DNA of 64,000 nucleotides, taken from NCBI GenBank assembly GCA_002919235.1, contig PKEX01000029.1:112583-176582 (forward strand), read 5' to 3'. The notes under the pieces were generated by a model. The model did not search any database and was not told where the DNA came from. It saw only the letters and a program-made list of their open reading frames with translations. Numbering within the stretch: position 1 is the first letter of the stretch; the number at the start of each line of letters is the position of its first letter. Position numbers and translations under genes: made by a program. Source of the DNA: Clostridia bacterium. GTDB taxonomy: Bacteria > Bacillota > Limnochordia > DTU080 > RSA5. This document shows, one piece after another, positions 1 through 64,000 of the stretch.

Positions 1-918
1 ATCCTTTACGGGCTCTCGCTGCTCTACGGCCTGACGGGATCCACCCATCTGGCAGAGATCGCCGCGGGGCTCGCCGCCTCCCCCAACGCGAGCCTGATCA
101 CCGCAGCGGGCGTCTTCATCATCGCCGGCTTCGGCTTTAAGATCGCGGCGGTGCCGTTTCACATGTGGGCGCCCGACACCTACGAGGGCGCGCCTACACC
201 CGTTTCGGCCTTCTTGATCACGGCTTCGGAGGCCGCGGGCTTCGCCGCTCTCCTCCGGATCCTGCTGGTGGGCCTGGCTCCTGCCCTGCCCCAGTGGCAG
301 GCGGTGCTCGCGGTGATCGCCTTCGTGACCATGACCTTCGGCAACGTCACCGCGATCGTGCAGACCCGCACCAAACGGATGCTGGCCTACTCGGCCATCG
401 CCCAAGCGGGGTACGTCCTGGTGGGCGTCGCGGTGGCCACCCCCGAGAGCGTCTCGGCGATGCTCTTTTACCTGATGGTGTACGCCTTCTCCACCATCGG
501 CGCTTTCGCTGTGGTCATCATGCTGAGCAACCACGTGCCCAGCGAGGAGATCGAAGACTTCAAGGGCCTGGCCCGCCGGGCGCCGGCCTTTGCCCTGTCC
601 ATGGCGTTCCTGCTGCTCTCGCTGATCGGCGTACCGCCTACGGGCGGCTTCTTCGGCAAGCTCTCCCTCTACCGGGCGGCCGTCGACGGCGGGATGGTGT
701 GGCTCGCCCTGGCGATGGTGCTCAACTCGGCGATCTCGGTGCCGTACTACTTCAACGTGATCCGCAACATGTACCTGGCCGAAGGGCCTTCGACGGCGCT
801 GGGGGCCCGGCCCGGGCTGAAGATCGCCTTGGGCATCTCCGTAGCGGCCACCTTGCTCCTGGGCGTCTTCCCCGAGCCGCTGGTGGGGTTGTTGCGCACC
901 CTTCACATCATGCCGTAA
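1..918 (+). CDS. nuoN: NADH-quinone oxidoreductase subunit N, 3' part
   Basis: Antiporter-like, proton-pumping membrane subunit of respiratory complex I, which passes electrons from NADH to quinone. The frame is open from the first base of the window, so the N-terminal third lies outside. The visible 305 residues are nearly all hydrophobic helices and contain the family-typical stretch FHMWAPDTYEGAPTPV in a transmembrane helix boundary. A strong intrinsic terminator follows the stop within 60 bases, and the next gene has its own promoter, so this is probably the last gene of a nuo operon. NuoL and NuoM are relatives, but the PFHMWAPD context and the short C-terminus fit NuoN best. Confidence 0.93.
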   Translation: MLYGLSLLYGLTGSTHLAEIAAGLAASPNASLITAAGVFIIAGFGFKIAAVPFHMWAPDTYEGAPTPVSAFLITASEAAGFAALLRILLVGLAPALPQWQAVLAVIAFVTMTFGNVTAIVQTRTKRMLAYSAIAQAGYVLVGVAVATPESVSAMLFYLMVYAFSTIGAFAVVIMLSNHVPSEEIEDFKGLARRAPAFALSMAFLLLSLIGVPPTGGFFGKLSLYRAAVDGGMVWLALAMVLNSAISVPYYFNVIRNMYLAEGPSTALGARPGLKIALGISVAATLLLGVFPEPLVGLLRTLHIMP

Positions 919-944
919 CGGGGCTCTATGCCGTCGCTCTCCTC

Positions 945-977
945 AAGGCCTTGGGCGTCGCGGCCCAAGGCCTTTTT
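945..977 (+). terminator. Intrinsic terminator after nuoN
   Basis: A perfect 12-bp stem (945-956 pairs with 963-974) with a 6-nt loop runs straight into a T run at 973-977. It lies 26 bases after the nuoN stop and ends the presumed nuo operon. Confidence 0.9.
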
Positions 978-999
978 CGTGCTCCCGCGCAAGAATGTC

Positions 1000-1028
1000 T
1001 GGACAAACGGGAGTCGGCGTGATAGAGT
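1000..1028 (+). promoter_or_regulatory. Sigma-A type promoter of the first cold-shock gene
   Basis: TGGACA at 1000-1005, a 17-base spacer and TAGAGT at 1023-1028 preceded by TGA, so an extended -10 is possible. The predicted start leaves a leader of about 40 bases before the cold-shock gene. Confidence 0.5.
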
Positions 1029-1073
1029 TGACCCATACCGGGCGCCAGTCCGGAAGAAAGAGGAGGTTTTTCC

Positions 1074-1280
1074 TTGCAAGAAGGTATCGTGAAGTGGTTC
1101 AGTGCGGAGAAGGGATACGGGTTCATCGAGCGTGGAGACGGTCAGGGCGACGTGTTCGTCCACTTCTCCGCCATCAAGGGCGACGGCTTCCGTACGCTGG
1201 AGGAGGGCCAGAGGGTCACCTTTGAGGTGACGCAAGGCCAGAAAGGGCCCCAGGCGGCCAACGTGTCCGTCGTTCGCTAG
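1074..1280 (+). CDS. Cold-shock protein, CspA/CspB family
   Basis: Single OB-fold nucleic-acid-binding protein of 68 residues that acts as an RNA chaperone. RNP-1-like KGYGFIE and RNP-2-like DVFVHFSAI are both present, followed by GPQAANV. The TTG start is chosen because AGGAGG at 1061-1066 lies 7 bases upstream and the protein then begins MQEGIVKWF, matching the family start. It is monocistronic, with its own promoter and terminator. A second csp gene faces it convergently. Confidence 0.95.
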
Positions 1281-1310
1281 CCACTTCCGGCAAGACGAAA
1301 GGCAGGCACT

Positions 1311-1345
1311 GCGGGGCGAGAGGCATCCTCTCGCCCCGCCTTTTT
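1311..1345 (+). terminator. Intrinsic terminator after the first csp gene
   Basis: A perfect 13-bp stem (1311-1323 with 1327-1339), a 3-base loop and five T residues at 1341-1345. Confidence 0.92.
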
Positions 1346-1380
1346 CCGAGTAGGGCGCTCATCCGCATTCGATCACAAAC

Positions 1381-1408
1381 GAAAGACCCCGGGCGATGCG
1401 CCCGGGGC
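1381..1408 (-). terminator. Probable terminator of the second csp gene
   Basis: GC-rich hairpin (1387-1395 with 1399-1407) downstream of the leftward csp gene. On the minus strand it is followed by TCTTTCG, a weak T tract. Confidence 0.55.
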
Positions 1409-1453
1409 TCCGTTCCCAGCCTGAAGCTGCCCGTCGAAGGTGGCCAGCAACGA

Positions 1454-1693
1454 TCAGAACTCGCCGAAGGAGTAGGACGTGGGAGCCGGCCCGATCTTGA
1501 CGACGTTTGCAGCCTGAGGACCTCTGCTGCCCATCACGATCTCAAACTCCACTTCTTGGCCCTCGTCGAGCGTCTTGAAGCCTTCCTGCTGGATGGCGGA
1601 GTAGTGGACGAAGACGTCCTCGCCATCCTCCCGCTCGATGAAGCCGTACCCCTTCTCGTTGCTGAACCACTTCACTCTTCCACGCACTGCCAT
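1454..1693 (-). CDS. Cold-shock protein, CspA/CspB family (second copy)
   Basis: OB-fold RNA chaperone of 79 residues with [16 protein letters not shown] and RGPQAANV, plus a C-terminal extension of about 10 residues ending in SYSFGEF that the first copy lacks. The start at [10 protein letters not shown] fits the family. An ATG four codons further upstream has almost no gap to the AGGAGG at 1712-1707, whereas the chosen ATG has a 13-base gap, longer than usual, so the start is not fully settled. It has its own promoter and converges on the first csp gene. Confidence 0.93.
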
Positions 1694-1767
1694 GGAACCA
1701 AGCATGCCTCCTAAGGATTTCTCGATCGGGCGCTCCCATCCAAGTAGGCACTACCCCATCTGGTTGT

Positions 1768-1796
1768 ACGGTATCACACGCACCGGGCGGCGTCAA
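1768..1796 (-). promoter_or_regulatory. Sigma-A type promoter of the second csp gene
   Basis: On the minus strand: TTGACG (1796-1791), 17 bases, then TACCGT (1773-1768) preceded by TGA (extended -10). The predicted leader is about 65-70 bases, longer than for the first copy. Confidence 0.55.
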
Positions 1797-1830
1797 GGAA
1801 TTTTACCTCACATAATGCTGGAAGGGTGGG

Positions 1831-3219
1831 TCACTCCGGGGAGAGCAGGGCGACGGCTTCCACATGAGCTGTATGCGGAAACATGTCGACGGGCTGGACT
1901 TTACGGGTGACGTAACCGTGAGCCCTGAGGCGCGCGAGGTCCCGGGCCAGCGTGGCGGGAGCGCAGGAGACGTAGACGATGCGCCGGGGACCGGCGGCCG
2001 CGACCGCCGCCAGCGTGCGCGGGTCGCAGCCGCTCCGGGGAGGATCGAGGATCGCGACGTCCGCCCGTTCGCCCTGCGCCACCCAGCGGGCCAGCGCCTC
2101 TTCCGCCCTTCCCGCCTCGAAGCAGGCGTCCCCGACCCCGTTGCGCGCCGCATTGAGCCGGGCGTCCTGCACGGCCTGCGGCGAAAGCTCCACGCCCCGG
2201 AGCGCCACGCCCTCCCTCGCGACGTAAAGGCCGATGGTCCCGGCGCCGCAGTAGATGTCCCAGACCGAGTCGCCCGGGCGGACGCCTGCCAGCTCCGCGA
2301 CCACGTCGTAGAGGCGACGGGTCTGCTCCGGGTTCACCTGGAAAAAGGAGTCCGGTGAAATCAAGAACTCCCGGTGCCCGATCCGCTCCGCCAAGTGGCT
2401 CTTGCCCCAGAGGACCACCGAGACCGGTCCCATGACGCCGCGGCCGGTCTCCCGCTTGACGTTTTGGACCACGCTGGCCACGGCCGGCACCCGCCGGCGC
2501 AAGCCGGCGATGAACGCCTCCTTGGCGGGAAAGGCGCGCTCCCGGGTCACCAGGATCGCCATGGCTTCTTCCCGGCTGAACGAGACCCGCACCACCAGGT
2601 GGCGAAGAAAGCCCGAGGGCTCTCCTCCCGCCTCGGCGCCGAGCTCGAGTTCTTCCATGAGCTCCCGCACCGCCCGGGCCACTTCCACGGCCAGAGGATG
2701 CTGGATCAGGCAAGGGTCCGCCGGCACCACGTCGTGCGAGCGCCGGCGGTAAAAGCCTACCACCGGCCGGCCGCCTTCCATCGTTACGGGGAACTGGGCC
2801 TTGTTGCGATAGGCCCAGGGCTGCTCCATCCCGATGATGGAAGCCACCGGGACCTCGTCCAGCCCGCCGATGCGGGCCAGCGCCTGGCGGATCCGCTCCT
2901 CCTTCCACCGTAGCTGCTCGGGGTACGCGGCGTGCATCAGCGGGCAGCCGCCGCACCTTCCCGCCACCGGGCACGGCGGCGCGATGCGGCCGGGCGCCGG
3001 GCGCAGGAGCCGGACCAGCCTGGCCTCCCCGTGGCGGGAGTGCACCCGGGTCACCTCCACCTCTGCCTGATCGCCCGGCATCGCCCCCTCCACGAAGAGG
3101 ACGAAGCCGCCCTCCGTGCGCGCGACGCCGTCGCCTTCGTGGTTGAAGTCGACGAACTCCACGCACAGGCGGGCACCGTCGGCGGGCCGCATGTTGGCGC
3201 TTTCGGATCGCACCGGCAC
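1831..3219 (-). CDS. rlmD: 23S rRNA (uracil-5-)-methyltransferase, RlmD/RumA family
   Basis: SAM-dependent methylase that makes 5-methyluridine in 23S rRNA. An N-terminal TRAM-like beta domain (residues about 15-75) is followed by a probable iron-sulfur cysteine set, PPCPVAGRCGGC near residue 85, and DPCLIQH further on. The Rossmann domain contains FFQVNPEQ, DIYCGAGTIG and DPPRSGCD, and VSCAPATLARDL holds the catalytic cysteine. The length of 462 residues is normal for the family. The GTG start has AGGAGG four bases upstream; an ATG at residue 10 is the alternative. RlmCD, TrmA and RlmC are close relatives, so the exact target base is not certain. Confidence 0.9.
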   Translation of the reverse strand: MPVRSESANMRPADGARLCVEFVDFNHEGDGVARTEGGFVLFVEGAMPGDQAEVEVTRVHSRHGEARLVRLLRPAPGRIAPPCPVAGRCGGCPLMHAAYPEQLRWKEERIRQALARIGGLDEVPVASIIGMEQPWAYRNKAQFPVTMEGGRPVVGFYRRRSHDVVPADPCLIQHPLAVEVARAVRELMEELELGAEAGGEPSGFLRHLVVRVSFSREEAMAILVTRERAFPAKEAFIAGLRRRVPAVASVVQNVKRETGRGVMGPVSVVLWGKSHLAERIGHREFLISPDSFFQVNPEQTRRLYDVVAELAGVRPGDSVWDIYCGAGTIGLYVAREGVALRGVELSPQAVQDARLNAARNGVGDACFEAGRAEEALARWVAQGERADVAILDPPRSGCDPRTLAAVAAAGPRRIVYVSCAPATLARDLARLRAHGYVTRKVQPVDMFPHTAHVEAVALLSPE

Positions 3220-3264
3220 AGGGCCTCCTTTTCTCCGGGGCCGGGAAGAACCAGGCTCGGCGGC

Positions 3265-3302
3265 AAAAAGCCCCTTCGGAAAGCCACGCTTTCCGAAGGG
3301 GC
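3265..3302 (-). terminator. Intrinsic terminator of tRNA-Ala
   Basis: A perfect 14-bp stem (3270-3283 with 3289-3302), a 5-base loop, then five T residues on the minus strand (3269-3265), starting 8 bases after the tRNA 3' end. Confidence 0.93.
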
Positions 3303-3309
3303 GTCAATC

Positions 3310-3385
3310 TGGTGGACCTGATGGGAGTCGAACCCACGACCTCTGCGTTGCGAACGCAGCGCTCTCCCAACTGAGCTACAGGCCC
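3310..3385 (-). tRNA. tRNA-Ala (anticodon CGC)
   Basis: A full 76-base cloverleaf with encoded CCA. The anticodon loop TTCGCAA gives CGC, which reads GCG. The acceptor stem has the G3-U70 wobble pair that identifies alanine tRNAs. It has its own promoter and terminator. Confidence 0.97.
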
Positions 3386-3398
3386 GAGGACACCACCT

Positions 3399-3427
3399 AT
3401 TATACACCACCTTTCCGCGGTTTCCAA
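3399..3427 (-). promoter_or_regulatory. Promoter of tRNA-Ala
   Basis: Minus strand TTGGAA (3427-3422), 17-base spacer, then a perfect TATAAT (3404-3399), placing the start a few bases before the tRNA. Confidence 0.75.
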
Positions 3428-3489
3428 GAGGGTATGTACACATAGCAGCAAGATCCCGAGGGAATGCTAACCAGCCGGGAGGTACCCGC

Positions 3490-5370
3490 GTGATCGAAAC
3501 GGACCAGCACACCGCAGGCGAGCTCGTGGTCAGCTCCGGCCGCGGCCCGCTGAAGATCTTCCCTGTCACCGTCCCCATCATGGGCTCCCAAGCCATCGGC
3601 CTCTTTCGCTTGCCGGCCCCTGAACAGCTCAGCGATGAGCACTGGATCGGGGCGCTCTACCCCGTCCAGTACTCTGCCTCCTGCGTCGAGGAGCTGGCGG
3701 GTCTCCTCGAACAGCCCCGTTTGCCGGGCCCTGAGTGGTACCGGCTCCTCGTGGAGGCGGAAGAGCTCTCCCTTCCTCCGGGATCCACGGAACTTCTCGC
3801 ACCCCGGCACCTCGCGGAAGTGTGGCGGCGGGTGGGTGTCATTCCCTACCCCCACCAGCTGGAGACGGCGCGGCGGGTCCTCTTCGAGATGGGCGGGAGG
3901 GCCATCCTCGCGGACGAAGTGGGTCTCGGCAAGACCATCGAAGCGGGCCTGATCATCAAGGAGTGCCTCCTTCGCGGGCTTGCCCGCCGGGTGCTGATCC
4001 TCACCCCCGCCGGCCTGGTATGGCAGTGGTTCCGGGAACTCAAGGAGAAGTTCAGCCTCTCCTGCGGGATGCAGCGGAGCGAGTACGACTGGGAACGGAC
4101 CGATCTGCTCATCGCCTCCATCGACACCGCCAAGCGGAGCCCGCACCGGGAGATCATCCAAAGGCTCCACTACGACATCCTGGTGGTGGACGAGGCCCAC
4201 AAGCTCAAGAACGCAACCAGCCAGAACTACCGGTTCGTCAACTCCATCCGCCGGACTTACTGCCTGCTGCTGACGGCGACGCCGGTGCAAAACGACCTCA
4301 AGGAGCTGTACAACCTGATCAATTTGGTGCGGCCGGGTCAACTGGGCACCTACCGCGAGTTCAAGCGGGCTTTCGTGGCGGACCGCCGGACACCGAAAGA
4401 GGTGGACGGGCTGCGGCGGCTCCTCTCTCAAGTGCTGATCCGCAACCGCCGGGGGCCCGGCTCGGTCCAGTTCACCGCCCGGCACGTCCACGCCGTCCCC
4501 GTGGAGCTCTCCCAGGAGGAGCGAGCGCTTTACGAACGGGTCACGGCCTTCGTGAAAGAAGGGTACCGGAAAGGCCGGAACACGTACCGCAACGTCCTCC
4601 CTCTCATTACGCTGCAGCGGGAGGTGTGTTCCAGCCCCATCGCGGCCGCGATCACCTTGGAGAAGCTCCTGATGAAGGAAGGGGATCCCGAGGAGCGGCG
4701 CCGCTTGGAAGAGCTGCGCGCGCTGGCCCTCTCCCTCCACCGCAACCGCAAGGCCGAAGTGCTGGAAGAGCTCATCGCAGGCCTCGGCGGCGAAAAGGTG
4801 ATCGTCTTCACCGAGTACCGGGCCACCCAGCACTACCTGCGCTGGCGGTTGGAAAAGGCCGGCTTTTCCACGCTGGGCTTCGACGGTTCCCTTTCGCCCG
4901 GCCGCAAGGAGTGGATCCGGGAGCTTTTCCGCCGCCACGGGCAGGTGCTGGTGAGCACCGAGTCGGGCGGCGAGGGGATCAACTTCCAGTTCTGCTGCCA
5001 CGTGGTCAACTACGATTTGCCGTGGAACCCTATGCGCATCGAGCAGCGCATCGGGCGGGTGCACCGGCTCGGGCAGACCCGCGACGTCTCGATCTACAAC
5101 TTCGCCACCCGCGGGACCATCGAAGAGAGCGTCCTGTACCTGCTCTATGAAAAGATCGACATGTTCCAGACGGTCCTGGGCGAGCTGGATACTATCCTCA
5201 CCCGGATTCGCCTCCACGACTCTCTGGAAAAGGAGCTGGCCGACATCCTGGTGGGGTCCGCATCCCGGGAAGTGATGGAAGAGCGGCTGGCACGCTTGGC
5301 AGAACGCATCGTGAGGGCGCGGGACGAGGCGAGGGAGGCGGATCCCCTGGACCGCCTCCGCCTTTGGTGA
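3490..5370 (+). CDS. SNF2-family DEAD-like ATPase, YqhH/RapA-like (copy 1)
   Basis: Double-stranded-DNA-translocating SNF2 ATPase of 626 residues. An N-terminal domain of about 115 residues precedes the motor. The motor shows motif I DEVGLGKTIEAG, motif II DEAHKLKN, motif III LLLTATPVQND and motif VI EQRIGRVHRLGQ. The GTG start has GGGAGG 7 bases upstream. The next gene, 14 bases on, encodes a YqhG-like protein; in Bacillus subtilis the similar pair is yqhH-yqhG, of unknown role. RapA-like RNA polymerase recycling is one possibility, but the RapA-specific N-terminal domains are not evident. A paralogue lies at 10832-12535 on the other strand. Confidence 0.85.
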   Translation: MIETDQHTAGELVVSSGRGPLKIFPVTVPIMGSQAIGLFRLPAPEQLSDEHWIGALYPVQYSASCVEELAGLLEQPRLPGPEWYRLLVEAEELSLPPGSTELLAPRHLAEVWRRVGVIPYPHQLETARRVLFEMGGRAILADEVGLGKTIEAGLIIKECLLRGLARRVLILTPAGLVWQWFRELKEKFSLSCGMQRSEYDWERTDLLIASIDTAKRSPHREIIQRLHYDILVVDEAHKLKNATSQNYRFVNSIRRTYCLLLTATPVQNDLKELYNLINLVRPGQLGTYREFKRAFVADRRTPKEVDGLRRLLSQVLIRNRRGPGSVQFTARHVHAVPVELSQEERALYERVTAFVKEGYRKGRNTYRNVLPLITLQREVCSSPIAAAITLEKLLMKEGDPEERRRLEELRALALSLHRNRKAEVLEELIAGLGGEKVIVFTEYRATQHYLRWRLEKAGFSTLGFDGSLSPGRKEWIRELFRRHGQVLVSTESGGEGINFQFCCHVVNYDLPWNPMRIEQRIGRVHRLGQTRDVSIYNFATRGTIEESVLYLLYEKIDMFQTVLGELDTILTRIRLHDSLEKELADILVGSASREVMEERLARLAERIVRARDEAREADPLDRLRLW

Positions 5371-5384
5371 GGAGCGGGAGAGCC

Positions 5385-6263
5385 GTGCACGCGGGAGACC
5401 AAGCGGTGAAGCGCTTTGTCCTGCGCTATTTGGAGCTCTTGGGCGCCGCCGTCGAAGAGACGGAGCCCGGTCTCTTCCGCATCGAACTCAGCCGGGAGCA
5501 AGCGGCGGAGCTGGAAGGCGGAAACGTGCCCGCGTGGCTGTGGACAGCCGGGCCGAACCCGCCGTCGCAGGTGACGTACTACTTCACCTTTTCCCCCGAA
5601 ACGGCCCAAAAGCACGCCGCCGCCGAGCTGGTGAGCCCCGGCTCCCACCGGCTGCAGCAGGTGGTGGAGTCGGTCCGCAACCTCGCCCGGGCGACCCGGG
5701 CGCACCTTCCCGCACCCCCCGGAATGGGCGCGCGTTTCCGGCCCTTTTACCTCATGTGCCTTCGGGTTGACTTCCGGGGCTCGGCCCAACGCGGCCAGCT
5801 CTTCCGCGTGGCCGTAGACCGGGTCGACGGGGTGCCCCTGCGGCAGCTGGCGGAGCTGCTTTCCCGTCTCCCCCTGGCCGCGGGGCCCCCGCCGGAGCAC
5901 GGGGCCCCCGTGGAACGCCCCCGGCTGGATCTGGCAGACGCGTTTCTCGCCGCCTACCGCGAGCTCTTGGAACAGCTGGAGCGTTCGGACGCGGCGTGGG
6001 CGCAGGAGGCTCTCGAGAGCCTGATCCGGGAGAGGGAACGCCTTGTCGCCTACTTCGAGCAGTGTCAACGGGAGGGGCTGGACGTCAGCGACGAACGGGC
6101 GCGCCGGCTGGCCGAGCTCGAGGCCGTGCGCCCCCGGGTCCACGTACGGCTGCAAGGAGTCTGCGAAGCCTACCTGCCCGTGCGGACCGTGGACGGAACC
6201 GTCGAACACCTGGCCCTTCTGCCGCTGCGCCCCGCTCAGGCTCCCGCGCCCGCTTGGAGATAG
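5385..6263 (+). CDS. YqhG-like partner of the SNF2 helicase (copy 1)
   Basis: A protein of about 292 residues with no catalytic motif that I recognise. The order is an N-terminal alpha/beta part starting DQAVKRFVLRYLELLGA, a beta-rich middle, an acidic coiled-coil-like helix (ESLIRERERLVAYFEQ) and a final beta segment VHVRLQGVCEAYLPV. The second module's partner at 9333-10820 follows the same order, including a matching start DEIARFVAGFF. The GTG start is chosen from that alignment; GTG at 5406 is also possible. The assignment to the YqhG family rests on position beside the helicase and overall pattern. The 3' end overlaps the convergent gamma-carbonic-anhydrase gene by 28 bases. Confidence 0.7.
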   Translation: MHAGDQAVKRFVLRYLELLGAAVEETEPGLFRIELSREQAAELEGGNVPAWLWTAGPNPPSQVTYYFTFSPETAQKHAAAELVSPGSHRLQQVVESVRNLARATRAHLPAPPGMGARFRPFYLMCLRVDFRGSAQRGQLFRVAVDRVDGVPLRQLAELLSRLPLAAGPPPEHGAPVERPRLDLADAFLAAYRELLEQLERSDAAWAQEALESLIRERERLVAYFEQCQREGLDVSDERARRLAELEAVRPRVHVRLQGVCEAYLPVRTVDGTVEHLALLPLRPAQAPAPAWR

Positions 6264-6757
6264 CGGTCTTTCTGGTTCACGTAGTGGCGGACGCCTTCGG
6301 CCATCCGCCGGCGTTCGTCCCCGGTCAGCTCCCTCACGGGTCTCGCCGGCACACCCATCGCCAGCCACCCGGCGGGGATCTCTTTTCCTTCGGGCACCAG
6401 GGCGCCCGCCGCCACCAGCGCGCCTTTGCCGATCCGGGCGCCCGACAAGACGACGGCTCCCATGCCGATCAGCGCCCCGTCCTCCACCACCGCCCCGTGG
6501 ACGATGGCGCCGTGCCCTACGGTGACGTCCCGGCCGATCCGGCAGGGAAAGCCGCGGTCGGTGTGCAGCACCGCCCCGTCCTGGATGTTGCTCCGCTCCC
6601 CCACTTCGATGGGCTCGAGATCGCCCCGGAGCACGGCGTTGAACCAGACGCTGGCGTCGTCGTGCAGGGTGCAGTCGCCGATGATCCGGGCGCCGGGGGC
6701 GACGAAGACCCGCCGGCCAGCCCTGGGCCCGGGGCATCCCGGCAGCTCAACGAACAT
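6236..6757 (-). CDS. Gamma-carbonic-anhydrase-like protein (YrdA/CaiE family)
   Basis: Left-handed beta-helix protein of 173 residues built from hexapeptide repeats. Three histidines that fit the zinc site of gamma-carbonic anhydrases are visible in VLHTD and VGHGAIVHG, so reversible CO2 hydration is possible. Many family members show little activity and the true substrate is unknown. The ATG is preceded by AGAGGAGAG. The gene overlaps the end of the MrfA helicase gene by 11 bases, suggesting coupled translation. The stop lies inside the 3' end of the opposing YqhG-like gene. Confidence 0.88.
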   Translation of the reverse strand: MFVELPGCPGPRAGRRVFVAPGARIIGDCTLHDDASVWFNAVLRGDLEPIEVGERSNIQDGAVLHTDRGFPCRIGRDVTVGHGAIVHGAVVEDGALIGMGAVVLSGARIGKGALVAAGALVPEGKEIPAGWLAMGVPARPVRELTGDERRRMAEGVRHYVNQKDRYLQAGAGA

Positions 6758-9236
6758 GCCGTCTCTCCTCTCTCGCGGCGGCGAGCCGCTGCAGCTGCTT
6801 TCTGAGGCGCAGTTCGAGCCTCTCGGGCAGGGGTTCGCTGGGCGGCCGCACCACGGCGGACCCGGCCGCCTCCTCCCCGGGAAGCGCCCCCGCTTCACGG
6901 TATGCCGGGGCGAGCTTGGGCACGTAGGGCTCCCGCCCCAAGAGGGCGTGGAGAATCACCAGGGCGGCCTCCTTATCGGGAACGGCGCCGCTGGCCTCTC
7001 CGTCCAGCTCCCCCTGGGGGTAGGGCAGGATCGGCGACCCGACGCACGACGGGCAGCCGGCCTCGCAGGGGCAATCGTGGATCAGCTCGCAGCACGCGTC
7101 CAGGATCTCCTCCACCAGTTCGTACGCTTTGGCCGCAAAGCCTACGCCGCCGGGGTACCGGTCGTACACGAAGAGAGTGGGAACACCGGTGTTGCTGGAG
7201 TCCACCAAGGTTCCCACGTCGTGGGTGTCGCACATGGCAAACAGCCCCATCACCTCGCCGAAGACATTGGCCAGCCCCAGCATCCCCTCGGCGGGGCTGC
7301 GGCCCGCTCGCCGGACGGCGTGCAGCGCCTCGAGGGGCGGCGTGAGCCACATGCCGGCGGTCTCCAGGGTGACGGGCGGCAGGTTCACTTTCCCGAAACC
7401 GATGCTGTCCCGCTCGTAGAAGCGGATCTTCTTGTACATGAACGTGATGAAGGTGACCGATACGTCGCCAAAACCCAGCCGGGAACCCTGCCACTCCTTC
7501 TCCACCTGGACCTCTTCGATCCGGATCCGCTGGTCCGTGATGGCCTGCGTGTAGTAATCCAGGTCGGCCCGGTGCACATAGGCCACTCGCTCCTCCAGGT
7601 CCAGCGACGAGACGAAGTAGGGCTCTCCCTGATGGAGATAGACCGCCTCCGAATGCAGCTGCATGAACGCGGAGATCTCGTCCAGGCTGCCGATGACCTG
7701 ATGTTGGCCGGTGGTGGTGTCGACGATGGTGTAGGTGTTGTCCGTGCTGTTCCGGAGGGAGACGTCGTCGGCCGGATACCCCTTCCCCGTCCAGAACCAG
7801 CGGTCGCCCCGCAGGACGATCTCCCGTCCCTCGGCCAGGAGGTCCAGGAGCGCCGGGGCCATCTCGCCGAACGAGCGCTCCTCCGCCACCTTCAGCGGCA
7901 GCTCAAAGATGGCCGCCCGCAGGTGCGCCAGGACGATGTGGGGGTTGTCGGGATCGATCACCGCCCGCTCCGGGCTCTTTTCAAAGAGCCAGCGGGGGTG
8001 CAGCATCAGGTACTGGTCCAGCGGCGTGTTGTGGGCGACCAGGAACGCCACCGCCTCCTGCTTGCCCCGGCCGGCCCGCCCCGCCTGCTGCCACATGCTG
8101 GCGATGGATCCGGGATAGCCCACCAGGATGGCGGCGTCGAGCCCGCCGATGTCGATGCCCAGCTCCAGGGCGTTGGTGCTGGAGATGCCCAAGAGCTCGC
8201 CTTCAAACAGCTGCCGCTCGATCTCCCGGCGTTCGGCCGGCAGGTAGCCGCCGCGGTACGCCCGGACCGCCCGGGCCAGGCTGGGCTGGCGCCGCTGCAG
8301 CTCCTCCCGGGTGTAGCGGTAGAGGAGCTCCGCCACCACCCGGGCTCGGGTGAAGGCGATGGTCTGCACCCGCTCCGAAATGAGCTCGACCATGATCTTC
8401 TGAGCCTCGGCGTTGCTGCTCCGGCGCTCCATGGTCTCGCCGATCCGGGGCGGATTCCAGAGGACGAAGTGCTTCTTGCCCCGGGGCGAACCGTCGTCGT
8501 CGACCACCGTGCACCGACGGCCGGTGAGGCGCTCCGCGTGTTCGCCCGGGTTGGCTATGGTGGCGGAGCAAGCGATCACCGTGGGCGAGGCGCCGTAGTG
8601 CGCGGCGATGCGGAAGAGACGGCGCAGCACGTTGGCCACATGGGAGCCGAAAATGCCCCGGTAGGTGTGGAGCTCGTCCAGAACCACGTAGCGCAAGTTG
8701 CCGAAAAACCGGGCCCAGCTGGTATGGCGCGGCAGAATCCCCGAGTGCAGCATGTCGGGGTTGGTCAGGACGCAGTTGCCCTTCTCCCGGAGCGAGCGGC
8801 GGGTGTGCTGCGGGGTGTCGCCGTCGTACGTGCCGGCGACCAGGGGAAAGCGGGAGTCCAGCTCTTTGAAGCGCAAGAGCCCGCGCAGCTGGTCCTGCGC
8901 CAGCGCCTTGGTGGGGAAAAGGAGCAGCGCGGTGGCCTCCGGCTCCTCGAGCAAGGTCTCGAGGATCGGCACGGTGTAGCACAAGGTCTTTCCCGACGCA
9001 GTCCCCGTCACCACCACCACGTGCTCTCCGCGCCGCACCGCGTCGATCGCGTCGGCCTGGTGCGTGTAGAGAGCCTCGATGCCGAGGCGGGACAGAGCCC
9101 CGGCGACGGCCGGATGCAAGGGCCGTTCGGGCGCCCGGGTCCTCGCGCCCCGCTCGGGCACGACCTCCACGTGCACGATCTGGCCGCGGTACGCGGCGTC
9201 GCTCTGCAGGCGTTCCAGGAACCGCTGGACGTTCAT
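6747..9236 (-). CDS. mrfA: DEAD/DEAH-box helicase MrfA (YprA) with C-terminal DUF1998-type domain
   Basis: Superfamily 2 helicase of 829 residues. Motifs: Walker A TGTASGKTLCY, DELHTYRG, SATIANPGEH, and QQAGRAGRGK for motif VI. The C-terminal domain holds DCPCEAGCPSCVG, a four-cysteine zinc site typical of YprA. In Bacillus subtilis MrfA works with the exonuclease MrfB in repair of mitomycin damage. No mrfB is visible in this window. The start at MNVQRFLERL is preferred to an ATG 15 codons upstream because GGAG lies 6 bases before it. It follows the second SNF2/YqhG pair by 96 bases and runs into the gamma-carbonic-anhydrase gene. Confidence 0.9.
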   Translation of the reverse strand: MNVQRFLERLQSDAAYRGQIVHVEVVPERGARTRAPERPLHPAVAGALSRLGIEALYTHQADAIDAVRRGEHVVVVTGTASGKTLCYTVPILETLLEEPEATALLLFPTKALAQDQLRGLLRFKELDSRFPLVAGTYDGDTPQHTRRSLREKGNCVLTNPDMLHSGILPRHTSWARFFGNLRYVVLDELHTYRGIFGSHVANVLRRLFRIAAHYGASPTVIACSATIANPGEHAERLTGRRCTVVDDDGSPRGKKHFVLWNPPRIGETMERRSSNAEAQKIMVELISERVQTIAFTRARVVAELLYRYTREELQRRQPSLARAVRAYRGGYLPAERREIERQLFEGELLGISSTNALELGIDIGGLDAAILVGYPGSIASMWQQAGRAGRGKQEAVAFLVAHNTPLDQYLMLHPRWLFEKSPERAVIDPDNPHIVLAHLRAAIFELPLKVAEERSFGEMAPALLDLLAEGREIVLRGDRWFWTGKGYPADDVSLRNSTDNTYTIVDTTTGQHQVIGSLDEISAFMQLHSEAVYLHQGEPYFVSSLDLEERVAYVHRADLDYYTQAITDQRIRIEEVQVEKEWQGSRLGFGDVSVTFITFMYKKIRFYERDSIGFGKVNLPPVTLETAGMWLTPPLEALHAVRRAGRSPAEGMLGLANVFGEVMGLFAMCDTHDVGTLVDSSNTGVPTLFVYDRYPGGVGFAAKAYELVEEILDACCELIHDCPCEAGCPSCVGSPILPYPQGELDGEASGAVPDKEAALVILHALLGREPYVPKLAPAYREAGALPGEEAAGSAVVRPPSEPLPERLELRLRKQLQRLAAAREERRHVR

Positions 9237-9332
9237 GGTGTGCTCCACTTCCCTCCGGCGGCTGTGTGCTAAGGTGCGCATCCGCCGGGGGAGTAGTTCT
9301 CGACGCCGCAGGCCCGCACCTTTCTCGCGAGG

Positions 9333-10820
9333 CTACGCCCGCTCGCCCCCCGTGGTCTCGGCGAGGAACGAAAGGGCCGCGGCGCACGGGCCGCAGTACT
9401 GGGCGGCGCAGGCGGCGCAGACCGCCGGCGGTCCCCCCGGTCCGGCCAAGCCGGCGCGGCATTCGGGCCCGCACGCCGGGCAGACGGGCCCGCCGCACAG
9501 GTGGCAGCGGGCGGGGGCGCAGGCGCGGCACACGGCGCGCCCGCATCCGGGGCAATGGGTCGCGCAGGTGCGGCACACCAGCGCCCGGCACTGGCACAGA
9601 CTCACCTCGTCTCCGAGGGGGCCTGAGCAGCTCTCGCACTCCCAGCCCACCAGTCTCCGCCGGGCCAGGTCGTACAGGACGGTGACCTCTCTCTGGACGC
9701 TGCCCGACAAGAGGAGTCGCCATTCGACCCGGGGCACTCGCACCAGCGCCGCCTGAGTCAGCGTGATCTCCACGCGCGCCCTGTGCTTTTCTCGCACCTC
9801 CCGCAGCCGCTGTTCCTTCTCCCTCTCGAGCAGGGCCAGCTCCTTCTCGCACTCCGCCCCCAGCCGGTCGGCCTCCTGCTGCAGGGCGGCGAAGGCCTGG
9901 CGGTAACGCTCGCCGGTGCTCCACGAGCGGGCCAGCTCCGCCCCGACGCGGGCCGCCGCCATCCTGCGAAACAGCTTGCGCAAGGGGTCGACCCGCTCTT
10001 GAATCAAGCCGGCGTAATACTCTTCGATGCGGCGCTCTTCCCTGCGCAGCCGCGCCTCGACCGCCGCCTGGTACGCCCCGGTCTCTCTGGCCAAGCGCCT
10101 CGCCAGGTGGTCGCAGGCCCTCCGGTAGAGGCGGTGGAGCGCGTACGGCTCGCCCTCCAATCCCCCGGACCCCAGATCGAAGGGGGCCGCCGCCTTGAGG
10201 TCCACCGGGCGGTCGATCTCTTCGGTATACGGGTCGATCAAGAGCGACACCGTTCGCTCCCGCTTCTCGTCGGAGATGAACGAGACTCTGAAGAAGAACA
10301 TCACTTGCGTGTGGAACACAAGACGCGCCGCGAGGGGCTTCACGCCCGCGACGCGGAAAACCAGCCTCCCCAGGCGTCTCTCCAGATCCCTCCAAGCGGC
10401 CGGAGCATCCTCCGGCCTTGGGCGGCTGCCTTCCCGGAGCTCCGCCGCCGGCGCGGATCCGGACCGGTTGCGAGAGGACCGAGTCCCGAAGGGATTGGCC
10501 GTCGAAAGCGCCTCCAGGAGCTCACGGTCGAGGCCGTGGGGCAGGATCACGCTGGCGGTCCGGCCCCGGGACCGGGCCTCGTCCAGGAGCCGGTCGAGGA
10601 GGGGGTGGCCCAGTGTGAGGTATTCCACCCTCTGGTCCGGGCCGCTCTCCGCCGCCCGCGGCGAAAACGCCAGGCGAAGTTTCCGGCAAACCCCCAGTCT
10701 CGACCGGAGCGCCTCCGGCACCTCCACCTCCAGCACGCCGGCGTCGACCCAGCGGAGCACGGCGCCGTTGAGGGTGAAAAACCCGGCGACGAATCGGGCG
10801 ATCTCGTCCTGGCGCGCCAC
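9333..10820 (-). CDS. YqhG-like partner of the SNF2 helicase (copy 2) with cysteine-rich tail
   Basis: A protein of 495 residues that starts 11 bases after the second SNF2 gene. The first 385 residues or so follow copy 1: a start like DEIARFVAGFFTLNGA, a beta region FHTQVMFFFRVSFISD, a long charged coiled coil (LEREKEQRLREVREKH) and a closing beta segment VEITLTQAALVRV. The last 100 residues carry 19 cysteines, mostly as CxxC pairs (CESC, CRTC, CPGC, CRAC, CHLC, CPAC, CAAC, CGPC), suggesting several stacked zinc ribbons. This tail is absent from copy 1. GTG is chosen as the start from the alignment, with GAGGGG 10 bases upstream. Function unknown. Confidence 0.75.
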   Translation of the reverse strand: MARQDEIARFVAGFFTLNGAVLRWVDAGVLEVEVPEALRSRLGVCRKLRLAFSPRAAESGPDQRVEYLTLGHPLLDRLLDEARSRGRTASVILPHGLDRELLEALSTANPFGTRSSRNRSGSAPAAELREGSRPRPEDAPAAWRDLERRLGRLVFRVAGVKPLAARLVFHTQVMFFFRVSFISDEKRERTVSLLIDPYTEEIDRPVDLKAAAPFDLGSGGLEGEPYALHRLYRRACDHLARRLARETGAYQAAVEARLRREERRIEEYYAGLIQERVDPLRKLFRRMAAARVGAELARSWSTGERYRQAFAALQQEADRLGAECEKELALLEREKEQRLREVREKHRARVEITLTQAALVRVPRVEWRLLLSGSVQREVTVLYDLARRRLVGWECESCSGPLGDEVSLCQCRALVCRTCATHCPGCGRAVCRACAPARCHLCGGPVCPACGPECRAGLAGPGGPPAVCAACAAQYCGPCAAALSFLAETTGGERA

Positions 10821-10831
10821 GCACTCACCCC

Positions 10832-12535
10832 TCAGAAGGCCGCCTCGTCCGCCGCACCGTCCAGCAGCTGGGCGTTGAGCCGCCGCACTCGCTGGTAGGC
10901 GCGGCAAGCCTCCTCGATCTCCCGCCCCATCGCGTCGATCCGGGCCAGGAACTCGCCGTCGGTGCCGCTGGCCAGAGCGGCGTCGCCCACTCGCTGCTCG
11001 AAGCCGTGGCCGAGGCTGGTCACGATGGCATCGATCTCGCCGATGACCTTGTGGAACATGTCCAGCTTCTTTTCCAGGAGGTACAGGACGTGCGCGTCGA
11101 CGGTCTCTTCGGCGACGAGGTTCACGATGTCGACGGGATGCTCTTGCCCTAGCCGGTGAACCCTGCCGATGCGCTGCTCGACGCGCATAGGGTTCCACGG
11201 GAGGTCGTAGTTGATAAGCCGGCGACAGAACTGGAGATTTCGCCCTTCCCCTCCCGCCTCGGTGGAGATCAGCACACCCCCCCGGCGGCGAAAGGCATCG
11301 ACCACCCTATCCCTCTCTCCCGGCCCTAGCTGGCCGTGAAACAGGTGGGCAGGAAAGCCGGCCTGCTCCACCGCCTCGGCTATGGCCTCCTGCGTCGCCC
11401 GGAACTCCGTAAAGACAATGCAGGGCTCTCCTTGCCCCTCCAGCTCGTCCAGGAGCCGTCCGAGCTTGGCCGGTACCAGGCCCTCCACCATCCCCCGCAG
11501 CTCGGCCACCGCCCCGGGCGTCAGCCCATCCCAGCGCCCCTTCCCGGCCATTCCCTCCAGGGTGGCCACGGCGGCGGCAGGATGGCTTGCGCTCTCCCTC
11601 ATCACCAGGATCAACGGCAGCAGGTTCTTCGCGTCCTTGGGCATCGCGCGGTACACCCGCCGCAGGAGCGACAGGACCCTTTGGTAAAACTCCCGCTCCC
11701 GTTCCCCCATGCGGACCGCGACGGAGCGGACCCGCCGCGCCGGGAAGGGGATGGCAGTCTCCCTTCGGGAAGTGCGCACCATCACTTCGCTCAATGCCTC
11801 TCTGAGCCCCCGGACGTTCTTAGGCGAACGGCGGTCCAGCATGTACGCCTGCTTAAACTGTGCGAAGGTCTTGAGCTGTCCCGGCTTGAGGAGCGTGACC
11901 AGGTTGTAGAGCTCGCGAAGGTCGTTTTGCACCGGTGTGGCGGTGAGGAGCAGGAGGTACTTCTTCTGGATCCCGTTGACAAACTTCCAGTTGACGGTGC
12001 GGCTGTTTTTCAAGCGGTGGGCCTCGTCCACGATCACCATGTCCCAGCCGATCCGCTGGATCACCTGGCAGGAAGGCGAACGCTTGGCCGTGTCGAGCGA
12101 GGCCACCACCCGCGGCGCCCGCTCAAAGTCGGAAGGGCTTTGGGCCACCGCCACCTCGATTTGGAGCTTCTCCCGGAGTTCGTCTCGCCACTGCGTGACC
12201 AGGGAGGCCGGGGTGAGGATCAGAACCCGGTGCACTAGCGAGCGCAGGAGGTATTCCTTGAGGATCACGCCGGCTTCGATGGTCTTCCCCAGCCCCACTT
12301 CGTCGGCGAGGACGGCCCGGCCCCTCATCTCCCTGAGCACGCGGAGCACTGCCCGCTCCTGATGGGGAAAGAGCTGCACCCCGAGAGTTTCGAGACAGAC
12401 CAGCCGCTCGAAGCCGTCTTGCGAGGAGAGCCGTTCCGCGGCGCTCCTCAAGTCAAACCACTCTTTCGCGTCGAAGCCGCCCGAGGCCAGCGCCTTCAGG
12501 ACGGCCTCCCCTTGCGGGTGAAAGACGGTCTCCAT
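10832..12535 (-). CDS. SNF2-family DEAD-like ATPase, YqhH/RapA-like (copy 2)
   Basis: SNF2 ATPase of 567 residues, close to Bacillus YqhH in length. It has motif I DEVGLGKTIEAG, motif II DEAHRLKN, motif III LLLTATPVQND and motif VI EQRIGRVHRLGQ, identical or nearly so to copy 1. The N-terminal domain is about 60 residues shorter and the C-terminal third is divergent. It starts 27 bases after murC on the same strand and is followed after 11 bases by its YqhG-like partner. ATP-driven remodelling of a DNA-protein or polymerase complex is the likely chemistry; the target is unknown. Confidence 0.87.
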   Translation of the reverse strand: METVFHPQGEAVLKALASGGFDAKEWFDLRSAAERLSSQDGFERLVCLETLGVQLFPHQERAVLRVLREMRGRAVLADEVGLGKTIEAGVILKEYLLRSLVHRVLILTPASLVTQWRDELREKLQIEVAVAQSPSDFERAPRVVASLDTAKRSPSCQVIQRIGWDMVIVDEAHRLKNSRTVNWKFVNGIQKKYLLLLTATPVQNDLRELYNLVTLLKPGQLKTFAQFKQAYMLDRRSPKNVRGLREALSEVMVRTSRRETAIPFPARRVRSVAVRMGEREREFYQRVLSLLRRVYRAMPKDAKNLLPLILVMRESASHPAAAVATLEGMAGKGRWDGLTPGAVAELRGMVEGLVPAKLGRLLDELEGQGEPCIVFTEFRATQEAIAEAVEQAGFPAHLFHGQLGPGERDRVVDAFRRRGGVLISTEAGGEGRNLQFCRRLINYDLPWNPMRVEQRIGRVHRLGQEHPVDIVNLVAEETVDAHVLYLLEKKLDMFHKVIGEIDAIVTSLGHGFEQRVGDAALASGTDGEFLARIDAMGREIEEACRAYQRVRRLNAQLLDGAADEAAF

Positions 12536-12562
12536 GGCGGGATCCCCCGCCGTTATCGTACC

Positions 12563-13945
12563 CTACCGGCTGCGGCGTCTTGCAAAGGCGCGGGCTGCCC
12601 GCCAGATGTCCCCGGCTCCCATGGTCACGACGATGTCGCCTTCTTGGCAGATGGCGCAGAGCCGGTCGACGACGCTCTCCACGTCGGGGACGTACTCCAC
12701 CTTGTCTCCCAGGTGCTCCCGGGCCAGTTCAGCCAAGCGCCGGCCGGAAACACCGGGAATGGGCCGGTCCGGAGGCGGGGAGTACACCTCCGTGAGGACC
12801 ACCCGGTCCGCGGCCTCAAAGGCGCGGGCGAAGTCTTCCATCAGCTGGCTGGTCCGGGTGTAACGGTGAGGCTGGAAGACGGCCACCACCCGGCGGTTCC
12901 AGCCCCGCTTGGCCGCCTGGAGCGTCGCCCGGATTTCCGACGGATGGTGGGCGTAATCGTCGATGACCAGAATCCCGTTCTCTTCGGCCACCACTTCGAA
13001 CCGGCGCCGCGCGCCGCGAAAGGCCGAGAGGGCGTCCCGGACGGGCTCCAGGGGAAGCCCGAGGCAGTCCAAGGTCGCGATGCAGGCCAGCGCGTTCTGC
13101 ACGTTGTGCCGGCCGGGCACCGAGAGGGTGTACTCCCCCAAGTCGCGGCCGCCCCGCCGCACCCGGAAGCGGCTCTGAAATCCCCGGAGATCGATATCGC
13201 CGGCGCGGAAGTAGGCGTCCTCGTCCAGGCCGTACCAGACGAGAGTGATGTCGTCCCGGCCCAACGCCCCGGCCACTTCCCGCAGGCCGGGGTCGTCGGC
13301 GCAAAGGACTGCCCACCCGCCCGGCTTGACGCGGCGAAGATGGTCGAGGAAGGCTTCTTTCAAAGCCTCGAAACTGTGGCCATAGCTTTCCAGGTGATCC
13401 GGTTCCACGCTGGTCACCACGGCGATCTTCGGCCGGTACCGCAGGAACGTCCGGTCGCTTTCGTCGGCCTCTGCCACCATCAGCGGCCCCTCGCCGAAGC
13501 CGGCGCCGCCGAGGCCGGGAAGCTCCCCGCCGATGAGGAAGGTGGGGTCTTGGCCCAAGCGGTGGAGCGTCCAGGCGATCATCGACGTCACGGTGGTCTT
13601 GCCGTGGGCCCCCGCCACCGTGATCCCTTCTTTTTGGTTGAGCAGCTCCGCCAGCAGCTCCGACCGGTGGCGGACGGGGATTCCCCGCGCCCGGGCGGTC
13701 TCCACTTCAGGGTTGTCCGCGGTGATGGCCGACGAGACCACCACCTCGCTGGCCCCGTCGACGTGGCGGGCGTCGTGCCCCACGAACACGTGGGCCCCCC
13801 GGGCCCGCAGCTCCTCCAAGACGGGACTCTCCGCGATGTCGGAGCCGCTGACGGCGACGCCCTGCGCGAGGAGCACCTTGGCCAGTGCACTCATCCCGGC
13901 GCCGCCGATGCCGACGAAGTGGACTCTTCTCCCTGGTGCCTGCAT
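12563..13945 (-). CDS. murC: UDP-N-acetylmuramate--L-alanine ligase
   Basis: ATP-dependent cytoplasmic ligase that adds L-alanine to UDP-MurNAc, the first step of the peptide stem. Rossmann start HFVGIGGAGMSALA, ATP loop GAHGKTTVTSM and the Mur-ligase segments DESDRTF and DYAHHPSEIRAT are present. At 460 residues it is full length. The ATG start has AGAGAGG 7 bases upstream; upstream in-frame codons do not fit the family. It is detached from the main cell-wall cluster at 26-41 kb and lies between spoIIP and the second SNF2 module. Confidence 0.96.
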   Translation of the reverse strand: MQAPGRRVHFVGIGGAGMSALAKVLLAQGVAVSGSDIAESPVLEELRARGAHVFVGHDARHVDGASEVVVSSAITADNPEVETARARGIPVRHRSELLAELLNQKEGITVAGAHGKTTVTSMIAWTLHRLGQDPTFLIGGELPGLGGAGFGEGPLMVAEADESDRTFLRYRPKIAVVTSVEPDHLESYGHSFEALKEAFLDHLRRVKPGGWAVLCADDPGLREVAGALGRDDITLVWYGLDEDAYFRAGDIDLRGFQSRFRVRRGGRDLGEYTLSVPGRHNVQNALACIATLDCLGLPLEPVRDALSAFRGARRRFEVVAEENGILVIDDYAHHPSEIRATLQAAKRGWNRRVVAVFQPHRYTRTSQLMEDFARAFEAADRVVLTEVYSPPPDRPIPGVSGRRLAELAREHLGDKVEYVPDVESVVDRLCAICQEGDIVVTMGAGDIWRAARAFARRRSR

Positions 13946-14024
13946 GCTGCGACCTCTCTTTCGCGCGCCGCGCGGGGCGCCGTACACAACTTAGGCGAGG
14001 GGGAGGCGTTCACCTGCACCGGGC

Positions 14025-14837
14025 TCACCCGTCTTCCCGCAGCAGCTCCGCGACGGCCGTCGCCAACCAGCGCATGGCGCGCGCCGCTTCTTCCGGAGTC
14101 GTGTCCCGGTAGTCGCCGACGTAGACCGTGACGTGGTGATCGTGCAGGTCCCCGTTGGTCTCCCGGGGAAGGACCCGCACTCCCCGGGTGATGCCGGGGG
14201 CCAGCTGTTCCAGCCGGTCCTTGAGCCGCTCCGCGAACCGGATGTTCGCGTCCACCCGCGGGTTGTTGCCGGTTCCCACGATCAGGAGGAGTTTCGCCAC
14301 CTCTTCCCCGTCGATGACCGCGGACGCGTAGCCGCTTTCGGCCGGCGGGTCCGCGATGGCGTCCCGGTGGATGTCCAGGACAATCCGGACGCCGCTGTTG
14401 CGTTCCAAGGCCTCCGCGACGCTGGTGCGGGCGTTCTGCGCCGCGCCGCCCCACTGGGGAAGGTCGTGCACCGTCAGCAAGTGGACCGAATTGACGCCCT
14501 GCTTTTCCAGCTCTTCCACCAGCGCCCTGCCGACGGCTGCCACGTCACCGGCCCCGTCCGTGGCGTGGGTCGCCTTGGGACTGTAGTTCTCGGTGGTGTG
14601 CGTGTGATAGATCAGCACTTCCGTCATCTGCTGGGGCCGCGGCAAGACCCCCGCACCGCCGGAGGGCCCTTCCTCCACCACCCGCGGGCCGTCTCCGGGC
14701 GGACGTCCGCCGCCGTCCCTGCCGGGCACGAATCCGAAAAACCTCGCCCCCGCCACCGCCACCACCACGAGGGCAACCACCAGGAGCAGGAGTCCCGGTC
14801 CTTGCGATTTCGGCTTTTTCGCGAGCGCCACACGCAT
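14025..14837 (-). CDS. spoIIP: Stage II sporulation protein P
   Basis: Peptidoglycan amidase/endopeptidase that works with SpoIID and SpoIIM to thin the septal wall and drive engulfment. A transmembrane anchor (about residues 14-34) is followed by a Gly/Pro-rich linker and the catalytic domain with LIYHTHTTENY, VLDIHRDA and ETNGDLHDHHVTVYVGD, which carry the metal ligands of the family. At 270 residues it is shorter than Bacillus SpoIIP (about 400), mainly in the N-terminal linker. The start could also be the GTG two codons on. A sigma-E-like promoter is seen upstream. spoIID and spoIIM are not in the window. Confidence 0.9.
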   Translation of the reverse strand: MRVALAKKPKSQGPGLLLLVVALVVVAVAGARFFGFVPGRDGGGRPPGDGPRVVEEGPSGGAGVLPRPQQMTEVLIYHTHTTENYSPKATHATDGAGDVAAVGRALVEELEKQGVNSVHLLTVHDLPQWGGAAQNARTSVAEALERNSGVRIVLDIHRDAIADPPAESGYASAVIDGEEVAKLLLIVGTGNNPRVDANIRFAERLKDRLEQLAPGITRGVRVLPRETNGDLHDHHVTVYVGDYRDTTPEEAARAMRWLATAVAELLREDG

Positions 14838-14841
14838 CTAC

Positions 14842-14891
14842 CCCCTTGTCGAATCGAGACAAGTATATTCTCGGTGACAAGGGGTATATGC
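14842..14891 (-). promoter_or_regulatory. Sigma-E-like promoter and CTTGTC repeats before spoIIP
   Basis: On the minus strand GCATATA (14891-14885), 15 bases, then AATATACT (14869-14862) resembles the sigma-E consensus. CTTGTC occurs at 14881-14876 and 14863-14858, and its inverse GACAAG at 14850-14845, so two alternative inverted repeats overlap the -10. The outer arms, 14842-14850 and 14876-14884, pair perfectly over 9 bases. Confidence 0.4.
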
Positions 14892-14908
14892 CGGGCTTGA
14901 CCGTCCCG

Positions 14909-17638
14909 TCAGGGCGTGCGGGCAGCGTCCGAGAGCTGTTCTAAGACGGCGCCCAGCTGCTCCAGGGCCCGCCCGTACCCCGGCCAGTCGCCGCTGCCCG
15001 CGAGCCGCCTCGCTTCTTCAAAAAGCGCCGCCGCCCGGCGGATTAAGCCGGCGACATCCTCCGGAAGAGCGAGTTCCAGCGGGCCCGCCTCACTCCCGCG
15101 TCCCGGCGGGGGCGGCGAGGACTCCCGGCCCGCCGGGGAGCCATCTGAGACTCCGGCCAGCGCTGCCAGGGCCTCCGCCAGCGTGGGCCGCATCACCAGC
15201 CGGTCGCCGGTCCCGGCGATCACCTGCTTCAGCTCCGGGATCTCCCCGCGCTCCGCTTGGAGGAAAAGGGGCTCCACGTAAAGGAGCGTATCGCCGACAG
15301 GAACGATGATCAGGTTGCCCCGGATGGCCCGGGAGCCTTGCTGGCTCCACAGCGTCAGCTCCCGCGAGATTTCGACGTCCTGGTTTACCCGCGCCTCAAA
15401 CTGCATGGGGCCGAAAGTGACGTCCTGCTTGCCGAACCGGTAGAGGACCAGCTGGCCGTAGGCATCGCCGTCGCTGCGCGCCGCCAGCCAGGCGACCATG
15501 TTCCCCTTGCCCAGTGGCGTGAAGGGAAGCATGAGAATGAACTCCTCCCGCTCCTCCCCGGGGAGCCGGGTGATGACGTAGTACGGCTCCATGTCCACCT
15601 CGGCGCTTTCGTAAAGCTCCCGCGGCAGTTCCCAAACGTCCTCTTGGTTATAGAAGACCTGAGGATTGGTCATGTGATACCGGGTGAGAATGGAAGCTTG
15701 CAGGCGGAAAAGGTCTTCGGGATAGCGGACGTGGTCCCGGAGCGCCCGGGGCATCTCCGAAAGAGGCTTGAACGTCCCCGGGAACACCCTCGCCAGCGCC
15801 CGGATCACGGGCTCGTCCTCGGCGATGTAAAAGTCCACGGTGCCGTGGTACGCGTCGACGACGGCCTTCACCGAATTGCGCACGTAGTTTCCCCAGCCCG
15901 GAGTGGGCAGCGCGTAGGGAAAGCGGGTGGAGGTGGTGTACGCGTCGGCGATCCAAAAGAGCCGTCCCTCCGCGAGGACCAGGTACGGGTCGCCGTCAAA
16001 ACGCAGGAAAGGAACCAGGCGCTGGAGCCGGGTGCGGATAGGCCGGTAGAGCATCACGCGGCTTTCCGGCGTAATGTCATTGGAAAAGAGGATCCGGGTA
16101 GTGCCGAGACGGGCGGCGAACCACAGGCGGCGCAGCCAGCCTCCTAAGGGAACGCCTCCTCTTCCCTCGTAGAAGGCCGTGGCGTTTTCGTCGCCCAGAG
16201 GATAGTCAAACTCCGGCCGGCGGGTCTTGACGATGACGTAGCCGGCCTCTTGCTCACCGTAGTAGATCTCGGGGCGCGTCACCTGGAGCTCCGGCACGCC
16301 GTGCGGCGGGATGTCCGCCAGGAAAAAGCGAGGCAAACCCCGGGGGTCCACTTCGTTGACCGGGCTCATCACCACGCCGTAGCCGTGGGTGTATTGGAGA
16401 TGCAGGTTTACCCAGGAGCGGTTTTGCAGGCTGGCCGAGGTCAGCTCCCGCGCGGCCAGCATCACCTGGCGGTACTGGCCGTCGATCCAGTAGCGGTCCA
16501 CGTCCACCTCGATGAAGTCGTAGTACGGCCGCAGCTCCTGAAGCTGGGAATAGGTACGCAGAAGCGGCCGGTAGTCCCACAGGCGGATATTGGCCAGCGT
16601 CCGTTCGTACGCCGCCAGAAGGCCGGGCGTCACCTCCGCGCGCGGATCGTAGTCGCGCGGCTCGACGGCGGTCAGCCCATATCCTGCCCGGGTCATCTCC
16701 ACGTGCGCCTGGATGTACGGGAGCTCCTTCTCCAGCTCGTTGGGGCCGACGACGAACTCTTGGACCAGGGCGGGCAACACCCCGGTGCCGAGCACCGCGG
16801 CAGCCGCCAGGGCCGCGAGCCCGGTCACCACCCAGCGCCAGCGAGGCCGGAAACCGTGGGCTACCAAGGCCACTGCCAGCAAGAGAGAAGCCCCTGCCAT
16901 CACCCAGAGGGCGGGAAGGGTCGCGTGAACGTCGGTGTAGCCTGCGCCGTAGAAAGCCCCGCGGGTCGAGTAGACCAAGCGGTAGGCCGAAAGCCGCAGG
17001 CCTGCGGCGTTGATCACGGCCGCCAGTGCGAAGAGCCACGAAAGGTGGCGGCGGGCGCCCGCCGCAAGGCGCAGCCTCCGCCCGTCCACCGCGAGGGCGC
17101 CGGAGGCGAAGTAGTAGCCGCCGGCACCCAGGGCCGCCAGGACGGTGAGGCTCAGTCCGAACGTTTGGGCCAGCTCCAGCAGGGGCAAGCGAAATACGTA
17201 AAATCCCGCGTCCCGGTGGAAAAGAGGGTCGGCGACGCCGAACTCCCCGCCCGTCAGGCCCAGGGCCACCGTCATCCAGTGTTCGGAGACGACCGCTCCC
17301 GCGAGGAGGGCGACGGCCAGCGCCCCCCAGCGCACGGCGCGCCGGGCCCACCGCCCGGCCGCCGCCAGCGCCGCATGCGCCTCCCACCGGAGGAACGCAT
17401 CGCCCGCCACCCGTCCGGCCACCCACAGGTTGAGCCCGAAAAAGAGCAGGGCGACCAAACCCGCTGCAGCGCCCACCGCCGCCCGCCACACCAGCGGGCC
17501 GGCGAACAAAGACGGGTAACCCAGCTCGGCGAACCACAGCCAGTCGGTGACCGCGCGGGAGCTCGCCGCGAGGACCAGCGCCGCGGCGGCGACGAGGCCC
17601 AGCAGTGCCCAGCGGAGCGTGCGGCGCCCTGTCCTCAT
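14909..17638 (-). CDS. UPF0182 family integral membrane protein
   Basis: Protein of 909 residues of the UPF0182 (COG1615) family. About seven transmembrane helices fill the first 300 residues, with a large extracytoplasmic domain after them (for example YTHGYGVVMSPVNEVDPRG). The function of the family is unknown. The C-terminal end contains a Pro/Gly/Ser-rich low-complexity linker (near residues 835-850) and a short helical tail. The ATG is preferred to a GTG three codons earlier because GGGAGG then sits 9 bases upstream. It overlaps the hsp33 region by a few bases, so the two are probably co-transcribed. Confidence 0.9.
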   Translation of the reverse strand: MRTGRRTLRWALLGLVAAAALVLAASSRAVTDWLWFAELGYPSLFAGPLVWRAAVGAAAGLVALLFFGLNLWVAGRVAGDAFLRWEAHAALAAAGRWARRAVRWGALAVALLAGAVVSEHWMTVALGLTGGEFGVADPLFHRDAGFYVFRLPLLELAQTFGLSLTVLAALGAGGYYFASGALAVDGRRLRLAAGARRHLSWLFALAAVINAAGLRLSAYRLVYSTRGAFYGAGYTDVHATLPALWVMAGASLLLAVALVAHGFRPRWRWVVTGLAALAAAAVLGTGVLPALVQEFVVGPNELEKELPYIQAHVEMTRAGYGLTAVEPRDYDPRAEVTPGLLAAYERTLANIRLWDYRPLLRTYSQLQELRPYYDFIEVDVDRYWIDGQYRQVMLAARELTSASLQNRSWVNLHLQYTHGYGVVMSPVNEVDPRGLPRFFLADIPPHGVPELQVTRPEIYYGEQEAGYVIVKTRRPEFDYPLGDENATAFYEGRGGVPLGGWLRRLWFAARLGTTRILFSNDITPESRVMLYRPIRTRLQRLVPFLRFDGDPYLVLAEGRLFWIADAYTTSTRFPYALPTPGWGNYVRNSVKAVVDAYHGTVDFYIAEDEPVIRALARVFPGTFKPLSEMPRALRDHVRYPEDLFRLQASILTRYHMTNPQVFYNQEDVWELPRELYESAEVDMEPYYVITRLPGEEREEFILMLPFTPLGKGNMVAWLAARSDGDAYGQLVLYRFGKQDVTFGPMQFEARVNQDVEISRELTLWSQQGSRAIRGNLIIVPVGDTLLYVEPLFLQAERGEIPELKQVIAGTGDRLVMRPTLAEALAALAGVSDGSPAGRESSPPPPGRGSEAGPLELALPEDVAGLIRRAAALFEEARRLAGSGDWPGYGRALEQLGAVLEQLSDAARTP

Positions 17639-17643
17639 CTCCC

Positions 17644-18537
17644 TCACCCTCCCGCCTGGGCGATGAGCGCGCGCAGCTCGTCTTCACTCACGTGGTACAC
17701 CTGTCCGCAAAAGTGGCAGACCAGCTCCGCCCCGCCTTGAGTCCGGGCGATCTCCTCCAGTTCCTCCTTGCCCAGCGAGACCAAACCGCTGCTGAACCGC
17801 TCTTTCGAGCACGAACAGTGAAAACGGACGGGCCGCTCTTCCAGGCGCTTGGGCTCCATCCCTTCCAGCAGGCCGAGCAGGATCTCCAGCGGCCCCAGGC
17901 CTTCGTCGATGGACCGGCTCAGCGCGGGCATCGCCCTGATCCGCTCCTCAAGCCTCTGGACCAGCTCTTCGTCCTCCTGGGCGCCGGGCATCATCTGGAT
18001 CAAAATGCCGCCCGCTGCCCGGACCGACCCCTCTGGGGCCACCAGAACGCCCAGGATACAAGCGGACGGCGTCTGTTCGGATACGTTGAGGTAGTACGCC
18101 AGGTCTTCCGCGATTTCGCCCGAAACCAGGGGCACCAACCCCCGGTACGGCTCGCGAAGCCCCAGGTCCTTCACCACGTAGAGATGGCCGGACCCCACTG
18201 CACCAGCCACGTCCAGCTTCCCTTGAGCGTTGGAGGGCAGATGGACGTGAGGATGGTGGACATAACCCCGCACGTTTCCCGCGGCATCGGCCTCCGCCAC
18301 GATCTTGCCGAGAGGGCCGTCCCCCACGATTTCGATCATCAGGCGCTGCTGCCCCTTGAGCACCGCTCCCAAGAGCGCGGCGCCCGTCAGGGTGCGGCCC
18401 AAGGCGGCCGCGGCGGTGGGAAAGGCGTCGTGACGGCGGCGCGCCTCCTCCACAGTCTCCGTAGTCCGCGCCGCCAGCGCCCTCAGGCACCCGCCGGCGG
18501 CGGTCAAGTGGACCAGGATGTCGCCTCCCGTGCTCAT
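17644..18537 (-). CDS. hslO: Hsp33 redox-regulated chaperonin
   Basis: Cytoplasmic holdase switched on by oxidation. The C-terminal zinc centre is intact: HCSCSKERF about residue 241 and CHFCG about residue 274 give the CxC...CxxC cysteine set whose disulfide formation releases the zinc and activates the chaperone. At 297 residues it is normal length. It lies 4 bases after the RodZ-like gene and directly before the UPF0182 gene, all on the same strand. Confidence 0.96.
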   Translation of the reverse strand: MSTGGDILVHLTAAGGCLRALAARTTETVEEARRRHDAFPTAAAALGRTLTGAALLGAVLKGQQRLMIEIVGDGPLGKIVAEADAAGNVRGYVHHPHVHLPSNAQGKLDVAGAVGSGHLYVVKDLGLREPYRGLVPLVSGEIAEDLAYYLNVSEQTPSACILGVLVAPEGSVRAAGGILIQMMPGAQEDEELVQRLEERIRAMPALSRSIDEGLGPLEILLGLLEGMEPKRLEERPVRFHCSCSKERFSSGLVSLGKEELEEIARTQGGAELVCHFCGQVYHVSEDELRALIAQAGG

Positions 18538-18541
18538 CGTC

Positions 18542-19537
18542 TCAGTCCTCTCTTTCGCCGGCTTCCCGCCGGAATTCCCGGGTGATGACCCCGGTGCCGG
18601 CCCGGCCCAAAGGAACGCCGTTCAAGGTGAGAAACACGCCTTCCGGCCGGCCGAAGCGCACCGTCAGCACCTCTTGCGCCGTCCAGGTGACGCGGGTCCC
18701 TCCTTCAAGGGTCCCCCGGAAGATGCGGCTGCCGTCGGCGAATACGTCGAACCAGCACCGCTCGACCACGTCCACCTCCAGCACGACCGCGGCCAGGGCA
18801 ACCTCTTCCCCGGGAGCCGGAAGAACCCCGGCGCCTTCAGGCACGCCTTCCTGTGCGTCTTCGCCGGAGTCTTCCCCGACGCCGGCCGTATCTTCACCTG
18901 CTCCGCCTAGCGGGCTGCCGTCCCGAGGCCCCATCGCCCCGCCCAACCCGTCCACGGGATCTGCCGAGCCGTGCTCGCCCCCTTCGCTCCCACCGGCCTC
19001 TTCCTCCGCCGGCGGGAGTGCCGCGAGATCCCCGGTTGAAGCAGGAGCCGGTCCGGCGGCAGGCGGCGCGCTGGTCTCTTTCGCCGGGCCGGCACCCGCA
19101 AGCCGCTCGCGGAGAGCGTCCCAACTCTCCTCAGGAAGGCGCTGGGATCCCCACGCGTAGACGATCGCCGCCGCCAGCAGCACGGTCACCAGGATCGCGG
19201 CCCGCCGGTAGCCGCGGGCAGAGCGGCGGCGATACCGCCTCACCCGCATGCGGCGGGTGGAGACGGGAAAGGGAGCGGGTGCGGGGGCCGCGGCTTGTTC
19301 CAGGACCGCCAGCTTCTGCGCGAACTCTTCGAACAGCTGGTCAGGGTCCAGGCCCACGGCCCGGGCGTAATGGCGCAAGAACGCCTTCGCGTACACCGGT
19401 CCGGGCAGGGACGCCAGGTCGCCTGACTCCAGCGCCTCCAGGTGCCGGACGGGGATCTTCGTCTCACGGGCGATCTCTCTCAGCGACAGCCCGCGGTCCT
19501 CTCTGGCCTGCCTCAGCGTGCGGCCCAGCTCTTCCAT
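18542..19537 (-). CDS. rodZ: RodZ-like cell-shape protein (HTH, one TM helix, DUF4115)
   Basis: Protein of 331 residues with a Cro/CI-type helix-turn-helix at residues 1-70 (GLSLREIARETKIPVRHLEA), a basic stretch (RVRRYRRRSARGYRR), one transmembrane helix about residues 109-127, a long acidic Gly/Ala/Pro linker, and a C-terminal beta domain (WFDVFADGSRIFRGTL) as in RodZ/YmfM. RodZ links MreB to the elongation machinery; no mreB is present in the window. It lies just downstream of ftsK, as ymfM lies near spoIIIE in Bacillus. The linker between residues 135 and 245 is longer than in Bacillus YmfM. Confidence 0.85.
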   Translation of the reverse strand: MEELGRTLRQAREDRGLSLREIARETKIPVRHLEALESGDLASLPGPVYAKAFLRHYARAVGLDPDQLFEEFAQKLAVLEQAAAPAPAPFPVSTRRMRVRRYRRRSARGYRRAAILVTVLLAAAIVYAWGSQRLPEESWDALRERLAGAGPAKETSAPPAAGPAPASTGDLAALPPAEEEAGGSEGGEHGSADPVDGLGGAMGPRDGSPLGGAGEDTAGVGEDSGEDAQEGVPEGAGVLPAPGEEVALAAVVLEVDVVERCWFDVFADGSRIFRGTLEGGTRVTWTAQEVLTVRFGRPEGVFLTLNGVPLGRAGTGVITREFRREAGERED

Positions 19538-19607
19538 GGAGCTCCTCCTCCGCCGGCGGTTCTTTCCCCGCGCGCCGCCTCGCGCGAAGGCGCGCCGGGC
19601 GGCGCGC

Positions 19608-22022
19608 TCAGTTGGCCATCTTTTCGAGGTCGTCCAAGGTGCGCAGCACTTCCCGGGGCTTGCTCCCTTGATAGGGCCCGACGATCCCCTGGAGCTCCAT
19701 CATGTCGATCAGCCGGGCCGCCCGGGCGTAACCGATGCGGAAACGGCGCTGCAGCATGGAGATGGAGGCGTTGCCGGTCTCCACCACCAGCCTCACGGCG
19801 TCTTCGAACAGCTCGTCGTCGCCTTCCTCGATCTGGCCCCCGCCCTTCGCCGGTTCGGTCACCGCCTCGTCGTAGACGGGCGCGCCTTGGCGCTTCCAGA
19901 AGTTCACGATGGCCTGCACTTCTTTGTCCGAGATCCAGGCCCCTTGCGCCCGGAGCGGCTTGTTGGCCCCGATGGGATAGTAGAGCATGTCGCCGCGGCC
20001 GATCAAGCGTTCCGCCCCGATCATATCCAAGATGGTGCGGGAATCGACGCCCGAAGAGACGGCGAACGCGATGCGAGACGGCACATTGGCCTTGATCAGG
20101 CCCGTGATCACGTCCACGGAAGGCCTCTGCGTCGCGATGACCAGGTGGATCCCGGCGGCGCGCGCCATCTGCGCCAGCCGGCAGATGCTGTCCTCCACGT
20201 CGTGCTGCGCAACCAGCATCAGGTCGGCGAGCTCGTCGATGATCACCACCAAGTACGGCATGGGCTCGTCCTCGATGGCGCCGCTCTCCACCCCGCGGTT
20301 GTAGCCGTCGATGTTGCGCACCCCGCGCTCCGAAAACTTCTTGTACCGGGCCTCCATCTCCCTCACCGCCCACCGGAGGGCGTTGGCCGCCAGCTTGGGA
20401 TCGGTGACCACGGGAGCGATGAGGTGCGGGATGCCGTCGTACACCGCGAGCTCGACCCGCTTCGGATCGATCATCATCAACTTCACTTCGTGAGGCTGGG
20501 CGCGGTACAGGATGCTGCAGATCAATGTGTTGATGCAGACGCTCTTGCCGCTGCCCGTCGCGCCGGCGATGAGGACGTGGAGGAGCTTGGTCAGGTCCGC
20601 GATCACCGGGTTGCCCGCGATGTCCTTGCCCAGGCCCACCGCCAGCTTGGACCGGTTCTTTTGGAATTCGGGCGACTCCACGACCTCGCGGAAGTAGACC
20701 ACACTGGGCTCCTTGTTGGGCACTTCGATGCCTACCACCGACTTCCCGGGCACCGGCGCTTCGATCCTCACATCCGCCGCCGCCAGGGCCAGCGCAAGAT
20801 CGTCGGCGAGCCCGACGATCTTGCTCACCTTGACGCCCGGCGCCGGCTGCAGTTCGTAGCGGGTGATCACCGGGCCGCGGCTCACGTGCACCACCTTCGC
20901 CTGCACCCCGAAGGTGGCCAGCGTCTCCTCGAGGAGCTGCGCCTGGTTGTCCGCTTCCTGAGAGCGCCGGCCCCTCGCGGGCTCTCGCGGCCGCTCAAGC
21001 AGCGCCGGATCGGGCAAGACGTACTCCTTGACCGGCCGCTCCGCGGCTTGCGCCGCCGCGGCTCCCGGCCCGGCCGCGGGGACCGGCTCGTCCCTGCGGC
21101 TCCGGCGGCCGCCCGGCTCCGCCGCGGCCGCGGCCGCTTCTCCCGCGACGCGCTCGCTCTTCGCTCCGGAAAGGCCGTCCTTGCCGGCGTCGTTCCCGGT
21201 TTCAGGGCGGGCCTTCGCCAGCGGCGCCTCGAGCCAGCGGGGGATGTCGTCCACCGGTTTCCCGGCGTCGCGAGCCGGCTCCCTGCGCGGCGGCGCCTCC
21301 TCACGTGCGGCACCGCCGGCGCTCGCGAGCGGCGCGGGCCTCCGGGAGGCCTTGCGCGCGGCCTTGCGCGCCGCCCGTTCCGCCTGGGCTCGGCGGCGCT
21401 GGTCCTGCAGCCGGGCGAAAAACTCCCGGGTCCGCCGGACAGCGTCCAGGACGAAGTCGACCAACCCCAGCGTCGCCCCGCGGAGGACGCGCCTTGCGAG
21501 CCGAACCGAAGCAGCGGCCAGGCGGGAGATGGGCGTCTCGAGGTAGAGCACGGCACCGATGAGGGCGGCCGCGATCAAGACCACCGCCGAGCCCCACGGG
21601 CCGAAAGCCCGCAGCGCCCACACGGAGAGGACCGCACCCACGAAGCCGCCGCCCCGGCCCTCTTCCCCCACCTGTGTGAGCCAGTATTCGTTCAAAGGAC
21701 CGTCGATCTCGGTGACAACCAGGTGATATCCGGTGAGGGCAGCGATATAGATAATGAAGAGCGCCGTCACCCGGCGCCCCCGACCCTGCCGCGTTCGCTG
21801 GCTCAGCAGACTCCAGCCTAAACCCAAGAGAAAGAGTGCGGGAAACACGGCGCTGCGACCGAGATACCGTTCGAGCCAGTGAGCCAGCGCGGCCCCTACG
21901 TTCCCGGCCGCATGCGTATAGAGGCTGAGGATGACCAGGACCGCAGCCGCCAGCAGCACGATCGCGACGATCTCCCGCGAGCGGCCGCGCGCCTGCTGTT
22001 CTTCATGGAAAGGTTGGGACAA
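19608..22022 (-). CDS. ftsK: DNA translocase FtsK/SpoIIIE
   Basis: Membrane-anchored motor that pumps DNA through the division or sporulation septum. Four or five N-terminal transmembrane helices (to about residue 165), a charged Ala/Arg-rich linker, then the motor with Walker [13 protein letters not shown] and Walker [14 protein letters not shown], and a C-terminal winged-helix gamma domain ([19 protein letters not shown]) that reads polarity sequences. The start is uncertain: TTG at 22022 has GAGG 8 bases upstream; GTG at 22028 and an upstream GTG at 22079 are alternatives. Only one FtsK-type gene is seen here, so it may serve both division and sporulation. Confidence 0.93.
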
Positions 22023-22091
22023 AGCCACCACCTCAAGGATAGATTCGTTGAGCTCTATCCACCTCCTTCCTTTTTCCACCGTCTCCGCAGG

Positions 22092-22892
22092 TCACGGCAG
22101 ACTGCCCGCCGCGGAGCGCCGCGCGATCACCGCCGCCATCCGGCCCGTCTTCCCCTTCTCCGCCCTGTGGCTGAAATAGAGGTCCGTGCGGCACGCGGTG
22201 CAGTCCGGCGCCACGTCCACCGCGCCTTGGGGGACGCCCAGAGAGAGCAGGAGGCTCCGGTTCGCGGCGGCAAGATCCAGGGCCGGCCGGCCGGCGCGGG
22301 TGTGTCCGACCGCCTCCGGGCCCAGCTTTTCCCGGAAGCGCTGGTACAGGTCCTCGCTCACCTCGTAACAGCACGGGCGGATGCAGGGGCCCAGCGCCAC
22401 CCGGAGCTGCCGGGGCGGGATCCCCAGCTCGGCGAAGCGCCGGACGGTGCGGGCTGCGACGGCGGCCAGAGTCCCTCTCCAGCCGGCATGGGCGACGCCC
22501 ACCGCCGACCCGTCCGCCGCGGCAAAGAGAATGGGGACGCAGTCTGCCACCAACACCGCCAGGGCAATGCCGGCCTCCGCCGTCACCAGCGCGTCCGTGC
22601 CGGGCACCGCGTCCTCAAGCCGCAGGGCGCCCTTGCCGCGGTCTCCCGCAGCTACCAGGGCGACCTCCGCTCCGTGCACCTGCTCTGCGAAGACCGCCTC
22701 GTCAAGCCGCAGGCCCAGCACCTCCAGCCACCTCCGGCGGTTCTCCACCACGTCTTCCGGCCGGTCGCCCGTGTGAAAGCCCATATTCAGGCTGGTATAA
22801 GGCGGGCGGCTCACCCCGCCGCGGCGCGTCGACACGCCGTGGACGACGCCGGGAACGGCCGCCAGCACCCGGCTCTGCCAAAAGAAGTCCAA
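22092..22892 (-). CDS. pgeF: PgeF/YlmD-type purine nucleoside phosphorylase (laccase-domain protein)
   Basis: Protein of about 266 residues of the former 'polyphenol oxidase' family; members act on purine nucleosides and may correct UDP-MurNAc misloading in peptidoglycan synthesis. Metal-site motifs visible: SLNMGFHTGD, AEQVHGAEV, VADCVPIL and AHAGWRGT, with CIRPCCYEV later. The TTG start at 22892 is the only standard start between the previous gene's stop and the conserved region; GGCGG lies 8 bases upstream, which is weak. It follows ylmC after 40 bases, as in the Bacillus ylmC-ylmD order. Confidence 0.85.
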   Translation of the reverse strand: MDFFWQSRVLAAVPGVVHGVSTRRGGVSRPPYTSLNMGFHTGDRPEDVVENRRRWLEVLGLRLDEAVFAEQVHGAEVALVAAGDRGKGALRLEDAVPGTDALVTAEAGIALAVLVADCVPILFAAADGSAVGVAHAGWRGTLAAVAARTVRRFAELGIPPRQLRVALGPCIRPCCYEVSEDLYQRFREKLGPEAVGHTRAGRPALDLAAANRSLLLSLGVPQGAVDVAPDCTACRTDLYFSHRAEKGKTGRMAAVIARRSAAGSLP

Positions 22893-22932
22893 CGCCTCAT
22901 CCGCCGCCTTTCCCGCTCCTGATGACCCCGCT

Positions 22933-23214
22933 CTAGAAATGGTGCCGGTGGCGGGAAGAGGAACCCGGTTCGATGTTCTGAACGGGCAAGTCCACCAAGA
23001 TGACGTCGACCCCGATACGGACGATCCGGTTCCACGGGATTTCGATGTCAGGCCTGCGGCCCAAACCGAGAAAGCCGCCTTCTCCCGGGAGGATGATCGC
23101 GAGGATCTCCCCGGTTTCGACGTCCAGGTCCAAGTCGTACACGTTGCCGAGGCGCCTGCCGTCGCCGATGTTGACCACGTCCAGCATGCGCAGGTCCGAC
23201 GTCTTGACCAGCAT
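22933..23214 (-). CDS. ylmC: YlmC/YmxH family PRC-barrel sporulation protein
   Basis: Small PRC-barrel protein of 93 residues found next to sigG in spore formers; in Bacillus it contributes to sporulation but its molecular role is unclear. Typical pattern: KTSDLRMLDVVNIGDGRRLG, then DLDVETGEILAIILPG, and IPWNRIVRIGVDVILV. The inner ATG is chosen because GGAGG lies 10 bases upstream and family members begin near MLVKTSDL. A tail of about 12 residues, ending SSRHRHHF, is unusual. It has its own terminator-bounded unit with pgeF. Confidence 0.88.
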   Translation of the reverse strand: MLVKTSDLRMLDVVNIGDGRRLGNVYDLDLDVETGEILAIILPGEGGFLGLGRRPDIEIPWNRIVRIGVDVILVDLPVQNIEPGSSSRHRHHF

Positions 23215-23255
23215 CGACCGGAGACCTCCCCACACCTGCCGGCTGCGTCTACCTT

Positions 23256-23261
23256 AGTATA
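23256..23261 (-). promoter_or_regulatory. Possible -10 element before ylmC
   Basis: Minus strand TATACT at 23261-23256, just after the spoIIR terminator and about 43 bases before the ylmC start. No good -35 is visible, so this is only a candidate. Confidence 0.3.
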
Positions 23262-23276
23262 CAACGGAAAAAAGCG

Positions 23277-23305
23277 AAAAAGCTCCGGGGTCGTGACCGG
23301 AGCTT
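23277..23305 (-). terminator. Intrinsic terminator after spoIIR
   Basis: A 9-bp stem (23280-23288 with 23297-23305) followed on the minus strand by a run of T and then CGCTTTTTT. It separates spoIIR from ylmC. Confidence 0.85.
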
Positions 23306-23355
23306 CCCGCCGTCCACCGGCGTAGGGATCGGAGCAGGCCTCACGGCGGCCGCGG

Positions 23356-24081
23356 CTAGAGGCTCAACTTGCGCGCCAGGGAGACGGACGTGTCGACCAG
23401 GTCCTTCACCCGGTCCAGGGCAGCGGACTCGCTGAAGATCTCCCAGAGGCGGACCTTCCACACCACGCCGCCTTCCCCGTTCTCGCCCGCCTCGCCGGCG
23501 GCCGCCGGCACCTCGTCGCCGTCGGCGGACTTCGCCTGGGCGACGGCCCCCCCGAGGGGCGGCGCGCCTTCGTCGTCACCCGTTTCGGCGAAGCAGAGAG
23601 GCGGGAACAGCACGCACCACCAGTTCTGTCCCGCGCCGTCCCCGATGACGACGCGGACCGCCCGGTACTGGCCGGCCGGAAGCGAGCCGCCACGCCAGGA
23701 CGTCTCGGCGAAGGCAAACGTTCCGACCTCCACGCGCACCTCGTGCGGGTCTTCCCGCTCGGCCAAGGCCCTCCGGGCCGCGTCCAGCAGGCGGGACTCT
23801 CGTTCCTTCACCCAGCGCTCCATCTGGACCCTGTCTTCCGGCAGCTGCCAGGAGGCCATCTCCCGGAGCACCGCGTCCCGCACTGCGAGCTTGGCGGCCT
23901 GGTCTTCCGGCGCGTCGGAGTGGGCCAAGACGTGCAGGCGCAGCAAGTTGTCGGGGGAGTGCGCCCACTGGCTGCTCCGAAAAACGCCGTGGCTCTCCGC
24001 TTCAAGAAGCGCCGCGGACGCCACCAGCGCGGCGACGAGCAACGCGCCGGCGGCGAGCCGGATCCCCGTCTTGTGCTGCAT
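23356..24081 (-). CDS. spoIIR: Stage II sporulation protein R
   Basis: Signal protein made in the forespore that triggers SpoIIGA to process pro-sigma-E in the mother cell. It has an N-terminal signal peptide (residues 1-28) and the family segments LRLHVLAHSDAPEDQAAKL and NWWCVLFPPLCF. At 241 residues it is slightly longer than Bacillus SpoIIR because of an acidic Gly/Ala insert (around residues 175-208). It begins 34 bases after sigG on the same strand, so forespore expression from the sigG promoter region is plausible. Its target SpoIIGA is encoded about 1 kb away. Confidence 0.93.
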   Translation of the reverse strand: MQHKTGIRLAAGALLVAALVASAALLEAESHGVFRSSQWAHSPDNLLRLHVLAHSDAPEDQAAKLAVRDAVLREMASWQLPEDRVQMERWVKERESRLLDAARRALAEREDPHEVRVEVGTFAFAETSWRGGSLPAGQYRAVRVVIGDGAGQNWWCVLFPPLCFAETGDDEGAPPLGGAVAQAKSADGDEVPAAAGEAGENGEGGVVWKVRLWEIFSESAALDRVKDLVDTSVSLARKLSL

Positions 24082-24115
24082 CGTGATTTCCTCCCTCGCT
24101 CGGGCGGCGCCGGGC

Positions 24116-24901
24116 TTACGGCTGCACCGCCATGTGGCGCTGCAGGTTCTTCAGAGCCGCCTTTTCAAGGCGCGAGACCTGCGCCTGGGAGATGCCGATC
24201 TCCTCTGCTACCTCCATCTGAGTCCGCCCGTCGAAGAACCGCATGGTCAGGATGAGTTTCTCCCGTTCACTGAGCTTGGACATGCCCTCCCGGATGGAGA
24301 TCCCGTCCATCCAGACGCTCTCTTCACTGTTCTCGTCGCTGATCTGGTCCATGACGTAAATGGGGTCGCCGCCGTCGTGGTAGATGGGCTCAAAAAGGGA
24401 GATGGGGTCCTGGATGGAGTCCAAGGCGTAGACCACTTCTTCCCTGGGCAGCCCCAGCTCTTCGGCGATCTGCCCGATGGTCGGCTCCGCGGCATACTTG
24501 TTCACCAAGGCGTCCCGCACTTGAAGCGCCTTGTAAGCGATGTCCCGCAGCGACCGGCTCACCCGGATGGGGTTGTTGTCCCTGAGGTAGCGGCGGATCT
24601 CTCCGATGATCATGGGCACGGCGTACGTCGAGAAGCGGACGTTTTGGCTCAGGTCGAAGTTGTCGATGGCCTTCATCAGGCCGATGCAACCCACCTGAAA
24701 GAGGTCGTCGACGTGCTCGCCCCGGTTGTTGAACCGCTGGATGACGCTGAGGACGAGCCGCAAGTTCCCCTGCACCAGCTCGGCACGGGCCTCCTGGTTG
24801 CCCTCCCGCATCTCCTTGAGCAGCTGGCGCATGCGTTCGTTGGACAGCACGGGGAGCTGGGACGTGTTGACACCGCAGATCTCGACCTTGTTCAACTCCA
24901 C
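24116..24901 (-). CDS. sigG: RNA polymerase sporulation sigma factor SigG
   Basis: Late forespore sigma factor of 261 residues. It keeps the signature N-terminus NKVEICGVNTSQLPVL, region 2 RLVLSVIQRFNNRGEHVDDL and DNFDLSQNVRFSTYAVPMI, and region 4 TQMEVAEEIGISQAQVSRLE. Identity to Bacillus SigG is high by eye over the whole length. The GTG start (GGGAG 4-5 bases upstream) matches the family. It is transcribed away from spoIIGA-sigE, unlike Bacillus where spoIIGA-sigE-sigG are in a row. Confidence 0.97.
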   Translation of the reverse strand: MELNKVEICGVNTSQLPVLSNERMRQLLKEMREGNQEARAELVQGNLRLVLSVIQRFNNRGEHVDDLFQVGCIGLMKAIDNFDLSQNVRFSTYAVPMIIGEIRRYLRDNNPIRVSRSLRDIAYKALQVRDALVNKYAAEPTIGQIAEELGLPREEVVYALDSIQDPISLFEPIYHDGGDPIYVMDQISDENSEESVWMDGISIREGMSKLSEREKLILTMRFFDGRTQMEVAEEIGISQAQVSRLEKAALKNLQRHMAVQP

Positions 24902-24930
24902 GCCACTCCCTCAAGCAGTCTCTGTAACGA

Positions 24931-24960
24931 CAGTATGGCCGCCGCAAATCGGGCTTATTC
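24931..24960 (-). promoter_or_regulatory. Sigma-F/sigma-G type promoter of sigG
   Basis: Minus strand GAATA (24960-24956), 18 bases, CATACTG (24937-24931). This fits the forespore consensus (GMATR, 17-18 bases, CATnnTA) in six of seven -10 positions and lies about 30 bases before the sigG start, so forespore-specific and autoregulated expression is likely. Confidence 0.7.
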
Positions 24961-25053
24961 TGTCCGGGTTGACGGGGGAGGAATTGTCGGGACGCGTGGG
25001 TAGTAAGATGAACGGATCACGCGCCCCGCCGCGGCGACCGGGAGGGATGGGAC

Positions 25054-26043
25054 GTGCTGGAGGCTCCCACGGTGGTCTACGTCGACACGCTCCTCCTGCT
25101 GGCCTCCCTCAGCTTTCTCATGGATTACCTCTTGCTGTGGGCCACCGCCAAGGTAGGAAAGATGCCTTTGAGTCCCCGGCGCCTCGTCCTCGGCTCCGGT
25201 ATCGGCACGGCCTACTTTGTCCTCTACTATCTCTCGGGCAGGGGTGTAGGCGACGCCTACGGCTGGTTCCGCGCCTTCCCGGCGCTGGTGGCGGTCTCCT
25301 TCCTCATGCTGGTCGCGGCGTTCTATCCTCTTCCGTGGCGGGCGCTCGCGCGCGCGGCGGGATATTTTTACTTCATTGCGGTGAGTTCGGGAGGGGCGGG
25401 AATCGCGTCCCGGTATGCATTAGGGTGGGGCGCCGCCGGACAGCTGGCCGCGTCGATCGCAGCCATCCTGGTCATCGCCGAGCTCGGATGGGGAATCGTC
25501 CAGAGGAGCCTTTGGCAGCGCCTCTACCACGTCGCGCTGGAGGTGGAGCTTTTCGGGGAGAAGGCGGTCACCCAGGCGCTCCTGGATACGGGAAACCGCT
25601 TGAAAGATCCGCTGGGAGGCGCCCCCGTCATCATCGTGGAACACGGCGTCGTCGCCCGGCTGATGCCGGAACACCTGCGCCCGGCACTGCTGGAGATGGA
25701 GGGAGGAGACCTGGCCGGGATCAGCCGCCTGCTGGCGTCGGAGCGCTGGTCCTCCCGGTTCCGGGTCATCCCCTACAGCTCCCTGGGCAGAGAGAAAGGG
25801 CTTCTGGTGGGTTTTCGCCCGGACGCCGTCACCGTCGTCGCCGAAGGCCGCCGCGTGACGCTGACCGGCGTGGTGATCGGCATCAGCCCCAAACCCCTCG
25901 ACCCGGAGGGTTCCTACAGGGCCCTTCTCCACCCCGAGCTGCTGGAGGCCGCGCTGCGGGAAGGCGGCCGGCGGGCGGCGGCGTGGACTCTTTCCACGTC
26001 ACCTAGCGAAGGAGAGACGTCTCATGCTTCCACCGCTTCATAA
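25054..26043 (+). CDS. spoIIGA: Sigma-E processing peptidase SpoIIGA
   Basis: Aspartic protease in the mother-cell septal membrane that removes the pro-sequence of sigma-E. Five or so transmembrane helices (to about residue 150) precede the cytoplasmic protease domain with the catalytic aspartate in [13 protein letters not shown] near residue 187. The GTG start has GGGAGGG about 7 bases upstream. Its last 20 bases overlap sigE, its substrate's gene. A sigma-A promoter is not obvious upstream; TTGTCGG at 24984-24990 resembles a Spo0A box in part. Confidence 0.94.
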
Positions 26044-26749
26044 AGTGAGACTCGGTCTCAGGCTGGCGCTGATCCGCCTCATCTGGCGCGCCGGCCGGCC
26101 CGGCGCCGTCCACTACGTGGGCAGCAGCGAAGTCCTGCCCCCGCCTCTCACCCGGGACGAGGAGAGCCACCTGCTGAGCCGCCTCGAGTCGGGCGACAAG
26201 GCGGTCAAGAGCGTGTTGATCGAGCGCAACCTGCGGCTGGTGGTGTACATCGCCCGCAAGTTCGAGAACACCGGGATCCTGGTGGAGGATCTGGTATCCA
26301 TCGGCACCATCGGTCTCATCAAGGCGGTGAACACGTTCGACCCGGCGAAAAAGATCAAGCTGGCCACCTACGCGTCCCGCTGCATCGAGAACGAGATCCT
26401 CATGTACCTGCGGCGCAACAACAAGACGCGCGCCGAGGTCTCGTTCGACGAGCCGCTGAACACCGACTGGGACGGGAACGAGCTGCTCCTCTCCGACGTC
26501 TTGGGGGTGGAAAGCGATGTCACCAAGCACATTGAGGAGGAGGTGGACCGGGCCCTTCTCATGGGGGCGCTCGACCGGCTGACCGGCCGGGAGAAGCGCA
26601 TCATGGAGCTGCGCTTTGGGCTAAAAGACGGCCGGGAGAAGACGCAGAAAGAGGTGGCCGACGCGATGGGGATTTCCCAATCCTACATCTCCCGGCTGGA
26701 AAAGCGGATCCTCAAGAAGCTCAAGCGGGAGATCCACCGGATGCAGTGA
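26024..26749 (+). CDS. sigE: RNA polymerase sporulation sigma factor SigE (pro-sigma-E)
   Basis: Early mother-cell sigma factor of 241 residues. An N-terminal pro-sequence of about 30 residues ([15 protein letters not shown]) tethers it to the membrane until SpoIIGA cuts near [13 protein letters not shown]. Core signatures follow: [39 protein letters not shown] and [24 protein letters not shown] lies about 9 bases before the ATG inside the spoIIGA coding sequence, so the two are translationally coupled. It ends 8 bases from the convergent ftsZ stop. Confidence 0.97.
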
Positions 26750-26750
26750 G

Positions 26751-26770
26751 CCGCCGGCTAGGACCGGCGG
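26751..26770. terminator. Hairpin at the sigE/ftsZ junction
   Basis: A perfect 7-bp stem (26751-26757 with 26764-26770) and 6-base loop lie between or over the two convergent stops. There is no T run on either side, so a bidirectional terminator role is only possible. Confidence 0.35.
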
Positions 26771-27831
26771 CGCAGGAACGCGGGGATCTCCAGGTCGTCC
26801 GTCGCGAAGGGTTTGATGTCCAGCCGGTTCCGGGTACCGGTCCCTGCATACAGCCCGTGCGCGTCCGACCGGCCGGCCCCCTCGGTAAATCCCGTGGCGA
26901 TCACGGTCACCCGGATCTCGTCCTGCAGCGTGTCGTCGATGACGGCGCCGAAGATGATGACCGCCTCGGGATCGGCGGCTTCGGCGATGATCTCGGCGGC
27001 GTCGTTCACCTCGAAGAGGCCCAGGTTGCTGCTGCCGGTGATGTTGAGCAGGATGCCCCGGGCGCCCTCGATGGACGCTTCCAGGAGCGGGCTGGAGACC
27101 GCCTGTTTCGCCGCCTTGACGGCCCGGTCTTCGCCGGAGGCCCGCCCGATGCCCATCAGCGCCGAACCGGCGTTGCTCATGATGGTGCGGACGTCCGCGA
27201 AATCCAGGTTGATCAATCCCGGCACGGTGATGAGGTCCGAGATCCCCTGAACGCCCTGGCGCAGCACGTCGTCGGCGATCCGGAAGGCCTCCACCATCGA
27301 GGTGCGCCGGTCCACCACCTGGAGCAGGCGGTCGTTGGGGATCACGATGAGCGTATCCACCTTCTCCCGCAGCTCCGCGATGCCCCGCTCCGCCTGGGCC
27401 AGACGCTTTTTCCCTTCGAAGCTGAACGGTTTGGTGACGACGGCCACCGTCAGTGCCGACAGTTCCCGCGCGACCTCCGCCACCACCGGGGCACCGCCGG
27501 TGCCGGTGCCGCCGCCCATGCCCGCGGTGACGAAGACCATGTCCGCCCCTTCCAAGAGCGCCCGGATCTCCTCCCGGCTCTCTTCCGCGGCCCGCTGGCC
27601 GATCTCCGGGTTGGACCCCGCGCCGAGGCCTCGGGTGAGCTTGCTGCCCAGCTGCAGTTTGTGGCTGGCGTTGGAGGATTGAAGCGCTTGCGCGTCGGTG
27701 TTCATGGCAACGAATTGGACGCCTTGAAGCTCCGCCTCGATCATCCGGTTGACCGCGTTGCAGCCGCCGCCGCCTACTCCAATCACCTTAATATTGGCAA
27801 ATTGCCCCGTATCGGCGTCCAACTCGAACAT
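26758..27831 (-). CDS. ftsZ: Cell division protein FtsZ
   Basis: Tubulin-like GTPase that forms the division ring. GTP loop [19 protein letters not shown], tubulin signature [14 protein letters not shown], and the conserved C-terminal peptide [12 protein letters not shown] that binds membrane tethers. At 357 residues it is normal length. The ATG has GAGGAGG 8 bases upstream. It is preceded by ftsQ with an 83-base gap and no ftsA, so the usual FtsA tether must be encoded elsewhere or replaced, for example by SepF. Confidence 0.98.
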
Positions 27832-27914
27832 GGGCTCGTCCTCCTCACACCGTGAAGAGCTGTGCTCATACGACCTTACTTTCCACGGGCCCCTGGTGAT
27901 TCCTCCCCGGCGGA

Positions 27915-28685
27915 TCACCTTTTGTCCCGGAAAACAGGGGTTTTCGGGTGTCTCAAGTCGATGTGGGACACGGGCAGCCGGCGGCGTTCGATCTCGGCCA
28001 AGAGCTCCTGCATCACGTAGGCCCGGTCGCTCATGTCCCCGTCCGTACCTAGCGCGACGGAGATCCCGTCGCGGGTGTACGCCGCCACCCCTTCACGGGT
28101 CACGTGCACTTCCGACAGGCTGGCAAGCCCTTCAGGGCTGAGGGCCCCCGCGAACTCCACCGCCTTGGCCAGCGCGGGGTGCTCCACCCTGTGCCCGGCG
28201 CGGGGCGCAAGCTCTTCGTCCACCGTGATCAATGGCAAGGAGACGGGCATGGCCTCAGTCCGGAACAGCGCGACGCCGTCGCCGTCCAGGGCCCAGAACT
28301 CCTCCCCCGCCAGCAGATACGCCACCGGGCGCCGCTCCTCCAGCTCCACCACCAGCGACGCCGGAAGCTTTCTCCGCACCCGGGCATCCTTCACCTGCGG
28401 ATGCGCGCGCAGCGCCTCCTGGACGGCCCGCACGTCCACCTCCAGGAGGTTCGCGCCCATCTCCAGGCCTGTCCACTCGGAGACGTCCGCGGCCGACAGG
28501 TGCTCGGCGCCGGCCACGACGATGGTGGTGAGGCGGAACAGCGGGCTTTGGAAGACCGCGTACACGGCCAGGACGGCGACGAAGAGGCCCAGCGCCAGGG
28601 TGAAGCCTCTGCTGGAAAAGGTGTGAGCCACGGGCGTGCCTGCCTTTCGCACCCGGTGTGGGATCGACAACCTGTCGTTCACCAT
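27915..28685 (-). CDS. ftsQ: Cell division protein FtsQ/DivIB
   Basis: Bitopic divisome protein of 256 residues: a short cytoplasmic N-terminus, one transmembrane helix ([17 protein letters not shown]), then a POTRA domain ([19 protein letters not shown]) and a beta domain ([16 protein letters not shown], typical of DivIB). The ATG at 28685 has GGAG 10 bases upstream. A GTG at 28631 is the alternative and would be needed if transcription starts from the extended -10 that overlaps the ATG. It lies between murA and ftsZ, in the usual cluster order except that ftsA is missing. Confidence 0.9.
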
Positions 28686-28718
28686 TATAGCACGGCTCCG
28701 GGGCTCCCCGGAGCCGTG
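28684..28718 (-). promoter_or_regulatory. Extended -10 promoter and hairpin before ftsQ
   Basis: Minus strand TGCTATAAT (28692-28684) is a perfect extended -10. Where a -35 should be, there is a 12-13-bp perfect inverted repeat (28691-28703 with 28706-28718) that overlaps the TG element. It could be an operator, or a murA terminator lacking a T run. Confidence 0.45.
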
Positions 28719-28750
28719 GCGAGCGACCGTCCCGCTGCCGGATTCCTCGC

Positions 28751-30022
28751 TCAAGGGACAGCGGCTTCCGTGGGGACGCGGCGGACGATCTTGGCACCCA
28801 CCGCGGCCAGTTTGCCGGCCAGGTCTTCGTACCCCCGGTCCAGGTGCTCCAGGCCCTCGATCACCGTCTCCCCCTCGGCCGCGAGCCCCGCCACCACCAA
28901 GGCGGCCGCGGCCCGCAGGTCGCTGGCTTCCACCCGGGCGCCTGAAAGCCGGCACGGCCCCCGCACTACGGCGACGCGGCCGTCGACGGTGATGTCGGCG
29001 CCCATGCGCCGCAGTTCATCCACGTGTTTGAAGCGGCTGGAGTAGATGGTCTCCGTCACGATGCTGGTCCCCAGCGCCCGGGTGAGCATCGCGACCACCT
29101 GAGGCTGCATATCAGTAGGAAAGCCGGGATAGGGCTGGGAGCGGATGTGGAGCGGCTTCAACACCCCGTCGCCGAACACCCGCAAGGTCTCCCCGTTCAC
29201 CTCGACGCCGGCGCCGGCCTCCACCAGCTTTGCAGCGACGATCTCCATGTGCTCGATGATGACGGGGCTGAGGGTGACGTCGCCGCCGCAGACTGCGGCG
29301 CAGACCGCCAGCGTCCCGGCCTCGATGCGGTCGGGGATCACCGTGTAGTCCACGCCGCCCAGGGGACCGGCGACGCCGCGGATCCGGATGGTGTCGGTGC
29401 CGGCCCCCCGCACCCGGCCGCCCATGCAGTTGATGAAGTTCTGCACTTCGATGATCTCCGGCTCCCGGGCGGCGTTGCGGATCACCGTCTCGCCGTCGGC
29501 TACCGCTGCGGCCATCATCAGGTTCTCGGTCGCCCCGACGCTGGGCAGGTCCAGGTGAATTTCGGCGCCCTGCAGCTTCGCGGCCCGCCCGTGGATGTAG
29601 CCGTGCCGCTCGTCAATGACGGCCCCCAGCGCTCTCAAGCCGGCGAGGTGCAGGTCGACGGGCCGGGCGCCGATGGCGCAGCCGCCGGGCTGGGCGATCT
29701 TCACTTCGCCCAGCCGCCCCAGCAGCGGGCCCATCACTTGGATGGACGCCCGCATGCGGCGGACGGCGTCCCGGGGTGCTTCGGGATGGAGGTCCCGCGC
29801 TTCGATGTACAGTACGTCCCCGTCCAGCTGGCAGCGGGCGCCCAGCCCTTCCAGGACCTCGATCATGTTGAGCACGTCGCCGATGTAGGGCACGTTGCGG
29901 ATGACGCACGGCTCCCGGGTGAGCAGGGACGCAGCCATGAGCTTGAGCACCGCGTTCTTGGCCCCGCTCACCCGGATGTGGCCCCGCAGCTGCCTGCGCC
30001 CCTCGATCGAGAGCGTCGGCAT
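28751..30022 (-). CDS. murA: UDP-N-acetylglucosamine 1-carboxyvinyltransferase
   Basis: First committed enzyme of peptidoglycan precursor synthesis; transfers enolpyruvate from PEP to UDP-GlcNAc. Start MPTLSIEGRRQLRGHIRVSG, SGAKNAVLKLMAASL, and the catalytic cysteine in PGGCAIGARPVD (the fosfomycin target, here intact). At 423 residues it is normal length. An upstream in-frame extension was dropped because family members start at this methionine. It lies between murB and ftsQ; Bacillus has no murA in this position. Confidence 0.97.
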   Translation of the reverse strand: MPTLSIEGRRQLRGHIRVSGAKNAVLKLMAASLLTREPCVIRNVPYIGDVLNMIEVLEGLGARCQLDGDVLYIEARDLHPEAPRDAVRRMRASIQVMGPLLGRLGEVKIAQPGGCAIGARPVDLHLAGLRALGAVIDERHGYIHGRAAKLQGAEIHLDLPSVGATENLMMAAAVADGETVIRNAAREPEIIEVQNFINCMGGRVRGAGTDTIRIRGVAGPLGGVDYTVIPDRIEAGTLAVCAAVCGGDVTLSPVIIEHMEIVAAKLVEAGAGVEVNGETLRVFGDGVLKPLHIRSQPYPGFPTDMQPQVVAMLTRALGTSIVTETIYSSRFKHVDELRRMGADITVDGRVAVVRGPCRLSGARVEASDLRAAAALVVAGLAAEGETVIEGLEHLDRGYEDLAGKLAAVGAKIVRRVPTEAAVP

Positions 30023-30084
30023 CGCGGCCGTCCCGTGGCCGCCGCATTGGACTCGAACGGGGGAAAACGCGCCGGGTCCCGCAG

Positions 30085-30999
30085 TCACTCTCCATCCCAC
30101 CCCACGAGCTCAACTTCCAGCTCCAACTCGATGCCAAACCGATCGCGTACCCTATTCCGTGCCAGGTCGATCAGGCTCTTGACATCCTCGGCCCTGGCGT
30201 CGCCGCGGTTGACGATGAAATTGCCATGGACCGTCGAGATCTCCGCTCCCCCGATCCGGGTCCCTTTGAGCCCCGCCGCCTCGATCAGCCGGCCGGCGTA
30301 GTCGCCGGGAGGATTCTTAAAGACGCTGCCCGAGCTGGGCATTCCCAGGGGCTGCGTCCTGCGGCGCCGGGCCGCGAACTCCTTCATCCGCGCGGTCACC
30401 GCCTGCGGATCGTCCCGGGTGAGCCGGAACTCGGCGGCCACCACCACGGGCCGGCTCTCCCGGATGAGCCCGCTCCTGCGGTAGGAGTACCGCATCTCCT
30501 CGGGCCCGGCGGAGAACCGTCTCCCCTCCCTCGAGACCAGCTCCGCCTTGACCAGGACCCGGCTGGTCTCGCCCCCGTGTGCGCCGGCGTTCATCGCCAC
30601 GGCCCCGCCCACGGTCCCCGGAACGCCTCCGGCCCACTCCAGGCCCGACAGGCCGTGGTCAGCAGCGATCTTGGCCAGCTTCGGAAGGGACGCGCCTGCC
30701 TGGGCCCGGACGGTCTCGCCCGCGACGGCGATGCGCCCCAGGGCATGCCCCAGCCGCAGGACGACGCCGCGCACGCCCGCATCGCTGATCAGGAGGTTGC
30801 TGCCGCAGCCCATGACGTAGACCGGTACCCCGAACTCCCTCGCTGCCAGCAGGGTCGCGACCACGTCTTCCTCGGCGGCGGCCTCCACCAGGATGTCGGC
30901 CGGCCCGCCGATGCGGTAGGTGGTGTAACGTTTGAGAGGTTCGTCGAAGCGGACGTCCCCTTGAATTTCCGCGAGAAGCCTCTTTTTCAGGCCCTCCAC
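30085..30999 (-). CDS. murB: UDP-N-acetylenolpyruvoylglucosamine reductase
   Basis: FAD enzyme that reduces the enolpyruvyl group to lactate, giving UDP-MurNAc. FAD-binding segments TTYRIGGPADILVEA and VMGCGSNLLISDAGVRG, catalytic region GMPSSGSVFKNP and the last conserved part STVHGNFIVNRGDA. It is the type with a single shortened C-terminal domain (type II), as in Firmicutes. GTG at 30999 is preferred to the GTG two codons earlier because AGGAGG is then 7 bases upstream. A good promoter lies directly before it. Confidence 0.96.
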   Translation of the reverse strand: MEGLKKRLLAEIQGDVRFDEPLKRYTTYRIGGPADILVEAAAEEDVVATLLAAREFGVPVYVMGCGSNLLISDAGVRGVVLRLGHALGRIAVAGETVRAQAGASLPKLAKIAADHGLSGLEWAGGVPGTVGGAVAMNAGAHGGETSRVLVKAELVSREGRRFSAGPEEMRYSYRRSGLIRESRPVVVAAEFRLTRDDPQAVTARMKEFAARRRRTQPLGMPSSGSVFKNPPGDYAGRLIEAAGLKGTRIGGAEISTVHGNFIVNRGDARAEDVKSLIDLARNRVRDRFGIELELEVELVGWDGE

Positions 31000-31028
31000 G
31001 TTCACGCCTCCTACGGCTCAAGGGGGCA

Positions 31029-31056
31029 GTTATACCGTATGCCCACCCGAATTCAA
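31029..31056 (-). promoter_or_regulatory. Sigma-A type promoter of murB
   Basis: Minus strand TTGAAT (31056-31051), 16 bases, TATAAC (31034-31029). This suggests that murB-murA-ftsQ-ftsZ can be transcribed apart from the upstream part of the cluster. Confidence 0.6.
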
Positions 31057-31116
31057 GTGTTCCCGGGGGAATTTCCCAGCTCCCCCGGCGACTGCACGCC
31101 CGGACGGGCCCTTCCC

Positions 31117-32256
31117 TCAGCGCGCCCGCCCGCGCGCCGCCACTGCCGCTTCGATCAGGGCGACGATCTCCCAGACGGCGCCGGGCTTTCCCAGGCTCCG
31201 GCTGGCTTGGGCCATGCTTCGGAGGGCCGCCTCATCCCCAAGCAGCTCCGACACGGTGCGATACAGCGCTTCCCCGTTGAGGTCCCGGTCGAGGATCACC
31301 CGGGCGGCGCCCGCCCGCTCCAGCACCCGGGCGTTCTTCTCCTGGTGGTTTTCGGCGGCGAAGGGATACGGGATCAGCACCGCGGGAAGCCCTCTGGCCG
31401 TCACCTCGGCGATGGAGATCGCCCCGGCTCGTCCCACCACAAGGTCGCTGGCGGCCAGAGCCGCGGGCATATCGTAGAGGTACGGGACGATCAGCACGTT
31501 GCCGTACGCCCGTCCCTCGCCGAGGACGGGCCTGCCCTCCGCCCGCGGGACCGGCAGCGCGTCCAAGAGGGCGTCAAATCCCCCACGCCCCGCCGCGACC
31601 AGGAACTCCGCATCCAGCCTTTGCAGCTTGGGGAAGGCTTCGCAAACGGCGCGGTTGATAGAGCGGGCTCCCTGGCTGGCTCCGGTGATCAACACCCGCT
31701 TGCGCCCGGGATCCAGCCCCAGCCTCTTCGCCCCTTCCGCCCGGGTGATCTCGCAAATCTCCGGGCGGATGGGATTGCCGGTCACCACCAGCTTGTCCCG
31801 CTGCCGGAAGCCCGCGGCGGCCGCCTCGTAGCCCAGCGCCACCTTGTCCGCGACGTAGGCCAGGATGCGGTTGGTGACGCCGGGATGGGCGTTCTGCTCC
31901 TGGATGACGGTGGGGACACCCAGCAGTGCGGCGGCGAGCACCACGGGGCCCGCGGCGTAGCCTCCGGTGCCGACGCAGGCGTCGGGCGCGAACTTGCGGA
32001 CCAAGGCGACAGCCTCGCCCACGCCCTTGGCCGCAGTGAAGGCCGAGCGGACCAGGCGCCACGAGAGCCTGCGGGGGAACGAGTCGGCCGAAATGAACTC
32101 GATGGGGAACCCTTCCCGGGGGACGATCTCCTTCTCCAGGCCCCGGCGGGTCCCGGCGAACAGCACCTCGGCGCCCTTTTCCAGCAAGGCCTTGCCGATG
32201 GTGATGCCGGGGTAGATGTGGCCGCCTGTCCCGCCTCCTGCGATGAGCACTTTCAC
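31117..32256 (-). CDS. murG: MurG transferase (lipid II synthesis)
   Basis: Membrane-associated glycosyltransferase that adds GlcNAc to lipid I to make lipid II. GGGTGGHIYPG donor/lipid loop, QEQNAHPGVTNR and the UDP-binding region GRAGAISIAEVTARGLP are present. At 379 residues it is normal. The GTG start overlaps the ftsW stop by 4 bases, so it is translationally coupled to ftsW. Confidence 0.97.
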   Translation of the reverse strand: MKVLIAGGGTGGHIYPGITIGKALLEKGAEVLFAGTRRGLEKEIVPREGFPIEFISADSFPRRLSWRLVRSAFTAAKGVGEAVALVRKFAPDACVGTGGYAAGPVVLAAALLGVPTVIQEQNAHPGVTNRILAYVADKVALGYEAAAAGFRQRDKLVVTGNPIRPEICEITRAEGAKRLGLDPGRKRVLITGASQGARSINRAVCEAFPKLQRLDAEFLVAAGRGGFDALLDALPVPRAEGRPVLGEGRAYGNVLIVPYLYDMPAALAASDLVVGRAGAISIAEVTARGLPAVLIPYPFAAENHQEKNARVLERAGAARVILDRDLNGEALYRTVSELLGDEAALRSMAQASRSLGKPGAVWEIVALIEAAVAARGRAR

Positions 32257-33356
32257 CCGCTCCCACCTCCCGCCCAGCGTGAGATGTTGAGCAGTACACC
32301 CACGGCCGCCAGGCTCACCACCAGAGAGGTGCTGCCGAAGCTGACAAAAGGCAGCGTAATCCCGGTGACCGGGAGGGAGCCGGTGGCGACGCCGATGTTG
32401 AGCATCGCTTGGAAGACCAGCATGGACGTGAGCCCTACAGCCAGCATCGAGCCGTAGAGGTCAGGAGCCAGGAGGGCGACCCGGTATCCTCTCCAGGCGA
32501 TGACGAAGAACAAAGCGACGACGGTCATCGTGCCCACGAAACCCAGCTCCTCCCCGAGGACTGAAAAGATGAAGTCCGTATGCTGCTCGGGAAGGTAGGC
32601 GAACTTCTGCCTCCCCGCGCCGAGGCCCAGCCCGAAGAGACCGCCTGAACCGATGGCCAGCAGCGACTGGATGATGTTCCAGCCCGAATCCAGCGGATCG
32701 GCCCACGGGTCCAGGAACGAGGTGATCCGGCGCCACCGGTACGGCCGGGTGTACACCAGAGCCGCCAGCACCGGCAGGCCCGCAAGGCCGATGCCCACCA
32801 GGTGTCCCAAGTTCACCCCGGCGGCGAAGAGCATGATCACCGCCGTCCCTACCAGGGCGATCCCCGTGCCGAAGTCGGGCTGGAGCATGATCAGCCCAAA
32901 GATCAGCCCGACGACGGCCAAAGGAGGAATCAGGCCCGACCAGAACCGGCGCATCCCGTCGCGCCGGTACGCGACGTACGCCGCGATAAAGTTGACCACC
33001 GCCAGCTTCACCAGCTCCGCCGGCTGGAAACGGATGCCGGCCACGTAGAGCCACGCCCGGGAGCCGCCGGCCTCAGAGCCCACCAAGAGGACGACCACCA
33101 GGAGAAAGACGGCCAAGGCGATCCCGGGCAGCGCCCAAGGCCGGAGCAGGCGGTAGTCAATCCGCTGTACCACCCAGAAGACGCAAAGGCCCAAGGCCGC
33201 CCCCACCAGCTGGCGCTTGATGTAGTAATAGGGATCCTGAAATCGCTGCATTCCCGTGGAATAGCTCGCGCTGAAGACGATCACCAGCCCGATGACGACA
33301 AGGCCGAGCGCGGCGGCGAAAATGATCAGATCAGGCCTCTTGGCGCGGGTGGACAT
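32253..33356 (-). CDS. ftsW: SEDS glycosyltransferase FtsW/SpoVE
   Basis: Polytopic peptidoglycan glycan polymerase of 367 residues with about ten transmembrane helices. SEDS motifs: VFSASY near the start, FQPAELVKLAVVNFIA, GAGRQKFAYLPEQHTDFIFS and the C-terminal ITLPFVSFGSTSLV. The ATG has AAAGGGGG 6 bases upstream. Only one such gene is present in the cluster, beside one class B PBP, so vegetative FtsW and spore-cortex SpoVE roles may be shared. It directly follows mraY; murD, normally between them, is missing. Confidence 0.95.
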   Translation of the reverse strand: MSTRAKRPDLIIFAAALGLVVIGLVIVFSASYSTGMQRFQDPYYYIKRQLVGAALGLCVFWVVQRIDYRLLRPWALPGIALAVFLLVVVLLVGSEAGGSRAWLYVAGIRFQPAELVKLAVVNFIAAYVAYRRDGMRRFWSGLIPPLAVVGLIFGLIMLQPDFGTGIALVGTAVIMLFAAGVNLGHLVGIGLAGLPVLAALVYTRPYRWRRITSFLDPWADPLDSGWNIIQSLLAIGSGGLFGLGLGAGRQKFAYLPEQHTDFIFSVLGEELGFVGTMTVVALFFVIAWRGYRVALLAPDLYGSMLAVGLTSMLVFQAMLNIGVATGSLPVTGITLPFVSFGSTSLVVSLAAVGVLLNISRWAGGGSG

Positions 33357-33427
33357 CCGTGGCCCCCTTTCGGCTCTTGTCCCATGGATCATATGCGGCG
33401 GGCGGCGGCGGGAAGAAGTCTTTCGCC

Positions 33428-34390
33428 TCAGGCCAGGGAAAGAAGGCCGATGACGCCCGAGACGGCGGCCAACAGCCAAAAGCGGACGACGATCTTCGTC
33501 TCGGCCCAACCCGATTCCTCGAAATGATGGTGGATGGGCGTCATCTTAAAAATCCGCTTTCCTTTGGTCAGCCGGAAATAGGGCACCTGAATCATCACCG
33601 AGAGGATCTCGACGAGGAAGATCGAGACGATGATGGGCAGCGCGAGCTGAGTGCGGGTCAGGACCGCCAGCGCCCCGATGGCTCCCCCCAGCGCCAGCGC
33701 CCCCGTATCCCCCATGAACACCTGAGCGGGATGCGCGTTGAACCAGGCGAATCCGAGGCAAGCCCCGGCCACGGCCGCGGCGAACACCGCGGCGTCGGGC
33801 TGGCCGGCGCGCAGCGCGATGACGGTATAGATGATGCAGGCGATGGCCGAAGTCCCCGCCGCAAGCCCGTCCAGGCCGTCGGTGAAATTGGCCGCGTTGG
33901 CCGTCCCGGCCACCGCGACCACGCACAAGAGGAAAAACAGGAGCGGCGAGAGTTCCCAGGCGTCTCCGGTGAACGGGACAATCACTTCCGGCCCCAGCCC
34001 GGGCGTGTTCAAAGCGTAAAGCGCAATCCAGGCGGCGATCACCAGCTGGGCCGCGAGCTTGCTCCGCGCGCGAAGGCCCAACGAGCGTTTTCTCACCACG
34101 ATGATGAAGTCGTCTACCAAGCCGATGAGGGCAAAGGCCAGGGTGACCAGGATGAGCCGGAGCGCCGTGCCGCTTCCCGGTTCCGCGAAGACCAGCGTGG
34201 CCACGACCGCGGCGAAGACGATGAGCACCCCGCCCATGGTGGGGGTTCCGGCTTTGCCCAGGTGCGCCTTGGGCCCTGCGCTCCGGATGTGCTGGCCGAA
34301 CTTGAGGCGCCGCAAGAATGAAATGGTGGACGGCCCCAGGAGCACCGCGACGAAGAAACTTAACAGACCGGCGTAGATCGGCGCGTTCAC
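33428..34390 (-). CDS. mraY: Phospho-N-acetylmuramoyl-pentapeptide transferase
   Basis: Integral membrane enzyme of 320 residues with ten predicted helices; moves phospho-MurNAc-pentapeptide onto undecaprenyl phosphate to form lipid I. Motifs: GTPTMGGVLI, LVDDFIIVVRKRSLGL, NAANFTDGLDGLA and the HHHFE near the C-terminus. The GTG start overlaps the murF stop by 4 bases. Confidence 0.97.
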   Translation of the reverse strand: MNAPIYAGLLSFFVAVLLGPSTISFLRRLKFGQHIRSAGPKAHLGKAGTPTMGGVLIVFAAVVATLVFAEPGSGTALRLILVTLAFALIGLVDDFIIVVRKRSLGLRARSKLAAQLVIAAWIALYALNTPGLGPEVIVPFTGDAWELSPLLFFLLCVVAVAGTANAANFTDGLDGLAAGTSAIACIIYTVIALRAGQPDAAVFAAAVAGACLGFAWFNAHPAQVFMGDTGALALGGAIGALAVLTRTQLALPIIVSIFLVEILSVMIQVPYFRLTKGKRIFKMTPIHHHFEESGWAETKIVVRFWLLAAVSGVIGLLSLA

Positions 34391-35811
34391 AGGCTCTCTT
34401 CCGCCTCGCTTTCCACCCGTTCCCCGAAGTGTGAGACCAGCGCTGCGGAGACGATTTCGAGGCGAAAGCCCCGGGAGCCTTTTACCAAAATGACATCGCC
34501 CGCGGCCGACCACTCCGGCGCCGCTTCCGCCGCCCTCGCTGCGTCTTCGAACCAGAGGGCCCGCCCGGGGTCAAGCCCCGACCGGATCGCCTCGTCCAGG
34601 ATCCAGCGAGCTTCCGTGCCCACCGCCACCAGGAAGTCGACCCCCGCCTTCACCGCCGTGCGGCCCATCTCCCGGTGCGCGCTTTCGGCCAGGTCCCCCA
34701 GCTCCAGCATGCCGCCGAGCACCGCCACCCGCCGCCTCCCTCGCACGTCGCCCAGGCTCTCCAAGGCCGCCCGCACGGAAAGGGGGCTTGCATTGTAGGC
34801 GTCGTCGATGAGCAGCACGTCCGCGCCCAGTCTTCTCAGCGCCATGCGCATTTCGGTCCGGACGTCGATCAATCCTTGCTGCACCGCGCGGGCGTCCAGT
34901 CCCAGGCACCAGGCGACCGCGGCCGCTGCGAGGGCGTTGTGCACTTGGTGGCGGCCGGGGAGTTTCACCATCACCGGGACCCGCTGGTCCGGCCACCGGA
35001 GAATAAAACGGCTCCCTTCGAGCCCCCGGTGCTCCACCCGCTCGGCGCCGACGTCGGCCCGGGGGTCCAGGCCGAACGTGACCACCCGCGCCCGGGTGAG
35101 CCGCCGCATCGCCCGGACCCGGGGGTCGTCGGCGTTGAGGACCGCAAAGCCGTCGCTCTCCAGCGCCTCCACCAGTTCCGCTTTGGCCCTGGCCACGTCC
35201 TCGACGGATCTGAAAAATTCCATGTGCACCGGGCCCACGTTGGTGACCACGCCCACCGTGGGCCGGGCTATTTCCGCCAGAGCGGCGATCTGCCCGGGGC
35301 CCCGCATGCCCATCTCGACCACCGCGGCCCGGTGGCCGCGCTCAAGGCCCAGGAGCGTCAAGGGGACGCCGATTTCGTTATTGTAGTTCTTCTCCGTCTT
35401 CAGGACGGGTCCCATCGCCGAGAGGATCCGCGCCGCCATCTCCTTGGTGGTGGTCTTGCCGTTGCTGCCCGTCACCGCCGCCACCGGGATGTCGAACATC
35501 CGGCGGTACCCCCCCGCGATCCGGCCCAAGGCCGCGGCGGTATCCTCCACAGAGATCACCCACACTCCGGGCGGCACCGGCACGGGCTTGTCGCGCCGGA
35601 CCACCACCGCGGCCGCCCCCCGCGCCGCCGCGTCGGCGGCGAAGTCGTGGCCGTCGAAGCGCTCGCCCGCCAGCGCGACGAAGCACGCCCCGGCCCGCAG
35701 GGTGCGGCTGTCCGTAGAGACCGACGTGACGCTCCGGGCGCTTCCCCGCTGCAGCACGGAGCCCCCCGTCCACTGCAGGACCTTATCCACCGCCACGGGC
35801 TCCACGGTCAC
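34387..35811 (-). CDS. murF: UDP-N-acetylmuramoyl-tripeptide--D-alanyl-D-alanine ligase
   Basis: ATP-dependent ligase that completes the pentapeptide by adding D-Ala-D-Ala. ATP loop TGSNGKTTTKEMAA, then EKNYNNEIGVPLTLL, LIDDAYNASPLSVRAAL and a C-terminal domain ending with VKGSRGFRLEI. At 474 residues it is full length. It overlaps both neighbours, murE and mraY, by 4 bases (GTGA), so the three are one translational unit. Confidence 0.97.
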   Translation of the reverse strand: MTVEPVAVDKVLQWTGGSVLQRGSARSVTSVSTDSRTLRAGACFVALAGERFDGHDFAADAAARGAAAVVVRRDKPVPVPPGVWVISVEDTAAALGRIAGGYRRMFDIPVAAVTGSNGKTTTKEMAARILSAMGPVLKTEKNYNNEIGVPLTLLGLERGHRAAVVEMGMRGPGQIAALAEIARPTVGVVTNVGPVHMEFFRSVEDVARAKAELVEALESDGFAVLNADDPRVRAMRRLTRARVVTFGLDPRADVGAERVEHRGLEGSRFILRWPDQRVPVMVKLPGRHQVHNALAAAAVAWCLGLDARAVQQGLIDVRTEMRMALRRLGADVLLIDDAYNASPLSVRAALESLGDVRGRRRVAVLGGMLELGDLAESAHREMGRTAVKAGVDFLVAVGTEARWILDEAIRSGLDPGRALWFEDAARAAEAAPEWSAAGDVILVKGSRGFRLEIVSAALVSHFGERVESEAEESL

Positions 35812-37286
35812 ATCCGCTCCCGGATCGCGAGAAGCGCCTCTTCCCGGTCGTCGAAATGGTGCTTTTCGCCCTTGATCTCTTGGTAGGTCTCGTGCCCCTT
35901 CCCGGCGATCAACACCAGGTCGCCCCGTTCCGCCATGAAGACGGCGCGGCGGATCGCCTCCCTGCGATCCACGACGATCTCGAAAGGCGCCCTGCCGCGT
36001 TGCCTCGCCCCTTCGGCCACCTGGCGGCAGATCTCCGCCGGGTCTTCGCTGCGGGGGTTGTCCGAAGTGATCACCACGTAATCCGCCAGGTTGGCCGCGA
36101 CGTCTCCCATCCGCGGCCTTTTGGTCCGGTCCCGGTCGCCGCCGGCGCCAAAGACGCAGATGACGCGCCCCTCCGCGAGGCTCCTCGCCGTCTTCAGCAC
36201 GTTTTCGAGGCTGTCGGGGGTGTGGGCGTAGTCCACGATCACCGCAAACTCCTGGCCCCCGTGCACCGGCTCAAACCGCCCGGGAACCACCGTCTTCTCG
36301 ATGCCGGCGGCCGCCTGCTGCAGGTCGACTCCTTCCACGAGACCCACCGCCAGCGCAGCCAGGGCGTTGTACACGTTGAAGCGCCCGGTGAGCGCAAGAC
36401 GCACCGGGACGCGCGTTGCCCCCCAACGGGCGACGAAGCTCGCACCGGTGGCAGTGACCTGCACATCGCTGGCCCAAAGATCGTTGGACTCGCGGATCCC
36501 GTAGGTGAGCACGGGCACCCGGGAGGCGGCCGCCACCCGAGGGGCCACGGGATCGTCGCCGTTGACGATCGCAGCCTTATTCGCTTTCACGCCGCTTTCC
36601 CCGGGAGCCAGCGAACGGAACAGCAGCAGCTTCGCTTCGAGATAGTCCTCGATGGAGCCATGAAAGTCGAAGTGGTCCTGGGTCAGGTTGGTGAAGACCC
36701 CCACGTCGAACGCGACGCCCGCCGTGCGGTGAAGGACCAGACCGTGGGAGGAGACTTCCATCGCGCAGGCCCGGCAGCCGCGGTCCACCATCTCCCGCAT
36801 GAGGCGATGGATGTCGGCGGCCTCGGGGGTGGTGCGGGACGCCGGCGTTTCCCGGTCGCCGACGTCCTGCACCACCGTCCCGATCAAGCCCGTGCGGCGG
36901 CCGGCATGGGAGAGAAGGTCCCGGATGAGAAAAGCGGTGGTCGTCTTGCCGTTGGTTCCCGTGACGCCGATCACCCGCAGCTCCTGAGAAGGATCGCCGA
37001 AGAGGCGGGCAGCCGCGATCCCCATGGCCCTGCGGCTATCCTCCACCACGATCTGGGGCGCGTCCAGGGGAAGCTCCCGCTCCACCAGAAGCGCGCGGGC
37101 GCCCCGCTCCAACGCCGCGGCAGCGAACTCGTGCCCGTCGTGGACGAACCCCCGGATGCAGACGAAGAGGTCACCCGGGCGGACCTTTCGAGAGTCGTAG
37201 GTGATACCGGACACCCGGGCTTCGGGCGAACCGACGATCCGGGCGCCGGGAAGCTCCTGGGCCAAACGGGAAACCGCGATCGACAT
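35808..37286 (-). CDS. murE: UDP-MurNAc-tripeptide ligase, meso-diaminopimelate type
   Basis: Adds the third residue of the peptide stem. ATP loop TGTNGKTTTAFLI, MEVSSHGLVLHR and DYAHTPDSLENVL mark the family. The motif DNPRSEDP contains the DNPR that selects meso-diaminopimelate rather than lysine, so the wall is predicted to be of the mDAP type. At 492 residues it is normal. It follows the PBP gene after 39 bases and overlaps murF by 4. Confidence 0.97.
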   Translation of the reverse strand: MSIAVSRLAQELPGARIVGSPEARVSGITYDSRKVRPGDLFVCIRGFVHDGHEFAAAALERGARALLVERELPLDAPQIVVEDSRRAMGIAAARLFGDPSQELRVIGVTGTNGKTTTAFLIRDLLSHAGRRTGLIGTVVQDVGDRETPASRTTPEAADIHRLMREMVDRGCRACAMEVSSHGLVLHRTAGVAFDVGVFTNLTQDHFDFHGSIEDYLEAKLLLFRSLAPGESGVKANKAAIVNGDDPVAPRVAAASRVPVLTYGIRESNDLWASDVQVTATGASFVARWGATRVPVRLALTGRFNVYNALAALAVGLVEGVDLQQAAAGIEKTVVPGRFEPVHGGQEFAVIVDYAHTPDSLENVLKTARSLAEGRVICVFGAGGDRDRTKRPRMGDVAANLADYVVITSDNPRSEDPAEICRQVAEGARQRGRAPFEIVVDRREAIRRAVFMAERGDLVLIAGKGHETYQEIKGEKHHFDDREEALLAIRERM

Positions 37287-37325
37287 CCTGCCACCTCGTT
37301 ACCATTCTTACCCACGCGGCCCGGC

Positions 37326-39422
37326 TCAATCCTTGGGAGGCGCAAAGATCACGGTCACCGCGTCTCCCTCGTGCAGCTGGGTACCGGGCTCGGGATCCTG
37401 CCGCACCGCATACCCCGTCCCTTCGATCCGGATCCGCAACCCTTCCCGAGCCAGGACCATCGCGGCGTCCTTCATGCTCCGGCCCAGGACGTCCGGGACG
37501 GTCACGTGCGCCCCGTGGCCATGATGCTCCTCGTAAAAGGTCAGGATGACCCGGGTCCCCTTTTCCACACGCGTGCCCGGCGGCGGGGTCTGCTCCACCA
37601 CAAACCCCCGCTGGCCTTCCGCCTGCACGGTGAGCCCGTGGGCCAAGAGCACCTCTTCCGCATCCGGGAACTCCATGTTGATGACGTTGGGCACCCGGAC
37701 GCGGTCATCTGCCGCTTCCTCGAGCTCGCGCCGGGGAACGCCCAGGTACGCCAGGGCTTCTTCGGCGATGCGAGCGAAGACCGGCGCCGCCCAAATGCCG
37801 CCGTACGACGGTTCCTGGCCCACCTTGTACAGCATGACGATACCGGCGAACACCGGATCGTCGGCCGGCGCGAACGCGAGGAACGAGGCCATATTTGACT
37901 TCGGCCCCTGCAGGTATCCTCCTTGGGGCGAAGCGATCTGCGCCGTTCCCGTCTTCCCGGCGACCCGGTACCCGGGGACATCCGCCTGGCGGCCCGAACC
38001 GTTCTCCACCACGGAGCGGAGAACGCCCCTCATCTCCTCGGCGGTCTTGGCGCTGATGACCCTGCGGACCACCTGGGGCGAGAACGATTCCACCACGGTG
38101 CCGTCGGGCGCCCGGATCTCCTTGACGAGGTAGGGCTTCATCAATTCGCCCCCGTTGGCGATGGCCGAGGCCGCCATCACCATCTGGAGAGCCGTGGCGC
38201 CGATGCCCTGGCCGAAGCCCACGTTGGCCCAGCGGAGGACGCGGGCGTTGGGTTCGGGGATGACGCCGGGGCTTTCTCCCGGAAACTGGATCCCGGTCCG
38301 GCTGCCGAAACCGAAGGCGGTGAGGAACTTGTGAAACCGCTCGCCGGTCATGGCGTCGGCCAGCAGCGCGAAGATGGGGTTACACGAGTTCTCCATCGCC
38401 TGCACGAAGGTTTGCCGGCCGTGGCCACCCGGTCGCCAGCAGCTCACCCGGCCGCCCCCGATCTGAAGCGTCACCGGGTCCACGAAGACGCTGTCCAGCG
38501 TCGCGACTCCGGTCTCCAGCGCCGCGGCTCCGGTCACCATCTTGAACGTCGATCCTGGCTCGAAGTAGTCGGTGATGGCCCGGTTCCGCCACGTCTCCGG
38601 GGGATAGGCGGCGTAATCGTTGGGATCGAAGGTGGGATAATGGGCCAGGGCCAGGATCTCCCCGGTCTTGGGATTGACCCCGAGGAAAAGGCCCCAGTCG
38701 GCGTTGGCCTCCAGCACGCCCCGTTCGATCTCTCGCTCCGCGATGTACTGGATCACTTTGTCGATGGTGAGCACCAGGTCGTAGCCGTGAACCGGCTCGA
38801 TCCTCCGCTCGATGCCGGCTGGAATGGTCCTCCCCGTGGCGTCTCGCTCCTGCACCACCATCCCGTCCTGGCCTTTCAGGTACGATTCAAACTGCCGTTC
38901 GAGGCCTTCGAGCCCCTGGTTGTCGATGCCGGCGAAACCGATGACCTGCGCCGCCAGGCTCCCGTTGGGATAGTACCGCAGGGGCCTTTCCTGGATCCCG
39001 ATCCCCGGAAGGTCCAGCCGGCGGATGGCGTCCGCCTCCTCCGGCGTCAGCCGGAGCTTGAGCCACTCCACGGCTCGCTGGCGGCGGAGCCTGGCCTCGA
39101 TCTCTTCGACGGGGCGGTTGAGGATGGGTGCGAGCCTTCTCGCGGTCTCCTCCGGATCGCGCACTTCCACCGGGATGGCGTAGGCCGCCTCAAAGCTCAT
39201 GCTGGCCGCCAGCGTGTTCATGTTCCGGTCGTAGATGACGCCTCGCTGGGCCAGTAGCGGGACGGGTCTCAGCCGCTGCTCGAGAGCGAGCGAGGCAAGG
39301 CGGTCCGCTTGGACGATCTGAAGGTACGATAGGCGCACCGACAAGAGGACGAGAAAGAAGACGGCGGCGACGAAGATGATGGCGATTCTCCTGCGGATCA
39401 TCATCCACGAAAGGCGCTGCAA
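37326..39422 (-). CDS. Class B penicillin-binding protein with two PASTA domains (FtsI/SpoVD type)
   Basis: Transpeptidase of 698 residues anchored by one N-terminal helix (residues about 11-33). A dimerisation domain is followed by the transpeptidase with the active serine in EPGSTFKM (about residue 295), SCNP of the SxN motif and AGKTGTAQ of the KTG motif. Two PASTA domains close the protein, starting near VRVPNVINMEFP and VTVPDVLGRSMK. Bacillus has separate pbpB and spoVD genes in this position; here only one exists. TTG is the start, with a loose GGGGGAGG upstream; the ATG pair six codons later is possible. Confidence 0.94.
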   Translation of the reverse strand: MQRLSWMMIRRRIAIIFVAAVFFLVLLSVRLSYLQIVQADRLASLALEQRLRPVPLLAQRGVIYDRNMNTLAASMSFEAAYAIPVEVRDPEETARRLAPILNRPVEEIEARLRRQRAVEWLKLRLTPEEADAIRRLDLPGIGIQERPLRYYPNGSLAAQVIGFAGIDNQGLEGLERQFESYLKGQDGMVVQERDATGRTIPAGIERRIEPVHGYDLVLTIDKVIQYIAEREIERGVLEANADWGLFLGVNPKTGEILALAHYPTFDPNDYAAYPPETWRNRAITDYFEPGSTFKMVTGAAALETGVATLDSVFVDPVTLQIGGGRVSCWRPGGHGRQTFVQAMENSCNPIFALLADAMTGERFHKFLTAFGFGSRTGIQFPGESPGVIPEPNARVLRWANVGFGQGIGATALQMVMAASAIANGGELMKPYLVKEIRAPDGTVVESFSPQVVRRVISAKTAEEMRGVLRSVVENGSGRQADVPGYRVAGKTGTAQIASPQGGYLQGPKSNMASFLAFAPADDPVFAGIVMLYKVGQEPSYGGIWAAPVFARIAEEALAYLGVPRRELEEAADDRVRVPNVINMEFPDAEEVLLAHGLTVQAEGQRGFVVEQTPPPGTRVEKGTRVILTFYEEHHGHGAHVTVPDVLGRSMKDAAMVLAREGLRIRIEGTGYAVRQDPEPGTQLHEGDAVTVIFAPPKD

Positions 39423-39455
39423 GGGGTCCCTGCCTCCCCCGGAAGACCGGCGGTT

Positions 39456-40908
<1,453 letters not shown>

Positions 40909-40925
40909 TCACACCGGCCCCCATC

Positions 40926-41357
40926 CTAGATCCCAAGATCGACGATCTTTTCGGCGATGGCCTCGAACGACGCCTCAGCCTCCTGCACGTACGCCTCCCA
41001 GATTTCCTTGGCCCAGATCTCAACCCGGGTGGAGACCCCGATGACCACCACGTCTTTGACCAGCCGGGCGTACTCCCTCAAGCTCGCGGGGATCATGATC
41101 CTCCCCTGCTTGTCCAGCTCGACGTCGGTGGCTCCCGAAAAGAAGAACCGCGTGAACGCCCGGGCGTCCCTTTGGGTCATGGGCAGTGCCTTGAGCTTTT
41201 CCTCCACCGCGCGCCACTCGGACTCAGGGTAGATGAAAAGGCACTGGTCAAGCCCGCGGGTGACGACGCAGCGCTGGCCCAGGCTTTCCCGGAACTTGGC
41301 CGGAACCGTCACCCGGCCTTTCTCATCGAGGCTGTGCTGGTACTCGCCCATGAACAC
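40926..41357 (-). CDS. mraZ: Transcriptional regulator MraZ
   Basis: First gene of the division/cell-wall cluster; an AbrB-like swapped-hairpin DNA-binding protein that represses the cluster in the species studied. Two DXXXR repeats are visible: [16 protein letters not shown] and [16 protein letters not shown]. At 143 residues it is normal. The GTG start has GAGGG 9 bases upstream; the ATG two codons later would leave 15 bases. Repeats matching MraZ boxes lie upstream. Confidence 0.96.
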
Positions 41358-41384
41358 GCAAGGGATCCCTCGCCCGCCCTAGCG

Positions 41385-41409
41385 TCCCACAATTCCCCAC
41401 TTTCCTCCA
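41385..41409 (-). promoter_or_regulatory. MraZ operator: three decameric boxes before mraZ
   Basis: On the minus strand TGGAG (41409-41405), TGGGG (41399-41395) and TGGGA (41389-41385) are spaced exactly 10 bases apart. Three TGGGN boxes with 5-base spacers are the known MraZ operator layout, so autoregulation is likely. The first box has one mismatch. Confidence 0.65.
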
Positions 41410-41461
41410 CCGTGTGGGGGGTGTATTCTCTCCCCCTTGGAAAACTCCTCCTGGAGCAAAG

Positions 41462-41483
41462 AAAAAAACGCGGACGTCCCGCG
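41462..41483 (-). terminator. Terminator upstream of the mraZ promoter region
   Basis: Hairpin 41469-41483 (stem of 5 GC pairs plus a wobble) followed on the minus strand by seven T residues. It lies about 235 bases after the zinc-protein gene and shields mraZ from read-through. Confidence 0.65.
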
Positions 41484-41715
41484 AACGGGAATCCGCTCAA
41501 ATCCGCTCACTTCTGCTCCTACCTAGGTTTTTCGCTGGCTGGTGGGGAAAAGTGGGGAACAGGAACAACACTTCTCTGCGGGTCGCGAGACCGGCCCCGG
41601 GCATGGCGCGGCTTCGTTGGAGTTTTCCGTCTCTTTCAGCCGCGCGTCTCCTGGTGCTCGAGAGCTCGCCGGTGTGCGGCGTTTTCCCCGCTTTGTTCAC
41701 CGCTGGCCGCGGGCA

Positions 41716-41898
41716 TTAGCTGCGGATGGCGCCGAGGAGATCCTTGTAGGTATCGACGTCCATCCCCACCGCGATGCGGCGGCCGCGGATGTCCGGCCCG
41801 TTCTTGCGCGAGCAGTCGACGCATCGTTTCGTCTCCGGGAGCGCCTGGAGGCGCTCCTTGGGGATGCGGCGCCCGCACAGCTCGCACCTGCGCTCCAT
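41716..41898 (-). CDS. Small zinc-ribbon protein, DksA/TraR-type fold suspected
   Basis: Protein of 60 residues with two CxxC pairs, CELCGRRIP and CVDCSRKNG, 25 residues apart, which should bind one zinc. The spacing resembles the C-terminal finger of TraR/DksA proteins, but the acidic coiled coil of DksA is absent, so a link to RNA polymerase is not supported. AGGAGG lies 7 bases before the ATG. It begins 13 bases after the Nif3 family gene, probably in one operon. Function unknown. Confidence 0.75.
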   Translation of the reverse strand: MERRCELCGRRIPKERLQALPETKRCVDCSRKNGPDIRGRRIAVGMDVDTYKDLLGAIRS

Positions 41899-41911
41899 CA
41901 GCACCCCTCCT

Positions 41912-43045
41912 TCACTGGGAGCCCGGGGGCCAAAAGGCGTCGCTCTCTTCCGCGGTCCACACCGAGAGCGTTTCCTCCCGCGCCCGGGCCTCGGACTCAA
42001 GGTAGGCCTTCAAATCGCCCGGAACATGCTTTTCCGTGCCGAAGTGGCCCGCGTCGACCACCATGAGCCCCAAAAAGCGCGCCTCATCGGCGTCGTGGTA
42101 GTCTACGTCCCCTGTGACCAGGAGGTGGGCTCCCGCCGAGGCCGCTGCTTCCACCAACGACCCACCGGAACCGCCCACCACCGCCACCCTCTCCACCCGC
42201 TCGCGCCGGGCGCCGGCTAGCCTAACATTATGAACGCCCAGCGCTGCCTTGACATGCTCCACGGCCTCATCCGCCGGCAGCGGCCGTTTCAGGGAGCCGA
42301 TCCGGCCGATTCCCGCTTCCTTTCGCACAGGCTCCAGCGGGTACACGTCATAGGCCACCTCTTCATACGGGTGCGCCTTCAGCAGTGCGCCCACTACTGC
42401 GGCGAGATCCCTCTCCTCGACCACCATCTCGAGCCGGGTCTCGGCCACTCGCTCGAGCTCTCCGGCACGGCCGATGAAGGGGTTCGCCCCGGCCAGCGGC
42501 TTGAACGTGCCGTGGCCCCGCACGCCGAAGGAGCAGTGGCTGTACTCGCCGATCACGCCTGCCCCCGCCTCCGCCATCGCCGCCAGCACCTTCTCCTCGT
42601 ACCCCTCGGGCACGAAAGTGACCAGCTTGTACCGGCGAGCGAGCGGCTTGGGAACCAGCGGGACGACCTGCTCCAGGCCCAACCGGCGGGCCAGGCCGTC
42701 GTTGACGCCTCCGGGAGCCGCATCCAGATTGGTGTGGGCCACGTAAAGCGCGATTTCTTCCCTAATAAGCTCAGCAAGAATGGCGCCGGTGCGCGTGCGC
42801 GGCGAGACGGACTTCAGAGGGCGAAACAAGAGCGGATGGTGTGCGACGATGAGATCGACGTCTCGTTCTTTCGCCTGGCGGACCACGTCTTCGGTGACGG
42901 TGAGCGCGGTCATGACCCGCCGGACGGCGGCCCTTCCGTCGCCCACTTGCAACCCGACGGCATCCCACGACTCCGCCAAGGGGGTCGGCGCAAGCCTTTC
43001 CAGCCAGCTGGCGACATCGAAGACCGTAAGCCCGATGGCGACCAC
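41912..43045 (-). CDS. Nif3-like dinuclear metal centre protein (YqfO family)
   Basis: Protein of 377 residues. The split Nif3 metal-binding halves (IVAHHPLLFRPLK, HTNLDAAPGGVNDGL, GDVDYHDADEARF, DAGHFGTE) flank an inserted PII/CutA-like domain of about 95 residues (RYKLVTFVPEGYEEKVL), as in Bacillus YqfO. The family is often labelled GTP cyclohydrolase type 2 but the reaction in cells is not settled. In many Firmicutes it follows dnaG-rpoD-trmK; here a respiratory block lies between. GTG is the apparent start, but GGAGG is too close to it, so the exact start is uncertain. Confidence 0.9.
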   Translation of the reverse strand: MVAIGLTVFDVASWLERLAPTPLAESWDAVGLQVGDGRAAVRRVMTALTVTEDVVRQAKERDVDLIVAHHPLLFRPLKSVSPRTRTGAILAELIREEIALYVAHTNLDAAPGGVNDGLARRLGLEQVVPLVPKPLARRYKLVTFVPEGYEEKVLAAMAEAGAGVIGEYSHCSFGVRGHGTFKPLAGANPFIGRAGELERVAETRLEMVVEERDLAAVVGALLKAHPYEEVAYDVYPLEPVRKEAGIGRIGSLKRPLPADEAVEHVKAALGVHNVRLAGARRERVERVAVVGGSGGSLVEAAASAGAHLLVTGDVDYHDADEARFLGLMVVDAGHFGTEKHVPGDLKAYLESEARAREETLSVWTAEESDAFWPPGSQ

Positions 43046-43124
43046 CTCCGGACGTCCCGTCCGCGGCCCGATGGGTCATGGGCTGCGTTATTCAACGTTC
43101 GGTATCGCCCTCGTCGATGCCTGC

Positions 43125-43246
43125 TTGCGCCGGCGCGTTTTTTCTACTATAACTGGAAGTAATTGCAGTAGCTCTTTCGGGGGATCGAGTAGCCATTTCG
43201 GGGGGGATCAACGAAAGGATATCGCAGGCAAACGGTGAATATTCAC
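43125..43246 (+). promoter_or_regulatory. cox promoter region with tandem repeats and a palindrome
   Basis: TTGCGC (43125-43130), 17 bases, TATAAC (43148-43153) is a candidate sigma-A promoter. Downstream, two near-identical direct repeats start at 43167 and 43188 (AGTAGC, then TTTCGGGGG, then GATC), 21 bases apart. A perfect 12-base palindrome GTGAATATTCAC lies at 43235-43246, about 60 bases before coxB. These may be sites for a regulator of the oxidase; no factor is assigned. Confidence 0.45.
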
Positions 43247-43305
43247 TCTTTGCGAGTCGCAGCGCACATGCGTACCTTCGAGAACGCATTCTGGGAGAGT
43301 CCGTC

Positions 43306-44328
43306 ATGGTCGGGAACATGAAAAGATACAGACACGCGGCCGTCGCCTCGGCACTCCTATCCCTCTTCGGCGCCGGAGCCGCCCACGCACAGGCGCCGCA
43401 GTCCGTTTTCGCTCCCGCGGGTCCCGTCGCCCGGACGCAGGGCGAGCTGCTCAGCCTGACCCTCTATATCGCGATCGGGATCTTCGTGGTGGTCGGGAGC
43501 ATCCTGCTCTACACCGTGATCCGTTTCCGGGAGCGGCCGGGCGACCCCATTCCCAAGCAGATCCAGGGCAACACCACGCTGGAAGTGATCTGGACCGTCA
43601 TCCCTATCGTCATCCTGACGGTGATCGCCGTCCCCACCGTCCGGGACAGCTTCAACCTGGCGAGCCCGCCCACGGACGATGTCCTTGAGGTGCGGGTGAT
43701 CGGGCACCAGTGGTGGTGGGAGTTTGAATATCCCCAGCTGGGCCTGGTCACCGCCAACGAGCTGAAGATCCCCGTCGGGAAGGTCGTGCACCTCACCCTC
43801 GAGTCCAACGACGTCATCCACAGCTTTTGGGTGCCTCGCCTCGCCGGAAAGATGGACGTGGTGCCCAACCGGGTGAACAGCATGTGGCTGGTAGCCGAAG
43901 AGAGCGGCATCTTCTACGGCCAGTGCGCCGAGTACTGCGGCACCTCCCATGCCAACATGCGGCTGCGAGTGATCGCCCAGCCGGCTGAAGAGTTTGAGGC
44001 GTGGGTCGCCGCGCGCCGGTCCGTGGAGGCCCTGGCCTTCGCGGACGACCTGGCCGCCCGGGGCAAAGAGATCTTCGAGTCGACCGGCTCCTGCTGGGCT
44101 TGCCACACCGTTGACGGCACCGCCGCGGACGGCCGGGTCGGCCCGGATCTGACCGACTTCGGCAGCCGCACCACGCTGGCTGCGGGCATGCTGCCCAACA
44201 CGCCTGAGAACCTGGCCGCCTGGCTGCGGGACCCGCAGGCGGTCAAACCGGGGGCGCTCATGCCCAGGCTCAACCTGAGCGACGCCGACATCGAAGCGCT
44301 CACCGCCTTCCTGCACAGCCTCTTGTAA
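43306..44328 (+). CDS. ctaC: Cytochrome c oxidase subunit II with fused cytochrome c (caa3 type)
   Basis: CuA-bearing subunit of 340 residues on the outer face of the membrane. It has an N-terminal export signal (residues 1-29), two transmembrane hairpin helices, then the cupredoxin domain with GHQWWWEFEYP, DVIHSFWVP and the CuA ligands CAEYCGTSHANM. A C-terminal cytochrome c domain with CWACH (about residue 264) and a methionine ligand in ALMPRL makes it a caa3-type subunit. The first gene of coxBACD; ctaA and ctaB for haem A are not seen nearby. Confidence 0.96.
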   Translation: MVGNMKRYRHAAVASALLSLFGAGAAHAQAPQSVFAPAGPVARTQGELLSLTLYIAIGIFVVVGSILLYTVIRFRERPGDPIPKQIQGNTTLEVIWTVIPIVILTVIAVPTVRDSFNLASPPTDDVLEVRVIGHQWWWEFEYPQLGLVTANELKIPVGKVVHLTLESNDVIHSFWVPRLAGKMDVVPNRVNSMWLVAEESGIFYGQCAEYCGTSHANMRLRVIAQPAEEFEAWVAARRSVEALAFADDLAARGKEIFESTGSCWACHTVDGTAADGRVGPDLTDFGSRTTLAAGMLPNTPENLAAWLRDPQAVKPGALMPRLNLSDADIEALTAFLHSLL

Positions 44329-44401
44329 GCGGGAGGCAGGGCGCGCAAGCCGGCGCGCGGCCGTGATCACACGACATCGTACGCGTGAAGAGGGGAACGT
44401 C

Positions 44402-46282
44402 ATGGCTACGCATGATGAAGTCTACCAGGGAATCCGAAGCGGGTTCGCCCTGCCGCGGCCTCAGAGCACGACGGGGTTTTGGAGCTGGGTGACCACGGTC
44501 GACCACAAGCGGATCGGGATCATGTACTTTGTCACCTCGATCTTCTTCTTCCTGGTCGGCGGCATTGAGGCCCTGTTCATCCGCGCCCAGCTGTTCGCTC
44601 CCAACCTCAACCTGATCAGCGCGGATCGCTTCAACCAGCTGTTTACCATGCACGGCACCACCATGGTCTTCCTGGCCGTGATGCCTCTTAGCGCCGCGTT
44701 CTTCAACTACCTTCTCCCGCTGATGCTGGGAGCCAGGGACGTAGCCTTCCCGCGGCTCAACGCCTTCAGCTACTGGATGTACCTCTTCGGCGGCATCTTC
44801 ATCAACCTCGGGTGGTTCGTGGAGGCGGTGCCGGCCGTAGGCTGGTTCGGTTACGCCAACCTGACCTCGACCACCTACACTCCCGGGCTCGCCACGGACT
44901 ACTGGGCCTTGGGGCTGCAGATCCTGGGTATCGGGACGCTGGTCTCGGGGTTCAACTTCATCGTGACCATCCTCAACATGCGGGCGCCCGGAATGACCTT
45001 GATGAAGATGCCCGTGTTCGCCTGGACCACGCTGGTCACCTCGTTTCTCATCATCTTCTCGTTCCCGTCGGTGACGGTGGGGCTTCTCCTGCTCACCTTC
45101 GACCGGCTGTTCGGCGCCAACTTCTTTGAAGTGGCGGCCAACGCCGACGTGGTCCTCTGGCAGCATCTCTTCTGGATCTTCGGCCACCCGGAGGTGTACA
45201 TCCTCATCCTGCCCGCGATGGGCATCGTCTCCGAGATCCTGCCCACCTTCGCCCGCAAGCCGCTCTTCGGCTATTCGGTGATGGTCTTCTCCACCATGCT
45301 CATCGGCTTCATGGGCTTCATGGTCTGGAGCCATCACATGTTCACGGTGGGCCTGGGTCCCGTGGTCAACTCCATCTTCTCGCTGGCCACCATGGCCATC
45401 GCGATCCCGACGGGGGTCAAGATCTTTAACTGGATCTCCACCTTGTGGGGCGGTTCCATCCGGTTCCGCACCCCGCTCCTCTTCGCGCTGGGCTTCATCT
45501 TCATGTTCATGATCGGGGGCCTGAGCGGCGTCATGCATTCCTCGGCACCCTCCAACGCCCAGCAGCAGGATACGTACTTCGTCGTGGCCCACTTCCACTA
45601 CGTGCTCATCGGCGGTGCGATCTTCGCGCTCTTCGCCGGGATCTACTACTGGTTCCCCAAGGTGACCGGCCGGCTGATGAACGAGACCCTGGGCAAGCTC
45701 AACTTCATCTTGATGTTCATCGGCTTCAACGTCACCTTCTTCCCCATGCACTTCCTGGGCCTGATGGGGATGCCCCGCCGCATCTACACCTACGGCCCCG
45801 AGCTCGGCCTCACGTTCTGGAACCAGGTGTCCACCGTGGGTGCGTTTATCCTGGCCGTAGGCGTTGCGGTGTTTCTCGTCAACCTCGCCGTCAGCCTGAG
45901 GCGCGGCGAAATCGCGGCGGCCGATCCCTGGGATGCCCGCACGCTGGAATGGATGACGTCCAACCCGCCGCCGGTGTACAATTTTGCGGAGATTCCGGTG
46001 GTCTCGGCTCGGGACGAGTTCTGGGCTCGCAAGTACGAGGGCGTCGCCGCCCGGGAGAGCGCCGCGGCCCACGAGAACAGCGGAGAGCGCGGCATCCACT
46101 TGCCGGGGAACTCGTACTTCCCCATCCTCATGGCGGCCGGCATCACCATCTTCTCCCTCGGCCTGCTCTACCACGCCGCGGTGACCTTCACCGGCCTGGC
46201 CATCACCGTCCTCTCCCTCTTCGGCTGGGCCTTTGAAGGGGTCGGCGGGACCATCGTCTATCCGGAGGGTGAAGCGCGATGA
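44402..46282 (+). CDS. ctaD: Cytochrome c oxidase subunit I
   Basis: Haem-copper oxygen-reducing subunit of 626 residues. Ligands are visible: MHGTTMVFL for low-spin haem, FGHPEVYILILP with the cross-linked His-Tyr of CuB, WSHHMFTVG for CuB and HFHYVLIGG for both haems, so it is a type A oxidase. A C-terminal extension with a further hydrophobic hairpin follows the twelve core helices, as in Bacillus CtaD. GAGGGG lies 6 bases before the ATG. The stop overlaps subunit III by 4 bases. Confidence 0.98.
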   Translation: MATHDEVYQGIRSGFALPRPQSTTGFWSWVTTVDHKRIGIMYFVTSIFFFLVGGIEALFIRAQLFAPNLNLISADRFNQLFTMHGTTMVFLAVMPLSAAFFNYLLPLMLGARDVAFPRLNAFSYWMYLFGGIFINLGWFVEAVPAVGWFGYANLTSTTYTPGLATDYWALGLQILGIGTLVSGFNFIVTILNMRAPGMTLMKMPVFAWTTLVTSFLIIFSFPSVTVGLLLLTFDRLFGANFFEVAANADVVLWQHLFWIFGHPEVYILILPAMGIVSEILPTFARKPLFGYSVMVFSTMLIGFMGFMVWSHHMFTVGLGPVVNSIFSLATMAIAIPTGVKIFNWISTLWGGSIRFRTPLLFALGFIFMFMIGGLSGVMHSSAPSNAQQQDTYFVVAHFHYVLIGGAIFALFAGIYYWFPKVTGRLMNETLGKLNFILMFIGFNVTFFPMHFLGLMGMPRRIYTYGPELGLTFWNQVSTVGAFILAVGVAVFLVNLAVSLRRGEIAAADPWDARTLEWMTSNPPPVYNFAEIPVVSARDEFWARKYEGVAARESAAAHENSGERGIHLPGNSYFPILMAAGITIFSLGLLYHAAVTFTGLAITVLSLFGWAFEGVGGTIVYPEGEAR

Positions 46283-46869
46283 GTCACGTCGGGGTCGAAC
46301 GGACTGCGACCGGCGTGCCCAACAGGAAGCTGGGAATCTGGCTCTTTCTGGCCTCGGAGTGCATGTTCTTCGGCGCGCTGATCGCCACGTACCTGGTGTA
46401 CCAGGGGCAGAGCCTTGTGGGCCCCTACCCGGAGGACCTGTTCAACATCCCGCTGACGACGGTGAGCACCTTCGTGCTGCTCATGAGCAGCCTCGCTATG
46501 GTCCTCGCTGTTTCGGCCAGCCAGCGCCAGGACATGCGGGGCACTCGCATCTGGCTGGGCGTCACCGCGGGGATGGGCCTCATCTTCCTGGGCTTTCAGG
46601 CGTACGAGTACGCGCACTTCATCCAGGCGGGCCTGACGCTCAGCGTCAACCTGTTTGGCAGCACCTTCTACGTGCTGACGGGGATTCACGGGACCCACGT
46701 CCTCATCGGCGTGGTGTGGCTCTTGTCCCTGCTGGTCCACACGCTGCGGCCTCTGGATTGGAGCCGAAGGGCTCTGGACATCGAGATCGCAGGCCTGTAC
46801 TGGCACTTCGTCGACGTGGTCTGGATCGTGATTTTCACCGTCATCTACCTGCTGGGCGTCGGCGGCTGA
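46279..46869 (+). CDS. ctaE: Cytochrome c oxidase subunit III
   Basis: Integral membrane subunit of 196 residues with five predicted helices, the short bacterial form. Segments LGIWLFLASECMFFGALIAT, HGTHVLIGVVWLL and YWHFVDVVWIVIF are typical. It overlaps subunit I by 4 bases and is followed after about 60 bases by subunit IV. It stabilises the oxygen-reduction site; it holds no metal. Confidence 0.96.
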   Translation: MSHVGVERTATGVPNRKLGIWLFLASECMFFGALIATYLVYQGQSLVGPYPEDLFNIPLTTVSTFVLLMSSLAMVLAVSASQRQDMRGTRIWLGVTAGMGLIFLGFQAYEYAHFIQAGLTLSVNLFGSTFYVLTGIHGTHVLIGVVWLLSLLVHTLRPLDWSRRALDIEIAGLYWHFVDVVWIVIFTVIYLLGVGG

Positions 46870-46930
46870 TCCGCCCGCCCCGGGGTTTGACTCAAGAATC
46901 TCAGTATTTGCGGAACAGGAGGCGCGAGCC

Positions 46931-47257
46931 GTGAACGCTCCAAACCCGTCCGGCGGGGTCCATCACGTGAGCCCGGCCACCTACTGGAAAGTGGGCGGCA
47001 CGTTGGCGGTCCTGACGGCGCTGGAAGTGGCGGTGGTGTATATCGACGCCTTGAAGCCGTTCCTGGCTTTCCTGCTGCTCCTCATCGGCGTGATCAAGTT
47101 CGCGCTGGTCGCGATGTACTTCATGCACCTGAAGTTTGACGCGCCGATCTTCTCCCGGTTCTTCGTCGGCGGGATCGTACTGGCCATCGTCCTGGCCGTA
47201 GCCGTGCTGGCCATCGTGCAGCACAACCGGGCAGCCGAAGCCCTGCTCCGGGGCTAG
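46931..47257 (+). CDS. ctaF: Cytochrome c oxidase subunit IV
   Basis: Small accessory membrane subunit of 108 residues with three hydrophobic helices and the family segment FALVAMYFMHLKFDAP. The GTG start has AGGAGG 8 bases upstream. It is the last gene of the oxidase operon, with a terminator 45 bases after the stop. Confidence 0.93.
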   Translation: MNAPNPSGGVHHVSPATYWKVGGTLAVLTALEVAVVYIDALKPFLAFLLLLIGVIKFALVAMYFMHLKFDAPIFSRFFVGGIVLAIVLAVAVLAIVQHNRAAEALLRG

Positions 47258-47302
47258 AGCCTGTCGGCTTCTCATCCCCAAGAGCCTCATCCGGTATCAC
47301 CA

Positions 47303-47332
47303 GGGGCCGGCTTTGCTCCGGCCCCATTTTTT
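47303..47332 (+). terminator. Terminator of the cox operon
   Basis: 8-bp GC stem (47303-47310 with 47318-47325), 7-base loop, an A and six T residues at 47327-47332. Confidence 0.9.
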
Positions 47333-47358
47333 CGCCCCTCCCGCCGAGGCCAGCCTGG

Positions 47359-48486
47359 CTAGAAATGGACCGCCAGGAAGTACTTCTCGACAGCCGCTTT
47401 CATCATCACCGGCCAGCGTCCCGTTACGGCCGTGGAGAAGAAGGCAGGGCCTTGCCCGGCGGTTTCCCGCCGGTAGGCGAATAGACCCTTTCCCGCTCCC
47501 ATGTCCAGGGCGCACATCAGATGGGGCTGGTACGTGCGGTACCGGCCGCGCTGGGTGATCCGAGAGACCACGTTGCGCGCCGCCACCCGGGCCTGGAGCT
47601 CTGCCATTCTCCCCGACTTGGGTCCGGCGAAGGCCACGGCGTCACCCACCGCAAACACATCGGGATAGCGAGTGGATTCCATGGTGGCCCCGCAAGGGAT
47701 GAAGCCTCGTTCGTCCGCGAGCGAGCCGGAGCGGAGGACGGCGTCCGTCCCCCGGTAAGGGGGGAACGCCAGGATCAAATCGGCCCTGAAGGCCTGGCCG
47801 TCCTCCGTCCGCACCCACCCCTTCTCCACCCGGGCCAAAGGGGCGTTTACCCGCCAGTTGATGCCCCTCTTCGACAGCTCCCGGGCGATGAGGTACGACG
47901 CCCTTTCCCCGCCCACGTCGAACGGTGCCTTGGCGTGAGTGAGGAAGTGGATCCGGGTCTTTTCCCGGAGGCCTCGCCGCCTCAGGTACGCGTCGAGTCC
48001 CAGCGCGATTTCGTAGGCCGCGCACGGGATGGGCGTCCCCTGCACCTCGAGCACGGCGATGTCACCGCCCGCAAAGCGCTCCAGCTTCTCTCGCACCCGC
48101 AGGGCGTCGTCCAGCCACATGATGCAGTCGGTGTGGGGATCGAGCCCGGGCACCGCCTCCCGGTCCAGGTGGGCGCCGAGTGCCGCCACGAGGTAGTCGT
48201 ACTCGATGTCGCCCCGGGTGGTCATGACGCGCCGGCGCTCGGGATCGATGCGCTCCACCGTGGCCTGGACGAACGAAATCCCTCTCCGGTGCAGCGCCGG
48301 TGCCAGGTCCGCCGTGATCTGGTGCGGCCGGCGCGATCCGAGGACGACCCACGGCAGGGACGGCCTGAACACAAAGAATCCGGCGTTGCTCACCAGGAAC
48401 ACTTCGTGGCGGGAAGGCAAGCCCTTCCGCACTTCGTACGCGGCGATCAGGCCGCCGAAACCGCCCCCCAGCACCACTACCCGCAC
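47359..48486 (-). CDS. FAD-dependent oxidoreductase, sulfide:quinone oxidoreductase-like
   Basis: Flavoprotein of 375 residues with the FAD Rossmann start VVLGGGFGGLIAAYEV and a second FAD site YPDVFAVGDAVAF. Cysteines lie where sulfide:quinone reductases have theirs: QGTPIPCAAYE, GFIPCGATME and PHLMCALDMGAG. The NADH-binding motif of type II NADH dehydrogenase is not clear. It would feed electrons from sulfide into quinone, and it faces the oxidase operon. A plain NDH-2-like or DUF-type flavoprotein is possible. GGAGGAGG lies 7 bases before the GTG. Confidence 0.75.
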   Translation of the reverse strand: MRVVVLGGGFGGLIAAYEVRKGLPSRHEVFLVSNAGFFVFRPSLPWVVLGSRRPHQITADLAPALHRRGISFVQATVERIDPERRRVMTTRGDIEYDYLVAALGAHLDREAVPGLDPHTDCIMWLDDALRVREKLERFAGGDIAVLEVQGTPIPCAAYEIALGLDAYLRRRGLREKTRIHFLTHAKAPFDVGGERASYLIARELSKRGINWRVNAPLARVEKGWVRTEDGQAFRADLILAFPPYRGTDAVLRSGSLADERGFIPCGATMESTRYPDVFAVGDAVAFAGPKSGRMAELQARVAARNVVSRITQRGRYRTYQPHLMCALDMGAGKGLFAYRRETAGQGPAFFSTAVTGRWPVMMKAAVEKYFLAVHF

Positions 48487-48707
48487 GGCGCCGCCTCCTC
48501 CCTTCGCCGGCGTTCGCCCCTTCGCCGGGGCCGCTGCCGTCCCCGTCTCCAGGCCGCGCGGCTAGAGTGCTCCGCACATGTGCCCCGCCACCCATCCGCC
48601 GGGATGACACCTTTTGGCGATGGAGACAGGCTCTCACATTAAAAAGGTCCTCTTCGGTTTTCGCGGAACAGTGGGTTGAAACCGGGAATCGTCAGGCAAA
48701 GGGGGTG

Positions 48708-49199
48708 ATGGCCATCCGTCGTGCAGCGTTTCACGCCGCCTGCTGTGCCCTCCTGGCCGCCGGAATCACCTGGCTTGTGTTGCCGCTGCCGGCGGTGGGG
48801 GCCGCGGCGGAGGACGGCGCAGCCGCCGAAATCCAGGCGCTGATCCAGCGTTTCGCATCCTCCTTCCAGGCCCGGGATCCCGAGGCGTTCGTGAGCCTCT
48901 TCGCCGATCCGGCGGTCTTCGACGATCCCCACCGGGGCGAAGCCGAGCTCGACGCTGCCGCCCTCTTGGATATGATCCGGTCGGACTTCGCCGGCATCCA
49001 GGAAGTGCGGCGGTACGACCCGGTGCACTGGGCGGTGACGGCCTTTGGGGAGTCGACCCGGGTCGAAGTGACGTTCGCCGTCGAGATGACCATCTTCGAG
49101 ACCGACGACGCCTTCCGGATCACGTACGGATGGGAGCTGGCGTCCGTCGACGGCGCCTGGCGCATCGCCAGGCTCTGGGTCGTCGACATGCAGCGTTGA
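48708..49199 (+). CDS. Secreted SnoaL/NTF2-fold protein of unknown function
   Basis: Protein of 163 residues with a signal peptide (residues 1-33, ending AVGAAA) and a single domain that looks like an NTF2/SnoaL cone: IQALIQRFASSFQARDPEAF, then FADPAVFDDPHRG and a closing beta pair ELASVDGAWRIARLWV. No catalytic set is obvious. The ATG at 48708 fits the signal peptide; GGGGG is close by, and a GTG one codon earlier is possible. It is divergent from the flavoprotein and not clearly part of the oxidase. Confidence 0.7.
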   Translation: MAIRRAAFHAACCALLAAGITWLVLPLPAVGAAAEDGAAAEIQALIQRFASSFQARDPEAFVSLFADPAVFDDPHRGEAELDAAALLDMIRSDFAGIQEVRRYDPVHWAVTAFGESTRVEVTFAVEMTIFETDDAFRITYGWELASVDGAWRIARLWVVDMQR

Positions 49200-49207
49200 A
49201 TGGGAAA

Positions 49208-49233
49208 CGGCCCGCTGGCAAGCCAGCGGGCCG
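49208..49233 (-). terminator. Hairpin after tRNA-Glu
   Basis: A perfect 12-bp stem (49208-49219 with 49222-49233). On the minus strand it is followed by TTTCCC, so it may end the tRNA-Glu transcript; it also lies just after the stop of the rightward secreted-protein gene. Confidence 0.6.
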
Positions 49234-49250
49234 CACCTCGCAGCTATGGC

Positions 49251-49326
49251 TGGTACCCCCAACGGGATTCGAACCCGTGTTTCCGCCTTGAAAGGGCGGC
49301 GTCCTAGGCCTCTAGACGATGGGGGC
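49251..49326 (-). tRNA. tRNA-Glu (anticodon TTC)
   Basis: Full 76-base cloverleaf with encoded CCA. Anticodon loop CTTTCAA gives TTC. The acceptor stem pairs over seven positions, with a G-U pair at the top. Confidence 0.95.
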
Positions 49327-49369
49327 CTAAACCGGTCTCGGGCGCCACGGCAATGGCGCCACAAGTACT

Positions 49370-49378
49370 ATCATACCA
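49370..49378 (-). promoter_or_regulatory. Extended -10 promoter of tRNA-Glu
   Basis: Minus strand TGGTATGAT (49378-49370), an extended -10 with no clear -35. A perfect 7-bp hairpin (49341-49347 with 49354-49360) lies in the leader, between the promoter and the tRNA. Confidence 0.5.
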
Positions 49379-49427
49379 CATGGTCAACCTGTTCGTCTAG
49401 ATTGACTCATGGGTGAATGGCCGACCG

Positions 49428-49503
49428 TGGTGGGGCCTCAGGGATTCGAACCCTGGACCAATCGATTATGAGTCGACTGCTCTAACCGCTGAGCTAAGGC
49501 CCC
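49428..49503 (-). tRNA. tRNA-Ile2 (CAT anticodon, lysidine type)
   Basis: Full 76-base cloverleaf with encoded CCA. The anticodon is CAT in loop CTCATAA. The body, with TTAGCTCAGCGGTTAGAGCA and a GACTCATAATCG arm, closely resembles Escherichia coli ileX and not elongator or initiator tRNA-Met, so it should read AUA after TilS modifies the wobble C. Confidence 0.85.
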
Positions 49504-49520
49504 ACGCTGCTACCCGCACT

Positions 49521-49529
49521 ATTATAGCA
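49521..49529 (-). promoter_or_regulatory. Extended -10 promoter of tRNA-Ile2
   Basis: Minus strand TGCTATAAT (49529-49521), a perfect extended -10 about 18 bases before the tRNA. No -35 is visible at the usual distance. Confidence 0.65.
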
Positions 49530-49617
49530 CACTTTTCGCCGCGAGAGGCGCGCGGGACACCGGCCCCGGCCCGGGCACCCTTCCCACGCCGAGGCCGTCC
49601 CGAGATCTACCTGGATA

Positions 49618-49645
49618 AAGGAAAGAGCCACCCCACGGTGGCTCT
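49618..49645 (-). terminator. Intrinsic terminator after rpoD
   Basis: A perfect 9-bp stem (49624-49632 with 49637-49645), 4-base loop, then TTTCCTTT on the minus strand, 30 bases after the rpoD stop. Confidence 0.85.
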
Positions 49646-49675
49646 CCTCTCTCCTGCCCGGGCGATCCTTTGCCC

Positions 49676-50797
49676 TCATTCCAAGAAGTCCTTCAACTTC
49701 TTGCTCCGGCTGGGATGCCGCAGCTTGCGAAGGGCCTTGGCTTCGATCTGCCGGATGCGCTCCCGGGTGACGCCGAAGACTTGTCCCACTTCCTCCAAAG
49801 TCCGGGCCCGGCCGTCGTCGAGGCCGAACCGCAGGCGCAGCACCTGCTCCTCGCGAGGCGTCAGCGTCTCCAGCACTCCTTCCAACTGCTCGCGGAGCAT
49901 CAGGAAGGACGCCTCTTCCGCGGGCGCCGGGGAGTCCTGGTCCTCGATGAAGTCGCCCAGGTGGCTGTCTTCCTCCTCGCCGATGGGCGTCTCCAGGGAG
50001 ACCGGTTCTTGAGCGATCTTCATGATCTCCCTCACTCGCTCCACCGGGAGGTCCATCGCCTTGGCGATCTCTTCGGGCGTCGGCTCCCGGCCCAGCTCCT
50101 GCAGGAGCTGGCGAGAGACCCGAATCAACTTGTTGATGGTCTCGACCATGTGCACGGGGATCCGGATCGTCCGCGCCTGATCCGCGATGGCCCGGGTGAT
50201 GGCCTGGCGGATCCACCAGGTCGCGTACGTGCTGAACTTAAACCCCTTGCGGAAGTCGAACTTCTCCACGGCCTTGATCAGACCGAGGTTTCCTTCCTGG
50301 ATCAGATCCAAGAAGAGCATGCCGCGGCCCACGTACCGCTTGGCGATGCTCACCACCAGCCTGAGGTTGGCCTCCGCGAGGCGGCGCTTCGCCTCTTCAT
50401 CGCCCTGCTCGATCCTTTTCGCCAGCTCAATCTCTTCCTCGGCGGTTAGCAGAGGGACGCGACCAATCTCTTTGAGGTACATCCTCACCGGATCGTCTAG
50501 AGCGACCCCTTCCGGGACGTCCAGGTCGAGATCCTCGTCCCGCTCGTCCCCGGGATCCACGGCGTCGCCCTCGTCGACATCGTCCTTGACCTCGTCGGCC
50601 GTCTCGCCGCCGTCAGGCAAGATGTCGATGCCCTGGTTGCTGAAACGTTCATAAATCTCGTCGATTTGCTCCGCGGTGAGGTCGATGTCCTGCAAGGCGT
50701 TCATGATCTCGTTATAGGTGAGATTCCCTTGCCGCTTCCCCTTCTCCATGAGCTCCTTGATGCTCTCGAGTTCGATCAGCTCTTCCTTGCCCGCCAT
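49676..50797 (-). CDS. rpoD: Principal RNA polymerase sigma factor SigA
   Basis: Housekeeping sigma factor of 373 residues. Short region 1.1 (residues 1-60), an acidic linker, region 1.2/2 from [16 protein letters not shown], region 2.3-2.4 [17 protein letters not shown], and region 4.2 [20 protein letters not shown]. It lies 15 bases after dnaG, the common macromolecular-synthesis arrangement. It is expected to read the -10/-35 promoters described in this window. Confidence 0.98.
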
Positions 50798-50812
50798 CTC
50801 GCATCCCTCCTC

Positions 50813-52690
50813 TCATTCCCGGATCTTGACACCGCCCACCGCCGTACCCAAACGATCCCGCAAATCCTTGTATCGCTGGACCAGCCGGGCCAGCGCAGCC
50901 AGGCTGGGTCGATCCTCGCTCATCAATTGACTGAGTGTCGCCTCCAACTCCTTCACTTGCCGGCGAAGAGAAACCTCTTTTACCCTGGTAAGGTACGCCT
51001 CAAAGGGGCCCGGAGGAAGCGGGCCCTGCATCAGGAGGGCCCCGGCCACCGCCGCCAGCTCCGGATCGTCAATGCGACCCACCAGTGTTTCGCCACGCGC
51101 ATCCGTCTCCCCTTGCGTCAAGAGCCAGCGAAACAACTGGTTGTACTCGGCTGCGCCAAACGGCTCTTCGCCCACGGCGTCGCGCACCTGGACCGCCCGC
51201 TGCGGCTCCTCCAGCAGCCAGCGCAAGAGATCGCGCTCGCTGGCATGCGCGATCGCCCCGGGCCTGGTTCCCCCGACGGCGCCGCCGGCCCGTCCTCCGG
51301 CCGGACGAGGCCCAAGATCTCTATTAGTATAACGTCCCCTGGTCAGATTATGCCGGAGCACCAACCCCTGCCGACGGGGCCCGCGGTCCCTCTCCTCGGC
51401 GAGATACGCCTCGAGCGACTCCGCCAGCGACGCCCGGGATACACCGAGCCTCGCCGCCAGCTGGGCGATGTAGCCCTCGCGCCCCACGGGGCTCTCAATC
51501 CCGGCCAGGATCGGCAGCAGGCGCTCCACCGCCTCCACCCGGCCCTCCACCCGGCTGAGATCGGCACCCCGCAAAGCCTCTTCCATCTGGTACTCCACCA
51601 GGGGCAAGCTCTCATCCAGCACCTGCCGGAACGCGTCGAGCCCCCGTTCCCGCACCAGGGAATCGGGATCGTGCCCTTCGGGAAGGCGCGCCACCCTCAC
51701 GGCGAGCCCTTCCCGCTTCAAAATCTCCATGCCTCGCAAGGTGGCAGCCTGTCCCGCGGCATCGGCGTCGTACGCCAGCACCACTTCTCCGGCGAACCGC
51801 TTGAGGAGCCGCGCTTGGGCCTCCGTGAACGCCGTGCCCAGGGAAGCCACGGCGCCGGGGAACCCGTGCCGGTACAGCCCCACCACGTCCATATACCCCT
51901 CGACCACGACGATCCGCCCGGTGCGGGCCGCCTGCTCCTTGGCGAGGTGGAGGCCGTAGAGCTGGCGGCGCTTGGAGAACACGGGGGACTCCGCCGTGTT
52001 CAGGTACTTGGGACCGTCTCCGGCAAGGACGCGGCCTCCAAAGCCCACCACCCTTCCCCGCACGTCGATGATGGGGAAGACGATCCGGTGGCGCAGCCAG
52101 TCGTAAGGCCCGCGTTCGCCTTGACCCAACAACCCCGCCTTCACGGCGATCTCTTCGGATACGCCTTCGGCCCGCAGGTGCTCGTGCAGGGCGTGCCAGG
52201 CATCGGGGGCGTAGCCCAGTCCGAACACCCGGGCGACCTCGGCGTTCACTCCCCGGCTCTTGAGATAGCGGCGGGCCTCCTCTCCGGCCTCGGAATAGAG
52301 CGCCCGGACATAGAAGCGAGCCGCGAGATGCAGCGCCCGGCGGATCTCCTCCAGCTCATGGTGCCTCTGGGCCTCCTGCGGCGTGAGCTCCCCGGTCTGG
52401 ACGGCGATGCCCGCCTCCTCGGCCAGGCGCGTCACCACCTCGACGAAAGGCGCATTTTCAAGGCGCATGAGGAAGTTGAACACGTTCCCGCCGGCGTGAC
52501 AACCGAAGCAGTGAAACAGCTGCTTCTCCGGTTCGACGTAAAACGACGGGGTCTTCTCGGAATGAAAGGGGCAAAGCCCGCGCAGCCTTCGACCGGACCG
52601 TTCCAGCTTTACGTAGCGAGAGACGACCTCGACGATGTCGGTGCGCTCTCTCACCTCGTCGATGAGCTCAGGAGGCAGGTGGCGGGGCAT
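50813..52690 (-). CDS. dnaG: DNA primase
   Basis: Makes RNA primers for replication. The zinc-binding domain shows LCPFHSEKTPSF and FHCFGCHAGGN (CHC2), the TOPRIM core VVVEGYMDVVGLY and YDADAAG, and a C-terminal helicase-binding part after a Gly/Arg-rich linker at about residues 430-455. At 625 residues it is normal. The ATG at 52690 has GAGG 8 bases upstream; a GTG three codons earlier is less likely. Confidence 0.97.
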   Translation of the reverse strand: MPRHLPPELIDEVRERTDIVEVVSRYVKLERSGRRLRGLCPFHSEKTPSFYVEPEKQLFHCFGCHAGGNVFNFLMRLENAPFVEVVTRLAEEAGIAVQTGELTPQEAQRHHELEEIRRALHLAARFYVRALYSEAGEEARRYLKSRGVNAEVARVFGLGYAPDAWHALHEHLRAEGVSEEIAVKAGLLGQGERGPYDWLRHRIVFPIIDVRGRVVGFGGRVLAGDGPKYLNTAESPVFSKRRQLYGLHLAKEQAARTGRIVVVEGYMDVVGLYRHGFPGAVASLGTAFTEAQARLLKRFAGEVVLAYDADAAGQAATLRGMEILKREGLAVRVARLPEGHDPDSLVRERGLDAFRQVLDESLPLVEYQMEEALRGADLSRVEGRVEAVERLLPILAGIESPVGREGYIAQLAARLGVSRASLAESLEAYLAEERDRGPRRQGLVLRHNLTRGRYTNRDLGPRPAGGRAGGAVGGTRPGAIAHASERDLLRWLLEEPQRAVQVRDAVGEEPFGAAEYNQLFRWLLTQGETDARGETLVGRIDDPELAAVAGALLMQGPLPPGPFEAYLTRVKEVSLRRQVKELEATLSQLMSEDRPSLAALARLVQRYKDLRDRLGTAVGGVKIRE

Positions 52691-52835
52691 CGCGACCACC
52701 TCATCTTGGACTTATCACTTCGGCAAGGGGAAGCCAAGTCCTCCACCCCCCGAGCGAAACGTCCAAACGGATGTTTGGCAGCCGCTGGCCCCGCCAGCCT
52801 ACGTACGACCGATCTCGCGTTCTCTCAGTGCCGGT
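52691..52835 (-). other. Spacer between ppdK and dnaG
   Basis: A spacer of 145 bases. On the minus strand two small hairpins are visible, GCTGGC/GCCAGC and CCAAAC/GTTTGG, without a T run; they may form a weak ppdK terminator. No convincing dnaG promoter was found. Confidence 0.4.
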
Positions 52836-55472
52836 TTAGCGCGGCGACTCGATATTGGCCTGCGCCGCGGCCAGCCGGGCGATGGGCACCCGGAAGGGCG
52901 AGCAGCTGACGTAGTCCATGCCCACCCGGTGGCAGAACTTCACCGACGCCGGATCGCCGCCGTGCTCGCCGCAGATGCCGACCTTGAGGTTGGGCCGGGT
53001 CTTGCGGCCGCGCTCCACGCCGATCTGCACCAGCTGGCCTACGCCGTCCTGGTCCAGGCTCTGGAAGGGATCCTTCTCCAGGATGCCCTTGTCCAGGTAG
53101 GCCGGGAGGAAGTGGCCGGCGTCGTCCCGGCTGTAGCCGAAGGTGAGCTGCGTGAGGTCGTTCGTCCCGAAGGAGAAGAACTCGGCCTCTTGCGCGATCT
53201 TGTCGGCCAGGAGCGCCGCCCGCGGCACCTCGATCATGGTGCCGAACTGGTACTCCACCCGCACCCCGGCTTCGCTCATGACCTCCTCGGCCACCTTGAC
53301 CAGGGAAGCCTTGATCTCCTCCAGCTCGCGCACGGTGCCGACCAGCGGGATCATCACTTCCGGAATCACCTTGACGCCTTCCTTGGCCAGCTGCGTCGCG
53401 GCTTCGAAGATGGCCCGCACCTGCATCTCGTAGATCTCAGGATACGTGATGGCGAGCCGGACGCCCCGGTGGCCCAGCATCGGGTTGAACTCATGCAGCT
53501 GCTGCACCCGGCGGCGGACTTCCTCGACGGTGACGCCCAGCTCCTTGGCGACCTGCGCCTGCGCCTCCTCATCCTGCGGGAGGAACTCGTGCAGCGGCGG
53601 ATCCAGCAGGCGGATGGTGACCGGATACCCCTCCATCGCCTTGAAGATGCCGTAGAAGTCGCCCCGCTGCATCGGCAGCAGCTTGTCGAGGGCCCGTTTC
53701 CGGCTCTCCGAATCCTGGGCCAGGATCATCTCCCGCACCGCGAGGATCCGGCCCTCGCCGAAGAACATGTGCTCCGTACGGCACAGGCCGATGCCCTCGG
53801 CGCCGAAGTTCCTCGCGACCTCGGCGTCGTGCGGCGTGTCCGCGTTGGTGCGCACCTTGAGGGCGCGATGCTTGTCGGCCCACTCCATGATCTGGGCGAA
53901 GTCGCCGGTCACCTCAGGCTGCTCCAGAGCCAGCTGGCCCAGGAACACCTCGCCGGTGGAGCCGTCCAGGGTAATCCAATCGCCCTCTTTCACCGTGTGC
54001 TGGCCCACGGTGAACTGGCGGTTCTCCTCGTCGATCTTGATTTCGCCCGCGCCGGTGACGCAGGGCTTGCCCATGCCGCGCGCCACCACGGCCGCGTGGG
54101 ACGTCTTGCCGCCCCGGGCGGTGAGGATGCCCTTCGCGGCGTCCATGCCGCCGATGTCTTCCGGAGAGGTCTCCAGCCGGACGAGAATCACGTCCTCGCC
54201 CCGCTCCTTCCACGCTTCCGCGTCGGCAGCCGTGAAGACCACCCGCCCCACGGCGGCGCCGGGCGAGGCCGCGATGCCCGTGGCCAGCACCGTCGCGGAC
54301 TTGCGCGCCTTCTCGCTGATGGTCGGGTGGAGGAGCTGGTCCAGCTGTTCGGGCTCGACCCGCAGCAGCGCGGTCTTCTCGTCGATGAGCCCCTCCCGGA
54401 CCATGTCGACGGCGATCTTCACCGCAGCCTGGGCCGTCCGCTTGCCGGAGCGGGTCTGGAGCATGTAGAGCTTGCCCTCTTGGATGGTGAACTCCACGTC
54501 CTGCATGTCCTTGTAGTGCTTCTCGAGGCGCTCAAACACGTCGGTCAGCTGGCGGTACACCTCGGGCATCTGCTGCTCCAGCGCGGCCAACGGCTCGGGC
54601 GTGCGGATCCCCGCGACCACGTCCTCGCCCTGGGCGTTGATGAGATACTCGCCGTAGTAGACCTTCTCGCCCGTGGCCGGGTCGCGGGTGAAGGCCACGC
54701 CGGTGCCGCTGGTCTCGCCCAGGTTGCCGAAGACCATGCTCTGGACGTTCACCGCCGTGCCCCAATCGTGGGGGATGTCGTGGATCTTGCGGTAGCGGAT
54801 GGCCCGCGGGTTGTTCCACGAATCGAACACGGCGTTGATCGCGCCCTTGAGCTGCTCCCACGGATCCTCGGGGAAGCCGCCCACCTCCCGCTGCACCAGC
54901 GCCTTGAACTGCTCGACCAAAGCCTTCAGGTCGTCCGCGTCCAGCTCGGTGTCGAGCTTGACGCCCTTCTTCTCCTTCATTTCGTCGATGAGGCGCTCGA
55001 ACTTGGAGTGGTCCACGCCGAGCACCACGTCGCTGTACATCTGGATAAACCGGCGGTAGCTGTCGTACGCAAACCGCGGGTTGTTGGTCCTCTTGGCCAG
55101 CCCCTCGACGGCCTGGTCGTTGAGGCCCAGGTTGAGGATGGTGTCCATCATGCCGGGCATCGAGACGCGCGCGCCTGAACGGACCGAAAGGAGCAGAGGA
55201 TTCTCCACCGAGCCGAACTCGGCGCCCATCGCCTGCTCCACCTTGGCGATGGCCTCTTTTACCTGCTCCTCAAGGCCCTCCGGCCACTTCTTGCCGTTGT
55301 TGTAGTACTCGATGCAGACTTCCGTCGTGATCGTAAAGCCCGGCGGAACCGGAATGCCCAGGCTCGTCATCTCGGCCAGGTTTGCGCCTTTGCCGCCCAG
55401 GAGGTTGCGCATCCCCCGGTCGCCTTCGGCATGTCCGTTGCCGAAAAAGTACACCATCTTCTTGGCTGCCAT
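52836..55472 (-). CDS. ppdK: Pyruvate, phosphate dikinase
   Basis: Interconverts pyruvate, ATP and phosphate with PEP, AMP and pyrophosphate through a swinging phosphohistidine domain. N-terminal ATP-grasp ([12 protein letters not shown]), central domain with the catalytic histidine in [18 protein letters not shown], and the C-terminal PEP barrel with CGEHGGDP. At 878 residues it is full length. AAGGAGG lies 6 bases before the ATG. It lies between glyS and dnaG, where Bacillus carries ccpN and the PPDK-regulator relative yqfL; no regulator gene is seen here. Confidence 0.97.
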
Positions 55473-55660
55473 CGAGATCCTCCTTTTCGTCCTCCGTATC
55501 CACGACGCGGCCGGCGCAGCCCAGCCGCGCTCCTTCGCGAAAGATCCCCTCGCGCCCTTTGCTCACGGTGCCGCACGCCGGGCGCGGGACAAAATCGGTC
55601 CCTGCGGGCAAAATCCCGCGCGGTCATTGTGTTTCGCCGGGCAGGCGGACTTTTCCTCCA
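55473..55660 (-). other. Spacer between glyS and ppdK
   Basis: A spacer of 188 bases containing two small adjacent hairpins with AAAAT in the loops: 55586-55590 with 55598-55602, and 55604-55608 with 55615-55619. No clear promoter or T-tailed terminator is visible. Confidence 0.4.
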
Positions 55661-57730
55661 TCACTTGGATGTGACAAATGACAGGTCTGCAACGCCTCGA
55701 AACGCTTCGACGACCCCCTTGAGAAGCGCCAGCCGGTTGTCCCGCACGGCGGGATCGTCCGCCATGACCAGGACCGCCGCGAAGAAGGCATCCACCGGAG
55801 CCCGCAGCTTCGCGAGGGCCTCCAGCGCCTGCCGGTAGCGGCCCTCCGCCGCATGCTGCCCCGCTTCCTCCCGGACCTGCTGCAGCGCCCGCCAAAGCTC
55901 CCCTTCTTCCTCGTGGGCGAAGAGGGCGGGATCCACCGAAGTCCCGGCGCCGGCCTTCTTGGCCAGATTGGCGGCCCGCTGGTACGCCACCACCAAAGCC
56001 TCCCACACGTCGGTCTCCGATAGGGCCTTCAGGGCCATCGCCCGGTCCCACGCGGCCGGGACGTCCCCGACGCCCAGCGCCAGGGCGGCGTCGACCAGGT
56101 CGTGGCGGACCCCCTCCTCCGAGAGCAGGGTCCTCAGGCGCCCCGCGAAAAACTCCAGGACCCGGCTGAGCACGGCCTGCGGCTCGTCGATAACGCCTTG
56201 GTGCCCCTCGGCTGCCGCTTCCAGGAGGCGGCTGAGCGTGACGGGCGGGCGGTGAAGCAGCAGCGTGCGGATGATGCCCAGGGCCTGCCTGCGCAAGGCG
56301 TAAGGATCCGTGGAACCCGTGGGCTCAAGGCCCACGGCGAAGCACCCGACGATGGTGTCCGCTTTGTCCGCCAAGCTCACCAAGACCCCGGCTTCCGTGG
56401 CGGGCAGCCGGTCGTGCGCGTGCCGCGGCATGTAATGCTCCAGGATGGCCTCCGCCACCTCCGGATCCTCACCGGACGCCAGGGCGTAGGCGCGGCCCAT
56501 CACCCCTTGGAGCTCCGGAAATTCGTAAACCACCTGCGTGACCAGGTCGGCCTTGGCCAGGAACGCCGCCCGCTCGGCTTTGGCCCTCACCTCTCCAGAG
56601 TATCCCTCGCTCACCTGCCGGATGATCCGCCGGACCCGCTCCACCTTGTCCCACAGGCTCCCCAGCCGCTCTTGGAACAGGATCCCTTTGAGCTGGTCCA
56701 CGCGGTCGGCCAGCGGTCGCTTCAGGTCTTCTTCGTAAAAGAACCTGGCGTCGGCCAGCCTGGCCGCCAGCACTCGCTCGTTGCCGGCCCGCACCACGTC
56801 GAGGGCGGTCTCGTCCCCGTTCCTCACCGCGACAAAGACCGGCAGCAGCTTTCCGGCCCGGACCGGGAAATACCTCTGGTGCTCCTTCATGGTGGTGATC
56901 AAGATCTCTTCGGGCACCTCCAGGAAGCGAGGGTCGAAGGAGCCCAGCAGCGCGGTGGGCCACTCCACCAGATGGGTCACCTCGTCCAGCAGCGCCTCGT
57001 CCATGACCAGCTGGCCGCCGGCCTGCCGGGCCAGGGTCTCCACCTGCCGGAGGATGCTCGCCCTGCGCTCGGCCACGTCCACGAGGACCTTCCCCTGCTC
57101 CCGCAGGACCTCGACGTACCGGCCGGCGCTTTCGAGCTCAATGGCCCGGTCCGCCAGCGTGCGGTGCCCTCGGGTCGCACGGCCGGCGGTCACCCCTTCC
57201 AGCTCAAAGGGGACGACCTCGTCGCCCAGCAGGGCCACCAGCCAGCGGATGGGCCGGGCGAACCGCAGCGTCCCGTTGCCCCACCGCATCGACTTGGGGA
57301 ACTTGAGCGAGGTGACCAGCGAGTGAAGGACCGCGGGCAGCACATCCCGGGTTGGCCTCCCGGCCTCGCGCCGGACAGCGTAAACGTACGCGCCGCCTTC
57401 CGTCTCCTTTACCACCAGCTCCTCCACGGCCACACCCTGGCTCGCGGCAAAGCCCAAGGCCGCGCGCGTCGGCGCGCCCGACGGGTCAAACGCCGCCCGG
57501 GCCGGGGGCCCTTTCACTTCCCGGGTCAGCTCCGCCTGGTGGGCTGCGACGTCCTCCACCAGCACGGCCAGCCGCCGCGGCGTACCCAAGGTGCGGACCG
57601 CGCCGTGCGCGATCCGCGCGTCCGCCAGCCGCTCCGCGGCGAGCCGCCCCAGCTCCTCCAGGGCAGGGCCGACGAAACGGGCCGGGCACTCCTCCATCCC
57701 GATCTCCAGGAGCAGCGTTTCCTGTCTCAC
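55661..57730 (-). CDS. glyS: Glycine--tRNA ligase beta subunit
   Basis: Beta chain of the heterotetrameric bacterial glycyl-tRNA synthetase; it binds tRNA-Gly. It begins [17 protein letters not shown] and has the body segments [19 protein letters not shown] and [18 protein letters not shown], with a C-terminal anticodon-binding domain. At 689 residues it is normal. The GTG start overlaps the glyQ stop by 4 bases. Confidence 0.97.
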
Positions 57731-58620
57731 CGCGCCTGCACCTCCTTGGCGGCCTTGGCCAGGAGCGGGAACCCAAGGCGTTCCCGGGATCTCAAGTAGG
57801 CCTCGGCGGTCCGCCGGGCGAGATGGCGGACCCGGCCGATGTAGCTTGTCCGCTCCGTGACGCTGATGGCTCCCCGGGCGTCCAGCAAGTTGAAGGTGTG
57901 CGAGCACTTGAGCACCCAGTCGTAGGCCGGCAGGACCAGCTCCATGTCGAGGAGGCGCATGGCTTCCCGCTCGTAGCTGTCGAAAAGCTGAAAGAGCATC
58001 GCGGTGTCCGCCGCTTCGAAATTGTAGGTAGACTGCTCCACTTCGTTCTGGTGAAAGACGTCGCCGTACGTGATGCCGTCCACCCATTCCAGGTCAAACA
58101 CGCTGTTCACGTTTTGCATGTACATGGCGATGCGCTCGAGCCCGTAGGTGATCTCGGCGGAGACCGGCCGCAGCTCGATCCCGCCCACCTGCTGGAAGTA
58201 GGTGAACTGCGTGATCTCCATCCCGTCGAGCCACACCTCCCACCCCAGGCCCCAGGCGCCCAAGGTGGGCGACTCCCAGTCGTCCTCGACGAACCGGATG
58301 TCGTGCTGCCTGGGGTCAATGCCCAGGCTCCGCAGGGAATCCAGGTACAGCTCGAGCACGTTGTCGGGAGACGGCTTGAGGATCACCTGATATTGATAGT
58401 AATGCTGCAGGCGGTTGGGGTTCTCGCCGTAGCGCCCGTCGGTAGGCCGGCGGGACGGCTGCACGTAGGCGGTTTTCCAGGGCTCGGGTCCCAGGGCCCG
58501 CAGGAAAGTGGACGGGTGAAACGTTCCTGCCCCCACTTCCATATCGTAGGGCTGCACCACCACGCACCCCTGCTCCGCCCAGAAGCGGTTTAGGGCAAAA
58601 ATCAGCTCTTGGAAGTTCAT
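57727..58620 (-). CDS. glyQ: Glycine--tRNA ligase alpha subunit
   Basis: Catalytic alpha chain of 297 residues: [38 protein letters not shown], and [20 protein letters not shown] are family hallmarks. GGGAGGAGG lies 6 bases before the ATG. It is controlled by a T-box leader directly upstream, so expression should rise when glycine tRNA is uncharged. Confidence 0.98.
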
Positions 58621-58642
58621 CGCACGCCTCCTCCCGGACATC

Positions 58643-58877
58643 AAAAATCCTTCCGCCCTGCTGCCCGCAGGGACGGAAGGACTCTTCCGCGGTTCCACCC
58701 TGATTGGCCGCGGCCCGCCCTGCCGCGACCCCCTTCATTGACATCCCACGCATCCAAAGCGCCTTCAGCGGCGGGCCCTCCCCGGGCTTGCAGCCGGTGA
58801 CCCGGGTCTCTATGCCGCGGTGCGCGAGGCCCGCCGGCGAGAGCCGCGTACCCGCCTACTCCTCTTTGTCATCTGCG
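58643..58877 (-). promoter_or_regulatory. Glycine T-box riboswitch leader of glyQS
   Basis: The minus strand has the T-box core AGGGTGGAACCGCGG (58701-58687), then a terminator hairpin (58681-58667 with 58661-58648, one bulge) and five T residues (58647-58643). The left arm can pair instead in the antiterminator. Upstream, a structured GC-rich stretch is a likely stem I; GAAGGC at 58766-58761 may hold a GGC specifier. The 5' limit is approximate. TTGACG at 58904-58899 might be a -35 element. Confidence 0.88.
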
Positions 58878-58975
58878 GTCACAGGACGATGTGGCACGCG
58901 TCAAAGAACACCAGATCACGGTAAAAATACCACAGCGGAGCCCGGCTCGTCAACGGCGGCCGGAGCCGGCCGCCG

Positions 58976-59722
58976 TCAGGCCAACTCGTTGATGGAAGCG
59001 AGGAACCCGACCGACTTGAGGGGCCGGGGCAAGCGAAAATCGATGTAGGCGCGCCCCACGGTTTCCAGCACCCGGCTGTCCCGTTCCGATGGCCGCATGA
59101 CCCCGAGCCGGCTTGCATCCGTCACCAGCAGGCGCTTCATCCACTGGACGGCGGAGCGGCCCACCGGCAAGGCCGTGGGATCCTTTACGCGGCAGCCAGG
59201 GCAGAGCAGCCCGCCTTCCCCCGCGCTGAAGTGGCCCTCCTCCACTCCCGTCCTGCAGCTGACGCAGGCTTCCAGCTGCGGGCGATAGCCTAAGAGATCC
59301 ATGAGCCGCAGCTCAAACCACCGGGCCACCAAATCCGGCGGGAGCCCCCGGTCGACGGCGGCCAAGGCGCCGTGCACGAGCTCAAAAAGGTCTTCGCTGG
59401 GCTCTCCCAGCTCGACGGTGACGTCTAGGAGTTCCGCGATGTAACTCGCGTAAGCCATTTTGGTCAAGTCTTCCCGGAGGCCCGCGAAGCTCTCAACGAT
59501 CTCCGCCTGGCTCACCGTGTCAAGGCTGCGGCCGGAGAACATCAAGTACCGGCCGTAGGTGAAGAGCTGCGTCGCCCCGGTCAGCCGGCTTTTCGCCCTG
59601 CGGCTTCCCCGGGCGACGCCCTCTACCTTGCCCCGATCGCGCGTGTAGAGAGTGACGATGCGGTCCGCCTCGCCCAGGTTCCGTGTGCGAAGCACGATGG
59701 CCTCCGTCTTGTAAAGGGCCAC
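58976..59722 (-). CDS. recO: DNA repair protein RecO
   Basis: RecF-pathway protein of 248 residues that loads RecA with RecR. N-terminal OB fold (KTEAIVLRTRNLGEADRIV), a helical domain and a zinc site from CVSC and CPGC. The GTG start has GGGAGG 8 bases upstream. It follows yqzL by 13 bases and precedes the glyQ T-box leader, the usual Firmicutes order. Confidence 0.96.
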   Translation of the reverse strand: MALYKTEAIVLRTRNLGEADRIVTLYTRDRGKVEGVARGSRRAKSRLTGATQLFTYGRYLMFSGRSLDTVSQAEIVESFAGLREDLTKMAYASYIAELLDVTVELGEPSEDLFELVHGALAAVDRGLPPDLVARWFELRLMDLLGYRPQLEACVSCRTGVEEGHFSAGEGGLLCPGCRVKDPTALPVGRSAVQWMKRLLVTDASRLGVMRPSERDSRVLETVGRAYIDFRLPRPLKSVGFLASINELA

Positions 59723-59735
59723 TCCGTCGTCCTCC

Positions 59736-59948
59736 CTACCGGCCGGCCTGCGCTGCGTCGCCCTTCCGGCCGTTTACAGAAGTAACGCTTGCGGTATCCC
59801 CGTCCTCCGCCTCGCCGCACGCCGCGGCCCGCTGGCTCTCAGCCCCGTGGCTTTCCCGGGATCCCCCGTGCCAGGCATACAAAAGGTACGCCCCGATGTG
59901 ACCGGAGCGCTGAAAGAGCCGCCAGAACAGGTCCCGCTGGTCGATCAT
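59736..59948 (-). CDS. yqzL: YqzL-like small protein
   Basis: Protein of 70 residues. The first 25, DLFWRLFQRSGHIGAYLLY, match the YqzL pattern of a short amphipathic protein next to recO in Bacillus, where yqzL lies between era and recO. The remaining 45 residues are polar, low complexity and not conserved in the family, so the tail may be an extension. The ATG is followed by the stop at 59736, and recO begins 13 bases later. Shine-Dalgarno is weak (GAGAGG close to the ATG). Function unknown. Confidence 0.6.
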   Translation of the reverse strand: MIDQRDLFWRLFQRSGHIGAYLLYAWHGGSRESHGAESQRAAACGEAEDGDTASVTSVNGRKGDAAQAGR

Positions 59949-60016
59949 GGCCTCTCGGCGAACCTCCCACGATATCCACCAGGTATCGTGGGACACCGCC
60001 GGGCGCTTTATGCGGT

Positions 60017-60229
60017 TCACCTGCGGAACAAGGTGAAGATCAACGTCAAGATGAGGCTGATCACCAGGGACGTGGCCAGCGGGAAGTAGAAGACAAACCC
60101 TTCCCTCTTGATGTAAATATCCCCTGGAAGGCGGCCCAGGAAGGGCACTCGCCCGGCCACCGTGATGACCAGCCCAAACCCGGCCAAAACCAGGCCGAGG
60201 ATGATCAGCGTCCGCCCGAACTCCGTCAT
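60017..60229 (-). CDS. DUF2905 family membrane protein
   Basis: Protein of 70 residues with two predicted transmembrane helices (TLIILGLVLAGFGLVITV and FYFPLATSLVISLILTLIF) and the family segment GRLPGDIYIKREGF between them. Function unknown. It follows ruvB after about 20 bases; DUF2905 genes are often found beside ruvB or queA. Confidence 0.85.
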   Translation of the reverse strand: MTEFGRTLIILGLVLAGFGLVITVAGRVPFLGRLPGDIYIKREGFVFYFPLATSLVISLILTLIFTLFRR

Positions 60230-60250
60230 GCCGCTCCCCCCATGCGGGAA

Positions 60251-61300
60251 TCAAAACAGCGCCTCTTGAACGCCGCCGGTCTCCGTCCCTCGCTTGCGGG
60301 GCAGGGGCCGCCCCAGGTGGCGGTAGGCCAGGGCGGTGGCCACCCTGCCCCGGGGAGTGCGCTGCAAAAAGCCCAGCTGCATGAGAAAGGGTTCGTAGAC
60401 GTCCTCGATGGTATCCACGTCCTCGCTGGTGGCCGCCGCCAGCGTCTCAAGGCCCACCGGACCGCCCTCGAATTTCTCGATGATGGCCAGGAGCAGCTTG
60501 CGATCGGTCCGGTCGAGCCCGATCTCGTCCACTTCCAAAAGGTCCAAGGCCTCCCGGGCCACCCGGCGGGTGATCCGGCCGTCCGCCCGCACCTGAGCGT
60601 AGTCCCGCACCCGGCGGAGCAGCCGGATCGCGATGCGGGGCGTTCCGCGAGAGCAGCGGGCGATCTCCACCGCCCCCTCCTGGTCGATCGCGATATCGAG
60701 CACCCGGGCGGCGCGGGCCACCACTTGCGTCAGCTCGGAGGTGTCGTAGAAGTCCAGCGACTCGATGACGCCGAAGCGGTCCCGCAGCGGCGAGGTGAGC
60801 AACCCGGCCCGGGTGGTGGCGCCTACCAGCGTAAACGGGGGCAGCTCCAGGCGAACCGAGCGGGCGCCGGGGCCCTTGCCGATGATGATGTCGACAGCCC
60901 GGTCCTCCATGGCCGGGTAAAGCACTTCCTCCACGGTCCTGTTCAGCCTGTGGATCTCGTCGATGAACAACACGTCCCGGGGCTCCAAATTGGTGAGGAT
61001 CGCCACCAGATCCCCTTGTTTCTCAATGGCCGGGCCCGACGTCACCCGGATGCCGACGCCCATCTCGCAGGCGATGATGTGAGCCAGCGTCGTCTTGCCC
61101 AGCCCCGGCGGGCCGTGGAGCAGCACGTGATCCAGGGCGTCGCCCCGGGCCCTGGCCGCTTCCACGAAGACGCTGAGCTTCTCCTTGATGCGGGCCTGCC
61201 CCACGTATTCCGAGAGGGTGCGGGGCCTGAGCGACGCCTCGACCTCGTCCTCATCAATTTTTCGCGCCGGCCCGAGGATGCGTTCATCGCCGAGGGCCAT
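60251..61300 (-). CDS. ruvB: Holliday junction helicase RuvB
   Basis: AAA+ motor that drives branch migration on RuvA-bound junctions. Walker [12 protein letters not shown], Walker [11 protein letters not shown], sensor [18 protein letters not shown], and a C-terminal winged helix. At 349 residues it is normal. It lies after ruvC and ruvA on the same strand. Confidence 0.98.
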
Positions 61301-61357
61301 CTCTCATCGCCTCCTGTTCGCCAGGGCTCAGCGGCTCGAAATCCGTGCGCTCAGGGC

Positions 61358-61975
61358 CTAGCCCACCCGGTCAAGCCGCCTCAGTGCGGCCTTGATCAGC
61401 CCCTCGACGTCCTCCGCCTCGGCAGCTCCCACCGCCTGCCGCACCGCGTCGCTGGCCACCCCTTCGGAAAAGCCCAAGGCCACCAGCGCCGCGACCGCGT
61501 CGTCCACGGGCGAAGCAGGCGAACCCGCCGCCGGGCGTTCCCCGGCCGCCGTCCCGGCCGAGGGGGCTGCCATCTCTTTCACCTTGTCCTTCAGCTCCAA
61601 GACGATGCGGGCCGCCGTCTTCTTGCCCACGCCCGGAATCTTAGTCAGCGCCCGCTCCTCGCCTTCCATCACCGCCCGGGCCAAAGCCTCCGGCCGCAGA
61701 TGCGCCACGATGGCCAGGGCAAGGCGCGGCCCGACCCCGCTGACGCCCAGCAGCGTCTCAAACATCGAAAGCTCTTCCCGGGAGGCAAACCCGTAGAGCT
61801 GGATGGCATCTTCCCGCACGTGGGTGTGAACAAAGAGGCTCAGCTCTCCGCCGAGCTTGACGATGCTCCCGTCGTAGCCGTCGGGGATGAACAGCTGGTA
61901 GCCCACGCCCTGGACGTCGAGGATCAACGCCCCCGGGGACCACTCCAAGACGACGCCTCTCAGGAAACGGATCAA
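61358..61975 (-). CDS. ruvA: Holliday junction-binding protein RuvA
   Basis: Tetrameric junction-binding protein of 205 residues: OB fold at the N-terminus, helix-hairpin-helix segments (LLGVSGVGPRLALAIVAHL and LTKIPGVGKKTAARIV), a flexible Pro/Ala linker and a C-terminal RuvB-contact domain. The TTG start overlaps the ruvC stop by 4 bases. Confidence 0.97.
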   Translation of the reverse strand: MIRFLRGVVLEWSPGALILDVQGVGYQLFIPDGYDGSIVKLGGELSLFVHTHVREDAIQLYGFASREELSMFETLLGVSGVGPRLALAIVAHLRPEALARAVMEGEERALTKIPGVGKKTAARIVLELKDKVKEMAAPSAGTAAGERPAAGSPASPVDDAVAALVALGFSEGVASDAVRQAVGAAEAEDVEGLIKAALRRLDRVG

Positions 61976-62505
61976 AGCCCTTCACCACCGGCATATCCCG
62001 CCGTGCCGCCGGTCAGGCGGGCCATCCGGCTGGAAGCGCCGTGGTGATGGGCATGGCAGATGGCGATGGCCAGCGCGTCCGCGACGTCGTCCGGCTTGGG
62101 GAACTCAGAAAGCTTCAGCAAAGCCCGAACCATGAACGCCACTTGGCGCTTGTCCGCGCGGCCTTCTCCGGTCACCGCCAGCTTCACCTGGTGGGGCGCG
62201 TACTCCGCCACGGGGATCTTGCGCTGCGCGGCCGCGAGGAGAAAGACGCCCCGGGCCTGTCCCACCGAGAACGCCGTGGTGGTGTTGCGGCTGAAATAGA
62301 GCTGTTCCACGGCGACCGCGTCGGGCCGATGCGCCTCCAGCAGCGCATGCATCTCCTGAAAGATCTGCTCCAGACGGTCCGGAAGGCTCAGATGCGCCGG
62401 GGTTTCAATGGCGCCGTACGCCCGCGCCGCCAGGGCCCCTGCCCGCAGCTCGACCACCCCGTAGCCGCTGGTCGCTGTGCCTGGATCGATCCCCATGATG
62501 ATCAA
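61972..62505 (-). CDS. ruvC: Holliday junction resolvase RuvC
   Basis: RNase-H-fold endonuclease that cuts Holliday junctions. The four acidic residues are visible in IDPGTATSGYG, VEQLYFSRNTT and DDVADALAIA. At 177 residues it is normal. TTG is the likely start, with GGAGG 10 bases upstream; an ATG three codons in is possible. Bacillus lacks RuvC and uses RecU, so this is the ruvC-bearing type of Firmicutes. Confidence 0.97.
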   Translation of the reverse strand: MIIMGIDPGTATSGYGVVELRAGALAARAYGAIETPAHLSLPDRLEQIFQEMHALLEAHRPDAVAVEQLYFSRNTTTAFSVGQARGVFLLAAAQRKIPVAEYAPHQVKLAVTGEGRADKRQVAFMVRALLKLSEFPKPDDVADALAIAICHAHHHGASSRMARLTGGTAGYAGGEGL

Positions 62506-62611
62506 GACGCCCCAGCCTCCCCGGCTCAGCGGGATTTCCGCTGCTCACCATCAACGGGTCTCTTTCGGGATCGATCGCGGCAACTCCTTCGCCGGGTCCT
62601 CCGCCCGCGGC

Positions 62612-63145
62612 TCACCGGGTAGAAACGAGGCCTTCCAGGAGCTGGGGCAGATCCCCGGGGCTTTCGTACTCGATGCCCTCCGCGACCGCCTGCTGCGCCT
62701 CAGCGGAAAGGCTTTCGATCCGGAGCCCGGTGAGCTCCACCAGCTGGTGGCATCCGTCGCGCCGTCCGGCGAAGATGGCTACGGCCCCGTCCCGCTGGCC
62801 GATAAAGCCGCCGGGCCCTTCCGGCTCGCACGGCACGTCGACGACCAGGCGAGACGGTGAGAAACTCAGGACCGTCCAGTGGGGCTTGAGGCCCCGCACC
62901 TCGCTGAGAGAAAGACCGACCAGTTCCTCGCCGACCGGGATCACTTCACTGGCGGTGACCGCACCTCCGTCCGCGACGTGGCGCAGCACCAGCTCAGCTC
63001 CGTCCTCCAGCACGCTTTCTCCCCGCGCCTCGGGCCGCCCCGCCGGCTCAGGGAAGCGGGTGAACCGGGCGTACGTGTAGCCCAACGTGGCCAAGAAGAG
63101 AAACGTGCCGGCTGCGATGACGATCCACCGCTCTCGCGTCCCCAT
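62612..63145 (-). CDS. BofC C-terminal-domain protein
   Basis: Protein of 177 residues with one N-terminal transmembrane helix (IVIAAGTFLFLATLGYTYA), a middle domain, and a C-terminal domain matching BofC: GFIGQRDGAVAIFAGR, then LTGLRIESLSAEAQQAVAEG and a final DLPQLLEGL. BofC in Bacillus is a forespore protein that restrains pro-sigma-K processing; the gene is next to ruvA there, as here next to ruvC. The middle part is not clearly similar to BofC. GGGGG lies 7 bases before the ATG. Confidence 0.75.
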   Translation of the reverse strand: MGTRERWIVIAAGTFLFLATLGYTYARFTRFPEPAGRPEARGESVLEDGAELVLRHVADGGAVTASEVIPVGEELVGLSLSEVRGLKPHWTVLSFSPSRLVVDVPCEPEGPGGFIGQRDGAVAIFAGRRDGCHQLVELTGLRIESLSAEAQQAVAEGIEYESPGDLPQLLEGLVSTR

Positions 63146-63161
63146 GGGACTTCCCCCTCGC

Positions 63162-63189
63162 AATGCTAGGCGTTGGCGCCTTTAGCATT
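63162..63189. repeat. Long imperfect palindrome before the bofC-like gene
   Basis: AATGCTA pairs with TAGCATT, and GGCG with CGCC, with a two-base bulge. It lies 17 bases before the bofC-like start, after yebC. It has no T run and may be an operator or an mRNA structure. Confidence 0.4.
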
Positions 63190-63223
63190 TCCAAGGGGAA
63201 GGTGGAGTATCAACAAATTCCTA

Positions 63224-63973
63224 TCAACTCTGGATCGCCTGCAGCGATTCTTCGGAGATGTCCAGGTTGGCGAAGACGTCCTGGACGTCGTCGTGCTCCT
63301 CCAGCGCGTCCAGCAGCGCGAGGAGCTTCTTCGCAGTCTCTCCTTCCACGGTGACGGTGCTGTTGGCCCGCATCGTCACTTCCGAGAAGGAGATCTTCCA
63401 GCCGCCCGCCTCCAGGGCTTCCCGCACCGAGCGGAACGACTCGGGCTCCGTCACCACGATGAACTCGTCTTCGCCCACTTCGACGTCGTCCGCGCCGGCC
63501 TCGACCGCCGCCATCATCAGCTCGTCTTCGTCCACGCCTTCTTTGGCGATGCGGATCTCGCCCTTCCGGCTGAACATCCATGCGACGCAGCCCGACTCGC
63601 CCAAGCTCCCGCCGTACCGGGAGAAAATGTGCCGGATCTCAGAGGCGGTGCGGTTGCGGTTGTCGGTCATGATCTGCAGCATCACCGCGACGCCGCCGGG
63701 ACCGTAGCCCTCATAGACGAGCTCCTCGTAGGACTCTCCCTCAAGCTCACCGATGCCCCGCTTGATCGCGCGCTCGATGTTCTCGTTGGGCACGTTGAAG
63801 GACTTGGCCTTTTCGATGGCCACCCTCAACTTGAAGTTGGACTCAGGGTCAGGCCCGCCCTCACGAGCGGCGACCGAGATCATCCGGGCCATCTTGGTGA
63901 AAATTTTGCCGCGCCGGGCGTCTTCTTTCGCCTTCTTGTGTTTGATGTTGTCCCATTTGGAGTGGCCCGCCAT
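63224..63973 (-). CDS. yebC: YebC/PmpR family protein
   Basis: Protein of 249 residues of the YebC/TACO1 family, described as a DNA-binding regulator and, more recently, as a factor that eases ribosome stalling. Start GHSKWDNIKHKKAKEDARRG, then GYGPGGVAVMLQIMTDNRNR and GGSLGESGCVAWMF, which are highly conserved. It is the first gene of the yebC-bofC-ruvCAB run; its upstream region is at the window edge. Confidence 0.97.
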   Translation of the reverse strand: MAGHSKWDNIKHKKAKEDARRGKIFTKMARMISVAAREGGPDPESNFKLRVAIEKAKSFNVPNENIERAIKRGIGELEGESYEELVYEGYGPGGVAVMLQIMTDNRNRTASEIRHIFSRYGGSLGESGCVAWMFSRKGEIRIAKEGVDEDELMMAAVEAGADDVEVGEDEFIVVTEPESFRSVREALEAGGWKISFSEVTMRANSTVTVEGETAKKLLALLDALEEHDDVQDVFANLDISEESLQAIQS

Positions 63974-64000
63974 CCCTCAAGCCTCCTCCTCTTCGGATTC

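Follow-up and report, generated by a model that had tools for sequence, protein, structure and literature searches.

A conserved cysteine tail on a distant YqhG paralogue encoded next to a RapA/HepA-like SNF2 translocase

YqhG2, the second YqhG-like protein encoded in the window (the whole stretch of 64,000 nucleotides that was analyzed), carries at its C-terminus a cysteine tail which is real and conserved, and which is undescribed in the sources searched. No named family covering the tail was found in Pfam, NCBIfam or PADLOC, and within that scope (the survey of prokaryotic binuclear treble clefs, Burroughs 2011, falls outside it) the statement of the initial annotation, that no YqhG relative with such a tail had been described, held. 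What is new is the tail itself; the known kinds that it varies are the YqhG-type partner protein and the zinc modules of the FYVE/RING type. The explanation favored here, with about an even chance of being correct, is that YqhG2 serves a RapA/HepA-like SNF2 translocase as its dedicated accessory subunit, and that its tail is a structural, interlaced zinc module with a FYVE/RING-like center that docks on a protein partner. The features considered are collected in Table 1.

Table 1. Features of the tailed gene and of its neighbors, with their positions in the window.
Feature	Positions	Strand	Basis or remark
SNF2_1, paralogous SNF2 translocase, partner of YqhG1	3490..5370	+	Pfam scan; SNF2 tree
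YqhG1, PF11079 member without tail	5364..6263	+	41.8 bits, cut-off 25
MrfA/YprA-type helicase, next downstream of YqhG2	6747..9236	-	PF09369 MZB, WHD_HRQ1; likely ATG 9236, ORF opens 9281
YqhG2, distant YqhG paralogue with cysteine tail, 495 aa	9333..10820	-	stop codon 9333-9335
YqhG2 body: long antiparallel helical hairpin, residues 225-345	9786..10148	-	AlphaFold, pLDDT mostly 96-98
Cysteine tail, residues 395-479, 19 Cys, ten half-sites P1-P10 (P8 = single Cys)	9384..9638	-	alignment; pLDDT mostly 92-96 over residues 390-450
N-terminal zinc ribbon (predicted), P1 (C395/C398) + P3 (C416/C419), with P2 (C409/C411) between	9564..9638	-	sole site kept in short-tailed homologues
FYVE-spaced binuclear core (predicted), P4 C423/426, P6 C439/442, P7 C447/450, P9 C468/471	9408..9554	-	spacing, EEA1 profile match, Foldseek
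C-terminal helix, residues 469-490, bearing C471 (P9) + P10 (C476/C479)	9351..9416	-	AlphaFold secondary structure
SNF2_2, RapA/HepA-like SNF2 translocase, 567 aa	10832..12535	-	DEVGLGKT + DEAH ATPase motifs

The tailed paralogue and its cysteines

The gene of YqhG2 starts with a GTG at 10820, behind AGGGGTGAG and 11 nt after the SNF2_2 gene. The protein gave no Pfam match at E values up to 0.1, PF11079 (YqhG) included, nor any meaningful match to NCBIfam or PADLOC models, and BLAST against YqhG1 gave no significant match. The relationship came out when family alignments were compared with hhalign: the YqhG2 family matched YqhG at 99.7% (E 2.3e-25) over 245 columns, in an alignment that ends just before the cysteine tail and leaves the latter outside the common body. 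Judged from these comparisons, YqhG2 is a distant YqhG paralogue, the paralogy being visible only profile to profile. The initial annotation had described a helicase partner whose paralogue lacks the tail, and this was borne out, although at a distance. A tailed homologue, L086 (genome G072), scores over the PF11079 cut-off (43.8 versus 25 bits).

YqhG is a Pfam family without assigned function, whose gene accompanies an SNF2 translocase gene in Bacillus. As compared to this family (PF11079; partner gene of the SNF2 helicase YqhH/HepA in Bacillus), YqhG2 has a homologous body and a gene placed likewise directly after an SNF2 gene, but, unlike YqhG1, it is not recognized by the PF11079 model, and it has the cysteine tail in addition. 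No plasmid-borne relatives of YqhG2 were found.

The cysteines of the tail are residues 395, 398, 409, 411, 416, 419, 423, 426, 431, 434, 439, 442, 447, 450, 454, 468, 471, 476 and 479, nearly all of them paired as CxxC or CxC. This agrees in count and coordinates (9638 down to 9384) with the about 19 cysteines, mostly in CxxC pairs, earlier noticed within some 90 C-terminal residues. At the cysteine frequency of the neighboring proteins (1.1%), the binomial probability of at least 19 cysteines in 85 residues is ~1e-19, and each of the remaining five reading frames of this DNA gives 0–4 cysteines. Fourteen tail-type proteins, the one of the window included, were aligned; ten of them have cysteine at all 19 positions, while one position deviates in two others (L032 and L034) and three positions in another two (L042 and L044). 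The homologues of the same tail type show 29–48% identity. The conservation of the 19 cysteines in homologues from other genomes excludes a composition bias, and also a frameshift or assembly artefact as the origin of the tail. Scans of the 14 aligned tails yielded nothing but scattered weak matches to B-box, FYVE, DZR and RING models.

Predicted zinc pairing and likeness to FYVE domains

The half-sites are lost in defined combinations. In the short-tailed homologues L043, L045–L047, L089 and L091–L099, P1 is kept, in most of them P3 too, and nothing else; in the sister class, P2 and P5 are absent together; in L042 and L044, P8 (C454) and P10 are absent together. These joint losses suggest the zinc sites P1+P3, P2+P5 and P8+P10, and leave over P4, P6, P7 and P9, which have the spacing of a FYVE domain and align to the four half-sites of EEA1, so that the known FYVE pairing gives P4+P7 and P6+P9. 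Altogether, the sequences suggest that the tail holds some five zinc ions at interlaced sites (P1+P3, P2+P5, P4+P7, P6+P9, P8+P10), where we infer both the metal and the exact pairing, the loss patterns amounting to few independent events of which the body tree resolves only a part. The predicted site P8+P10 has three cysteines only. Concerning the several zinc ribbons proposed in the initial annotation, the zinc-type character of the cysteine array stands, but the half-site losses, the EEA1 profile match, the Foldseek results and the spacing do not favor independent tandem ribbons; the tail probably consists of a single ribbon that interlaces with a binuclear module of the FYVE/RING type, plus further sites.

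The AlphaFold model has a pLDDT of 89.4 for the whole YqhG2 and of 88.1 for the tail alone. When the tail profile was compared to the PDB, the FYVE domain of EEA1 was matched with E 1.5e-5, with P4, P6, P7 and P9 aligned to FYVE half-sites 1–4; the spacing along these half-sites is 2,12,2,4,2,17,2 in YqhG2 and 2,12,2,4,2,16,2 in EEA1, as read for the latter from the profile alignment. Foldseek run on the tail model retrieved mostly FYVE, Rab-effector, RING and LIM fingers, with FYVE domains on top; the rabphilin finger matched with prob 0.93 and an rmsd of 1.8 over 49 columns, the best E being 0.077 and none being equal to or lower than 0.001. The motifs of PI3P binding, WxxD and R(R/K)HHCR, are absent from the YqhG2 tail, where ARCHLC replaces RRHHCRxC and no WxxD precedes P4; the FYVE motif RVC occurs, among the tail-type proteins, in L031 only. 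Since cysteine-rich profiles inflate similarity, and the Foldseek E values are weak, the resemblance to FYVE could be convergent.

Compared to the FYVE and Rab-effector fingers (EEA1, Hrs, rabphilin-3A), the YqhG2 tail has in common the four half-sites C2C-12-C2C-4-C2C-16/17-C2C, but it is bacterial, whereas the FYVE/RING zinc domains that it resembles belong to proteins of animals and fungi, it contains P2/P5 and P8/P10 as extra half-sites as well as the preceding ribbon P1/P3, and its fold match alone is not significant. With the prokaryotic RING-like, binuclear treble-clef domains it would share the interlaced pairing of half-sites, although there are two sites in those domains and about five predicted in the tail; Prok-RING_4 matched weakly one of the 14 tails (E 0.033). 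For the whole YqhG2, Foldseek gave no significant match. Among its weak matches, the proteins of DUF164/COG1579 (FlgZ/HP0958, CT398, MSMEG_4306) make the most sense: like YqhG2, they have a long helical hairpin that bears a zinc finger at its C-terminal end (Foldseek prob 0.82 and 0.75). With E >1 against YqhG2, one mononuclear ribbon and no helicase partner, they are taken as an analogy only.

A tentative proposal, which we would rate as possible but short of an even chance, is that the tail is a modular zinc fold of a new type, in which interlaced half-sites are braided around a FYVE-type binuclear core. Such a braid could be reduced to a single ribbon or be extended, in units of 15 residues (CxxCGxxxCxx[HDC]xxxx), into a long zinc-stabilized rod, as in L086 with its 53 cysteines. 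It would be a bacterial relative of FYVE, or its convergent equivalent, placed on an SNF2 motor.

The SNF2 partner and the gene neighborhood

In every homologous locus examined, the YqhG2 homologue comes after an SNF2 gene. In the SNF2 tree, the partners of the tail-less YqhG1 form one clade (100*), the partners of the single-ribbon proteins of other classes form a separate clade (100*), and the partners of the long-tailed proteins are the rest, with those of the class's four short-tailed proteins among them. The clades follow the type of partner, which indicates that SNF2 and YqhG-type proteins stay matched. There is thus good evidence, from gene order and phylogeny, that SNF2_2 and YqhG2 are a dedicated pair, predicted to form a complex. 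The tailed paralogue shows the SNF2-YqhG pair to be an old and faithfully matched unit, sometimes one polypeptide, and makes a physical complex directly testable.

In genome G022, an SNF2 helicase and a tailed YqhG paralogue are fused in one frame of 989 aa (L036, 9624-12590, minus strand). In L109–L111, MurC is followed directly by MrfA, both SNF2_2 and YqhG2 being gone from between them.

Concerning known translocases, SNF2_2 is, like E. coli RapA, a RapA-like SNF2 ATPase, but its score with the NCBIfam RapA model (215.5 bits) is below the cut-off of 576, and the N- and C-terminal domains of RapA were not found in it. The possibility that YqhG2 were the split-off C-terminal half of RapA was considered and rejected, RapA being absent among the 50 Foldseek matches listed. 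The literature on the Bacillus relatives is sparse: YqhH/HepA has been counted among the translocases interacting with RNA polymerase (PMC7385302), and deletion of yqhH makes B. thuringiensis UV-sensitive (PMC10054049).

Across the class, the genes are found again in the order MurC-SNF2-YqhG2-MrfA, with genes for SpoIIP, RodZ and FtsK beside them. The neighborhood (MurC, MrfA, SpoIIP, RodZ, FtsK, Hsp33) is one of housekeeping genes rather than a defense island. The MrfA/YprA-type helicase is located between two convergent SNF2-YqhG pairs, an arrangement that also recurs across the class, and an MrfB-like exonuclease is encoded elsewhere in the source genome. Other neighbors are the gene of a UPF0182 family protein of 912 aa (14909-17647), adjoining SpoIIP, and that of Hsp33, a redox-regulated zinc chaperone (17644-18537), whose location some 7 kb away from YqhG2 is probably a coincidence.

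Possible function and distribution of the tail

In the favored explanation, the body of YqhG2 would attach to the SNF2 translocase, the helical hairpin would project the zinc tail outwards, and the tail would dock on a protein partner, e.g., stalled RNA polymerase or a repair factor; docking would load the motor where it is needed, the motor work itself being done by the SNF2 subunit. Here we infer docking, rather than sensing, and likewise the nature of the partner. Binding to polymerase, one of the roles proposed in the initial annotation, may be such a case. The absence of the PI3P motifs, the neutral-to-acidic character of the tails (net charge from +4 to -7 across them, with few aromatics) and the lack of a ferredoxin signature make a structural head for docking on proteins more plausible than DNA binding, a redox sensor or an array of iron-sulfur clusters. 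In the analogous coiled-coil and zinc-ribbon protein FlgZ/HP0958, the CxxC cysteines are needed to protect sigma-54 (PMC3372290).

The tail could, instead, be a nucleic-acid-binding zinc array that guides the SNF2 motor to certain structures in DNA or RNA. In favor of this, binding to nucleic acids is common among zinc ribbons, the neighboring gene encodes the DNA-repair helicase MrfA, and the helical hairpin has a slightly basic character (net charge from 0 to +8). Nevertheless, the range of charge and the scarcity of aromatics given above disfavor nucleic-acid binding by the tail, one of the functions that had been suggested for it at the outset, and the closest likenesses are FYVE, RING and Rab-effector fingers that bind protein or lipid, so this alternative is considered unlikely.

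Rather more doubtful is that the tail acts as a zinc or redox sensor, in which the labile site formed by C454 with C476/C479 would lose zinc or form a disulfide and thereby switch the helicase partner. The odd number of cysteines and the C-terminal site with three of them fit with it, as does the variability of the P8+P10 site, wholly absent in L042 and L044; the vicinity of the Hsp33 gene could be added, but it may be due to chance. Against it, closely packed and invariant cysteines, in a module whose fold is predicted with confidence, have the look of a structural element, and the operon showed no regulator or thiol-redox gene.

A further possibility considered was that the locus belongs to an antiphage system like DISARM or ARMADA, systems that combine YprA-like with RapA-like helicases and accumulate additional zinc-binding modules. 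Helicases of the YprA family and RapA-like helicases do occur in defense systems, where the YprA helicases gain zinc-binding modules (PMC12458937), and SNF2_2, which adjoins a YprA-family helicase, best resembles the DrmD/BrxHI models. The DrmD/DpdE scores are, however, far under the curated cut-offs (DrmD, 267.8 bits versus 950, and 234 versus 610), no further DISARM/ARMADA components appeared among the genes scanned, and no methyltransferase or nuclease component among those examined. In addition, the class-wide order of the locus, beside SpoIIP, RodZ and FtsK, looks like that of vertically inherited housekeeping genes. A defense role is thus judged improbable.

The iron-sulfur array mentioned in the initial annotation, or an electron-transfer one, is very improbable. 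The high cysteine density would fit it, as would a weak Fer4_3 match of one of the 14 tails (E 0.29); but the CxxCxxCxxxCP pattern is absent, the knuckles are of the CxxCG type, and zinc fingers lead the matches both by profile and by fold.

With respect to distribution, 18 of 73 genomes in the class gave a strong match to YqhG2, the tail being long in 14 and a single ribbon in four; three further genomes matched the body in part. In the sister class, six of seven genomes encode the long tail without P2/P5 (one of these ends at a contig end), and none was found in the seventh. In other classes of this phylum, the YqhG-like protein bears just one ribbon, of 3–5 cysteines. The tail is missing or reduced to one ribbon in L043, L045–L047, L088 and L090, and such losses or reductions in several lineages indicate that it is dispensable in them. 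The variants of the tail constitute a natural series for the growth and decay of interlaced zinc modules of the FYVE/RING kind. With its defined cysteines, and with natural tail-less and hyper-expanded versions, the tail also offers a handle on the docking targets of bacterial RapA-like motors.

At the expanded extreme, the YqhG-like L086 (1785-3857, minus strand) has 691 aa and 53 cysteines, mostly in a near-perfect tandem repeat of the 15-residue unit given above. No other protein of the source genome carries the tail. The search of 398 genomes of the phylum with the tail profile gave 13 matches, 11 of which belong to the tailed YqhG family. The other two are weak (E ~1e-5) and are located in short open frames, at G257:C1:1031030-1031200 (L159) and G071:C15:107831-108022 (L160).
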